Positions 1 through 64,000 of a stretch of 64,000 bases of DNA are shown piece after piece. A model generated the notes under the pieces. It saw only the letters and a list, made by a program, of their open reading frames with translations, was not told where the DNA came from and did no database searches. The position numbers were made by a program, and so were the translations under genes. Numbering within the stretch: position 1 is the stretch's first letter; every line of letters starts with the position of its first letter. Source of the stretch: Mesodorylaimus sp. YZB2_4 (lineage: Eukaryota; Nematoda; Enoplea; Dorylaimida; Dorylaimidae); NCBI GenBank assembly GCA_030248295.1, contig JASANH010001117.1, positions 62,001 through 126,000 on the forward strand, written 5' to 3'.

Positions 1-33
1 GCAGAACTGCGACTTATCACTCTGTCCACGACA
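1..33. other. Sequence 3' of the nephrin-like stop codon
   Basis: These few bases lie beyond the proposed TAA of the nephrin-like gene and would be its 3' UTR. The polyadenylation site is outside the window. Confidence 0.4.
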
Positions 34-3000
34 TTATTGTAGCGCTGCTGAAGGTCCAGTAGGATTTGTAACGAGAGCAGGTGCACCATCCCGCTGGAAA
101 ACAATAATTCCTGCCACACAGGTCCGCCACTGTAGAATAACGTCATTTTGTCATTTATCACTGGGATGCTCGCGCGTTTTAGCAGACAAAGTCCATATCG
201 ATGTAGGTTTTGAGTCAATAAACGCGCAGAATTAAATTTTTAATAGTGTGAAATTTTTTAAAATTTTCCCCAAAAACCAAATTCCCCTTGCGTACTAAGT
301 GATGCTCAAGTATCGCTTTCAAGTTTTCGAAACCACGGGAATTGTTTGAGTTGAAAATCCGTGGACCTTCATTGTCAACCCTGTATAACGGGTGTCCAGT
401 AAAAATCTGCAAGGATGTGAATTCCAGCAGTTTTGTCTCCTCAAGGAGGCAAATTGAGACAGTATAAAGCATCATATCTGATAGCGATTTTCAAGCTGAA
501 CAGAGTAGTGCCTTTGGTTGCATCAGTAGCTGTCTCCTGTCAGAAAATGATCGTGTATTGCTTGAAGACATCTGACCCTGGCACTGTACATATAAGAGGG
601 CAGCGGCAAAATATGGACAAATGAGAACGACTCAAGTGTCAACTGAATGCTGCTGAAATCTTAGTTTGTTCAGCTAAATGCCTTAATGGCACCATTAATT
701 TTTTAGATCCTTTTGCTTGCGTAAAAAAACACTAAAAAAGATGTTTGAAGAACATCCGAGAAATGCATCCGACAATAAGATAAAATCCTAAGCAACCCTA
801 AGCATGCAATCACAACACCGTCATACCTCCGTATTCTTTTCCAATACTGCTCTCCATAGTCGTTCGCACGATCGGACGTATCAATCGGGGCGATGGCTCT
901 GCTCGATTGAAAAATGGTTGGCCAGATCCATCAACTTCCTAAAAGTGGTCTCGTTGTCCATAATAAGATATCAAAGAAGAATTCAGAGTGGAAATCATCC
1001 AGTGCCCTCGACTCCTCTTGCTCCCCCCCTCCCCACACTGGAACCCATCCACGACAGCTTACGATGACTGTCCTAATCGATGTGTCGTCGTCACTCATGG
1101 CCGAATGCGGTCGTTGTTGATGTTCCCCGTCGGACGCACTGCCGTAATGAGATTCAGCTCGTGCACCATTTATGCTCGGACTGCCACTGCCGATCAAGGA
1201 GGTGGCAGCACCACCACTCGCTCCGCCACCTCCACTGGCATCGCCCGAATACATCTGTATTTTACGACCCGACGCCGAGTCTCCGCCCAAGCGTGCATTA
1301 GCTGCTTTTTCTAAAATTGATGAGATCTTTTAGGTCATGTTGTGAATAACTGATCGAGAGTCTGGCTGATAATGCGGCCTAGTCAGATCAAGTCGGTCGA
1401 ACAGAATCGAATGTAATCATGTCACCACAACATTATCCAGTCCATACGATCTAACCAGGCGTCCAATCTACAGATTGTGCCACCCGTTGATCAGAAACCC
1501 ATCATATCCATCATAAAACTCAAGTCCAACAAGAACTACATAGCTTGTAAAAAACAGGCGGCTCAAAATAGTCTAATCAGAAGAAGCCATGCTTCTGGGA
1601 CAAACTATCATACAACACAGTAAGAGCAGCCAAAGTATTCTTTCGCCAAAGCGAGAAAATGAAAAAGGCAAACACAGGGTTCCAAAAAAGCTGTACACTG
1701 ATCATGTTAGTTGCATACCTTCAGATGCGGCTGCACCATGCTGCGCCGTGCCATCACTGCACGCGTTGTTAGCTTGCCTACTTTGCACTGCTTTCCTTTT
1801 TTCCATAGCTGCAGTAGGCAAAAGACGAAAAAGTACAGGTTCAGAGGGCAAATGTTAGTCACTACAAAAGTCGTCAGTTGGATAAAATTGTAAAATCACA
1901 GACAGGTCGATTGCCATTGGCAGCAACACACGACTACCCCCCCCCCCCCATCTCCTTCTATCCATGAAGTTTCACAAAATTTTCCTGTAACATGCAAGTT
2001 TTCGTGAGCTTACCTTGCAACTTTTTTCTTCGATGTCTTCGAATGAAGCATACGACCAACGCGGCATTGAGCACTAATAAGAATATACCCACAAGGCACA
2101 CTAGAATTATGATCAAGACTGGGATCTCCTCTTCCACACTTTCTTGCAAAACATTTGATGCGCCTAAAAGAACAGAAATGTAACCCGTGATATGCAGTAG
2201 CTTGATGGTCTTTCATAATGTTCTGGGTAGCAAGCCTGTGTTTGATTACGAATAAAGCATGAATGAATGATGAAGAGGCTCATCAGACACTGTTCTCTGA
2301 ACTGGAGTAAGCACCAATCATAATGGGTCAGAAGTGTATGCTCATTGTGCAGCATACCGGATTGTTGTTTACAGTATATGGCGGTGGTTTTGCATCTCGT
2401 GGGGAAGAAATCCGTGCGAGATGAATAAGCGGTTTACTTCTTTGAGCCTTTTCCGATATTTAGGTATGGCTAGGTCATGATGTGATGCAACACATCTCTG
2501 TATTACATGCAGAAGACCGGGCATTTACAGCACATGTGCAGGAATATAGCATAATTCGTAAAAATGTTTTATAAAACAATTATACACATTTCTGCGGTTG
2601 CATAGGCACCATCAATTGTATAAGGTCTACTGTACTGCTGCATGGGCACAGGATTCAAAAACATTTCCACGTGACTACTTTTGCTCAAGTCATCGTTACT
2701 GTATGTCGGCAAAAATTCCTCTACTCTGCATTTTCAACTTTATGTACACGCGTCAAGCTGCTCATTGCTCCTGCTTACTGGTCCAAACTAAATTTGACGC
2801 TCTTATCTGCAAATACTCCCAAAATATCACTTACCCATTGTTTCTACACTTTCTGATCGCGCACGCTCTTTGCTGGCTCCTTTCTCATTAATAGCTTGGA
2901 CAAAGAAGACGTATGTGGTTTGTGGAGATAAATTATGAATCGTGGTGACTGGCTCCTCCGAATAAGCTGGTATAGATTCTGGATCTTTAGCTGTGGCTAT

Positions 3001-6000
3001 AAAGTTTAAAACAGTGACATTTCCTGCAATTACTTCAAATGAAAAACCTAGCTTGAGCGAAACTAATCTGCACCCAAACTTCAGAATGGGTTAACTGAGC
3101 GTACCGTACAGTATGTGCCAATTTAGCACTCACATGAGCAACGACAGGCTACGTTTTCACCTGCCACATGTGCCCTGTGGGTGGTTTCCCCATCCCGCAC
3201 GCTCCAGTCATTCTATTAACCTCCTGCACTTCTCTGACGATGAGAGAATACTCACATCCTGCGGCATATTGAATTCGATAGCGTTGTTCCAAGCCACCGT
3301 CGAATCCTGGTTTCCACGTCAACAGTACAGCATTGTGAGTATAGTTCAAGATTTGCACATCCGTTGGAGTCTCGGGAACATCTGAAATAATTGATACTAT
3401 CGGTGGTTTATCAGTGAGTGCCCCGCGTTTGACGTTCTGACGCACCAGCACGCTCAAAAGGGTCTTCTATCCGATTCCGGCAAAAACGATTGTCGAACAA
3501 AAGACTTACCGACTGGTCCAAATTGCACGTCCATACTCTTCGTCCCCATCTCATTCTCAGCCAAGCAATGATAAGCGCCATGGTCTGAATCTTGGATATT
3601 TTGGATTCTTAGCTGGGTCTTTAAAAAACAGGATTTGTGAAACGCTAGCAGTGTCACCATGAATCAATAAACCAGACAACAGTAATCGCATTTAATTTTT
3701 AGCCTCTACCTGCCCAAGATTTTAGACAATAAACCAAGCACTGCTAGTACTAAAAGTTATTGCTGCAATATCTCCAAGACAATGTTTTCTATCATCCTAG
3801 CACATTTATACTCTTGATCTGACAGCCCGCCGACGATCCGAGGAAAAACTTTTCTATTAAATCGGCTAAAGTTTTTTGAATCAACACGAGCCACTTGAGG
3901 CTGCTCATTACATGCATGCCTGCTAGAACTTTAGCTAAGCCGAGCTTGACTTAAAAGTACTGCAAGTTTGCAAATTGTTATCAAGTTTTCTAGTGTCGGC
4001 TCTTTAATATAATCTGAAAACAGCGTGCAAATGAGACCCTAGAAGATATTGCTATTCACTAATACCGACCAAAAATTATGTTGAGAGCGAGATACAGTAT
4101 TTAGTCTACAAAATCTGAAGAACAAAGATACATTCCTCGCTGTTGCTTGGTTGAGCTATGAGCCTCTTCAAATGCATGATATCTGCTGGTTACAGTGCAC
4201 ACTGAACTGACTCCTCTTAATCGCTCATTATTAACACAAGCAAAGGGTTCAGAAGAAGCGAAACAGAAGGCCTCAGCTTGACGAACTGCTCATCGGAGAC
4301 CTAACACGTGCAACATAATCATCTTTAAGTGACGCATGAAACTAGCAGAAGGACCACGCACATTAAGCAATGTGAATTCGCAAACTGATGTTTCAAATCC
4401 TCAAACCAGCAATATGCGCAAAATGCATTAGATGCCCATCCTGACAGTGTTGATACACGTGCAAGTAGAATGTCAGTCTCAATCTGTTTTTCAGGCTGAT
4501 TTCTCTTCTCACAATAAACTTGCAAAAAAAATCTCCCCACTTACTTTAAATTTCATCAATCCAATTTGCATATTTGTAATTTGGACTCGTTCATCCTCCA
4601 CCACACGCCTGCTACTTTTCATGCCCATTCGTTCTTCATCTCCAACTGGTCTGTGCCAGCTGAACTTGACTTCGGGGACACCATCAGCCACGCATGTCAG
4701 GATGGCCTCCGCAGCCCCTGCATCAGCGGCTGACCGTCCCAATGTCAATTCTTGATCGAATATGGGCATCTCTGGAAATCAGCAAATCAGAGCCTTTACA
4801 AGTAGAACTCGCTTTCATCCCAGGAGAAAGCTTACTTCTGACGAGTACCACAGTCTTGTTCGTGGCACTCCCGATGCCATTATCAGCCTTGCAAGCGTAC
4901 TCGCCACTGTCCTCTTCCCGAATGCCCAATATAGTCAATCGATCCAGGCCATGGTTCGCCATTTCCAGATATCGATTAGAAGGCCTCAATCGATCGCCGT
5001 CGATCGACTGCCATCTGATCAAGGTCGAATCGAGAGGATAAGCATCAGCTTCGCAAGACAGGGTAAGATTATCACCAACCGAGGCGTACGTCTTTGGCGT
5101 TATGTATTTGATATATGGCGGATCTGGAATCGTCAAAATAATTGTAATAAAACATGCGCGACATGGCCTTCGTTGCGTAAGATTTCGTTCGCAGTCACGC
5201 CGAAGGTTGATTTTGCTCAGGACATCCTATCTCAAAAGATCACGATTGAGTGAAAATTATTCAAAAATTAGCTTAGATCAAGTTCTTAGTGATCCTTTTA
5301 ACACAGTTTTTGACCACCTAAGATTTTAGAATCACACTACTCCAAACACGGCACGCCAGAATAAGGGATCCTGACTGGAAAAAGATTCTGAAAATTGATG
5401 GACAACGAATAGTCAAAAAGGCCACACGGATCGTTCCTTCTGCCTAGTTCATTGGTCAACCAACAATGATCTGCCCGACGATCATAATTGGGTTAACTGA
5501 CCCACATGTTGAGCATGGTCACAATTACTATTAAAGTCAAGAACTACAGAGCTCGAAAATAAGCCGGATGATAAAAATTAATCCTGCTAGGCTTCCTTGC
5601 CGCCAGTGCCATCATTTGATCCTGTTATTCTGATGTCATCGATTACCCGCAGGACTCGAATATCTTTGCACCAGACACTTACACTTGACAGTGACGATAG
5701 CCTTCATCTCGGTCAGTCCGACAGTATTTTTGGCCCGGCAAGTATAAGTGCCAGCGTCGACGCGTCGAATATCGGCCATTTCTAATATGGCTCCATTTAC
5801 GGTCAGACGAGGCGGCGTGGATCTGAGGGCGAATGACGAGAACTCTTCTTTGATCCAAATATATTGATCGACGGATGGATTCGCGTGGGCCGTGGCATTT
5901 AAGAGTATCGATTCGCCCTCGAGCACTTCTATGGTTTGTACTAGCTGGCCGTAAAATATTGGCTTGTCTAAAAATAGATTCGGGTGCCAGTGGCAACTCA

Positions 6001-9000
6001 CTTGCCATAATAATTGAAAAATGGAATTTAAAATACATAAATTTTTGAGCAGCATAATATTGGACGTACAGTATAGCGCTGATATTCCTACTCCTTGGTC
6101 GGTCAAGTATTTGCGGCATCAAGTTGCAGTCGGACGATGACCTAGTAGTCCTTGCACTGTACAATGCATGCTTCAAGTGAAGTTGGAATTGCTATTGTAG
6201 AAACCTTGGGTCTCCTAGCGCGAAAATTAAGTATGACTTATTTTGATCATTTTGGTAACACTATGCGATAAATATCGGCCAATAATCAACTAAACGACTT
6301 GGCATAACAAAACCAATTATGAGATATGAAGAAGTAAACTGTAGAAGCAGTGTGCACGCTGTGTTGAAGCTGTACGAACCAATGGACTCAATTGTGACAC
6401 TGGAGATAAGGACTTACGTTGGACAGAAATGGCCACCTTCTCGCTAACCATAGCATTCATGGACAAAGTTGGTGTTGTTGCCCGGCATTCGTAGATGCTA
6501 CCATTCTCATCGACTGACGGCCTTAAGTGTAATCGTTTCCTGATCACCCAGCCTCCGTGACTGCCACTGAAAAGAAACATGTGCACATACTCCCTACTGA
6601 TTCTAAGAGGTGTATTCATATGGTCCCACTCCCCCCCCCCCCCCCATATGTCTGATTGTCTGATCGCCTGTCATTAGTTCAGCAATCAAGTCACATGACT
6701 TGAATAGCATTAATATACTGATCACATTGATGGCTGACCACACTAAAAGATTGCTTTCATGAAACAGTAGGCAGCAGTAAGCCATGTTGCACGACAGCAA
6801 CGAAGGTTCATCGGTGCATTCAAGTTGATGTTCCCATGAGGGCATGTAATGATGGGCTGCTTTTTCCATAAAGTTAGCCATGTATGCACCAAAGGTTTTG
6901 CATTCCTCCCAAAATCTCTGCAGACTCTTTCGTGAAAAACCAGCTCATCATTACGAGGACAAATGTGGAATGACATAATAGGAATACTGTAATTCCTGCC
7001 TAAAACATATCAGTAAATGATAATCTATCCTTGTGATAATGTGATCAGTTTTAGTGATTCGTGACTGATTAACTTCTCTTAGCAAACAAATTTTAGGCAA
7101 CACTGTGCCAGAAGCCATATTCGTGCACTTACGTTTTGTTGTAGGCCATTATACTTGGCAACGGTTTCTCGTCTTTATACCATTCGACCAGTGGACTCGG
7201 GTTTCCTGATCCACTATCGCATACCAATTCGGCCGAGGTATCCGCTTGGAAAACGGGTGGATCGGGTGATATTCGAACAAAGACTGGTGGAACTAAAATA
7301 GACAAAGCAATATAAAGTTCCCTTCGCTGGAAAACTTGTGGGCTCAAGCAAGTATAGGGACCACTCTTAAGTTGTCGATTTTGATCAAATTCTCCATGGT
7401 CTACGGAAATTTTGCAAAATCCTGCCGTATGATTATCAATTACTAGCTCTTGTGTTATGGTTGATGTTGTCTCCAAATTAGCAAAAATTACGCAGTTATC
7501 ATTTGTGCAAAATCAAGGCCCACAAAATTGTTTGTCACATAAATATATCATCGTTAGAATTCACAGCCTGTACAGGAAATAAAAAAGCGATAACCGCGAG
7601 AGAGGGTGTAACCAGGGCACCAAGGCGGCGAGACGTATGAAAGATCGAAGTATATAGACTTTGTTTGAAACATCAAGCACTGCACAGCATACTTTTGTAG
7701 AGCGGTAAGAACTATCTTCTACCACAGACATCGGACGAGTACAGCTGCTGCTTGATGTTACACACAGGGTGACCAGGATGGAGAAGGGAGTGCGTCACTC
7801 TCTGCTGTATCAAGTTGAAACTGTGCGATGCACATGCCGAAACAGATCTTCCTCTTGCAGGAGTTATGTTTCATAGAAGTTATTTCTCGCGGTTTATTAA
7901 GTAATGGTTGACTTCACTTGGATACGAGCACACTTAACAACCAATACTCCTACAAAATGATTTTGAGCAATATTGGCCCGTCACAGAGATATCTAGATAA
8001 ATGAGTTAGGCCTGTGTTATAAGATGGGGTGGGTCCAGGGACACACGACTTATATTTTGACCAATTAAAAAATCCCCTGCATTCCCGTAGCAAATATGGC
8101 TCTTCTTAAAATCTCCAGAAAATTTCACCCATTTCAATTTCCATCCTGGGTCAGTACTAGCGATCTACGTCCCGCCATAATGTTTTTGATGAAGAGGACA
8201 AGGAAAGGCATAAGCCATGCTCATTGAATATTCCAGGTATTGGACCTGATTCTAAAAATAAACCCCATTGCTCTTAGAAAAAACTAGTTGGAAATTAAGT
8301 GTCCCCTTATTGTCGTTAGACCACTTCAAAACTTAGATTTCTGCAGGTATCATTTAAGTTTGGTACTCCTTGTATGTGTTTTGAAAGGCGATCAGATTCT
8401 TTCCCACAAAACCAAGTACGATTCAAACTCTGTCTATCCCACGTGGGGCCTTGGTAGCACTTACACTGCACTTGCAAAGTGATCGTGTCCATCAATCGAT
8501 CACTTCCACTGGCCAGATTATAGGCTCGACATTGGATCTGCTCATTGTTGTGATGCGCAGCCACTGTCATGGTCAACTCGCTAATGGCAGAATTACCAGC
8601 ACCGTGCTTCGAAGATGTGCCGGACGTAACCTAAAACAATGATTTTTAACTTCGGACGGCAAAAAGATTTCTAAAGTGTGCGAATAAATAAACTAGAAAG
8701 TGGACTTGGTGTGAACTAGAAAGTGAACACATATATCAATGGAAATGGTAAATAGGTGCATCATGTAGCCAGGAGCACATGGCCATACAGCTCATGTTTC
8801 GACATGCCCGTCACACTTTAAGAGGGAAAGAAAAAGGGGGATGAAAAACGAAAATCAAAACAATTTCACTCAACCAGATATGAAATAATATGAAACTCAA
8901 CCAAATATAAAAAAAAAAGAAAAAAGAAACATCGAACGAACACGCGTGCAATAAAAAGTTTCCCGAGGCTCGGCATTGTCTTCCACAACATAGGGAACCA

Positions 9001-12000
9001 CAAGTGACAGTTTGACATTCAAAGAAATCCTGTCAGGTCTCAAGGCTAGAAAATCATCATTATTGCTAATCACTGATTTTGTAAGAGTCATATTGTCCGT
9101 GAGATTTTCCTGAGATTAAACCAAGGTTGTCCACCACGCACAATAAAGGCATATTGCGTTCTATGCACATAAGGCAAGTGCATAGTAGGAGAACTGCGAA
9201 GTGGGAACACACAGAAAACCTTGAATGGTACTACAACGTGCAAATGCTTCATAAATACTAGTCTGCCACTTGGCAAGAATTCAGCCTGATGATTCAAATG
9301 TTAGATCGAAGTTTGCATTGAGTGAAAAATCAAATCAAAATTAGCAAAAGTAAAAAAGATTAAGTGTGCCAAATCAAAGTACACTTGTATAGAAACACTT
9401 TAAAAAAATCAACTTATTTTCCTCATTGTTCAGGCGTGCACAGTGCAATGAAAGGGAAAAATATAAAACTTTAAAGAAGCCATCCAAAATCGATTAGTTA
9501 CCAAAGTCCATCGTTTCTGTCGTCTCGGGCTGATACTAGCGCTATCACTAGTAGTCGTGCCATTGCGCAAACGCTGCACAAATGCATAAGGGACACGTTG
9601 AGAAAAGTGTTAATGATTTGACGTTTTTTTGCATAATCTTTTTTCGCGCTCGACAGGCTTGAATTTCGTTTCTAACATTACTCACCCGCTTCTCATTCCT
9701 AAACCATTCCAATGTGGCAGCCGGATATCCACCAGTGGCTGTACACGTCACCAAAACAGTTTCGCCAGCCACAAATGGTTTTTCATCATTGTAGGTGATT
9801 TTGACAGTTTCGGGTGGATCTAAACAAATGAAACAATGTAGTCTGTACCCAAAAATGTGACATTGGATTCGGCAAATTATAAAGAATTTATGTCTCTGGT
9901 GTGCAGTTTGAGCTCATGGTTTTTAACATTGACCGGGCTAAGCATACTGCATCTCACCAACATGCTTGTACTGTAGCATAAGAGTCCATAAATTTGACCA
10001 GAGAAGGGACTCGTTGGTAGTTAATCCAGTATAGTAACTCCGCAGTTCATCTTTATATCTCCACAACGAATTCACTCGAACCAGTATCCTCTATGTTGTT
10101 TAAAGCCCGTGATTTCAGCTAATTTTTGTTCTTCAAGTAGTGCAAAAATGACTCCAAAAATCGTTCTGGTCCTGGCCAGCAAGTCCTACATGTAAAGCAT
10201 TCATGGTCCTGAGTATGCTGCTATGCATTTGACCATAAATAAAGAGTGAAAGAATGGCCTCTTTGTGTATCCAATGACTAATAAGACTGTTGGCTTACTG
10301 CATATATCTCACGGTCAGCCAAGCTTTAAAAAATACAGCAGATTGATTTAGCTGAATTTAAAAAAATGCGCTCAAATTGTGTCCTGCTTCATTCAATATT
10401 CAGTCAAAACCTAAAAAATCACTGCTACACTTACAGTATATTTTGACACTTTTCTGAGCCGTCGCCTCTCGTTTACTCGACGTTCGTGGCAAATGTTCAT
10501 TGCTCGATGTACAAAGTACAATCATCTCTGGTCTTGCTTGTGTTACTTGAATTTCGATCGTTGAAACTGATTCGATGCCTAAATCAAGCACGTTATCATT
10601 TGTGCAAAATCAAGGCCCACAAAATTGTTTGTCACATAAATATATCATCGTTAGAATTCACAGCCTGTACAGGAAATAAAAAAGCGATAACCGCGAGAGA
10701 GGGTGTAACCAGGGCACCAAGGCGGCGAGACGTATGAAAGATCGAAGTCTTCGGGACAACACACTCCAACTGGAAGAAGGCCAGTTCTCGACTATATTTG
10801 CCGCTGAAACATCAGCCGGAGTGTTTGACGTCGCCCAGCCAAGGGAGAGTATTGGACTGTCAGTAATTACAGTGACACTGCTTTCTACTGCTTCAGCTGA
10901 CGATGAGTAGTTGTAACCCGAATCCACACTTACCAGTTCCAGTGGTGGCGGGCTTGTTCCTCTGAGTATGATCGGTCCACGGTTGCCCGTTGATCATCCA
11001 ATCGATTTTTGCCTGTGGATGCGATGCTGTCGATTTACATTCGAATGTAATTCGATCGCCTAATGTAGCCTCGTCTGGTCCGCTGACTTCCACTTTTTCT
11101 GGCGGAACTGAAGTAATATACGGGTATGAAAGATTTTTTGTTAAAAAACTAATCACAAGAGAGGAAGCTAAAAACTTACAAAAAACCTTCAAACGGACAC
11201 TAGATGATAATGGAGCGACAGTGGCCAAATTAGAAGCCTCGCAACGATAATCGGCCTCGTTATCGATGGCTTTTACCACAAAGTCGTAATTGTTTCTCGT
11301 AAACTAAAAGAAGTATGGTGAAGCGGTGGCAGCTTTGGACTTCAATCGGGCTAAGATTGTTGGGTTCCTCACAGCCTGTCAGTCAGTACCTAAAATATTA
11401 TCCAATACCCCTTGCAGTCACAACATGCCCTTTAACAGTGAGAAGTCGCAAGCTCCAGGTTCCAAACTCACCCCTGTCACAATCGTAGAGTTACGTCCAA
11501 CGGGAATCGAATTCCGATACCAAACCAAATCAGGCGCGGGGTTTCCATTCTCGACCATGCATTGCAATTGAAGAAACTCGTCCGACATCAAAGTGCGACC
11601 AGCATCGTAACCACTTATGACAGGCACGCCAGGCGGATCTGAAGAAGATAATGTTTCAATTCAGGCGATAGGACTTTTTCGGCGCAGTGGCACTCTGTTG
11701 TCTGACAAAATGTTACAGTGTGCACAGCAAATGGCCCGATCAGAGCTGAGTGACTGGTGCTTCAATCAAGTTTTATTTATTTAATATTATCTCTTTTTTA
11801 CGATTCCGTTTTGCTACTCTCCATGGTTCTCCAAATCGGCAAGTAGGTAGGGGATGCCCCACTTACTGTAACTAATAAGCCCCTAGCCGATGTTCGCCGC
11901 CATTTTACATTGAATATTATCCAAATTAGAAATTTATCAGTTGAAATCAATAATCCGTTAATTGTGTTTTCACCTCAGTCGAAACAATTATCATTGAAGT

Positions 12001-14064
12001 AGAATGGAGGGCACTACAGTACTTGTCAGTCAAGCCACCCCAACCATTCTTTGGACCTAATTTAGGAAGAAAAGGGAACACCCAAATGCAAGAACAGCCA
12101 ACCGGGGCTGGATCACACAGAGAACCAACCGCTTTTACGCCAGCAGAGCTGTATCTCAGCACCACTTACACAAGACGGACAAGGTGAATTGGGCTTTCAA
12201 TGATTTTGAAGCAGGCAATGCCGCATGTGCCACATCGCATGTGAAAACCGCTCCATTGTCCTCTTTGGCCGCGGTCCATCGCAAGTCTGAGATCGTGGTG
12301 AATCGCTTTTCATCTTGAGGTACCAACCGATTTTGATATAAGTGTTCTAAAAATGCATTATTGATAAGGAGATAGCTAACGATTCGAAAAAGTGAAGAAC
12401 AAAGTGATAACCTTGAAAAAATTATCCATCTCTAGTGCACACACAAAAAATACCTGATTTAGGTTCTATAGACCTCCAGTGATAGCACACACCACTTACC
12501 CGGCAAAGGAACACCATTTTTATACCATCGCACATCGGCAGCGGGCTTAGCACCACTCGCTCGACAAGATATGTCTACGATCACTTCGGTTCTAGCCTCG
12601 ATCACGGCCCCGTTTCGAGCACCGTCCAAAGTCACGTTGTTGGGTGGCACTGAAAACGGTCTTATTAGAGACCGTGATAGCCTAGTTTGCATAGTCTGTC
12701 ACGCATGCACGCTAAATCAAGGAAGGTAATTAGGTAATTAATTACAGTAATTAGGTTGTATCCAGGGAATATATTGCATACTGTAAAGGTTTATTATACC
12801 ACACATATAAGTGTATACAGCTTATATAATTGACAATCACACACACTTCCTTTTTTGCTACATCATATTTCTATACACAGGTACAGCTTAACTTCGGCAT
12901 TCCTATATGAGCTGCATATTGCTGTAGCTACGTATACGCATCATTTAATTTGGACGCTCGTATGTGTATTGCGATAGGTCAGAATGTGTCTGCAAGGACC
13001 TGATGTGTGCACCTACCTGCTCGTACATCCTTATCATTCTTACGATTAGACTCTGCTCGCAGATTCCTATGCAGGAATGACCCCACGCGACCCGGAATAA
13101 GTGCAGCCCATGCGCAAACCTCCGAGACATTCAAGTGCAATAAAAATGAAAACTCACCCAGAACATTCAAATAAGCTTTTGCTCTCAGTCCGCTATCATC
13201 ACCCTCGCCTGGTTGAACTTGACATTCGTATTCGTCGTCATCTTCGATTTCAGCCTACGACAAATCCAATAAGTAATCACCATTGTTGACGTCAAACTGT
13301 TTGTTTCGGGAAAGAAACCAAGGTAGTTGCCCCTTGTATCGCTTCCTTGCCTAGTCACCCTGTTGTTAACATTAGGTTCTATTTTTATGCTACAACTTTC
13401 TGATACAAGCGTTACAGCTATGTGCTTTAAATGATTAAAATGTTGGGTCGTACAAAATATCTAGTTTTGTGCTTCAAAAAGTCTTTTTAGGACTCAATTT
13501 GAAAGCCAAGAGATGAATATAATTTAGACCTTGATTTATGCCATACAGTATGCCATCATTTATGCCATCATACATCTGGTGATCCCATCGATTTGCGTAT
13601 TACTAAGCGGCCGTGGAGTTCTCAAATCCAAATCGTCAACTGGTGTGGGACGATCGGTCCAGGCAAGGGATTTTTGTAAGCAGGTGATCACAAGTAGCTC
13701 GTAACTACCCTGGCTCAACCAACTCAACAGCTCTCTTACTCCGGATATTTCCAAGTGGTATTCTCCGAGAGCGTGATTGCCAATCACTTGATAACGGGGA
13801 TATCCGGGTAAGGAATCTTCGAAACCTAAAAACCGAAACAGAGGTTAGTAAATACGAAATTCGATTTCCTAGGTGGGTTCATTTACCCAACACTCCACCA
13901 TCCTTCGTCCAATGCGTGTTCCCTTGTTGAGCTTGATTTCCCACCGTGCATTGTATTATGGCCGTGTCACCCTGAGCCACGGTCACATTGGTCGGTCGCA
14001 CTTGGAAATATTGACGCTGAGCAAAAGTGGCCACTAAAAGATGCAAGACTCCGTTAACACCCAT
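34..14064 (-). CDS. Nephrin / Sticks-and-stones-type immunoglobulin-superfamily adhesion receptor (complete, 24 exons)
   Basis: Type I membrane adhesion protein of the nephrin/Sns/SYG-2 family, which pairs with Neph1/Kirre proteins at filtration slits, fusing myoblasts or synapses. Exons (descending): 14064-13887, 13825-13740, 13254-13158, 12649-12500, 12346-12170, 11638-11472, 11303-11180, 11107-10934, 10578-10435, 9819-9686, 8630-8465, 7292-7133, 6566-6418, 5967-5683, 5123-4836, 4771-4545, 3618-3510, 3381-3256, 2996-2835, 2163-2014, 1808-1719, 1310-1063, 938-827, 110-34. The total is 3,780 nt, or 1,259 residues plus TAA, with all phases consistent. The start MGVNGVLHLLVATFA looks like a signal peptide. 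Nine Ig domains cover about residues 17-938 (Ig1 has the family motif WTKDG), followed by one FN3 (939-1030), a transmembrane helix (about 1048-1074, then RRHRRKK) and a Gly/Ser-rich tail of about 185 residues. Ig7 lacks its first disulfide cysteine. Human nephrin has about 1,241 residues and 8 Ig; nine Ig domains is closer to Drosophila Sns. The last two exons are the least certain. Confidence 0.9.
7495..7651. repeat. 157-bp repeat, copy 1 (nephrin intron)
   Basis: This segment appears base-for-base identical to 10592-10748 and lies in the same orientation. Both copies are in introns of the nephrin-like gene, this one in the intron 7293-8464. No terminal repeats or target-site duplication are obvious. 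Identity over the full length suggests a recent insertion or segmental copy. Confidence 0.85.
7660..8290. repeat. Dispersed repeat family, copy A
   Basis: Segments here recur elsewhere in the window in the same order. The block near 7702-7760 resembles 30686-30735 (shared core AAGAACTATCTTCTA). The block near 7813-7855 resembles 26577-26620. The block near 8010-8035 (core CTGTGTTATAAGAT) resembles 26785-26807. This is a degenerate transposable-element remnant with no intact coding frame seen. Confidence 0.5.
10592..10748. repeat. 157-bp repeat, copy 2 (nephrin intron)
   Basis: Identical to 7495-7651. It fills almost half of the intron 10579-10933 and its edge is only about 13 bp from the 3' splice acceptor at 10579. 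The flanking exons still join in phase, so the insertion does not break the reading frame. Confidence 0.85.
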
Positions 14065-17000
14065 TCGATTGCTTATCAGTCGATGACAAATTTATGAAAA
14101 CAATAAAGTGGTGACGATATCCAAAAGGCAGCATGGTGATTTATAGTCGGAACTCGCACCAAGACGATTGATTATTTCAGTTATTATTCAATAAAATCGT
14201 GGTGGCTGCTCATTCATTCATTGTTTACGATTGTCAATATCGATTGGCACAGTCATGAGCTCATCATTCACCTGCACAAATAATTTACGAAGAGACAGTG
14301 TGGTAAACAAACTTCTTAAACAATGGTTGGCATCAATGTAGCATGTCGACCATCAAAACTGTCACAGTTATCATCAGTTCACACTGCGCTGATAAATATC
14401 AGTAAAAGCTTATCAGCTTATCAGAACGCTTATCAGACAGAAAGACATCAGTCGTTGAAATATATCCAACCAAAAACAATCTGATAGTTTCGGGTGTCAA
14501 CACTGATATCATGCGATAAATTTGTGGAATGAAATCCGATGTAAAAGTCACATAAAATCACCAAATCAACCTCACAACCGCCCAGAAATCTGCTGACGCA
14601 ACATATCAAAGTTCAAAAGCGCAAAGGATGGCCAGAAAAGAGCTGACTTTAACAAACTGCTGCCAACTTTTGAGTAAAGAATTCAATTTGAAATAAGGCC
14701 GCAATCAAACACAAACTCAATGAGATCAATTTGCAACCTCAACGAAATCGATTAACTTTTGTTTTACTTCCTAATATTCCATCCACCACACACCTACATG
14801 TACCACCATATTTAATCCATTCTTAGACAGCTTTGTACTTGGCCGCCGCCTGATACCAAATAAGGAGACAAATTATGGAGGCCAGCGAAAAAAAGGAAAT
14901 TCGACGCCGGTCAGCACCCCACTCGCTCCCGCCCTCAATATTGCTCTCCAATAACTATCCCCTACCAATGCTAACCGAACGCTAGCTGGGCGATTTTAGG
15001 GCCGAAGTGGGTTAGGAATGGGCGAAGAGACGACGAGGGAGATGATGGATACGTCAAGTATATATTGGCTTCCGGACGCTAATGGCCGTGGAAATTTGAA
15101 TATACTGTTGTATAAAATGGAAACAAAGCTTTTACGCACATGCTACGCTATGAGATAGACGACGAGCGCGTGGGAACGGTCTCGAAAATGGTCGATTTGG
15201 ATGTGGAGTGGTGAAAGCATAGATGAAAGGGGTGGTGTGTGGGAGTCATGCGAAAGGTGTTGAAATAGCCAGCGGACGAAAAGTGTTCGTCTTAAAAAAG
15301 AATCTGGTCAACGAATCAATGGATCAGAAATACTTGGCTATTAGAAGATGTCTGATGGGCCTGACACTGACGACAGCAAATGGTTGTTTTTTTTAAAATA
15401 GTAGTAGCACTAGAAAGTGTCAAATGCATACAATAGACACCATGATTGTCGCAGGCTTGTCGAAACCAAGCACCCATTCAACGTGATGTGCAAGACCTTT
15501 TAAGATGGCGTTACTAAAATTCATTTTATTACGGCATGCTTTGGACGTAGCATAACGTAGGTAGCCTGCACATGGTCGAAATTTCATTTACTAGGAGGAG
15601 CCTTTTAACATGAGCAAGTTGTTTTGGTATATAGATAGGTTTCTCCGTATGTGTAGAAGGCATGAGCTGATTGATACACTTTGCCACCTCAACAAATAAA
15701 CATGAAAAGTCACACCGGACCTGCAAACAACTTTGAAAGTGGCCTCAAACACAAAGAATCGAGTCATGTGTCGACCTGATCGTGAATACACACTGCATGT
15801 AAGCAGTGAGTCAAGTTTACCCTCGCTTACTTCTCATCTTCCCTTTCCCACGGGGAGACGCAGTGGCAAGTTTTTCTGATGGAAAACCGAGTCTTGTTTT
15901 AACTTTGTGGGGACACGCGGTAGTCATCCTACCTTAGAAATACCATCTTGAGATTCGATGTGCATCCTTGAAAAAGTGCAGGGTTTTTGGGGCTGCAGTG
16001 GAAATAGCCTTCTTGCTTTGCGTTCAGGAAGCATGAAATGAAACTGAAGCATCTTTAGTGACCTGCCTCCTTGATAAAGCAGATATTCCATATCACTGAA
16101 GCGGTGATAATGAATATAATGGGCTTCAACTATTGTACTTATTTTAAAACCTGATGCTGTAGACATCGAGCTAATCTGACAATGAGAAGCGGTGACTAAA
16201 CTAATGAAATTTGTAGGGTGCCTAAGTAAATCACGGCATTTCTGGTTCTTCCTAACCCCGTGTTCTGCTATGCTAGGAGTAACCAGACGAATGCAAGCAG
16301 TAGCCTGTCTTCTCCATATAAGCCGCCTCTGCTTCCACGCACGCAGCTATCTCCTAGAGGCAATCGCGGCATCTCGTTCGACTCCCGTTCTTAGGCCGAT
16401 TGAAGAAGGCAAATGACAATCTTATTCGACTGGCCTACCAAGAAGATGAAAAAGCGATCGAAAAATCAACATCCAAAGGATGATGCATTGGAATTGGCCA
16501 CATAAATAAACTATACCTATCATATCGACCGTCAGCACCCTGGACGCCTTCCTAGGCAGCTCTGGCTCTACAAACAAATACCCACAATATCTCTCCTTTC
16601 TTAGCTGCAGTTTCGACAATCTGTAAAACAGGCAAGACTAATGAGACTGGCATCGAGCGAGCCCAAAGCACGTTTTAGCGCGCCTCGTTTGCAGCTCCGG
16701 ATGACCTGTGGCGCAGATGCCCAGCCTTCGAATGGTCCATTGACGGGCGCTCATCAACGAAGATCCTCAAAGCAGATGAGTCAAATATGGTCCAGAAAGC
16801 ACCACTACGGTCCCGAGGGCGTATATTAACTATATATGGCCAAAAATTTTAGTCATCCAATCAAAACAAATGGGCGAGTTATTTTTGGGTAAAAAAAATT
16901 GCATCGCTATAATTTTGTGGGCGCTTGTTCTTCTTCGAAAACGCGCTCTATCGTCCCATCAGCTCCTGTTTTTGGAACCGGGGTAGGGAGTTTTAAAAAA

Positions 17001-20000
17001 GCTGGACAGAGGGAAGGAGTGGAAGAGAAAAATATCTAGGTAGGCTATGCGGGAGAGAGAAAAGCAAGTAGATGACAAGACGTGACAGAACGCTGCCCAT
17101 TTCCAATGTATAATGAACAACTAGAAAATAGCCTGCTGCCTTCGGGCGTACTTCTTTTATTACCGTTAGTTTAAGTTTATTCTGACTTCACTCTGCGGGC
17201 TTAGCAGCGTCAATCACAGAAATCCACTATGGGTGTCAATTATGATACGAATGACACATTAGCAAGGTCCGGTCCTCATTTCTGGCAGTCCTAGAATGAA
17301 GGAGGTGTGGTCTATGCCTGACAGTTTCTGATTGTGAGAGACCTGCCGTACAAGATGGTTGCCTGCTGGCGCCATAGTACGCCTATACCTGCTTTCTGTG
17401 TTATGTAAGGTGTTTGATTACAGAACTAAAAGCAGCTGGATGCGCAAGAAAAAAAACATGGAATCACTGATTTTCAAACTATTTATCAGTGCGATGAAAT
17501 CATGTTCTGCTCCATAGACCGTTTCAAAGATGGTTAATAAAATTATAAAAAGTCATTTCAGCAGAACGGCTGTTGGCCTACAGTACAATCAAATTTTTTG
17601 TGAACTCTCAGTTATTCAGCACCATGCTCTGATATCCACTGGTCAAAATTTTATAAGCAGATTGTAAAACTTATAATTCGAATCTCAGACATCGTCTTCA
17701 CTTTTTATGCCAGTTTACAGTTAGGGGACATCTCTAAATATTACTTATTTAGTTCGCCGTTTACAAGCTAACGAGTAAGCACCTCCGCAAACCATCTCAT
17801 TTTCAAAATCTTTTGTACTGTAAGTGTAAATTTATTTCCTTTGCACGGCTTCCAAGTACCAAATAATGTCATTCCACCAATTTCACAAAAAGTGCCTCCC
17901 TAACTGGGATATACGCGCATATCGGTCGTCGTAAAGCGAATGTGCCGTCCTTTCCTAGTTCGTAAGAGAAAGCAGGGCTTGACCATTTAGCTCCAGGACG
18001 AGAAAGAACAGTGAGGGGAGAGACCAAAAAGCTGCCAGAATTGTATAACTGATGATACACATCGCAGAGAGATGAAACGTGATGACGGACTTCTGTTATC
18101 TTCAGATAGTAAGTGCGAGTTTTCATTACATACTTTTTGCATTATTGTGTGACAAACTGTTTATTTTCAAAATTTAATGCATCAAAACGTTTCGATTATG
18201 CGCAGTTCCGTACATGTGTACAGCAGTACATTATCGCCCCTTGACCACCCATGGTCAGCAAGGTAAACTGCATTGTTAAAAAAAACCACAGGTAAAAAAT
18301 TGTAGACGCGTGAAATCAGTGTGTCTGATTAGAGTCCTTTTAAAGCACTTATAAAGCGATTTTTTGATCATCCTAATTTCATTCATTGGGCACAGAGTAA
18401 TCGAAAATTGCACTCACCTGTCATCCAAGCTATCACAAGTAAAATCCAATCGTGACTGATTCCAATCCGGTTTGGCATAGTTCCGTAAACTTCAACACCT
18501 TGTGATATAAATTTTCGATATTCGTAAATCGAAGAGTCAAAATTCAAAGTCCGATTTTTTGCTATTTCCCTGCGACCATCGACTTCAGTGATTTAAAATC
18601 AAATCAGATCAGCGATCATGCAGTCAATTAACGGCCGACGCCGCCAATTGAATAGGATCACAATTGATGGCAGGTCTGTCAATGATCAAGTATGATCGAT
18701 CATGATTGATCAGCAGTGTCGGAAGCAGCTATGGCTGCAAAGACAAGAAATTGTCAGACATTTTCATCAGCCTTGTTCATCAAAATTCTAACAGCGATAA
18801 GATCTGAATGTAGTTAAGCCGCGAATGGATCACGAAAGGATGACGAAGAAGAAGTCCGAAGTAGGCGCAATATTATATACGGCAGCTAATAAAAACGAAG
18901 AGAAACCTCAAAGCACTGGTGAAAAAGGCTCACAAAAGGCCCTTTGGCTGATCAAGCGCTACAGCAATTGCTAAGAGCAAGATGCGTGCCTTTCTTGAAG
19001 CATAGATAGACACGTAACTGATGCGCCAAAGTGCTCTGGTTTTTAGGAGCTACCTCAGAACCACTGATCGATTGGGGTTTTTGAGACATGGCAAAACAGA
19101 CATAGGTACAGCATGAACGGTTGATCCAACAGAATGCTCATGATATCAAGCCGTCGAGTAAACTGACTCAGTTTAACTTATTTATATTTCTAACCGACAC
19201 ATTTATGTTGTACACACGGGCTAATGTTGTGGGTCTGGACTGTCCAACTGACATGATTTTGAAATGAATTTCCTCCACGACAAAAGGACAAGTGGTTTTT
19301 AGCACATTTTACCCATTAATCGATTGAAATCTATAATCCGTTTCTCCTGTCCCACCAAACCGGCCCTGATCAGAACCCCAGCCATTGTCTTCGTCTTCTC
19401 CCTCGCGATCAATGACCACGACACCCAAGCAGCTCCAGAACAACTCTCTAGCATTAGTTCTGAACAGATACCATCATAATCCTCCACCAAGCCATGTCGC
19501 ACAGCAAAATCAGCGCGATATTCTCCATCTAAATCGCCATACCACCTCGCGCCAAGAAACGCTACACAGGAAAACAAATGAAGATAAACTCGATGGCAAA
19601 ACGGGCGAAATGAATGACGCGAACACTGATCATACTCGACAAGCAGATGTTCAATGGATAATACATGTAGATACTAGTTAACTCCGCTGGGTCTCCAGGA
19701 GGCACAGAAGGTGTCTAGGCCAGACCAACAACTCGACTAGACAATGACTAGACCCAAACTATAGAGCTGTCATTTCCAAATGCTATCCGACGAATCAGCT
19801 GGCCAGATCGCATCAAATTAGAAATTCGCTCATTGAACTCGACTCGACTCTCGAAAATGGCAAGTGTGGAATAAAGTTAGGGAGGAGGACAATGCTCGCC
19901 GAGCCCCTCTCTGGTTCGATCGCGACCTTCACACCTCCGACTTCGAGGAGTGCTGCCGTTCTACATAGTGCGAGCTGGGTTACTCAGTTCCCTCCCGTCA

Positions 20001-23000
20001 GCTATTGAGAAAGAGACCGAAAATGAAAAGAGAACAAATAAGCATGGCTGATGTGCGAGCTAGAGTGTGAGCAGGATAAAAAAGAAACGCGCCGACAATT
20101 GCAGACAGAGGAAAGGTGTGATGTTAGTGCGAGCCGGGTTGAAAAGGTGAGCTATGAAAAGGTAAATGAAAAATGGACAGTTGAAAAATGTGTTTTCTTG
20201 AATTTCATACAAATTCTTTGACGAGAATGCAAAGTTTAGGGCTATTCTTAGATTCACGGTCAAAATGCACAGCAGAATGTAGAAAAACAGGGCTATCAAA
20301 TTAGTCAGTGGTTCGATTAGAGGACCGGAAAAGACAAGTGAGCAGTGGATCAACTACATCAACCAATCAAGACCCTATCGATTGCTCATTCAATCGATCA
20401 GCCTCCTGTTCAAACACAAAAATCGCATTTCAGCTCAAAAACACCAGATTCCAATCCCTCTAAATCAACCTCACAAAAATACTAAAAGGCGCAACAGATT
20501 GTCCTGTCAACCAACCGACCCGCAAATCCTTCCCTTTCATACCCTAACGTCGGTTCAGCATCAGCGATCCGCTCGATTTCGAGCCCCCATTCATCATTTC
20601 CATAAATAAAAAATCTTTTCAGCAGCACTCGCGAGAAAAATGAGCCAAATACGAAACGAAGCAAAAAATGCGAAGTAATCCATGCGAAAACATAATTGTT
20701 GACGGTAAATGAGGTACTCGACCCCCACGCATATCCACAAGTCCGAGCCATCAACCATGAAATGCCCAATTTGCGACACATGTTGAAGCAAAATAAAATT
20801 TTTAGGCCTTTTTTGAAAATGGAATAGTACGAGCCTGAAAATCAAGTTAGTGGAGGTGAAGGATGCTGATAACATGAACTTCTGTTGTGCACTTTGACAA
20901 GAGCATTGCCTTATTCTCTGCAAAGCAGAAAGTCCATGCAAATTCTCTACAGTAGCTCTCTGCTTGCGGTACACGTCCACGTAGATTGGCACAGATCTTA
21001 TTCTTAGCTCTGCTCTGGCTGGCTCAAGAAAGGGAACCTATATTTTATACACTGCCTAAACTTCTGATTGTGTTTGATGAGGAGGCATAGTCCATGCTTG
21101 CATAGTGGACCCGGTTGGATCCCAAGCCGGTTGCAAGCAAATACTGGTTCAGCCCACTATGCAAGAGAAGTTCTAACAGTCTAGGACCTACGAAAACCAG
21201 GTCACGCCTTGTTGCTGCTGTAATAGAGATCATCGCGCGTTGCGTTGCCACCTCTAAGATCTTTTACAGTAAGTCATCGCCCGGCGATCACCAGAGGATC
21301 GCGCGACACATAATTAGGCGCTCTAGCGATGGCATTATGAAACTCGGTGTCATTACCTCGCCTAATGCGTGTAATGGCATAATCGAACTGAGCCGAAAGA
21401 CAAACGAGGATGAGCTAATCGAATCTGACCAATCTTGTCTCATCCTCTTCTCAAAGAACAATAGGCAAAAGACGGAAAAAATCGAGTGTCTAATCGACCT
21501 CGACGTGACATGATGGTGGCCTGGTCGAGCCCATTGCCCGGACGGGTCCCATTGAGGAGCGTATCCTTTTTTAGGCATTCAAGCGAGCAGATGTTCGGGG
21601 AGGAGAAAATGAATCATGAGCAAATGGGAATGGACCGGGCGTCAGTGACCCAGAAAAGCGTAATGACACGCACTTGATGGACGAGGAGAAAATACGAGTG
21701 AAATGCCTTATTAGAAAATTAGATGTGGCCAGCTGGTCTGAGGTGACAAGTTGGTGGGAGGGGGGATTTTTGCTGAAAGTAATCAATATTTGCCGTTGAA
21801 AAAACTGAGCCTGAGCATGAAGAAACTGAGTGGTTCCGGCTAAAGGCTACTGCAGATGTTTCTATTAGAAATTTTATTAGGAAGCAAATTCTGTATAACT
21901 TTCGCAGTTGTTGACTTGGCTTGCGATGAAAAAGGCAAAACTGCAACTGCCCTCCGCAATTTCGTGTATATTAGCTAAAACATTGGAAAAAGGAGTTGTA
22001 ATTCCTACATTCGAATCTTCATGAGATTACTGAATTAAAACTTTGAGCTGTCAAAAAAAAGTACAGAAGACCAGTTAGCGATTAGACGGCTGCTATCACA
22101 TATATACTGTATACGCAAACACACTGGCTGGCTTTGCCTTATCAGACGTGAATAGCAAGCAGCATAGACCTATTCGACCATCTCGAATCCTAGCACTACT
22201 ATTCTCATCGCTCATAGGCCACCCTTCAACACATGTCCACTCACTCACTTCTTCCGTTTTCATTTACTCAAGATTGCTTTCTCTGTAAACTTTCCTCTCT
22301 TCATCTGCCTAGATCGACCTTCAGCAACGAATACGTCCAACAGCAGTTGGTCATTTGGTCTGATCACTTCGCACTACATTCTTCCACTTACTTTGACACA
22401 CAATCCACAGACCACCTACAAACGCGCCGATCCATTAGGTACCTTACACTGGAGTTGCGATAGCCTACTGGCCACTTGTAACTGTTGAAGAAGACGAATT
22501 TTGTGTTGCCGCGAACATCGCCTACCCTTCTTCTAGAAGCAGGCATCCTTGAATATGTGCGTATGGGTGCTGACATAACACCCTTGGGGCAAATAAGTTT
22601 CCTTAGCCGCCTCCTCAATGTATACTCCAGTCCACAGAAACATAACTGGCAACTTCCCACTTTGTCCCAAAACAACTAGCACCACCATCAGGTGCTCATT
22701 CGGCACCCCAACCTCAAATAAAATAGTTACAGCACACGCAACAAGGGCACTGTCCTAATCTCTGTCGTTTCCTCCCTAATGGCTTCTCATTCAATCCACC
22801 ATCAGCCACTACGAACTTGCCCTACCCGCCCTTTCTTCTTCGTCCTACCACCATTTTTTTCCCTCTTTTACATCTAGGCACTCTTTCCTAACGGGTAGCT
22901 TTCCAATGCATGGTTTCTAAATATGGCTGGAAAGCAGAGGTGGACAACAGTGCCCTCGTTCAAGCCGGTACTCGTGTCATCAATTTGCCGCCTTTTACGC

Positions 23001-26000
23001 CAAACAATTACGACTGGAGAAATAGACCATGGCCAGGGTGGTACCACTAAATAGAAGTAAGAACGGCCATGCGATGAGCGATTTTTATTAGTGGTCAGCA
23101 TTTTTGACCGTACTGAGCTAGTTTCTACAAACTAAAGTACACAAGCAGGTATTATGATACAAACCAAACTCGCGATTTTGACTAGGTGAAACAATCAGGT
23201 TTCAAATATAATTCAAAACCGAACCGGAACTCCTCCGCACAATGCCAACATGAATTGTGAGGAGGGGCTCGACTGTAAAAGCTTTTACTGCTATGCCAAA
23301 AAAAAAGGCGCCCGCCCAGCATGAAGAAAAATTTGAAGAGTAAAATTTGAAACTCACCGAAAATTGAGGGATACCTTAAAACCTATTATTGGACCAGATC
23401 CGGGCAACGCTTAAAATGATGGTTTTTGAGCCTCAAAGAACGGGCGAGGTGGCTGTTTCCTAGAAGATAGCGGATATACGCCTACATTTTTGCAAGACCG
23501 AAATATCCAGCATTTCTGAACCCAAGTCATCTGATTGCGCACAAGAACATCCACAATGCAACAAGTCCACTCATCCTAATCCCCCTTCACTTCACCAAAT
23601 CACTTCGTCTCCATTTCCAAATCCAGACTAACCCAATAAAAACCAAAAAAACTTTCTTCGCCCGCCGCGCACTCTATGATGGAAAAAACCAAGCAAACAC
23701 TTGGCATTGAATGTGGACATTGGAACGGGTCATTGGTTTTGGTGTGGATCAACGTGGAACGTTGAAGAAATTGGAGCAGCTAATCTACCTAGCTAACCAT
23801 CACGGGGGACTGGTGGGTGCGGGACACGGCCACTATCGAATCATAAACAAAATAAGACCATTGGCATAATTTCATTTAGGCTCGGCCGCCTTGTCGCGTG
23901 TAATGCGCATCAGACGGCTAATTACGCGGCTAAATTGCGGACCCGGACCAGCGCTATGTTTGGGCCTAGTTGAGTGCTAGCCGCTGCCGAGCCTAGGCAT
24001 GGGCCAGCCTCGTAGTCAAAATGATGACATAACACGTTTGGAGGGCCGAGACGGGTGGTAAAACGAAAAAATGTAATTAGACCGAGGCAAAGACTCATAT
24101 CCGCCCAGCACCGCACCCTGTATGGTGACCACCACCAATCGGGTGGGCAGTGTAATGAGTAAGCTAAGCTAAACCATAAACACATTCCATGTAAGACACG
24201 ACGAGGTACACGACAAACATACTTTCCATATTTGGACCACAGCTTCCTCCTTACTCCCGCCTTATATAAATACAAGAAAGTAAGAAACCAAGACGGGGGG
24301 GTGCAAGCAGGTAGGTAAGTGGACACCGCGACAACATTCCTGTCCGAGTCAATAAACGCGCCCGCCTCGGACAATAGATACGGGCCATTGACGCCTGGGC
24401 TAAGAAGAAGGGGCAGAAAATGACCAACGGCCTAATCGGGTGGGCACCCGAGCAACCAACAGGGCTTCGACTTACAAATGGCCTAATGGACGTCTAGCAC
24501 GCTGCCAGCCAGGTAAGGAGGTGAATGACGGCACCTGCTTCCCCATCGCCAGAAAACGATTTTCCGGCACTGAACAGGACACAGTCATCGTCTTTTGGAA
24601 AATGAATAGGCATGGCTTCTCCTGGGCTGGGCCCGCATGAATTACGTACTGGGCCCTCGATGATAGCACAGCGCCCGCGCGCATATTACGCAAGGCGAGT
24701 ACTCCGAATAAGGCTGGCCATACCGGGGTGACGCCTGGTCTGGTCCGGTCTCCCCTTGGCCAGCATGGTTTGAAGAGCATTTGGTGAAAATGATGTTAAC
24801 AAGCTTTGACGGGGGGGGGGGGGGTAACTGTCCATGACAAAGTTGATTGTCCGTTTGAGAATTTCCTCGCGCACGGAATATCGATCTCGACCATTGGCCA
24901 AGCTAGCACGGGTTTCTTAGAATACGGCTTATGGCACTATGTATGTTGAATTAAGAATAGCCACCAGAGGGGACTGGGGCTGGGGACGAGTTAAAGAGGC
25001 GAGAATCCATTTTACGACTCCTCACTCGTTTATCGCCTTGGAAATGTGCAGGAGGCCAGCCGTGCTCGTGTTGGTCGGTCGGTATGTCTGAAAGAGAAAC
25101 AATTTTGGTCGATTTGATAAATGAAGCAAGCGGTGTGGTGTTGTGTGGGACAGCCTTGGAAGCCACGCAACCCAGATCCAAGCAGCCGCTTAGGGGATGG
25201 AGCAAGGTTGGATATATTACGTCAATAACTGGCTATGTGTCTGAGAGGTCCCGCGAGATATAAACAAATAAACAACAGCTGCATATAGATTTTATCAAAT
25301 TGAAAAATTTTTTAATCAATTTTAGAAAAATGGTGTTGACTTGTGTACAAATGGTTCATCCCTCATCCCTCTCCGACGCTCCTAGACACATATTTTCCAC
25401 CCCTCCCAGCTCAACCGAGTTAAAAACCCGTTTGGTAGGGTCTAAGCAGTGCCATTGACTGGCACCCTAGGCAACTCATTTTCTCAAATTCGCTAATTCA
25501 ATGACACAAAGTATCGAAAAGTAGTCAAATCCTAAAAACAGATTCCAAATTGACTGAACTTCATTCCAGCAGTGTCTGGGCTCGTACACGTCCTATTTTG
25601 AAAACTCGACTGCCTCGAGTAAAATGATTGAAAATCTCAACCATTGCACTCGACTAGTAACTAGCTAGTCGGCTATTGCTGGCGTGGCGGCTGGCGCCGG
25701 CGGGCAGAGACCAATCGGGCAGTTGGCAGTGGGAGTAAAGCAAAGGCGACAGGATTTTGATGATTGCAAGAAACCAACTGGCGTGGCGTCTTTTGAACAA
25801 GAAACGAAACAAATAGGCAACAATTTCAGACAGGCACCGACCAATACCAGGGATGAGAGGGGGCGAGAAAATGGCTTTTGATTGAATCCTTGCTAAGCTG
25901 GTCAAAAGTGAGGGCAGGGTGCGCATGGGACAAGTAATTGAGCTGGTGGATGAGATAAGCTTGTGTTGGGGGGGGGGGGGGCCACGTCAGCACGTCGTTG

Positions 26001-26539
26001 GTGGACGCGCAATAGCCACAATAGACCAATTGTCCACCCAGTGCTCACCACAATATGGCTTATTTGTAGCATAAAGTCGCTCTTCCCCCGTACTTACAGT
26101 ATTTGACATTTCTGCGCGCCTTTTATTAGTTTTATGGCCTGTAAGACAACGAATGCGTCAAAATAGCTCAATTTTTGTGTGCCAGTCTCAGTGATGGTAG
26201 CACGAAGCTGATCAGCGATCACTCCAACATGATCCAGCCACAAATTTTTTTGATTTTGCCTAGCTTATGCAATGTCTAACCAAGAAAAATAGTGCTCTAG
26301 CATGAATTAGAGACATTTTTTGTCAACACTGAGATTTTCGGAGTGATATCGTATTATCATTCCAGGCGAGAGCATGGCTTTTGGTTGAATCTAAGCTAGT
26401 CGAAGCGAGGACGAGGCGCGGTTGATAAGGTGATTGACAAACACTTTATCAGCTCTTATCAGTTCTATCTAATCCCTAGTAATGGATCCAGAAATGTGTG
26501 ATCAGTGACCTGCTGTGGTCAGTGGCTTGTGCGAGGTAC

Positions 26540-26830
26540 AACTGTGATAGCTTTCGTAGGACTATCAGCAGCATCAAGCTGAAACTGCACGCTGGACTTG
26601 CACGTCCGGAAACAAATCTTCCTTTTGTACGATTGATTTTATGCACCTTTCGCAGGTTATAGAAGAATCATTTGAAAACCGTGTGATCGATTTCGATTTC
26701 GGAACTAGAATATCCAGCCTATCAAACAATGAGCCAACGTAACGATTTCGCATCACAATGGCGTGTTGTCCAGATGCAGTGATTTAGCCCTGTGTTATAA
26801 GATAGAGTTACCCCAGCTAAGGGATTACAT
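26540..26830. repeat. Dispersed repeat family, copy B
   Basis: Two blocks, near 26577-26620 and 26785-26807, match blocks of the copy at 7660-8290 in the same order and orientation, with a shorter spacer between them. The frames are interrupted by stops, so this is a remnant. Confidence 0.45.
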
Positions 26831-29800
26831 ACTCGTATCTGTCATTTTATGCTCACTTCTGTTACTTATTGTCTTGATATAAAAAGAATTTAGGACCAAG
26901 AAAAACCACAGGTTCATCTCCGTGATTTGGTCACTCGCTGGCTCGAAGAATGTGCTCCCAGCGGATGGCATACAAAGGTTTTACAAACTTCTGCCCACTC
27001 CCGCGGACAGTAATCGATAGGTGGATGGACTTATATCAGGTGCACGACTGTACTTCAGGCTGGCAAGGGGACGAAGCTAAAATGATCAAATTGCTGCCGC
27101 CGGTTCGATGCAAGAATCACCATCGTTGAGAGAAAGAAGCTTATAGTGCCAGTCAGCTTCGACTTGATAGATAGCTCCAACAACAAAACCTGTCCTGCTG
27201 GCCATGATAGCCCTGCTGTAAGTAGTGCAACATATGTTTGAATGTCAACCTGGTTTCATTCGTGATTAGAAGCCAAGGCCCAACGAAGCGACCTTCGAAA
27301 CTTGGATGAGCAGCATGCAGACCTGGTAGGTTTTTCTGGAAAATAGCCCCCTGAAAGTACTCAGGATACATAGGATAAGGGAAGTATTACTCTTATGGAC
27401 TTGCACGGGTCTTTTTTTAGGTCGCAATCGCAAATGCCAATGCTTTTTATGAACGGTCCATACAGCATCTCCCCAAACAATCCGATGGTGCCACGTGTTT
27501 TTGACTTCCAGCATCTGTCACGAGACATCGTCAGGAGACTTCGTCATTTAGCGGAGACACCGTCAAAAACTCGCAGTAAAAAGGCGTCATTGTCATCACT
27601 TTTCTGACTCAACCCAGGATGCCATTTATATAAAATTCGAGTAAAAATTTGCTCGCAACTGCATCGTCAACGAGACTATCCTTCCGCACATTACTTCTGA
27701 GATTTGTATTAACCTTTTGAAAGATATATGAAAAATAAACATGGGCGGCTCAGGACAGGTCACAATAAAGCTTGATTGCCAACCCTGCTGCATTGGTTAT
27801 AAAAAGCCGAGGCACCACGAAGTGTTGTGTGATGAGGCAGGCGCAAGATAGAACCCGTCATAGTACGGATCTTTTTTAGTCCCCTCTATTACTCACCTCA
27901 AAAACGTACATATCTAACCCAGGAATTAAAAAATTAATACCAGAAATACTCCATACCGTGGGGCGCTGTTTCCACCAACTCGAGCCGTAAACCAGTCTTT
28001 AGCCTCCACTATCCATTCTTCCACCAAAAATTTTTCCTCTAAATCCATTTGACCAACTCAATAAATCGCTCACTGCCGCTTAGCTTACTTCTACACCGCA
28101 CGCCTAGCCCCCTTTTTGCACACCACTTTTCCTGTTTTCCTCTCGCAAAGTTTCTTAGTTTGGAAAGTTTTTCGAAACTTCCCTTTTCCAAACTACTTCA
28201 AAGCCCAGGAAGAAACGAGTAGAAAAATAGATTTTCTGGGGTAAATTTACTTACGGCTTTCTTTTTTCCATTGTGCGGTGAAAATCCAATCCAATGGCAC
28301 CCAATTTAAAGATTGAACGTTTTGGAAGCTAAAAGAGAACTTCGAAAAGTTAGGAAAGGTCACTAGCTTGTACACAAGAAAGTTCATTGCAGTTTGCATA
28401 TCTAACAGCAGTGACTAAAAATGCTCAGAAGCAACACTTTAGCAAATATTGAACTCTCCATTCCTACAAATTTTTCGTGCACCCAGCAGAAATCTTTTGC
28501 AATTCAAAAACCGTTCAAGTTTTGAAAAACTTCATAACCAAAGCACTTGATAACACTCTGTGTCCTCCTTCCCTATCATTTTCCTTATCCCTTAGAATCT
28601 CCTTCAATAGCGTACCTAAAAAATGTGCTCACTGGAGGCACGTTAGCTGACGCATCAAGCCTCTCCGCCAGAAAAATCTATGGGATATCAAAGAAGCCAA
28701 AAAACACAGTGTTCTTAAACTCCTCACCACCCCTTCCTCGAAATGCCTCCTCTTCGGCATTGCTCTTCTAGATCAACCTCGAAAATCTAAACGTCGCTAA
28801 AACACTCAAATTACACAAACTGCAATCCGATAGAAAAGCGAGAAAAAAGATGTTAGGAGAGACGCCAGAAAATGCGGCTAAAACGAGGGCATCGCCAGAA
28901 AAAGGTTCTGGGGAGGCGGTGTAGAAGCGATGATCATTTGTATGGTTACAATAATGGAAGAGATGAAAAATCGTTGTCCTTAGGGGTCGAAAAAGGCGAG
29001 CAGTTTGCTAGCGAATGTGGGTTCTCATCTTGAATTCTGAACTTGCCTCAGAATGGGAGACAGAACTTGGAGAAACTATTGGAATCCTTCTTGGGTCGAA
29101 GACTTATTTTTCTGCAGTGATAGAATTCCTGTGCAAGCAGGCACATGAGGGTAGGTATAGGCTCACAGCTACTACTTTAAATATTTCTGCAAGAGTTATC
29201 CGATTTCCATGATTTAGAAAGTGACAGTCAACCACTACTGTGGGTTTTTACCTTAAATAAAAAGGCTCCCCGAAACATATTTTTAACGATACCTTCACCT
29301 ATGCCGAAGAATACGATGAACTGTGCGGCATAAAGACCTCTTTGACATGAAGCATCCATTTAGAATTTTAATCACGTTACTAAAAGATTCACACGACAAC
29401 AAGAATGGTAGAGGGGTAAGAAAAGAGCCTCTAGCTCTCTAGCCACCACTTGGTTCATTTCTACTCATTTCTTCAATTCCCTTCCCCAGCCCCATTTTGA
29501 AGTCGCCTAAATTCTTTTAAAGAGCGCATCAATTGATTTGTGCACACACCCACTCCGATGCCATCCCATTCTTTCTCCCTCTTTCTATGCTTCATAGTTT
29601 TGAGGGTGGCTAGGGCGAAAGAGGACGCGCATTGGCCAATTGAGAATTAATTTTCTTCAAGCAAAGAGCGCAAAATGTGCGCCTTTAGAAATGGTCATGT
29701 ATGGAAAATGGGCGAGAGAGGATTTTTGTTATACTGGGGATTTCTAGTCTTTAGGCTTAATACGTAGAGAACGGAGTAGAAGTGTAAGAGCAGGATTTAT

Positions 29801-30524
29801 ATTCGACTTGACGCTAGGACGAGTGAATAAGCGAGCAGAGTGGACGAATTGTGCCGAATTAGAAATCAAGGGCTGAGTCAAACGGTGGTGACTAAGAATG
29901 TTTATTATTGCTGACAACCCAGCATTTCCGAAGCAACTTGGCACAACCTGCAAAATCATTTGGAACGCAAACGTAGCATAAAAGTAGTGAGAAGCAGAAT
30001 ATTCAAAATCGCCGCCATACAGTATGTCTCAACTGTATAACAGGGGAGAGGAGGCTAAACCGATATATGAATAAAAAATTAGTAGGGATAGACTGAAATG
30101 TTATAACTAAGACATACGTGAAGGGTTGATGGCTGGGAAATATGAAATAACGGGCTCGAATGAGTGTTGATGGTGCTGATGACTAGACACCGGATCAGGT
30201 CGGGTTCAACCCCACAGGTCGGGTCAACCCGACCCGAAAGTTCCTAACCCGATCCGGGGTCTACTGATGACCCAAGTCTGGAACTGGTTAAATTTTAGGG
30301 CGATACAGAAATCCATATTTTAATATATTTTATTTTAATCAGGAATCCATATAATGACGTTTTTGATCAATATATGATCTGAACACGATCAAATTTTCGC
30401 GAAATTCCATCGCAGGTTGGGTACCATGTCCAGCAAGATGGGGTCAAAGAAGTATCAAAGTCCATACCGCGGTTTCAAATGGCGCCGCCAAACATTTTGG
30501 GAGTATACAGACTTCCTGATGGGT

Positions 30525-30770
30525 CTAGACAAACAAAACAATCAAGTTACAAGGCCTTCATAGTTTCATTAGGCGAGGTGTTATTTATTCATCGTCTTAT
30601 GCGATCGAGTAGTACATAATGGATGCGTAGAAAACGATACGCGCTATAAGGTTCGTTTGAAATGTAAAAAATTGTGGCTTTGGAGAGCGGGAAGAACTAT
30701 CTTCTAGCACGGGAACAGTACAGTACAGCTGCTATTTTATGTTAGTAACAGGGGGTCTTGTCCAGGGCTT
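30525..30770. repeat. Dispersed repeat family, copy C
   Basis: The segment 30533-30655 resembles 31641-31775: both carry ACAAAACAATCAA, TACAAGGCCTTCATA and GCGCTATAAGGTTC in that order. The part from 30686 resembles 7702-7760. The family therefore contains at least two blocks, and this copy links them. Confidence 0.45.
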
Positions 30771-31634
30771 TAGAACCTAAATATCCATGAGACTCATTTT
30801 TGTACCCTCTGAGGACAAGTGAGATGCTGCGGTGGAATTTATTCGACAACCTGATGCAAGCTGGCAACGTTATTTTGACAGAGCGGGCAGGTTGATCAGT
30901 TAGAGGACATAAAATCAGTGTAAGGTCTTCTTTCTGCGTCCCTGCCATCAGTTTTTGCATCAAAGCGCCACCGATTGAAATTTTCCCAGCATTTTTCATA
31001 ATTTTCAGGGAAATCAGAGCTAAAAGTAGCGAGTACCCAACATCATGTTTGAGCAAGGGAGGTAGCAGCGTGAAACAAACATCGTCCCTGGGATGCTGCT
31101 GTCTGTTTTATGAAATTTGAATTCTTTGAGCAACAGCAGAGCGTGCTCTGTAATCGTGATTTCAATCACATCCTGGTCTTACTAAACCTTGAAGGATAAG
31201 ACTTTGGTCTAAGTATGCTCGACAACTTTCTCACATCGACTTATTTATGGAAAAATGCACGAGGCTAAAGGTTTTTTAAAAATGCACAAAGCCAGCTCGC
31301 ATCATCGGCGGGACTTTCAGACTGTACTGTGAACCACAAAAATATCTTCAGTACCTCACTCACCGCAGGACAGCGCAAAATTTGAATTTTCAACCAGAAA
31401 CAACATGAAACCAAGCACATTCCTTTCTTGGCAAACTATATTGGCGATTCAACCAAGAATCATGCAGATAATCCATCAAAACACCCCATCTCTCGTCGGT
31501 TCTGATGAATTCCGCTTAACAATGAGCGCCACCATAATCAGGCTAGTCCTCGACCCATCTACTCCCAGTTCCACCAAATTCCGACAAGAAAAAGTCGATT
31601 AGGCAAACTCGTCGAAACGCAGCCAATGAATAGT

Positions 31635-31785
31635 CTCGATCAACAAAACAATCAATTTACAAGGCCTTCATATTTGTTAGGCGGGGTGTTATTCGTTCAT
31701 CATTTGCCAGCGTCTTATGTGATCGAGTTACTGACCAGTGGCTATCGAGAAAATGATGCGCGCTATAAGGTTCAGGCGGCTAAGC
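31635..31785. repeat. Dispersed repeat family, copy D (fragment)
   Basis: Related to 30533-30655 through several conserved stretches in the same order. It appears to be a truncated copy about 1 kb downstream of the first, in the same orientation. Confidence 0.45.
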
Positions 31786-33392
31786 AAGCACGCGCAATTG
31801 ACCATATTTCCATATGACACTGGCACATGCTTGTCACACGTCGCCTTCGACTCGACTGGTGGCTGCCGTTTCCATAAAAGGCGTCTGGCGCAAATAGAAA
31901 GGCGAGAAAATGACCAAAGGAATATGCGATAACGAGCAGAGACTCGTCGCTTCGTCGTGTCCCCGTTTCACTCAAAATGCCGACTGGCCATCCAAGACGA
32001 GCCGAGAAGAGCGGTAAACAATAAAATGACGAGCAAATGGCCGACAACAACCCGCCGACCAACTGAGAGCCAGCAATAAAGGAAGCGCGAATTAAAGAGG
32101 CTATTTACGCGAGAAAATTAGCGCTAGACCAAGCCAAGAGGGGGCTTGTTTGTTCAAGAATGATGCGCATCTTTGGGCAGGCGGGGCACAGCCGAGTTAC
32201 ACATTCTTACATTCATCCTGCAACGACGGGGAGGAGCAGAATGAAGGCAAATGCGAGTTCGCGCTGAACTCGTGGTGTAAATTAGTGAAGTGGGATAAAG
32301 GCAGTGACAGGGTGTGAAAAACTCGACCAGGGCTTGTGCTGTATACCCCCACTTTACTGTACATAGGTGAGTCAGGGTCTCTGAAAGTGAGTGAATAGTA
32401 AGTCTGGCACCGGATGCTTGCTGGCACTCTGCAATTTGAACGATTCCACGTAGTATTCCCTTCAGAGAAGTGATGTAATCCCTCCCCGCAAGATCAGAAT
32501 CGGCAAATTATCATTATTGGTTTTCCTGATTCGGCTGACAAATCATTTGATCTGCTATGCATAATATCCATACAGTATTTCCTTGAGGCCAGCCTAAACC
32601 ATGGGAGTATTTACCTTGCTATAAAAGATATATAATAAAAATGGGGTGCACTAAAGCGGGCCTCTTTGAAATCCCATAGAAGCCCGATTTATTCCTGGGA
32701 TGAAAACGTCTCATGAGGATAGGATTAACGTCACGTTAACCATAGAGCGCATTTTGCGGACCAGTTTTTCTTTTTATTATTGTGTTTTTTTATTTCTTTG
32801 CTAGTAACAAATGTGCTAATTTTGGCCTGCAATCCAGTGGGTCATAATGGACACTTTTGTGCAGAAAGATACACACCTGATCTGTTTGAAATTCTACAAG
32901 CTCCCTTCACTACTGCAGTATCACACCTACAGTAGTTTATACCCCTGAGTCGAGCCCCTACAAATGAGGATTTCGCTGACGATGAGACGGATCACTGGCA
33001 AAATTCTTGCTCTATACGGTCAAAAGTTCGTGTCAGTTTTGCGCACAGCCAGCTTCGGTGGTTAAATAGAACTCTATTGAGCTGAAAAATTCTCACATTT
33101 CGAGTTCTTGTCCTTGTACATCCGGACTGCATGAACCAGTGGACATATCACGAAACCAGGCTGCTATGTCTTCTCACTGCATGTGCTAGTTGACATTGGC
33201 CCTTCATTATCTCCACACTCGCAAGGTAACCTCGAAATTGAATTTGCCACCACTAGAAGCAATTTCAAGGATTACAAAAATTCGGAAATTTAACTACCCT
33301 GGCCACTTGTTCGTGAGAGACCGACGATTCCTGACGTACGTCCCCGCCAATACGTTGTGTCATTTACCCTGTCCATGCGTACAAATGAGCAC

Positions 33393-34593
33393 TATAGGGC
33401 CGTCAACATTGCACCTCGGCTGCCGAGCCAGCCGAGCGTGTCAGCTTAGAGGTCGTTCACATTGCGACTATCAGCTCAGCCAGCTCACGATCAGCCCGCG
33501 GTCAGCTGGGTTTGTGGCTGGCTCGGCTTGTGCCTGGCGGGGTTCAGCTTGTCTGGCTCAGCTGGAATGTTTATATTTATCTTGGTCTGCGGCTCACAAG
33601 GTTCAGCCAGCTCGGCCGGAAAAGTTGAAAAGACGATGATAATTCAACTTTTCCAGCCGAGCCAGCCGAGCTTGGAACAATCGTTCTGGAGTTGTCAGCC
33701 GGAAAGTGCAAATTTCGATTAAAGTATGGATTATGTTGAAATTATTGAATTATTGTGAACTTAGAAAACGGTGTATTGGTTCTAGCGGCTCGAGAACTCG
33801 AGGTAGGGCGATGTATGTCGAGAACTTCAGGGTTTAAACCAGGGAAATTTAGAAAAAACGCGGGTGGAGTCTGATGCAAGTCGGCATCATTTGTGTGCCA
33901 CAAGAACGTGTGGGACTGAGGTGTCAAATTTGGCATTTTAATCCAAAACAGGATGAGAGAAACGGTCTCGAGGAAGCGCGCTAGAAATAGTGTGATTCCA
34001 CATTTACAGAAGGCACGCAAATTGAATTTAGAAACGAGCAACTACAGTAGAATTGCCCAGCATATGTGCATCATATGCATCGATTAGCGTATTACTAAAA
34101 ATGGCAGTAGTAGAACCAACCCCAGAAAAACTGTTACTGATTTTGTTCCACTACTGTTCCTTCTCATTCTGATCATTAAAGATAGAGCTGTCGACCTGAT
34201 ACCCTATGTGAGCTAAAGATATGATGCAACAGGTTGTGCAGAGGTCATGTACTGCTCTTCGTTCTGCAGACCGATGGCAGCAATATTTTACTTTTATTCT
34301 TTTGATTTTGACGATGATAATTCTCTGCAGTAGTCTTGCTTCTGGAGAAACTTTCTGCGAGCCTAGCAAAAACCGAGTTCCTCAGCCGAGACCGCCGAAA
34401 AAGCAGACAGAATGTTTTGCGCAGCGTCACGTCTTCTAATGTGAACGACCCAGCCGAGCTGAGATGACGGCAAGCCGCAAACTGAGCCAACCGAGGCATG
34501 CAATGTGAACAGACGTCAGCTCAGCTGACAGCTCGGCTGGCTCGGTTAGCTCGGCAGCCGATCAGCCGAGGTGCAATGTGGACGCCGCTTATA
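33393..34593. mobile_element. About 1.2-kb non-autonomous element with inverted termini
   Basis: The left end from 33393 and the reverse complement of the right end to 34593 share TATA, a GCCGTC/GGCGTC-like stretch and then ACATTGCACCTCGGCTG. Further inside, both ends carry repeated TTCACATTGC and CAGCCGAGC motifs in opposite orientation. The TATA at both edges may be a target-site duplication. No transposase is seen inside, so this looks like a MITE or foldback element. A fragment of the same terminus lies near 38966-38990. Confidence 0.55.
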
Positions 34594-35329
34594 TCGTCTA
34601 TGCCCAAGGGGAACCGTCCGGACATTCGGCATTCTTTCCATCGAAGGCCATTGATTTGTTCGGCAACTAGAGCCAACCAAAATGCCTTCATGTTCATCAT
34701 GCTCATGTTTTACCACATCATCAAACGCTTATGCGAGGGTGAAGGGACACATTTCACACGAAACGATTTACCGGCACGCGAGTCGAACACTCGCCCGTAA
34801 CTGCGCTCCTGGCGTGAGACGCTGTAGCGAGAGCGGCGTTGTAGAAGCGTAGTTGAAGAGAGCGACGAGAGAACCGACTGCTCAGGTCGGCCGGAAGAGA
34901 GAGACCGGAAGATATCACAGCTTCGTTACACTGTCTTTTACGGACAAAGATGAACAGGCGACCAATCTGGTCGGAGACAGAACGAAGAGAATGAGCCACA
35001 GGATAGCGAACTAAGCATAAAAAGGAAAGAATCACACCGTAAAGTCACAAATCGACCATGCTTCTCCTGGGCTGTAATGTGAGCCTTGAAATCCATCGCG
35101 CTCCGTCGCGACAGACGCAGACGCCTAACCCACCACGGCACGATGCATACGATCATTATCATACGATCATTAAGCTCAAATCCCACGCTGCGAATAGAAA
35201 GTATGTACAATTCAGTCCCATATTTTATGAACCGTGCATAACACACTGTCAACCTCGTCACCCAACAACATTACCCTACCTCTAATGTACGCCACACTCC
35301 GTCACAATGATTATTCAAATACCCTTAAA
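34594..35329. other. Gene-free stretch with a tRNA-like box B
   Basis: No gene recognised. The minus strand at 34778-34790 reads GTGTTCGACTCGC, an internal pol III box B-like motif, so part of this stretch may be a SINE. Confidence 0.35.
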
Positions 35330-35725
35330 GTCAGGCTCGCCTGTCATCCTGTCGGTTCAGTTCCAAATCAACTTCAGGTTCAGTTGAGCTTGTCTCAACT
35401 TCGAGCCGCTCACAGTCAGCGCTCGATACTAATTTTCTGAAGCGGGTTTCCGCTGCTAAGCCGTGCACCGTACCACGAGCGACTTCCTCTGACGATGGCG
35501 GGTGGACTGTGAACCCAGTACACAGCCTGTTCGTTTGACTTCCGTCTCTCCACTTGGACCTCCACAACGGTGAGTCATTTACTGTCTGGCGTGAAGGTCA
35601 GCGAGGGCTGCTTGTTCGCAAACCGACCTCCGTCACCGGGGATCGAGCCCAGGACGACCCCAGACTCTCGCTACCAAGCAATACGAGGAGACGAACGCTA
35701 AACTGCTGCACAACCGCGACCCTGT
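35330..35725 (-). mobile_element. tRNA-derived SINE-like element, inverted copy
   Basis: Read on the minus strand, it starts with a tRNA-like head with box B (GGGCTCGATCCCC at about 35652-35638). It continues through a body related to 52480-52860 and 55690-56040, and ends in a tail related to 53150-53345 and 56290-56490 (core TATCGAGCGCT, then GAGCGGCTCGAAGTT). It is the only copy outside the PNP gene that contains both the body and the tail module joined together. Confidence 0.55.
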
Positions 35726-35851
35726 CCCGATATCAGGGTGTGTATAATACTCGAGTACTGTATGTCTGTTGGAGAGTTCAAATTATGATTTCTTTCTGGA
35801 GAGCCCACAGATGGAGTCTTATTCCAGAGAGGACAAATCAACTGCTTCCAA

Positions 35852-35898
35852 GTCTGAGATCCATGGGGGCCCGGTAGCGTCCCCCATGGATCTCAGAC
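35852..35898. repeat. Perfect 18-bp hairpin
   Basis: GTCTGAGATCCATGGGGG at 35852-35869 is followed, after an 11-nt loop, by its exact reverse complement at 35881-35898. It could be the tip of a foldback mobile element or a structured RNA. Confidence 0.8.
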
Positions 35899-38800
35899 AT
35901 GTGCCACACCAACAACGATATCTCAACAGCCTGATGTCGTAAGGCAATGAAATTTTCTTTCTTAGCGTAACTTTATAGTAGATTAAGTTCTTTCGAAGGA
36001 ATTTCCAAAATCTCTATCCGTTCGGGCTCCACTCATACTAGGCGTGCGAGAGCGAAAATCCCGACCTGGTTTTTTATTTTCGCTATAACTCTAAGACCGT
36101 GAGGCAAAAACCCTGATGAAATTTGGTATGGATATGAGGGACAAGTTGGGAAGGTGTGTACCAAAAAATCTTTTCAAAATCTTCACTGGTCATCCTTCTA
36201 TGGGCAGAAATGTGTCCGCGTCACCTATGTATGTAGGTATGTATGTATGGACCCGATAGATCACAACGCCGATCTGGAGCTGCGTGAGAGCGGGGGATCC
36301 AGCAATATGCTCAAACGACAGGGTAACATCACTGCTGGTGCCTTCTGGCATTGATTTTGACCACGTATTGCCCAAAATTGCTGTAGGGTCCTCAGAAGGA
36401 GGTCCACTCGGGCAAAATTATCATTTTTTGCACAATGGCTTAAGGACTTTAGAGGAAGCTTGTTTCACGGCTTCCAAATGCTTTATTATGGACCAGATAA
36501 CAAGTTTATGAAATTACAGCGTTTTAGCTTTGAGCCCCAGAGTTCACTGGGCGCTGTACCTAACAAGCATTGTATACAATAATAAAAGACTAGGTTATGC
36601 ACAAGGTAATATAGATCAGGAAAAGAAGATTGTCCTGTCCTATCGACTCTGCACCGACAAGCGGCAACAGAAAGACAATGCGGGTGCGTTCCAAAAGCAA
36701 AGACTAGCGTGGACACATCGACAAATGTTTGTCCACGCTCATACACGCAACAAATAGATCATTCTCTCATGTATAAATCATAAGACTGAGCCAACTCTCA
36801 TGAACAGTTTCAGCTTCAAATAGTTGTCATTACAATTTTCCTGTCTGAAGTTGCATATCTCAGTTCTTGGGCAATCTGACAGACGGCAGAACCTCACGAC
36901 TCACTGACTCACGACAAAGAGCTAAAACACTGATTTTAGAATATGCCCCAACAGGGACTGACCGAGAGAAAAAAGTTTTCCTGTACGGAAACTGAAAATA
37001 TTATCTGTTACTATACCTGTTGTGTGTCCAACTTTCCGAGCATATGTTACCTAGACTCCTCGCCCAATTCTGCCTCGGCTCTGATGGATGATCTGAGGAT
37101 ATGTGGAGAACATCTGCAGCACGAGAACACCAGTGCTCACCAAACTCCAGCGCAGACCAAAATTCCATCCATTGGATGAATCACCAATTCATCTTCAATT
37201 CAACAAAGCTACTAATATTTATGGACATAAATTCCATGCATCGGCACTCAAAACATTTTCGTTGTGCCCTCTTGCTGCTAGAAGGTCTCGCGAAGCTGCA
37301 CATTCATCAAAATTCCAGTCTGAGTAGGAGATTGCGCAATTGAAAGAGAGACCTGTCCTGCAAGTATAATAACATTTTTCACAACACAGTCCCTGAAATA
37401 TCCACTATGCAAGAGCTGCAGATGTGAGCATTTTCTAGCAGCCACCTTCCCCAAGCTGGTGACATAAATGAGGCTAGTTGTCATGGTCTACTTGTCAGCC
37501 CTAAAACCGCGAGTACATGTGACCAGCCAGTAGCCAGGCAGGATCTTTCTTGATCACCTTTTGTCAGCCTGGACTGGCCTGCTCCGAAGGCGCATCAAAC
37601 CACATGTAACCTTTCCCAGTTTCATTTCATGAATTTTTTGCTAATTGAATGTCCAGTCTGCAGCGGCACAAGCACTTGCGCCATCGCTGGTGCCTACCTG
37701 TGTTCTTGCACCTACTCACAGCCTGGTCCCCGCACAGCCTCGCTTTTAACTGCTGGCTGGCTATAAGCAAAACGAGCTTCGGCAAAAAATTTCAAAAAGA
37801 AACACTCAGTCTGGCTTGCAGCCTAGTGACTTAGGATTATGTGTCTGCCATTCAGTCAAGGTTTCTGTGTAACGCGTCCCTTTATCCTCGAGTGCGCATA
37901 CACCGGGTTTAGTGCTGCGCTGGAGGATACGGCAACCCGAAAGCCGGACTTATACGGCTTTGGCTTTGGCGGGCACATGCCACCAAACCTAACCGCCAAG
38001 CGATCGGGCACGCGGCTGCAGCCCGCCTTGTTCTCTTCTCAGAATTCAGGCTCTCACCAGCTCTCCAATACAGTACGCTCACGCCTGGGTCACAAGTATA
38101 AATCCAGCAAAGCCGTCGCCAACAGTTTTCACAGGATTTCACGGGAAATATTTAGAAATGGAAGGAGACCCGCTTATCGCAGGGAATTTTAAAAGTAAGC
38201 TCGTTGCTCCTTTTGTCATCAGTGCACAGCATAAAGTATGTTGGGGATTCGCAACATAAAACTTTTGTGTTGCAGCGATTGCGTGGGTACTTGATGAGTC
38301 AAAACCAAATATTATGGGTCTTTTCGATCACACACTTCCGATCGGTCGACCACGGTCAGACAATGACAGCTACAAACGATTCTGTTTTACAAGAAGATAG
38401 AGATACTGGTCCAATGTAAGCCGGTAGATGGTTTAACTGTTGTCTCAGAATTCAGCGTATATCGGCAGTTTATCTGCACTTCTGCAACCGACCAAGATCA
38501 TGTTTTGTATGGCCATTTGATGGGCAGGGTATGCTAGTGCCAGAATTATCACAATCTATCAAACCTGAATAAAAACTGCATGAAAACAATGAATTGAGAA
38601 ACTTGAACTTGAATAACTTAAACATACTGTACATTGTAGCTGGCATAAGCCGATCCGATCTTTGGGCCTGGATCTCTTTAGCAGTGATGACGTAACTGCG
38701 CACCCCCTCCCCAAACTGAATTATTTCCTCTCTCCAAAGCGGCATGGACATCCTTGCTTATCGCAGTATGCTTAGCACAATGATTCCAAGCAGATAATGT

Positions 38801-39247
38801 GCGAAAACTTTGCTTTGCCGCTCCAGCTGATGCAGGAGCACGATCGGAGTGAGACCCGAATTGCCCCTCGTTAGATCAGCTGATGCTGGTATTGGCAAGA
38901 AAACCAGCTGTAACACAGGCATAGCACAGCTTTAACTTGATGCTGCAAAGAGTTGGACGAGTAAAGGACCGTCGACATTGCACCGGGTGCCGAGCTGAAC
39001 ACGAAATATCGATACTGTAGATGGGACTGGGTAAAAAGACAATAAATTTACGTAAACGTATTTTAAAAACATATTAACCATCGCAGATATTAGCACGAGT
39101 CACCAACTATCGCTGTCCACTCGACAAAAGGATATCGTTACAACTGATCACTTTACTTGAAAAAACATATGAAAAAGTTATAGCAAACTTAACTTACCAA
39201 ACTCAAGTATGGTATGTAAAGAACAACCAAAACCCATACCCAATCGA
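35899..39247. other. Gene-free stretch between repeats and LSM1
   Basis: No gene recognised. It contains a short GTATGTAT-type simple repeat near 36220-36250, a segment near 37505-37600 related to 43450-43515, a SINE body fragment near 37660-37800, and a terminus fragment of the 33393-34593 element near 38966-38990. The right end is the 3' flank of LSM1, which is transcribed leftward. I saw no clear AATAAA on the minus strand close to its stop. Confidence 0.5.
37660..37800 (+). repeat. Fragment of the SINE-like body module
   Basis: The stretch around 37722-37735 (GGTCCCCGCACAGCC) and the following GCTTCGGC plus A-rich part match the end of the body modules at 52810-52955 and 56010-56090. The tRNA-like head is missing, so this is a truncated copy. 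Confidence 0.45.
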
Positions 39248-40421
39248 TCAATACACATCTTCTTGCCAGGTGTCGGGTACGTGTGGTTGTAATCCACGCT
39301 CGGTTAAAGCTTTATTCCGACGTTCCTCCAATCTTTGTTTTGCTTGCTGTTCGGCGCGTTGAAATTCTAAAATCTCTTCAATAGTGACTTGTTGTAAATT
39401 TTGATTTTGCTCTTTTTCTAAATCCTAGAAAACGAAATTGAAAACGTGCAATGGTTATTTAACATCCCACTATATATCATGGCCAAAATGGGCACTTACA
39501 ATATCGCCTAGCAAAACCACATTTTCTCCGCGAACAATGAAAATTCCACGTGGAATGTCACCAAATCGTTTTCCGACATGTATTCGCTCGATGGTATTGT
39601 GCAAAACGAGATTAGCTGAAAAGAAAATATAAAATCATGCTCATAAAAAGTCTTTGATTCTACGGTTGCAAGCATGCATAAAGTTAAAATAGAAGGACCT
39701 TTGAAATAAAAGACAGTACAGCACTAGTTCTCCGCTAAAGAACCGTAATTTTTCGGTCAAAGAACAAATTAAACAGCTTGCAGAAAACCGTCAAAGCAAC
39801 ATGCTTGCAGTTAAAAAGTTGAAAGAGAATAATGTATAATAATTTCGACTTCTAAAATTGCGCGATTCCAGCACAATATCAGAGATATCGAGACAGGTAT
39901 GCAGCAGCTAATTCCCTCATTTGCTCACCAAATTGATCGATGCTTCTCAAATAACCTATCAACGTTCGTCCATCTCGCAGAACGACCAATAGCTTTTCTA
40001 AAAGGAGCCTTATAAAGTATTTAGTATAATCGCACAATTCGACTCCTCATAAGCTATGGCTTATATTGCATCTACAATCCAGTCCGCTGGTATTGTAAGG
40101 TTCCAGAACAGGCAGGTTCTTTTCAGACTTCCATTAAATTAGTGTATGTACCTACTCAATTTCGAAACGGTTCATTCAAATTTTTCATTACATTTTGCTT
40201 TCATTGTAGGTGGGGACTCGAATGTCTTTGAGCCTACGAACCTGTGAACTAAAGCTGTCTTTGATAAACCGGGGGAGCTGCAATGTATCCGGCCGGATGC
40301 ACAGTACCTTATATGTTTTGTTGAAATACAGCTCAACGTGACACAAATCGAAATCTCTGGACTTACTATCCAATTCGTCGATCAAACTAGCTGTTCCGGG
40401 CAAATATCCTTCACCGGCCAT
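39248..40421 (-). CDS. LSM1: LSM1, Sm-like protein of the cytoplasmic LSM1-7 mRNA-decay ring
   Basis: LSM1 caps the heptameric LSM1-7 ring, which binds oligoadenylated mRNA 3' ends and promotes decapping in the cytoplasm. Exons (descending): 40421-40367, 39997-39929, 39615-39500, 39424-39248. That is 417 nt and 138 residues, close to the 133 of human LSM1, and all phases fit. The N-terminus MAGEGYLPGTASLIDELD matches the family signature PGTASLI. The Sm1 motif (LRDGRTLIGYLRSIDQFANL, residues about 24-43) and the Sm2 motif (IPRGIFIVRGENVVLLGDI) are both complete. A helical Gln/Glu-rich C-terminal extension follows, as in other LSM1 proteins. An upstream in-frame ATG at 40457 would add 12 residues that do not look like the family, so I chose 40421. 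Confidence 0.96.
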
Positions 40422-40804
40422 TCTCTTGAAAATGTCTTGAATCAGAATTAGTCTCAACTAGATATATCAAACAATTCACTCACGACCATCCTTCTTCTCT
40501 CGTTGCACCTTCCATCCATTTATTGTCGCCGGCGCATGTTGGCGCAGCTTAGCAGACAGTATAAGATGCTCAGGCAGAATGTGCGCGAAAATTAACTGAT
40601 TAGAATAGAATTTTTTTCAAGACACATGCCTTTAACTGATCAAATCACGCCTGCGCGGGCTTTTGGCACGTGTGTATGCCTATGTGCAGTAGAGTCAAAA
40701 CCCAAACCCCAAACCAGAAAGACACAAATTCGATCCCTTGTCATTGTGAGTCGGACGCCACGAACACACATGGGGGTGCTTCTACGCACAGGAGGCCAGA
40801 AAAA
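40422..40804. other. 5' flank of LSM1
   Basis: No other gene recognised. This stretch should contain the LSM1 5' UTR and promoter. If the segment at 40805-41067 is a real minus-strand gene, its 3' end also lies here. Confidence 0.4.
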
Positions 40805-41067
40805 TCAATAAGCCTCACCCGCAACCAGGCCATTCGATGTTTCAGCGTTACCTTTGGTTGGCAGCTGGCGAAAATATCGGCGGTTATTACCCATACTGTT
40901 GAGGTACGTCTCTACTTCGAGCCGTCGTATCCACGGCGAGTTCGATGGGAATTTTTTGAGTGGCTGCGGGGCTTCCGTGGCCGGTGTTCTTAAGCCACCC
41001 TTGCGCCGTTAACCGTGAAGGCGTTGTTATCGAAGCTCATGCGCATTGGAGATCGGCAATTCTGCAT
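40805..41067 (-). CDS. Possible small coding segment, unrecognised, with an apparent frameshift
   Basis: The minus strand has an ATG at 41067 (MQNCRSPMRMSF...), open for 25 codons to a TAA. An overlapping frame then continues from about 40995 with a protein-like sequence including TPATEAPQPLKKFPSNSPW, then RRLEVETYLNSMGNNRRYF, to a TGA at 40807-40805. The two frames would join if one base were missing near the GGG run at about 40996-41000. The amino acid mix looks coding, and possible splice sites exist (a TTAG acceptor upstream, GTGAGG donor near 40820). I do not recognise the family. Alternatives are an exon of a larger minus-strand gene, a pseudogene, or chance. Confidence 0.35.
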
Positions 41068-44000
41068 TGTAAAACAATCTAAGAATTGTCTGCCACGTTG
41101 AAGAAAATCCTGCGAAATTTAGTACAGTTATAAAAATGGAGCCGGATAGTTGATCCTGTCGTGCGACGTTTACGTGTCTATGGAATCCATTGGAACTATG
41201 ATCTCAGTGCTTTGGTGGTAGCGTTCAAGAATGTGCTTCCTTTCTGTGTATACTCGTATGCGCAAATGTATGCTACAGAGCTAAACGTGCGTTTGCCAGT
41301 TCAGTTTGGTTGTATCTATTTGCAATAGTGAGCAAATGATGAACGAAAATTTACAGTCAATGTGTAGACCGACCGTACTCCAACATTTTAAAAAGCAGCC
41401 GCTGCCCCTCCCCTAATGCTTGTTCTGTGATCCAGGTCACATCAGTTGCAAACCGAATGTCGCACACGGAAATTCCTACAAAGGACAGAGCGCATGCTCG
41501 GTGGCCTCCCCGAGAATACCTACAGTAAATACATATGAGCATGCTAAAGCCCAGGATAGACTTTGGTGGTGCAGTAAGTCGTCAGAAGATGCACTTGACC
41601 CGCCACTTCAACAGAAGCTGCTGTAGTTAATCACTAACTGCGATAGACTGCTGTACATACAAGTGCGTAAACCCTTCCAGGTCACGACCGGATCGCATCG
41701 GATCACGTGAAAAATTTGTAATTTTTTCCGACAATGAATGACGCATGAACATTTTCGAAAGGCTCCCCCCCATGATAAACACACAGTACTTATTATCATA
41801 GTGACATGACACAAGCAGCCCTTCTCAAGCACACTGCTCATCATGGGTCTACTTTAAAAGCTGATAAAGTAAAGAAGATCCATGCTGCTTAGAAATGACT
41901 GCAACCACAACTTCAATCTTTTTAAATGAAAAACAGATATTTCCACTTTGTCTCCACTCCTCACTAATATTTCTCTCGTCCATCTCCAAACATTTGCAAA
42001 ATCTGGAAAGGCAATCTTGCAAACCGTTGCATCGAACTTAATAAAACTAAAAATTGCGATTTGTTTCCAGGTGTAAAAGAGCTCTTTGAAAAATATATTC
42101 ATCTGGCCAACTGGTCAGCAGTGGTCAGTGCCTAATCCCCAGGAATTTTTAAAATTCTTCTGGATTTTTTAGGGTTTTTGAGAGAAAACCCGAAACCGAA
42201 ACTCAAAATCGAAGCCCAAAACCCAAAACCCAAAAGCGAGTTTGGAATGAACCCTGCGTGTTTATCTCAACGCTCGGGTTCCTTATATCAAGAATTCAAA
42301 AATTTTTAGAACTTTAGACCATCGCTTATCAGTTGGCCAGACGTCTCTGATATTTTGCAGAAACCTTTCTTTTGCGCCTGGGAACAATCAACAAATTAGG
42401 AGTTTCTGTTTCGTAAAGTTCGACTTGAAGGTTGGCGATGCTCCCTTGCGTGTGAGTCATCAATATCTGGTCTCAAATAATAATAATGAGATGACGACTT
42501 GTAACTATAGTTATGAGCTAAAAATGGAAGGATCAATGCAGAATATTGATTTCATCTCATTCATTACATTATAGAGTGAGTGGAGAAAAATTGCGCGGTA
42601 GTTCGTTGTTTGCTCCTGGTGATTTCAGAAACCATTGAATGTACGATCGGATGGTTCAGAGCGGATGATCCGATCCGAATTTTCGGATGGTGATTTTTCG
42701 GTTCGGATCGGATCGGATCCGAACCGGCCGTGAGTTTCAGGTCGTGACACACCCGGGATTGGGTTGTTTGGCATTGTCAATCCATTGGATGATCCGACAT
42801 TAAAAGAGAAGGATTACATCTTGGTGGTGTTTGGCGATGTTTAGATTTAGCATGGTGTGGCACGGCCATTACAAGGGAGGGTCACTGCACTGGGCACTCA
42901 GACCAGACCATCTTCGGATTCTCGTCTCTCCTGGAACCTTTTAAATCTAATCATAAATGTTGTTCCGATGAGGCGTCTTAATCATAGTGTGGAGAGCGGC
43001 AAGAATTTCGGTCCCTTTCCATCCAATTTTAGGCCATTTCACATTTGCCCTCAACTAAAACATCACCGAATCGGTCGCGGTGGTGGTCAGTGACATACTA
43101 TATATACAAACTACTACAACTATTTGCTGGAGAGTCAGAAAAAGATGGCACGTTCTGGGGTGATAGTCAAGGCTGTAGACTTGACACTAACTTCATGCAG
43201 ACATTGCTGTTTATGTCATCAGACACTTCGTAGCCTATGTCATTCCCGTCCTATTACTTTTTGAAGGATCCCGGGATGCTAGGTGCTTTGCATTCGGTAC
43301 TGCTTGCCTACCGATCGTGGGAAAAACGCAGTACAGCATGTTAGACACTCATAGTCATGCAACATTTACTTGCAGCGACACCAGTGACAGGCCAGAATTT
43401 ACCTGTCCTGTCCGCGAAAATAAATCAGCGTTCATTAAAAGAGTGGAATTGTGATCAGGCAGTAGTCAGACAGGATCTTTCTTCAATCCGCCCAGACCGC
43501 ATGCACATCAAATCGCATCTTCTGTCGTGACGATCCTCAAACACAACATGACTTTGCTGAATTTGACCCATCTGCTCGTTTTCTCTGAATCCTCTTCTTG
43601 CTGCTCGAGCTATGTTCGTCAGAAATAGGCACTCTTTGCAGGCATTTTCCCCATTTTCATAGCATTAATTTGTCACCAAGTGAACCTGAACCTAACTGAT
43701 CGAAGTGAGCCTGATATAACTTAATGTTGCCTATCTGCTTGGAAGTTCAGTTTTTAAAGAAACTAAGTGGGGTAAGAATTTTATTGCGTTGAGCTGATGG
43801 CGAGGCGGCCAAGGCGTTGATCCTGAATCCCCTCTTGCATCTGAGGCAACCCCTTGCGCAAAACTTGCCTTCTTTTACACCAAAGGGGGACACGCGGCAA
43901 TCCCAGTCTGGCAGGCAAGATGCCAAAATGGAATCAAAACTGGTATTGGCATATGCACAACCGATACTGACACAGCATTGTTCGCATTTGGTAATTACTA

Positions 44001-45364
44001 GGTTCCTTTCATTATGCTGCATGTTTTCGTTCTTCAATCAACTTACCTAGCAACGCTTGAAATCGACTGTGTGCCGCACGTACTGATTGACAGTATTTAG
44101 CTAGGTACTTTTCTGAAAGATTTGTTATTCCTTCACACCCGCTGCCCGACGCCCACACATTCTGAAATCGATACCATCTATCTCATTGCATAAATAAGAA
44201 ATGAATGGGCGAAGGTCCCGCATTCCCTTTTCCTGCATGGAGTGGTCTCACGCGATTGAAATCTACCTACTTGAATATTTAGTACGCGTCTGTGCGATCC
44301 CTTGACTCATCACTGTCTTTCATTGCTGCCCGATTTGAGTAGGGCCAGCACTCGTATCGACCTTTTTAGGAGACTTTGACATCGTCAATCAAAAGTATAG
44401 TCGAAAACTAGTTTTTCGTTACCTTGACGCTGTCAAGCAGTTGAAACCACCGTTAGCAAGACACGGAGAGGAGGAGAGTGATGAGAGTTTTTAGATAATT
44501 TACCTATTCTTTACTCGCATATTGTACATTCTCATTCTTCTCTTTTGCTTATTCAACTATGCTGCCTTCCACCAAAACTCGTTTTCTTCGCGAGTGTACG
44601 TTTTTCCATTTCTTGCATCAAAAATGCGATCGAAAGAGACTGTGCGACAGTAGTTAGTTTAGGGGAGTAGTTAGTTTGTGCATCCATCCATATTTGGGCA
44701 TAGAGAATTAAACTGGTCTTATGTATGATGCGCAGGGGGCAAGGCACTCGGGCGGTTGGTCCGAGTCTATCATGCACGCTAACTGCCATTCCCCAAGGAA
44801 GGAAAAGGATGCTCGTCTGGAGAGTGACTAGTGCATTAGTGAACTGGCTATGCGTAAAACGAAATAATCGCTTCGAGTAGAAAAATCTTGAAGAGAGAAA
44901 GGCCAATGGACTAGTCCTTCCTCACTGACTGACATCTTCTTCTTGTCCATATACGGGCTCGATACCTTTTTCGCTTGTCTTTTAATTCGTCGGCTTCGTT
45001 TCCCGACTTGAGCCTGTCCGTAACTTTGCTCTCTTTACTTGACGCACACGATTTTTGTGTCGACAAATTTCTTTCTACTTGAACGACCATTTTTGCTCCT
45101 CCCCTCTTTTTAGTCCCACCTCGCCTAGCCTCGTCTAAAGCCAGAACTAAGTCCAGCATTAGGGCATTGATTGAATAAAAGAGAGCCTAAGTTAGTTTTT
45201 TTCGTGTTTGCCGTTAGCATTGCAAAGTTTTGCATCAAAACGTTAGCCACAGAATCACTTGATATTAATCTTTTAGCATTCGTTTTTGGATTTATCAATT
45301 TTATCAGTAATTGAATCTTCAACAAAGAAAATTTTTCAACCGAATACCTTTGGGATAAAACAGA
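41068..45364. other. Gene-free stretch upstream of the calmodulin-like gene
   Basis: No gene recognised on either strand. It contains cryptic simple repeats (AACCC/AAACCG-type near 42188-42235, GGATCGGATC-type near 42650-42730), a segment near 43450-43515 related to 37505-37600, and a tRNA-Ser-like half near 43790-43845. The part before 45365 should hold the promoter of the EF-hand gene. Open frames at 44553-44906 and 44911-45159 (minus) match nothing I know. Confidence 0.5.
43790..43845 (+). pseudogene. tRNA-Ser-like 5' half (pseudo-tRNA or SINE head)
   Basis: GATGGCGAGGCGGCCAAGGC followed by GTTGATCCTGAATCCCC resembles the D-arm (box A) and anticodon arm of a serine tRNA. No T-arm (box B) follows at the right distance, so it is not a complete tRNA gene. 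Confidence 0.35.
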
Positions 45365-47330
45365 ATGGGAAATTGTTGCGGCAATTCAAAGCAACATGAA
45401 AACGGACCGACCAGTGGAGGGAAGAAAAAAGTCGTGACTAGTGTAAGTGCAGCTTTTTTTTTCATACATTTTCGACCCAAGTGGATTGCTTGAAATTTGA
45501 AATTATGATTGAGAAAATGATTTTGAATACGGGTGGTGCGGGCTCGAGTCCCAGCGGATCCCTATATTTTGGGCTGTCGCAAATGTCCTAATTTGCATTT
45601 GCCGTAATTCTGTGAGAGCCAAGATTTTTGTGGGGCCCCAGATTTTCTGGTCGATCTTTCTAAATTGCACGGCTTTGCCAAGCCTTGTCGCTGTTTTTAA
45701 AAGTGCTGTTTTGTGTGGTTGGTGCGCCCATTTTTAAGTAGCAATGACCATGGTTCAAATCCTGCTGACTACAATTGTTTTTGTTGGCCATGCTGCGATT
45801 ATGAGCTGAATTTTGCAGTCATCAATACAGTTGCAGTGAATTGGCGTAAAGTGTATAAAAATGCCAGCAATGCTTTTTGAAATTTTGGTGCTCTGCTGCT
45901 CTGTGGTGTACGTACAAGGTGAAGTCCTTTTCTGCCAGCGCGCACCAGCAGTATCTGCAAAATACGACCTGCCGGTGTGAAAATCTGAAAAACATATGAG
46001 TTTTCATTCCTTTTTTTCTCGCCTTGTGCAATTAAAATTCTTGTCTTTTAGCTGACAAATAAACAAAATGCCACGGATGCGGGTACGTGCTACACAATTG
46101 ATTGATTTGTGCCATCCGTAATATACATAACTATTTTGCAGATTTGTACGGTGTATTCAAGCAATTTGACATCGACGGTGATGGTTTCATTGAAGAGCAT
46201 GAACTGAGACAAGTCATGTCAAACATGGGCCAGCAACCACTCGAAGAGGAGATTAAGGCCATGTTCAGAGCTGCTGATATGAACGGCGATGGAAAAATCA
46301 GTTTCGAAGGTGAGCTTAGGCTAGGCCACTCTGACTGAAATCCTGTACGTGTCCTTATTTTACCACCACTCGGCGGTATGCTCACTCGGTGGTCACTGGT
46401 CTCGTATCACTGGTCATAGAACATTGATACTGGGTAAAAATATTTTGAGCTATCGGATAGAAAACTTCGAACATGAACACATAATGAATGGAATGACAAG
46501 GATTCGAACCCTTCTGTGTGCCGTCTCAAAATCTCAATGACCATCGTATTCTAGCCAAAGTCAAAGCGCATGCTCTAACGATCAGAGCATAATCTAATTT
46601 GCGGAACACAAAAAAATCAGCATAAACATTGGAGCTACAAAGCTTTGAACTCGTTCCTGCGCTATACACTCAGCTTTTGCATTTAGTACAGTTTTTAATG
46701 GAAATTTACAGCATCAATCGCCTGATGTGCATTTTTGCTTTCAGAATTTTGTGCCATTTCACGTGCCAATCCCTTACAGTTGTCTTTGAAAGCGGTAAAT
46801 ATGCTTGGGCAAACCTCTGGGCAGTCCGTATGCTCATACTGTATTCTACAGGTTTTCGCCGAGTTGGACTTGGATGGTGACGGATATTTAACTAGTCGCG
46901 AATTAAAAGATGCCTTTATTAAAATGGGTCACGATGTCGACGATGACGACATACAGAAGATCGTGTATGAAGCAGACAAAAATTCTGACTGTGTCATTAA
47001 TTTTGATGGTAAGTGACCTCGAGACATTTTTTGGGGGTCCGTAGTGTACTCGCAGTTTCCATTGCTCACCAAGGCTTGGTGCTTTGGGCTGTCAATCTTT
47101 AAATAGCAGTGGGATAAGCCTGCCTTGAAAGAGCTAGAATGAGTCAGCTTTTCATAAGCATCCGTTCACGCTGGGTGCACAGACATGTGCAGTGCGTTTG
47201 TTGCGCTGGGATGGCAATGCCCAACGACGGGGGCTCGACTCTTTCTCAAGGGTCATATTTTGGAGTACATTCACATTTTGTTTTAGAGTTCGTCGCCATG
47301 ATGTGCCACCATAAAGGTGTCCAACCATAA
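45365..47330 (+). CDS. Calmodulin-like protein with four EF-hands and a putative N-myristoylation signal
   Basis: Predicted calcium sensor at membranes. Exons: 45365-45442, 46052-46082, 46142-46309, 46745-46794, 46852-47008, 47287-47330. That is 528 nt and 175 residues, with all phases consistent. The start MGNCCGNSKQ has Gly2 for myristoylation and Cys4/Cys5 for possible palmitoylation (inference from motif). EF-loops: DIDGDGFIEEHE, DMNGDGKISFEE, DLDGDGYLTSRE and DKNSDCVINFDE. The first three are canonical. The fourth has Cys where Gly is usual at loop position 6. The arrangement is that of calmodulin, extended by about 35 residues at the N-terminus. The short exon of 31 nt and the fourth exon (NFCAISRANPLQLSLKA region after E) are supported by frame and splice sites. 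It could equally be called a divergent troponin C-like protein; calmodulin-like fits better. Confidence 0.88.
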
Positions 47331-49631
47331 TCCCCGCCAGCACACATATTCTCTCCCCTCATCGCCTTGTGTACTGTACGAAATTGGAATTACTCTTCCA
47401 TGTTGGACCAGTGCTGTACAAATTCACTAAATCGAAGACGGGCTGCTTCTGCATTTTTATAGTTTCTTCCAAATTTTTAACTTTCGTAAACGGTGCGCTG
47501 GCGTTTGAGTAATTAGGATGCTGATTTTCAGGTGATGGTCATTTTCGCGATTCAAAAGTTTTTTAAATTTTATAGCTAGGGAATATTTCAAGTTTTGAGA
47601 AGTTTCAGAATTTCTGGAGATCTGAACTAAAAATTATTTTTCGAACAATTTAACTTGATAGTAAGATTTACTGGATGTCTTGTATAAATTTTAGAATCCT
47701 CGATTAGGTTCCTATTATCTGTGGGGTTTAGGAAGCATCTATGATAGCAATCTGGTTGATTTTAGTTATGCAAAAATTTAGGCTCCGATTACTTTTTTGT
47801 CAACTGCCTTTGAAGTGGGATAAAGATTTTTATGACTCAAGATTTAGAAATCAAGCGGGGCGAATTTTTAACCACTAATCAGGTACGCAAACTGTGTGTA
47901 CTATTGTAAGCAATATGCAATGTTTCAGTCACTATGCACTGTATACATGATATAGCACCCATTCAGTTCATGAGTCGAATCCATACCCGTGTGCCCAATA
48001 TTGTCAAACCCATGTTCAATTTCGTTCCATGCCTTGATGTTGTGATATGTGTTACCCGTAGGAAATATGTCATTTTTTATGTGCAGCGCTTTTTTTATTA
48101 AAAAATCGCTGTGTCAAAAAACACAGTAAAGATTAGAATATGCCCTCTCTACTATCTGATCGTCAGACCTTAGTTTTCACAGCGCAATCGTCCAGCAGGT
48201 ACGGCGCAGTTTTTCACGCACGCATGCGCAATAATTTTTGATTGTATAGCAGTTTCGTCAGTTTTGTTTGGCAAAGTACTTTATAACCAAGCGAATCCGA
48301 GCCAGACTAGATCAGAGCAGGATCAAAACCAGCGCCATTGACGTCAATGCGAGCTCCTGACTGTTAATTCTTATTATGGTAGGGACGGGTGAAGTGGTAG
48401 TTTTGCGAGTTTATACTCGTTTCTTGACTGCCTCGTGCTCGGCGCATTGGGAATTGGTGTGTGCCTAATGGGTGATCCGTTATGCACTGGCATTGGGTAA
48501 TTTTAGTTGTGTCAAAATAATTAAAGAGAAAGCCATGAGTGAAATTTTCCACGGCAAGTTTATTCGATTTGTGGGAAATGAAGTTTTGGAAATGCAATTA
48601 ACTCGAACCTGATTTCAGTGGCAAGTTCCAAAAGTAAAAACTTAGAGGGCTTTTAGGCATAATGAGGTAGAAGTAAAGGGTGGGGTGCGGTGTAAGGATA
48701 TCTGTGCAAAACTGGGCCACTAACATTAGTTGTATCAGGCTGCAAACTGCAAAGCGTCTTGTTGGACTTAAAATGCTGCTCCTGTGCAAAGTTTTTATTC
48801 ACTCGGACAGTTTAGTTGAGACTGCAACGAAATCATTGAAGGCCTTCTGCTGCTTCTCCAACAGCATCACACGCATGAACACAAAACTTACAGTATGCCT
48901 CGAAGTGAGATTCCGCACCGCACATTAGAGCATGTTTAAGAGTAAAGTCACTAATTTTTCTATGACACAAAAATTGACAATGAAGAAAGTACAATCAGTG
49001 CAATAAGTTCACAGCGCAGAGACAATAAACCAAAGTATGCCATGGCCTAAGTTACAGTACAGTGGCTTATTTCAGATGTAATCATTAGCGATGCAATGCA
49101 TAAAAAATTCAAAATTTCCCGTTATCATATTATCACTGGATGCAAATATGTTTAATTAAAATCAATTATGTATAATTATACTCATTTGTGGCACACTCTA
49201 CTTTTATCTTACCTAATCGGTTTCTTGAATAACAATGGCTCACAGTATGATAGCACTTCGAATAGATAATGTCAAAGTCCGTCACGGAATAGGCCAGACG
49301 AAAATTCAGTACTACTGGAACGACGAAAATGCAAAATTTAAAAATTTTCAAACAACGTACGACAAAAAATCAAATTTTACAGCGACGACTCGTGCTCTAA
49401 ACCCCCACTGATCTATAAGCAAGCTATCACTCAATCAACACGGCTCCATAGTGTCCCCGAAAACTAGAGACGTAACGCCCAAAAATGAGATCAAAAATCG
49501 CGATAAATAAAAGAGACAGCTAAAAATCTTATAAACAGCGTATTGCACTAACAAAAAGCTGAAGTGGAAGTGAAAATTAAAATTAACTTTAAACCTCGTG
49601 AAACTAACTCGCAAAACGATTAATGCTGGTT
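47331..49631. other. Convergent intergenic region between the EF-hand gene and PNP
   Basis: The two genes end facing each other, so this 2.3 kb holds both 3' regions. I recognise no gene in it and saw no clear polyadenylation signal close to either stop codon. Confidence 0.5.
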
Positions 49632-52600
49632 TCATAACTTTGGAATAACATTTAATAATAGCTTTCTCAAATCAGCCACTGCCCGTTCGCTGGCATCAAT
49701 GATCTCTTCGTGCAAGCGCATTTCAGTCGGGGTCTTATCGTTGTGATTGAATCTAAAGAAAGCGATTGAGTTGGACCTATGCTCATGCTAACGAGATTTT
49801 CTAAAGAGGATTAGCAGACGATGGCTAGCCAGTCAACCTTCATCAAGTTTTTGTAACCTCAAGTCAGCTGGAAGATGCAAGTGCGGATTGATATTTTGTG
49901 CGAGATTGCATTCTTCGTTCATATTTGCTGCCATGGGCAACACGGAAAACATTGCGATACTTACACATCAGTAATGACACACATGGCCAATACTCGCATA
50001 CCGCAGTGTCGTGCCACCATCACTTCCAAACAGTTACTCATGCCTGAAAAAAAAGTAGAGATTTATATCGCCCCAGCAGACCATTACCACACACGAAGTG
50101 TTCACTCTGTCACTCCGTCCTACTGTATATTCAGCATGGAGACAGCGTCCCTGCAGTACGATTATTATTATAATCGACAATAGTGTGGTCATACTGTAGC
50201 TTAGTCATGACAGCACACTAACAGTGCCACTCATCAAATTTCAGCTCATATTAGCTTACAGACGTGTCAGCTCATTCAGCCTCTCTACTTACCAACAGCA
50301 TCGGCTCCGCACATTTTCAAAAACCGACTTTCAGCGTGAGTGGCATAGGCGGGGCCAGCTATCATGATATAGATACCTTGCCGCATGCGCCAGCCCATAT
50401 TCAAATGTGCTGCGCTTAATTTCACTAATTCCACGTAATTAGGATTGTAGCAATTGGCCATGTCCGGAAATCGAATACCAAATCTAAAAGTTAAAGCCAT
50501 TTGCGACTGCAACGAAATTAGTGGAATGGTGCAACTGCTGATTGATTTTATCAAACTATGTACTCTTGTCATTTTTCCCGCGTTCTAGCAAGTCTAAGGC
50601 GGACAAATTTGACCCTTTAGTGGGTGATGATCACGAATGAATCGTGTCTGCGTGATCAGAAACAGAAATCGTTCGCTGTCGAGAATAATTTGTGGTCCCT
50701 CATTAGGTCCTAATCCGGCTCTTGTCACAGCAGGTCGATGCCGTAAATCCTCTTCTGCATCCCCCACTTGACCCTCGGTCGATAGACGGGTGCAAAATAA
50801 CGTTCTCATAGCCAAAAGCGTGAGCAGAAAAGTAACTTGATGCGACATTTCGGAACAAAATTTCGAGAGAGAACTCGAAAGTCGATATCTTCGTTACCTT
50901 TCATCATTGACTCCGGTTAGCGGGTTCACTCCAGTTATGGCCGGTAAGCAGATGTGATCAGTAATGACCATTATGTCGCCTAATCGAAAATCATTGTTCA
51001 GACTGCCAGCTGCGTTAGACAAGAGCAAAATCTCGACGCCAAGCAGTTTCATGACACGAATTGGTAGTGTGCACTGAAATGTCGGAAAGGGTATTGTAGC
51101 TCCAGAATAAAATACATGCATGAAAGTGATCGTGAAGAATTTTTGCGAGAATGTGCGGAAAAATTGTTGGAAATTCGTGATGGTGACTAGAACCCGTCCC
51201 TGGATGAAATTGTGATCCGGCTTTTGTTAGTGCAGTAGCCTGGCGAAACTCGGCCACTCGTAGGCGGCGCCTGGTAGACCATGGCGAGTGGGAGGTTCCC
51301 CTGACTGCGAAACCTTCGGGTTGATGTTTAGCCGTAGGTATAGTCGCAAGACTTACCTTGCCCCAGTCGGAGGTTTTGTATACACTAGTGCTCCTACACT
51401 GGGCCAATACAAAAACGACTACCCCCGCAGCTGAAACCAGCTTAGGACAGATTCATTACTCTTTTCCACTCACCATTGCCAACCAAGCGCAGTGGTCACA
51501 TCGCAAAAAATTATTGGGTGCAAGGGAAACTTTCAAGTCCATAAGCTCTTGGCTTACCTCGTTTGGATGATAGCCTTCGTAGGTGTGCACTCTGCCTTGC
51601 ATGCACACCACGCATTTACCACCTAATATGCCAAAGACTAATCGACCTTTGTGTCCGAGAGCTAAAAATGATAACTATGTCAACGAGCCTGGCATAAAAA
51701 AAGCAAAAAAGCACCTAGTATACACTTCAACACACAAGATAGGTCCGATAAGTTGGGCAGCATTTGCACTTTCCGACAGACCAAAAATTCTCGTCTGGTT
51801 TTCCCGCATCCCAAACGGTGATGGAACACAGAAGCGATTTACCCGGCCGCGGGCCGAACTTTCGCTGGGATAAGCGCACCGAGGAAAGCAGGCGCCTAAA
51901 CTACTTGACCACAAACTGGGCTCACGATCAGAAGATCTCAAAGACAACCATGGCACGGCCTCCCCACGCATGATCTGACAGCGGAACCCCGCTTCAAAAA
52001 ATTTTGACTCGAGCTCTAATCGCGAGAGGCTAGAAGTTGAGACAAGCTTAACCTCATCGATTTGGAACCGCACGGGCAAGCTTGACTTGAAGAGTATCTG
52101 AAAAATCATTGGAGCGGGGTGCGTGGAGTGATAGCGTAGTGTTGTCGAACGACCAGATGGGGAGTAATGACACCGACTCGTGCATTTTTATGTGCAACTG
52201 ACATTGCTGGTCAGACACTGTTCTATCGATGATAAATTGGTATCTGCAGCTGCTGCTCCAAGCGATCATCGATCAGCTGCGCCATGAAGAGATTGTGGAC
52301 AAGTTTGCCTCCAACTCTGCTGCCAGACGGCAATGAACCTACCAAAATGAGTTTCCTATCTGGCGTCTGTCGTCTACGTTGTGCTGAGGGAAGTCATCCA
52401 CCTCACTGCACTGGCTCTAGTCCCGACAGAGCTTTATAGGAGTACTTTTTGAATAGTTTGGTAGTAACCGTGGACCAGCAGCAACGGTCGCTATGCAGCA
52501 GTTTAGCGTTTGTTTCTCCGTATTGCTTGGGAGCGAGTGGATGGGGTCGTCTCAGGTTCGATCCCTGGTAACGGAGGGCGGTTTGCCAACCATAAAACCT

Positions 52601-55600
52601 CGCTGACCTTGCACGCCAGGCCGCAAGTGACTCACTCGGTACCGCCGAGGTACTTTGAGTGGAGAGACGGAAGCCAAACGAGGAGACAGTCGCGGCTGCT
52701 TCGAAGCCCACCCGCCCATCGTAGAAGGAAGTCGGTGTGCAGTCCAGGTCCGGGATGCCCTCGCGAGCAGGTGCTCCTAATGGAGGCACGCAGAGGGACG
52801 CTGCTGTATGCTGGTCCCCGCACAGCCTTGTTTGGAAGGTTTGACTGCTGCCAGCTGGAGGCAAAAACTTGACTTGCCAGAATGGCAAAACTTTGTCACA
52901 ATTTTAAAGCTACAGGAAAAACGTGCTTCAGCTCAAAAATTTTTTTAAAAAGGTCTGTGACCTGTCCGACGATTCGGCCAGTCCGACTCCTGTTCTCCGA
53001 TTGAAAATGAAAGAAATGATCAAAACGATTCATGGGCTGGTGGGGTTTGAGACGAGTTTAGCGTAGTCATAAGTTGTGCCCATGAGATGGCCGGAAAGCG
53101 GAAAGGCAGCAGAGCAGCAGCATCGAGCAGGGCGATATTCACAATAAGGCAGCGGGAACCCGCTTCAAAAAATTAGTATCGAGCGCTAACTGTGAGCGGC
53201 TCGAAGTTGAGGCAAGCTCAACTGAAGTTATTTTGGAACTGAACCGACAGTCGCGACAGGCAAGCTTGACTTCAAGGGTATTTGAAAACTCATTGCAACG
53301 GGGTGTGGTGTGGATTAGGGGCTGCTAGCGTAATGTTGTTGGGTGACTAAGTTGACAGTGTGTTTGCTGGGCGAGCATATATTTGTGTATGGGATTGAAT
53401 ATTGTACTTTTCTATTCACAGCGTGGGATTTGAAGCCTCAATGATCATGATCGCATACTCGTACGCAAGGCGAAACGCGTGCGGGGATCGATATCATTAT
53501 TTCTAAAAAAATCTGTTATCAGACAACAAAAAGGTTAGCCCAGCCACCCTACTACAACCAAATGCGCGGAAAACGGGGTTGGCTGGGCTCCCTCGGCGGC
53601 ACATGCTTAAGTGGGATACTTATGTGGGCGTTTTTTTTCATGTTGCCTTCAGGGCGAGGCTCACAATCGTTTTCCCACACTCACCCACAACGTATGTCTC
53701 TGTGATGTACTTGGTACCTCATGGAGTCGTGGGGTCGACTCTCTGCGGGATTTCATCCTGTTTTTCACAAAAGGCTAGTACCCACATCACACTTATTCGT
53801 ATTTTGGAGTAAGTACAGAAGTTTGGAGTTTTTGAATACGATCCCCTTCTGTTACCTCGAACTCACTTGGGGAACAGAGAGGACTTGCTGCATTAAGGGT
53901 GCATCCGCCGTGACAGCACGAGTACTGTATGTCTAGCGCCAACCCAGTGATACTAGAACCGGAAATGCAGCTTCTGTGGAGCCAGCATGCTAATAGCTTT
54001 GGCCGTACAACCTTCAGCACTAGAACGACCATCAGCGCTTGTGTTTCCATCTCTCTATTCCCTGAATGAAGTGGCTAGGGTAGGGGACGCCCTCTTACAC
54101 TTTTTTAGTGACAGTAGCAATCCTATTTGATCACAATTTTCCTAAAACGCCACCGCAGGAGCCCAGCCAACCTCGTTTGCCTTGCATTTGTTTATAGTAG
54201 GGTGGCTGGGCTAACCTTTTTGTTGTCTGATAACAGATTTTTTTAGAAATAATGATACTTTTTCGCACCTAGGGCTAGGAATTCAGAATAGATGAAAGAA
54301 ATTTGTCGTCAGGTCCCTCCTGAGCTGACGCAAATTTCGTACAAAGAAGGTTCGCACGTAATGTTCTGTGACTGTGGCCTACTGCGCATAAGTTCCAGAG
54401 TGCCTGGGCTAAACAGCAAACTAATGCGGCTGTTGATAGGCGGGGGGTTTTCAAACTCTTAAAAAGCACTCCATTGCCGGCTGTGTCGCTTGCGCCAGCA
54501 AAGAAAACCAACATTCGAGTTATTTTCTGGTTGCAAACGGGCTCCAGTTACGCGACAAATATTCTTTGCTACAAAGAATGTTCAGTGGATCGCGAGAGGA
54601 TTTTTCAAAAACTTTTGGCTTAGAAATCAAATCAATAAAAAAAAGCCAACTAATCCACCGAACTAAAACAAAAAGTTCAACCAAACTAAACAGGACAGAA
54701 CACTCGTCTCGGCAAGTAATTTTAACGGAGGGTAACTACGGCTTAGAGAAACAGCACTTACGGGCGCCGCACGGCTAAGAAAAATATTCCGCCTGCTGGT
54801 GGTATGCGTTAAAATCCAGTTTTTCGAGCACAAAGAATTAATTAGCTCGAATCTTAAAATCACACCCTCAAAAGAATACTTCGCGCCATGAGAGCTTTCA
54901 GAAAAGCCAACTCTTTTGTCCGTAGCTTCAGTGGTTATTGCTGTGGACAGGACTTAAGTACTTCGTCGTCGTCGTCGTCGTCGTCGTCTTCCGTCGTCAT
55001 CTCTGGAACAGCAAAACGTGCATTTTGGATCTCAAGAACGGCTAAGCCATTTCCAACAAAATTTTGCACGATTATTGGCCATGGCAAACAAAGCTCATCC
55101 CCAAAATTTTGTGCCCTTTTGTTGATTTCTTGTCGAGTTATTGACGGGCAAAGTTGCCCGCTTAACATTGCACGTCTGTGTGGCTGGGCTAAACAGGCAG
55201 CTACCGTGCCTGTTGATCGTAATGTTGTCGAATGACAAGGTCGGCTGCGTGTTTGTAGGCCAGTAGTGGGACCGATTCGTACCTCTCTGCAACTGACATT
55301 CCTGTCCTTTTCGGACACTGTCCTATCAATATAAGTTGGTATCTGCAGCTGCTGCTCTAATCGTAAGATGCCAGACCATCTAATGACGCCAACGAACCTA
55401 TCAAAATGAGTGTCCCATCTCTCGTCTACTCTGTGCTGAAGGAAGTTCATCCACCTCATTGGCACTGCCCCGCATCCTTGGTCGCTAAGTCTATGCAAAA
55501 GCGAAAAGAGTCGCTTGCTCTCTGCGTCACCTTTTTATGGGGCCATCTGTTGCTTCGCGACATGAAGACAGCGACAGCGGCTCGAGTCCCCGCAGATCTT

Positions 55601-57797
55601 GGTAGGAATACTTTTAGAGCAGTTAGGCTGTTGAACCACGGACTGTGAGCAGCGGCCGCAGTGGTGTGCAAGGCGGTTCGGCATTCGGCATGGGCATTCG
55701 TCTCTGCGTATTGCTTGAGAGCGAGTGGCTGGACTCGCCTCCGGTTCAATTCCCGGCGTGATGGAGGTCGGCTTGCGGCCCATACCCCCCCTCCCAGCTG
55801 GCCCTGTACGCCAGGCCGTGGATGACTCACCCAGTATTGTCAGAGACGAAGCCAAACGAGGGCAGTCTCGGCTGTCAAACACCAGCGGGGTCACATGGCC
55901 ATAGCCCACTGCCATAGCTATAGCCCAAAGCATGAAAGTCTGTGCCTGTTCCAGGATGCCCTCGCGTGGAGGTGCTCCTAGTGGAGATGCACAGATGGAC
56001 ACTGCGGTGTATGCTGGTCCCCGCACATCGCTGAATTATTAGATTTGACCTGGCAAAACCAGGCTTTGGCCCAAAAAAGTTTTAAAAAATTGAACTGTGA
56101 GCAAGCCTTTGTCTTGTTCTTGAGCTTGAAAATAACAGAAGAGTGATCGCAAAGATTTTCAAAAAGACCTGCTAGCTAGAACCCCGCCAGGTAAGGTTCA
56201 GTCATAAATTGTGCCCATGAGATGTCCAGGAAGGGCAAAAATAGCAGCAAGCATGGGCATAATCAGCATGTGGCATGTGGAGAGGTCATCAGGATGGGGC
56301 ACGTGCAGCGGCAACCCGCTTCGAAAAATTCGTATCGAGCGCTAACTGTGAGCGGCTCGAAGTTGCGGCAAGCTTAACTGAAGTGATCTTGGAACTGAAC
56401 CGATGGTTAGGACAGGTAAGCTTGACTTCAAGGGTATTTGAAAAATCATTGCGACGGAGCGCGGCCTGGATTAGGGGCTGCTAGCGTAATTGTTGGATGC
56501 CGAGGGGGGGGGGGGGGAATTGTTTCTGGGGCTGAGACATATGTAACTATTCGCGGTACGGGATTTGAGACTAGGCAGGATGATCGTGTCCTCGTGAGAT
56601 AGGAAGGTTAGAACACTGCGAGTGACATGGTGGATGTCAGATTAGCGCAGGCACCCACTCACCAGTTGGAATAGGGAAACCGGGTATGTCCTTATAACTG
56701 ACCACGACTGCTTGTTCTATGGAGTCGGCCAGATCGGATAAACCAGATCCCACAACCATTCCAAGTGTTGGTCGATGTGTCGTTCGTTTTAATAAGTACG
56801 TTGCGATTTTTTGGCATACTTCGTAACTTTCACTTAAATATTTTAAATACAAAGAAATTTATTATATTCTTACATAAAAAACTCACGCTGGCTTTGGTTT
56901 TTTAGGAATAGTTTCCATATTCCCACTTTGGCCAAAAATTATGGAAATTTAAAAGAACAGGTCCCAGATTTTAGGCCAGCCCTACGGCATGCACTTTGAC
57001 CCATGCAAATTACGCGTAATTGCTCCCGCCTTTTCTAGCAGACATGCATGTCAGAGAGCCATAAAAGGTCATTGTGTTGGATGTGTGCACTGCGTGGCAG
57101 CTGGCTGGTGGCTTGTAACACGGCTAACAATGAAAGGTGTCGCTGGAACATGCAAGTCAAAGGTACATGCAAATATGATACACGATGACAGGATAATTTG
57201 ACACCTGCAGCTTGTGTGAAGGCACTGACATTGATGTGACTCTGTTGCCCCTTTCTTGCATAGCCATCACTAAATAGCACCTAGCTGACAAACCATGCCA
57301 TCTCGGTCCAGGTCTACTGTAGGCTAAGGTGACAGCGGCACTGCGGGTACACAAACTCCGACTACTCATGCTTCCGTCAACGACGCTTTGAGTGTCAGCT
57401 AGTTGCAACCACCAAATCACCCCACCAGCACCAGCGGATGTTCTGGGTGACTGAAAACTGGTCCTCAGTGTGGAAGCTTACTCGCAATTTATTCTGTTAG
57501 CCGTGAATGTGGAAGCTAGGTGGATAGCTAGTGGTAGCAGGGCGGCCAACAGGTGGCAGCTGGCACGACAAACTTCCACGTGTACCAACGGATGTGGGAC
57601 GGGCCATATTTGGATTGCGGTTGCTTGCCTAATGCGGAAGGAAAGGGGAGGCTGCGCGCAGAAAGTTGAATAAGTTTTATGATTTTAAATCCTGCATTTG
57701 GGGGCGGAAGAAAACTGGGAATTGGTAGTTTTAGCCGACACACTAAAAGCTTTTCTCCTTTTACAAATGTACGCTATTACAAATGTCCATTTTCCAT
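49632..57797 (-). CDS. PNP: Purine nucleoside phosphorylase (trimeric PNP/MTAP family) with altered base-binding residues
   Basis: Cleaves (deoxy)nucleosides with phosphate in purine salvage, in the cytosol. Exons (descending): 57797-57781, 56832-56663, 51661-51558, 51073-50898, 50483-50293, 50043-49965, 49752-49632. That is 858 nt and 285 residues (human 289); all phases fit. The 17-nt first exon encodes MENGH plus two bases, like the human start MENG; its donor GTAATA is weak, so this exon is slightly less sure. Phosphate and ribose sites are intact: [45 protein letters not shown]. At the base site, human SFET is AYAT (Ala203 for Glu201) and human ITN is ITD (Asp245 for Asn243). Substrate range is therefore uncertain. 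Intron 2 (51662-56662) is full of repeats. Confidence 0.92.
50594..50848 (-). CDS. Possible small secreted protein ORF inside a PNP intron
   Basis: An 84-codon ORF with a true ATG lies entirely within the PNP intron 50484-50897, on the same strand. It begins [19 protein letters not shown], which looks like a signal peptide, followed by a hydrophilic segment ([12 protein letters not shown]) and ending [14 protein letters not shown] exons join in phase without it (NDE-R-FGIRF), so it is not a PNP exon. I do not recognise it. It may be an independent small gene, an alternative exon or chance. Confidence 0.3.
   Translation of the reverse strand: MSHQVTFLLTLLAMRTLFCTRLSTEGQVGDAEEDLRHRPAVTRAGLGPNEGPQIILDSERFLFLITQTRFIRDHHPLKGQICPP
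51970..52170 (+). repeat. Tail module H, copy 1 (PNP intron 2)
   Basis: Contains CCCGCTTCAAAAAATT, a GAGCTCTAAT variant of the conserved GAGCGCTAAC, AGAAGTTGAG and CAAGCTTGACTT. It matches 53145-53345 and 56285-56490, and the reverse strand of 35330-35460. It is the most diverged of the three copies in this intron. Confidence 0.6.
52171..52429 (+). repeat. Linker module P, copy 1
   Basis: Shares GCAACTGACATT, the block around GGTATCTGCAGCTGCTGCTC, and GTCATCCACCTCA-like sequence with 55225-55470. It lies between tail and body modules in both places. Confidence 0.5.
52430..52955 (+). mobile_element. tRNA-headed SINE-like body module B, copy 1 (PNP intron 2)
   Basis: Begins near TGCAGCAGTTTAGCGTTTGT. 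It has a box B GGTTCGATCCC at 52555-52565, a GC-rich body with GATGCCCTCGCGAGCAGGTG, the block GGTCCCCGCACAGCC, and an A/T-rich end. It is homologous to 55680-56090 and to the minus strand of 35460-35725. Long open frames crossing it on the minus strand are repeat-derived. Confidence 0.6.
53145..53480 (+). repeat. Tail module H, copy 2 (PNP intron 2)
   Basis: Contains GTATCGAGCGCTAACTGTGA, the CGGCTCGAAGTTGAGG block and a trailing TGGATTAGGGGCTGCTAGCG. It is very similar to 56285-56610. Its right side runs into the inverted-repeat element starting at 53492. Confidence 0.6.
53492..54257. mobile_element. 766-bp non-autonomous DNA transposon with terminal inverted repeats of about 100 bp
   Basis: The left end reads TATCATTATTTCTAAAAAAA and continues with CTGTTATCAGACAACAAAAA, then GGTTAGCCCAGCCACCCTAC. 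The right end is its near-exact reverse complement, finishing at 54257. Similarity extends about 100 bp on each side with a few mismatches. No transposase is encoded between them. It sits inside PNP intron 2 and helps separate a tail module from the next repeat unit. Confidence 0.8.
54963..54987. repeat. GTC trinucleotide microsatellite
   Basis: About eight uninterrupted GTC units followed by imperfect ones up to about 54999, within PNP intron 2. Confidence 0.9.
55225..56090 (+). mobile_element. Linker plus tRNA-headed body module B, copy 2 (PNP intron 2)
   Basis: The part 55225-55470 matches the linker at 52171-52429, and 55680-56090 matches the body at 52480-52955, including box B GGTTCAATTCCC at 55743-55754 and the GGTCCCCGCAC block. 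The long minus-strand open frame across it is a by-product of the repeat. Confidence 0.6.
56285..56610 (+). repeat. Tail module H, copy 3 (PNP intron 2)
   Basis: Matches 53145-53480 over almost its whole length. A G14 tract (56504-56517) interrupts the right part. It ends about 50 bp before the PNP exon at 56663, next to the donor side of that intron. Confidence 0.6.
56833..57780 (-). other. PNP intron 1
   Basis: This stretch lies between the short first PNP exon and the exon starting at 56832. It contains no gene that I recognise. The acceptor (ATATTTAAG) has a weak pyrimidine tract. Confidence 0.5.
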
Positions 57798-57867
57798 TTC
57801 TAAGCCTTCGAAATCATAGTCTCTCGTCTCTTTTAGACTGAAACCGACTCTATAATATTATTTAATC
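57798..57867. promoter_or_regulatory. Putative shared promoter between PNP and nucleobindin
   Basis: Only 70 bp separate the PNP start codon (minus, 57797) from the nucleobindin start codon (plus, 57868). The interval is AT-rich and contains TATAATATTATTTAA near 57851-57864. Transcription start sites cannot be read from the sequence, and untranslated first exons elsewhere would change this view. Confidence 0.45.
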
Positions 57868-60800
57868 ATGTCGTTATCGATATCATGTTCAAATTCTTTA
57901 TATCTCCTGGTTATTACTTTATTATTAGTCAAACTGTGCCCGGCACCCCCTGTTGACCAAAAACCACCTGCTCCGCCACCAAATGGAGAACAAGGAGGAC
58001 CTGATGACCCTGCTGTGAGTAAGAGTACTGTACTTTATGTCCATGTCAGAAATAGATTCAGGTCATTTATGATCTAAAAAACACGAAACTTTGCTAGCCA
58101 TATCAGCCAGGCATCTAGGAAAGGTTTAGATATCGATCGATCGGTAAAATCTGCGATCGATTTTTCTTTGATCAGAAGAAATTTCTGTCAGGGAGCGAAA
58201 TCGTAGCCAATGTGGTTTTTTCACGATCAGATCTTGAAGGGTCTGTCTTTTGGGCTTGCCCTGCTGCCTGTTTCTTCGTGTTTCCTATCAGTGGGCACTG
58301 ATTTCTGGACAGATCGATACATCAGACTGATCAGGCTGATCTATCGATCAGACCAGACAAACTTATTGATATAATCGGAAATCCTTGATCAGTGATCAGA
58401 AATGCAAGCCCCCAGATATACTTGATTTCTGATCAATCGATAACACATCTGTTTCGATTGAAAATATTTTTTAGCGCTTAATTGCAAACTTCGTAATTAA
58501 AAATCGAACTTAAATGAAGTTGCCAAAAAATAACTTTTTTGTATTTCAAAATCAGGTTGCTTTTTGTAGCATTTTAAAAATTGTGCTTTCTAGTTTTACA
58601 ATTTGGAATACGAACGATACTTACAAGAAGTGGTACAAGTTTTGGAATCGGATCCTGATTTTCGAGCGAAATTAGAAAAGGCTAATCCGGAGGATGTAAA
58701 GGTAAGATAAGAAATTATTACAGAATTTTTCAAGCTTTTTTGAAAAATGCATAGAAATTTTTATTATTCAGCTCTCTGTGAGCCAAAGATTTGAATTTCA
58801 GCTCTTGCACTAATTGCTAGTACAATTAAAAATGGTGACCGCAGTCCAAAGCTGACTGCGACTGCTCCCTTAACAGGGACAGTTTTGGCTTGGAATCGCA
58901 ATTACAGTATAGAATATTAAATAAATACTCATTTGTTTTTCCTCCAAGGACCCATGTGATTAATTATTCCCCTCGAATAGCCCCCCTGGCTGGTAATGTG
59001 GGGTACTTGTGCGAGAGCATGCGAATAGCCCGCCCCATGGACACCATGCCAGGATGTTTCTGATGTAATGCAAGGGTGTCCGCGCTCATTTTGTAAATAA
59101 AAAAGTAAGTTCTTTTGGAGAACTTCTTTGGCAAAATGAGTTGCACATTTTAATTTCCCTTCAAATATTGTTCCATGCGAACCTCGCGCCCATGTCACCT
59201 GTCCCTTGCCAAATTATGTCCAATGTGTGCCTCGGGCCCATGTGAAGTCATAATACCCCAGGCTGTAGCTGCGCCTCTCCTGTTATAGTTTAGTTCATAG
59301 GTTTACTTTGGTCATATGGCTATGGCCTCGGATATTCGAGTATTTGCGGCATTTAGGACTGCGAGGGGTCCTGAGATGGAAGGGGACTGGAGGGTAGGGC
59401 CTGCATCTATGTTTTCCATAGCAGCATCTGTTGTTTATTTGGGTTAAAAACTCGAGACCCCCATCACCAGTTCCCTAAGCACCGTATTCTGTGTGCACAG
59501 CAGTGTCCAACTTCCTTCACCTATCCACGAGTTACAGTATCACAGCCGACTCATATCCTCTTCTGGTTTCTTCACGACTGTCTACAGCGGTGATGGTGCA
59601 ACACTGGTAGTGTGTTAGAATGCATGGGTGTCCAGAGGAACGGGTTCGACTCCTCCTCAGACCTTAAGTTTTTGTAAGTATGTCCTGATTGATAGCTGTC
59701 TTATCTCTGAGAGATGATAAGAAATTTGAGGCAGCTTTGAACTTCAGCCCGCAGTCTAACGCGCTTTGCCCTTACTGTTACTATGTCAGTTGAATATCTA
59801 TGGATCCTGCGTGGCGATCCATAAAAAAGAATTAAGAATCTATTGCACTGGAAGCGTGCGAAAAGTTTAAAGTGAATTATTTGAAACCTCAGCTGTCCTG
59901 GTTCGTCAACTCCTGCACGACATCGAATTCTGCTCTTTTTTAGAGTGGAAAAATAGCTGAAGAATTAGATTTCTTGCATCACGATGTTCGATCGAAGTTG
60001 AACGAAATCAAACGACGCGAAATCGATCGATTACGTCAGGCATTGCGGGAACAAATGGAACGAGAAAATGGCGTGCACAATTTGGTCATGCCCAGTCATT
60101 TAGATCATGAAAATTTGGATACATTTGAAAAAGATGATTTGAGGAAATTGATTCATAAGGTGAGAAAATATCGATTTTTCTCGCTATTAATCGATTGATC
60201 GAGCACTTTTTGTAAATATACCACAGATTGAAAATTGTTAAAATCAACTAATGTACTCGCTAATTTTAGACAACCAAAGATTTAGAAGAATTAGATGCAA
60301 AAAGACGCGAAGAATATAAAGAATATGAAATGGAAAAAGAATTGGAATTTCGACAAAAATTGGCCAATATGACCGAAGAGGAACGACTGAATGCAACCAA
60401 AGAACGCGAGGAGGCTGAAAAGAGGCATCAGAAACATCCCGATTTGAAACACCCCGTAAGATTCCAGCGTACTTACAGCAGATCCTACAGTTTCTAAAAT
60501 TAAAACGTAGACTTTCAAAGAAAAAAGCGATTTTCTGGATGGAATGGGTGGGATTTGAACCCTGACTTATTTTCAGGGTAGCAAAGCCCAGTTGGAAGAA
60601 GTGTGGGAAGGTGTGGACAAATTGCCCAAAGACAGTTTCGACCCAAAAACCTTTTTCCAATTGCACGATTTGACTGGTGATGGTGTTTTGGACATTGGTG
60701 AGCTGGAAGCCTTGTTCCAGAAGGAACTTGATAAAGTCTATGATAAGAATAATCCCGATGACGACATGAGGCAAAGGTGAGTTGCAACTATGCTGGGGTC

Positions 60801-61845
60801 GTTTCTGCTTTTAGTGTTGTCTTGGTTTCAGGGATGAAGAAATGGCCAGAATGCGAGAACATGTGATGAAAGAACTGGACTCGAATAAGGATGGGGTCAT
60901 TAGTATGGTAAGTTGACATGCAAGGAAATCGAGCAATTCCTGCCCCTGGGAACGCAAAGGCGGGATTCAGCAGCATGGCAAACGGTAGGACCCAAAATGC
61001 CTGAGATTTGGGGAACATCAAAAAGCGCTCGGCTTTGTCGCTCGTAGAGTGCTCATATGCTTAGTTTGTCCAGCTGGGCATAGGTGGAGCGGGGCAGGGC
61101 TGAGGGGCGGGGCAGGAGATATGCCGCTCTGATGTTGCAATACGTCATATAATCATATTTTACTGAATAGGACGAATTCCTGGCTGATGCGAAAAAACCA
61201 GATTTCAATGACGACGAAGGATGGGAAACATTGGACAAGAAGAAAGTGTATTCGGAAGAAGACTTACGAGCATTCGCCGCTGAGTGGGCAAAGGCCAATG
61301 GAGTGCCCATGCCAAACATGGGCCCACCCTATGGGCAGTATCCGCAGCCTGGGCAGTACCCACAACCCGGTCAATACCCACAACCTGGTCAATACCCCCA
61401 GCCTGGGCAATACCCACAACCCGGACAGTACCAACAACACGGACAGTATCCCCAGCCTGGGCAATACCCGCAACCCGGACAGTACCCACCTCAACCTGGA
61501 CAGTATCCACAGCCTGGACAATACCAGCAGCTGCCGCAAGGTCAATATGCCCAAGGACAGCCACAACCACACGCGAACCAGCAGCAACAATTCCAACAAT
61601 CCCAAGGCGCGGGTCACCAATATCAGCAACACGCTGGTCAAGGACAGCCAGTCCAACAAGGACAACCACAGCAGACTCAACAACAGCAACAGTGGGTCCA
61701 ACAGCAAGTGCCACAACAGGCACATCAAGCAGGACAACCAGTCCCACAGGCCCCGAGTGGCCAAGCACAGCCTGGACAACCAGTCGGTCAGCCCCAGGTT
61801 GGCCAACCACAAATGGGACAGCAGCCACCACAACCACACCAATGA
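57868..61845 (+). CDS. Nucleobindin (calcium-binding, secretory pathway) with long Q/P/G-rich tail
   Basis: Nucleobindins are Golgi and secreted EF-hand proteins that bind calcium and G-alpha. Exons: 57868-58014, 58594-58701, 59944-60159, 60270-60455, 60577-60776, 60832-60907, 61171-61845. That is 1,608 nt and 535 residues, with all phases consistent. It has a signal peptide ([17 protein letters not shown]), a Pro-rich start, then [19 protein letters not shown] typical of the family. A charged, likely DNA-binding or coiled region follows ([20 protein letters not shown]), then long Glu/Lys-rich helices. Two EF-loops are present, [12 protein letters not shown] and [12 protein letters not shown]. 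Residues about 360-400 ([19 protein letters not shown]) match the conserved region after the EF-hands. The rest is about 12 PQPGQY-type hexapeptide repeats (61336-61550) followed by a Gln-rich stretch. The tail is much longer than in vertebrate NUCB1/2. Confidence 0.96.
58130..58445. repeat. GATC-dense patch in nucleobindin intron 1
   Basis: About 13 GATC sites occur in about 315 bp, many as TGATCAG or CGATCGAT, where about one is expected by chance. A smaller similar patch lies at 18600-18720. Confidence 0.7.
59590..59665 (+). repeat. tRNA-like SINE head in nucleobindin intron 2
   Basis: TGGTGCAACACTGGTAGTGT resembles a box A region, and GGGTTCGACTCC at 59643-59654 resembles box B at about the right spacing. 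No complete cloverleaf forms. Confidence 0.4.
61336..61550 (+). repeat. Coding minisatellite (18-bp unit, PQPGQY)
   Basis: Tandem copies of an 18-bp unit encode GQYPQP with occasional changes ([13 protein letters not shown]). Synonymous differences between units show it is not brand new. It lies in the last exon of nucleobindin. Confidence 0.9.
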
Positions 61846-64000
61846 GCACAGTTGGGTCAAAACATGCCATCTCGACCTCGATCTGGCAGAATATTGCGCC
61901 ATACTCACCGTAGCTTTCATCTGTTTTAGGGTGTCTTGAGTGATTCTAAAATTCTATGACTGATTTCCTTTCTCAAAAGTGTGACTCAAAGCACGTGCAA
62001 TCTTTTTTTTGAAGAATTTTATTGTAGCGTGCAATCTTTGGTTAATCTTTTTGGATATTTTTATTTGGTCATCATTAAGACTTTAAATTTTTGAATTTTT
62101 TAAAAGTTTTAGATTTTATCACGCTTTTGAAAACTGCTTTTTCAAATGTCAAGTTTTTTGGTTTCTTGATTCTTGAGACATAGCCATTACTTCTTTTAAA
62201 GATCTTCTCACTGCTGATTTTTACGAACTCAAAAGAGCTAAATGTTTCAAATTTAGAAAAAATTTGCCATTATGGGCGCGATATACTCAAAAAACCAGTT
62301 TTATGCTTGGTATCTTGATTTTATGAGAAGTCCATTTTGGGTGGTTGGTTGTCGAAAAATAAAAATTTCTATCAGTAGATGATTTTAGACATTGTCCACA
62401 CGCAATAAAGTGAACTCATTTTTTTCTCTTCGCGGTCATGAAATTCAAATTTTGAATTTTCCGCTTTTGTATCTAATTTGCAATAAGCAGTAAGGTGTTT
62501 CCCAAGTGTGCGGAACAGGATTCGCACGACGTACGCCATTGTCTCCTCGAATTTATCCACATTTTCATTTTGTTTTGTTTTGGTTGCCTGCCTGCCTTCT
62601 CTTTTCAACTTGCGCGCTTCTTTTCTTTTTCGGCCGTCCATTTTCGACTTTAAAAAAAAGCGTCCACGCGTTCGTTGTGTCCTTTCGGCGGGCTGGCTGG
62701 CAGGCGTTCGCAATTCGGTCAATACGAGACGTGCGAAAGAGTCATCAAGAGGGAAAGTGGACCGTCCAAGTCGTGATTTTGATTTGTCGAAATTTGGTAA
62801 CGGAAAGTGAGCGAGAGACTTTTTGCCTGTCTGAGTGTGAAGTTTCAAAGTAGGCGTTTGTTTTTAGTAGGTAAAATTACTTTGAAGTTTCAATTCACAC
62901 TTTGTCTTTAGTACTTCCCCATGTCGAATTCCTTTCTTATTGTTCGCTGCGAATGGCTTTTTTAAAAGTAGTGCAGTACGTGTAAACTTTTCAGAAATGT
63001 CGCGCTCTAGATGTTTTGTTCTCAGTGAATCATGTCTTAACGTTAACACGCCAGAAAATGTTGACATTTTTCTGGTTTTTCGCTAATCAGAAAAAGATTT
63101 TTCTTCCGCACTCAAACTTGTGCAGGAAGGGTTTTGGCGTAAATTGAGGTCAGTTGGGATGAGGAGGTTTTCTTTGAATTTGGTATAAAACCAAAGCTAA
63201 GCGATGTACCTCAGACTGGTGGTGGCGTTTTGAGCAAAAAAATAACGTGTGAATAGCTTTTTCACAACAACGGAATAGCGTTACGCGCGCTTATTTGAAA
63301 TGGTGTTTTGGATATCCTTTAGCTTTTTCGTAAAGACCAAGCCATCCAGTTTTGCTGCACTGATTCAATACTACGCGCGAATTTCTGTTTCTTGTTTATT
63401 TTGTGACTAGTCCCGCGTTCTGCAGAAGGATGGAATGGGCAGTCCGAGGTGCAATCAATTCGCCTACTGTTCCTTATCTTTATAGTTTAGACAACAGGCG
63501 TTGCAAAAGTGGAGAATCGGTCTTATCCTTGGCATTTTCTCCTTTGCGTTGGCTGCACAACTTCAACGTAAACTGGTTTCATCAGCGTCCAGGTGATCTC
63601 CGCATTCATCAGTGAACTGTTTTGGAAATCGGTTTGCCTCTCCTAACGATAAGTCAGGGCCAGACACGAGATCGAGGTCGCTTTGGCTTGCAGGCATAGC
63701 TTAAGGACTGATCGGTCTTGAGGTCCTGGCCTGAACTGCTTGAGCACTTTGACCCCACCCCACCCAGGTCGGTCAGAATGCCGCGTACGGCCAAAACGTG
63801 CGGTCTCTCCCCGAATTGATAGTCTGTACGGCCCTTGTGGTTTCGTTGTCAATAAACTCGGCATGAGGTGAGTCCAGCCTCTAGTTTGCCCCGGGCGGGC
63901 CAAGGGTTTCACAGATCTGATGGCGTGGTGTTTTGCGTTTGGGGCTCTGGAAAAAAGGCTTAGTAAAACCCAGTTTTCCAAGACTTTTTTATCACTGCGA
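61846..64000. other. Nucleobindin 3' region and downstream sequence
   Basis: The first 0.5 kb is AT-rich and is probably 3' UTR. A minus-strand open frame at 62372-62848 is Lys/Arg-rich but starts from TTG and matches nothing known to me. A GC-rich segment at 63640-63980, open on the minus strand for 112 codons, may be a mobile-element remnant. No gene is supported. Confidence 0.45.
62358..62363 (+). promoter_or_regulatory. AATAAA polyadenylation signal candidate (nucleobindin)
   Basis: First AATAAA on the plus strand that I found downstream of the nucleobindin stop, about 510 bp after it. A second AATAAA lies at 62404-62409. Either could end the transcript. Confidence 0.45.

Follow-up and report, generated by a model that had tools for sequence, protein, structure and literature searches.

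A purine nucleoside phosphorylase (PNP) gene in the window, the whole 64-kb stretch of nematode DNA analyzed here, encodes a protein in which both residues that recognize 6-oxopurines in trimeric PNPs are replaced, Glu201 of the human enzyme by Ala203 and Asn243 by Asp245. The protein is probably a working trimeric-type PNP with a base pocket that now suits 6-aminopurines instead of 6-oxopurines, and on the best reading of its sequence it would be a natural counterpart of the engineered human E201Q:N243D and yeast N256D enzymes. The two replacements had been read from the motifs AYAT and ITD in the initial annotation, and alignment with human, bovine, Schistosoma mansoni, iridovirus and own-genome PNPs placed them in the Glu201 and Asn243 columns.

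The gene lies on the minus strand, from 57797 to 49632, and its seven exons (858 nt) form one open frame of 285 aa; locus, coordinates and spliced protein are as initially described. By reading, all six introns have a GT donor and an AG acceptor. Exons 2 to 7 are backed by homology, and exon 1, which is uncertain, by a start codon and GT. Exons 1 and 2 together measure 187 nt, the length (187 nt) of the single first exon of C36, one of two paralogs described below. The features are as follows.

57797-57781, minus strand: exon 1 (putative, uncertain), MENGHF; start codon and following GT donor, no homology support
56832-56663, minus strand: exon 2, phosphate loop GSGL (Ser35); homology
51661-51558, minus strand: exon 3, His66, Arg86, His88, Tyr90, Glu91; length (104 nt) and phase match both paralogs
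51073-50898, minus strand: exon 4, NAAGSL (Ala118); 176 nt, equal in both paralogs
50483-50293, minus strand: exon 5, GPAYAT with Ala203 replacing Glu201; 191 nt versus 185 in both paralogs
50344-50342, minus strand: codon GCC, Ala203 (human Glu201); sequence and alignment
50043-49965, minus strand: exon 6, GMSN and CVITDV, Asp245 replacing Asn243; 79 nt as in both paralogs
49969-49967, minus strand: codon GAT, Asp245 (human Asn243); sequence and alignment
49752-49632, minus strand: exon 7, ending in TGA, with the gate loop and RLHEE (His260, human His257); homology

Alternative splicing that would restore Glu201 or Asn243 was considered and rejected. Searches of the 64-kb window by tblastn with the window protein and both paralogs (E up to 10) yielded no duplicate of exon 5 or of exon 6, and no exon restoring Glu or Asn on the strand of the PNP gene. 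Matches in the window were weak: CLITDFF occurs twice (E 1.8 and 5.0), both times within an inverted repeat of the large intron, and GTGFET (56540-56596, E 4.3) is on the plus strand and therefore cannot be spliced into the minus-strand gene. The inverted repeat (53492-54257) has 109-nt arms, 92% complementary, with 548 nt between them, and resembles a small terminal-inverted-repeat element. Near it is a direct repeat of 186 nt (53149-53334 and 56305-56490, 89%). A nucleobindin-like gene (57868-61845, plus strand), whose exon at 59944 matches NUCB1_N, seems to form a head-to-head pair with the PNP gene, the two putative starts being 70 bases apart; by eye, the C-terminal part of the nucleobindin-like protein includes a long Gln/Pro-rich GQYPQP repeat (61171-61845). 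Elsewhere in the window, open stretches with immunoglobulin I-set/Ig_3 domains (4723-11303, minus strand) perhaps belong to one multi-Ig gene.

Comparison with family models placed the protein among the trimeric PNPs, with an NCBIfam PNPH (TIGR01700) score of 307.7 bits (curated cut-off 293.35) and a Pfam PNP_UDP_1 match of 160.6 bits, and outside the methylthioadenosine phosphorylase (MTAP) family, for which its score of 72.7 bits is below the curated cut-off of 274.85. Active-site conservation was evaluated over 24 residues taken from PMC9916683 (23 plus Phe159), of which 18 are kept, or 18 of 22 without Glu201 and Asn243. In human numbers, these are Ser33, His64, Arg84, His86, Tyr88, Glu89, Ala116, Ala117, Gly118, Phe159, Tyr192, Val217, Gly218, Met219, Ser220, Thr242, His257 and Glu259. 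The changed residues are Gly119 to Ser, Phe200 to Tyr (as in S. mansoni), Glu201 to Ala, Asn243 to Asp, Lys244 to Val and Val245 to Phe. The column of human Val245 is occupied by Phe247 in the window protein, by Ala in C36 and by Ser in the second paralog, C147, and in both S. mansoni PNPs. The AAGSL context of the Gly119 change also occurs in one PNP from a viral contig. The NH motif listed as retained in the initial annotation was misassigned: it seems to be Asn248-His249 of FNHNDK, and the true counterpart of the PNP motif NHEE is RLHEE, in which Leu259 replaces the Asn but His260 preserves the histidine of the human enzyme (His257).

Own-genome searches (assembly of 145 Mb, 1067 contigs) revealed two further PNPs, C36 on contig 36 and C147 on contig 147, of 294 and 295 residues. 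They are 75.6% identical to each other and each approximately 42% identical to the window protein. Both are canonical in carrying Glu and Asn, reading QFET and VTN, so that the second, canonical PNP envisaged in the initial annotation is present in two copies; the best PDB match of C36 is S. mansoni PNP1 (SmPNP1). The five introns of C36 and C147 correspond to the five inner introns of the window gene in position and phase (1, 0, 2, 1, 2), indicating that the three PNPs are paralogs and that canonical copies were retained. Common to the window protein and canonical trimeric PNPs (human, SmPNP1, C36 and C147) are the family score, most active-site residues and 41.6 to 44.0% identity, whereas Glu201 and Asn243 are present in the latter and both replaced in the former.

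For the animal ancestry of the window PNP, the shared introns are better evidence than the trees, in which its branch is long (1.37, 1.51 and 1.45 in three trees). In the 25-row tree, a clade uniting it with the other animal PNPs was not rejected (p-AU 0.117), and the same holds for a clade with C36 and C147 (p-AU 0.0607). In a repeat run of the 57-row tree the window protein fell beside animal and iridovirus PNPs, though weakly supported (63/29); a single clade joining it to bacterial PNPs that lack Glu201 was likewise not rejected (p-AU 0.217).

The general integrity of the protein was assessed over 59 near-invariant columns, defined by conservation in at least 90% of 79 bacterial PNPs and, among seven further PNPs, in at least six. 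The window protein retains 54 and departs at five (Gly38Ser, Gly121Ser, Glu203Ala, Thr223Asn and Ser241Cys, in its own numbering); among left-out controls, departures numbered one each for human and bovine PNP, three each for C36, C147, SmPNP1 and the iridovirus PNP, and six for S. mansoni PNP2 (SmPNP2). Five changes among 59 such positions, a long branch and repeats in the large intron would suit a paralog of little or no activity that is retained for some other purpose, or a gene in decay, and trimeric PNPs are held to need Glu201 (PMC9916683). This reading is improbable given that 858 nt are open over seven exons with GT-AG sites, that 18 of the 24 active-site residues are kept and that SmPNP2 is active despite its six departures.

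The likely consequences of the two replacements can be gauged from published enzymes. In canonical trimeric PNPs, N1 of the base is bound by Glu201 and O6 by Asn243, and the Glu201-N1 bond is described as "a must" for catalysis (PMC9916683). Wild-type Kluyveromyces lactis PNP has no detectable activity on adenosine, while its N256D mutant, which keeps Glu, is reported with a kcat/KM of 2.2e6 s-1 M-1 on adenosine and 1.6e5 s-1 M-1 on inosine and accepts adenosine, inosine, xanthosine and guanosine (PMC5074518). Adenosine is also accepted by human N243D, a result cited in PMC5074518, and is brought in by N243D of both the calf and human enzymes according to PMC6274182. Human E201Q:N243D, as an antibody fusion, is slow on 2-fluoro-2'-deoxyadenosine (kcat/KM 568 M-1 s-1) and reported to be weak on guanosine, with data not shown there (PMC2799393). 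The earlier expectation that an Asn243 to Asp change brings in adenosine is borne out by these K. lactis, human and calf mutants, E201Q:N243D included. The last (PDB 3gb9/3ggs; PMC2799393) is like the window protein in that both positions are changed, with Asp243 identical by alignment; it differs in being laboratory-made, in having Gln versus Ala at 201 and in having Val245 versus Phe247.

The range of the enzyme had been proposed as either broadened or shifted. Broadening would mean a PNP in which Asp245 admits adenosine, inosine and guanosine are still good substrates and water replaces the lost Glu. The four substrates of K. lactis N256D are in keeping with such a range, as is the frequency of PNPs combining Glu and Asp in the bacterial set (54 of 79), but these comparison enzymes keep Glu201, which the window protein lacks, and the human double-mutant fusion is weak on guanosine; a broad range is accordingly rated unlikely. 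A shift toward 6-aminopurines would fit better than broadening, since the N1-H of 6-oxopurines loses its partner when Glu201 is gone.

A parallel with SmPNP2 suggested in the initial annotation was refuted. Like the window protein, SmPNP2 is an additional animal isoform that accompanies a canonical PNP and has an altered base site; however, it keeps Glu203 and Asn245 and carries Ala118Leu, Thr244Ala, Ile246Asn and Pro257Ile, its cytidine activity being tied to changes other than Glu/Asn and cytosine being held by Glu203 (PMC6128611). The corresponding columns of the window protein read Ala118, Thr244, Val246, Arg258 (in the Pro257 column by reading of the alignment), Ala203 and Asp245, so that none of these changes is present, and its residues give no pointer to cytidine. 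More generally, the pocket formed by Ala203, Asp245 and Phe247 might serve some other substrate, either a purine nucleoside that is modified or damaged or, as for SmPNP2, a pyrimidine. Phe247 in place of Val245, the long branch (1.37 to 1.51) and the published view that substitutions around the pocket can alter PNP specificity (PMC6128611) are compatible with this idea, which is nevertheless given little credence because no SmPNP2 change is found and the cytosine-holding Glu203 of SmPNP2 is missing here.

The base site also has features in common with MTAP. In human MTAP and the S. mansoni adenosine phosphorylase/MTAP (PMC5147791), as in the window protein, the Asn243 column holds Asp and the Glu201 column a small residue (Ser178 by position in human MTAP), and Asp230 of the S. 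mansoni enzyme, which matches the Asn243 column, makes two hydrogen bonds to adenine (PMC5147791). By position, one of the three human MTAP residues Ser178, Asp220 and Asp222 is shared with Ala203, Asp245 and Phe247 of the window protein. MTAP differs in belonging to another family by score and in a second Asp absent from the window protein, which keeps the 5'-OH histidine; the contact of human PNP His257 with O5' has been likened to a 5'-OH contact (PMC5147791). Two own-genome loci are MTAP-like by reading (GPRYSS or GPRFST type, TDYDCWHE) and have Asp in the column of Asp245, and a further locus is uridine-phosphorylase-like by reading.

From these comparisons a mechanism can be proposed for the 6-aminopurine shift. 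Asp245 would contact adenine at N7 and N6, like its MTAP counterpart, and without Glu201 hypoxanthine would find no acceptor for its N1-H, nor guanine for its 2-amino group, which would make inosine and guanosine poor substrates. The kept His260 would hold the 5'-OH, pointing to adenosine or 2'-deoxyadenosine as substrate rather than methylthioadenosine. Taken together, Asp, a small residue in the Glu column and the 5'-OH histidine make an adenosine (deoxyadenosine) phosphorylase the best-supported assignment. The adenine product could then be used by the APRT-like gene of this genome, giving a route from adenosine through adenine to AMP with no deamination. This gene is in three pieces on contig 16, the best scoring 103.1 bits and none singly exceeding the cut-off of 185.85 bits. 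Several findings count against an adenosine phosphorylase. The 568 M-1 s-1 of E201Q:N243D is far below the value for K. lactis N256D on adenosine, in which Glu is kept; the second Asp of MTAP, two residues on, is Phe247 here; Gly119 to Ser falls within the active site; the lost Glu201-N1 bond is the one that PMC9916683 treats as indispensable; Glu-less bacterial PNPs, described below, lack His257, and in one of their 14 genomes no second PNP was found; and an A_deaminase-family gene (contig 63, two pieces) together with the canonical PNPs provides another adenosine route. The own-genome search returned no match to the FAMIN family (Cu-oxidase_4). The assembly also contains 15 COX1 matches on 11 contigs, contig 73 (L096) among them; one match is near full length, with TGA as its only stops. 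They represent either mitochondrial DNA copied into the nucleus or mitochondrial fragments that were wrongly assembled. A flatworm source, to which the SmPNP1 match of C36 might point, was set aside because a COX1 copy of the genome, possibly a nuclear one, agrees with AGA/AGG as Ser, ATA as Met and AAA as Lys when compared with COX1 motifs and genetic code tables.

To place the two changes among relatives, 79 bacterial PNPs were compared, parsed from the best 80 (L014-L093) of 148 relatives retrieved with the window protein as query, a non-random sample. Position 201 is Glu in 78 and Phe in one, while position 243 is Asp in 55, Asn in 19 and Ser in five, Asp thus being commoner than Asn; 54 of the 55 proteins with Asp keep Glu201. 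Asp alone is therefore ordinary among these bacteria and loss of Glu rare (55 versus 1 of 79). Viral contigs yielded no relative with a single-sequence query and two with an alignment query, both carrying Glu and Asp. The lone Glu-less protein (L068) is from a genome labelled Candidatus Tanganyikabacteria, and 98 genomes of its phylum were searched, 97 of which gave a match. The rows read were the 30 best loci and L099, the second PNP of the L068 genome, with ten weaker second copies in addition. The 31 rows (L068 being counted as L100) comprised 16 Glu/Asn proteins, 14 non-Glu/Asp proteins and one truncated protein with Phe. The 14 Glu-less proteins have Phe (11), Cys (2) or Tyr (1) at 201 and without exception Asp at 243, and they form one bacterial clade (L068, L101-L113; support 100/100).

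As a parallel in favor of the adenosine reading, this clade resembles the window protein in combining a non-Glu residue at 201 with Asp at 243 and in occurring beside canonical PNPs, since all 11 second PNPs read in these genomes (ten and L099) are Glu/Asn; of the 14 genomes, two (G030 and G051) had only partial second matches, and no second PNP was found in one (G048). It differs in having Phe, Cys or Tyr versus Ala at 201 and in the replacement of His257 by Glu or Gly. Across the bacterial, viral-contig and seven reference PNPs, Asp occupies position 243 in all 15 Glu-less proteins in which it is readable, the window protein included, and Asn in none. The Glu-less state requires two changes on the tree, although a single origin is also compatible with the tree tests, so the association with Asp rests on few events. 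An engineered enzyme carries a similar double change, one half of which, Asp at 243, is frequent among bacteria; at 201 there is no exact precedent, with Ala here, Gln in the engineered enzyme and Phe, Cys or Tyr in bacteria. No natural trimeric PNP without Glu201 was found in the literature searched, which consisted of titles and abstract starts and lay mostly outside subscription journals.

A fuller evolutionary account is put forward tentatively, as a serious possibility. The window gene may encode a natural, dedicated animal adenosine phosphorylase with a trimeric PNP fold, produced by double replacement in a duplicate while canonical copies kept the old job, with Asp243 being permissive and the absence of Glu201 excluding inosine and guanosine; the bacterial combination of a lost Glu with Asp would be a separate solution.

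Mutants have been used to study how PNPs discriminate between 6-oxo- and 6-aminopurines; natural enzymes in which both residues are replaced, occurring alongside canonical copies, would test the role of each residue. The FAMIN reaction was once thought absent from eukaryotic metabolism (PMC6978800). If active on adenosine, the window PNP would join S. mansoni MTAP (PMC5147791) and FAMIN (PMC6978800) as a direct route from adenosine to adenine in animals, and it might find use in the release of adenosine-type prodrugs, the aim of the engineered human enzyme.
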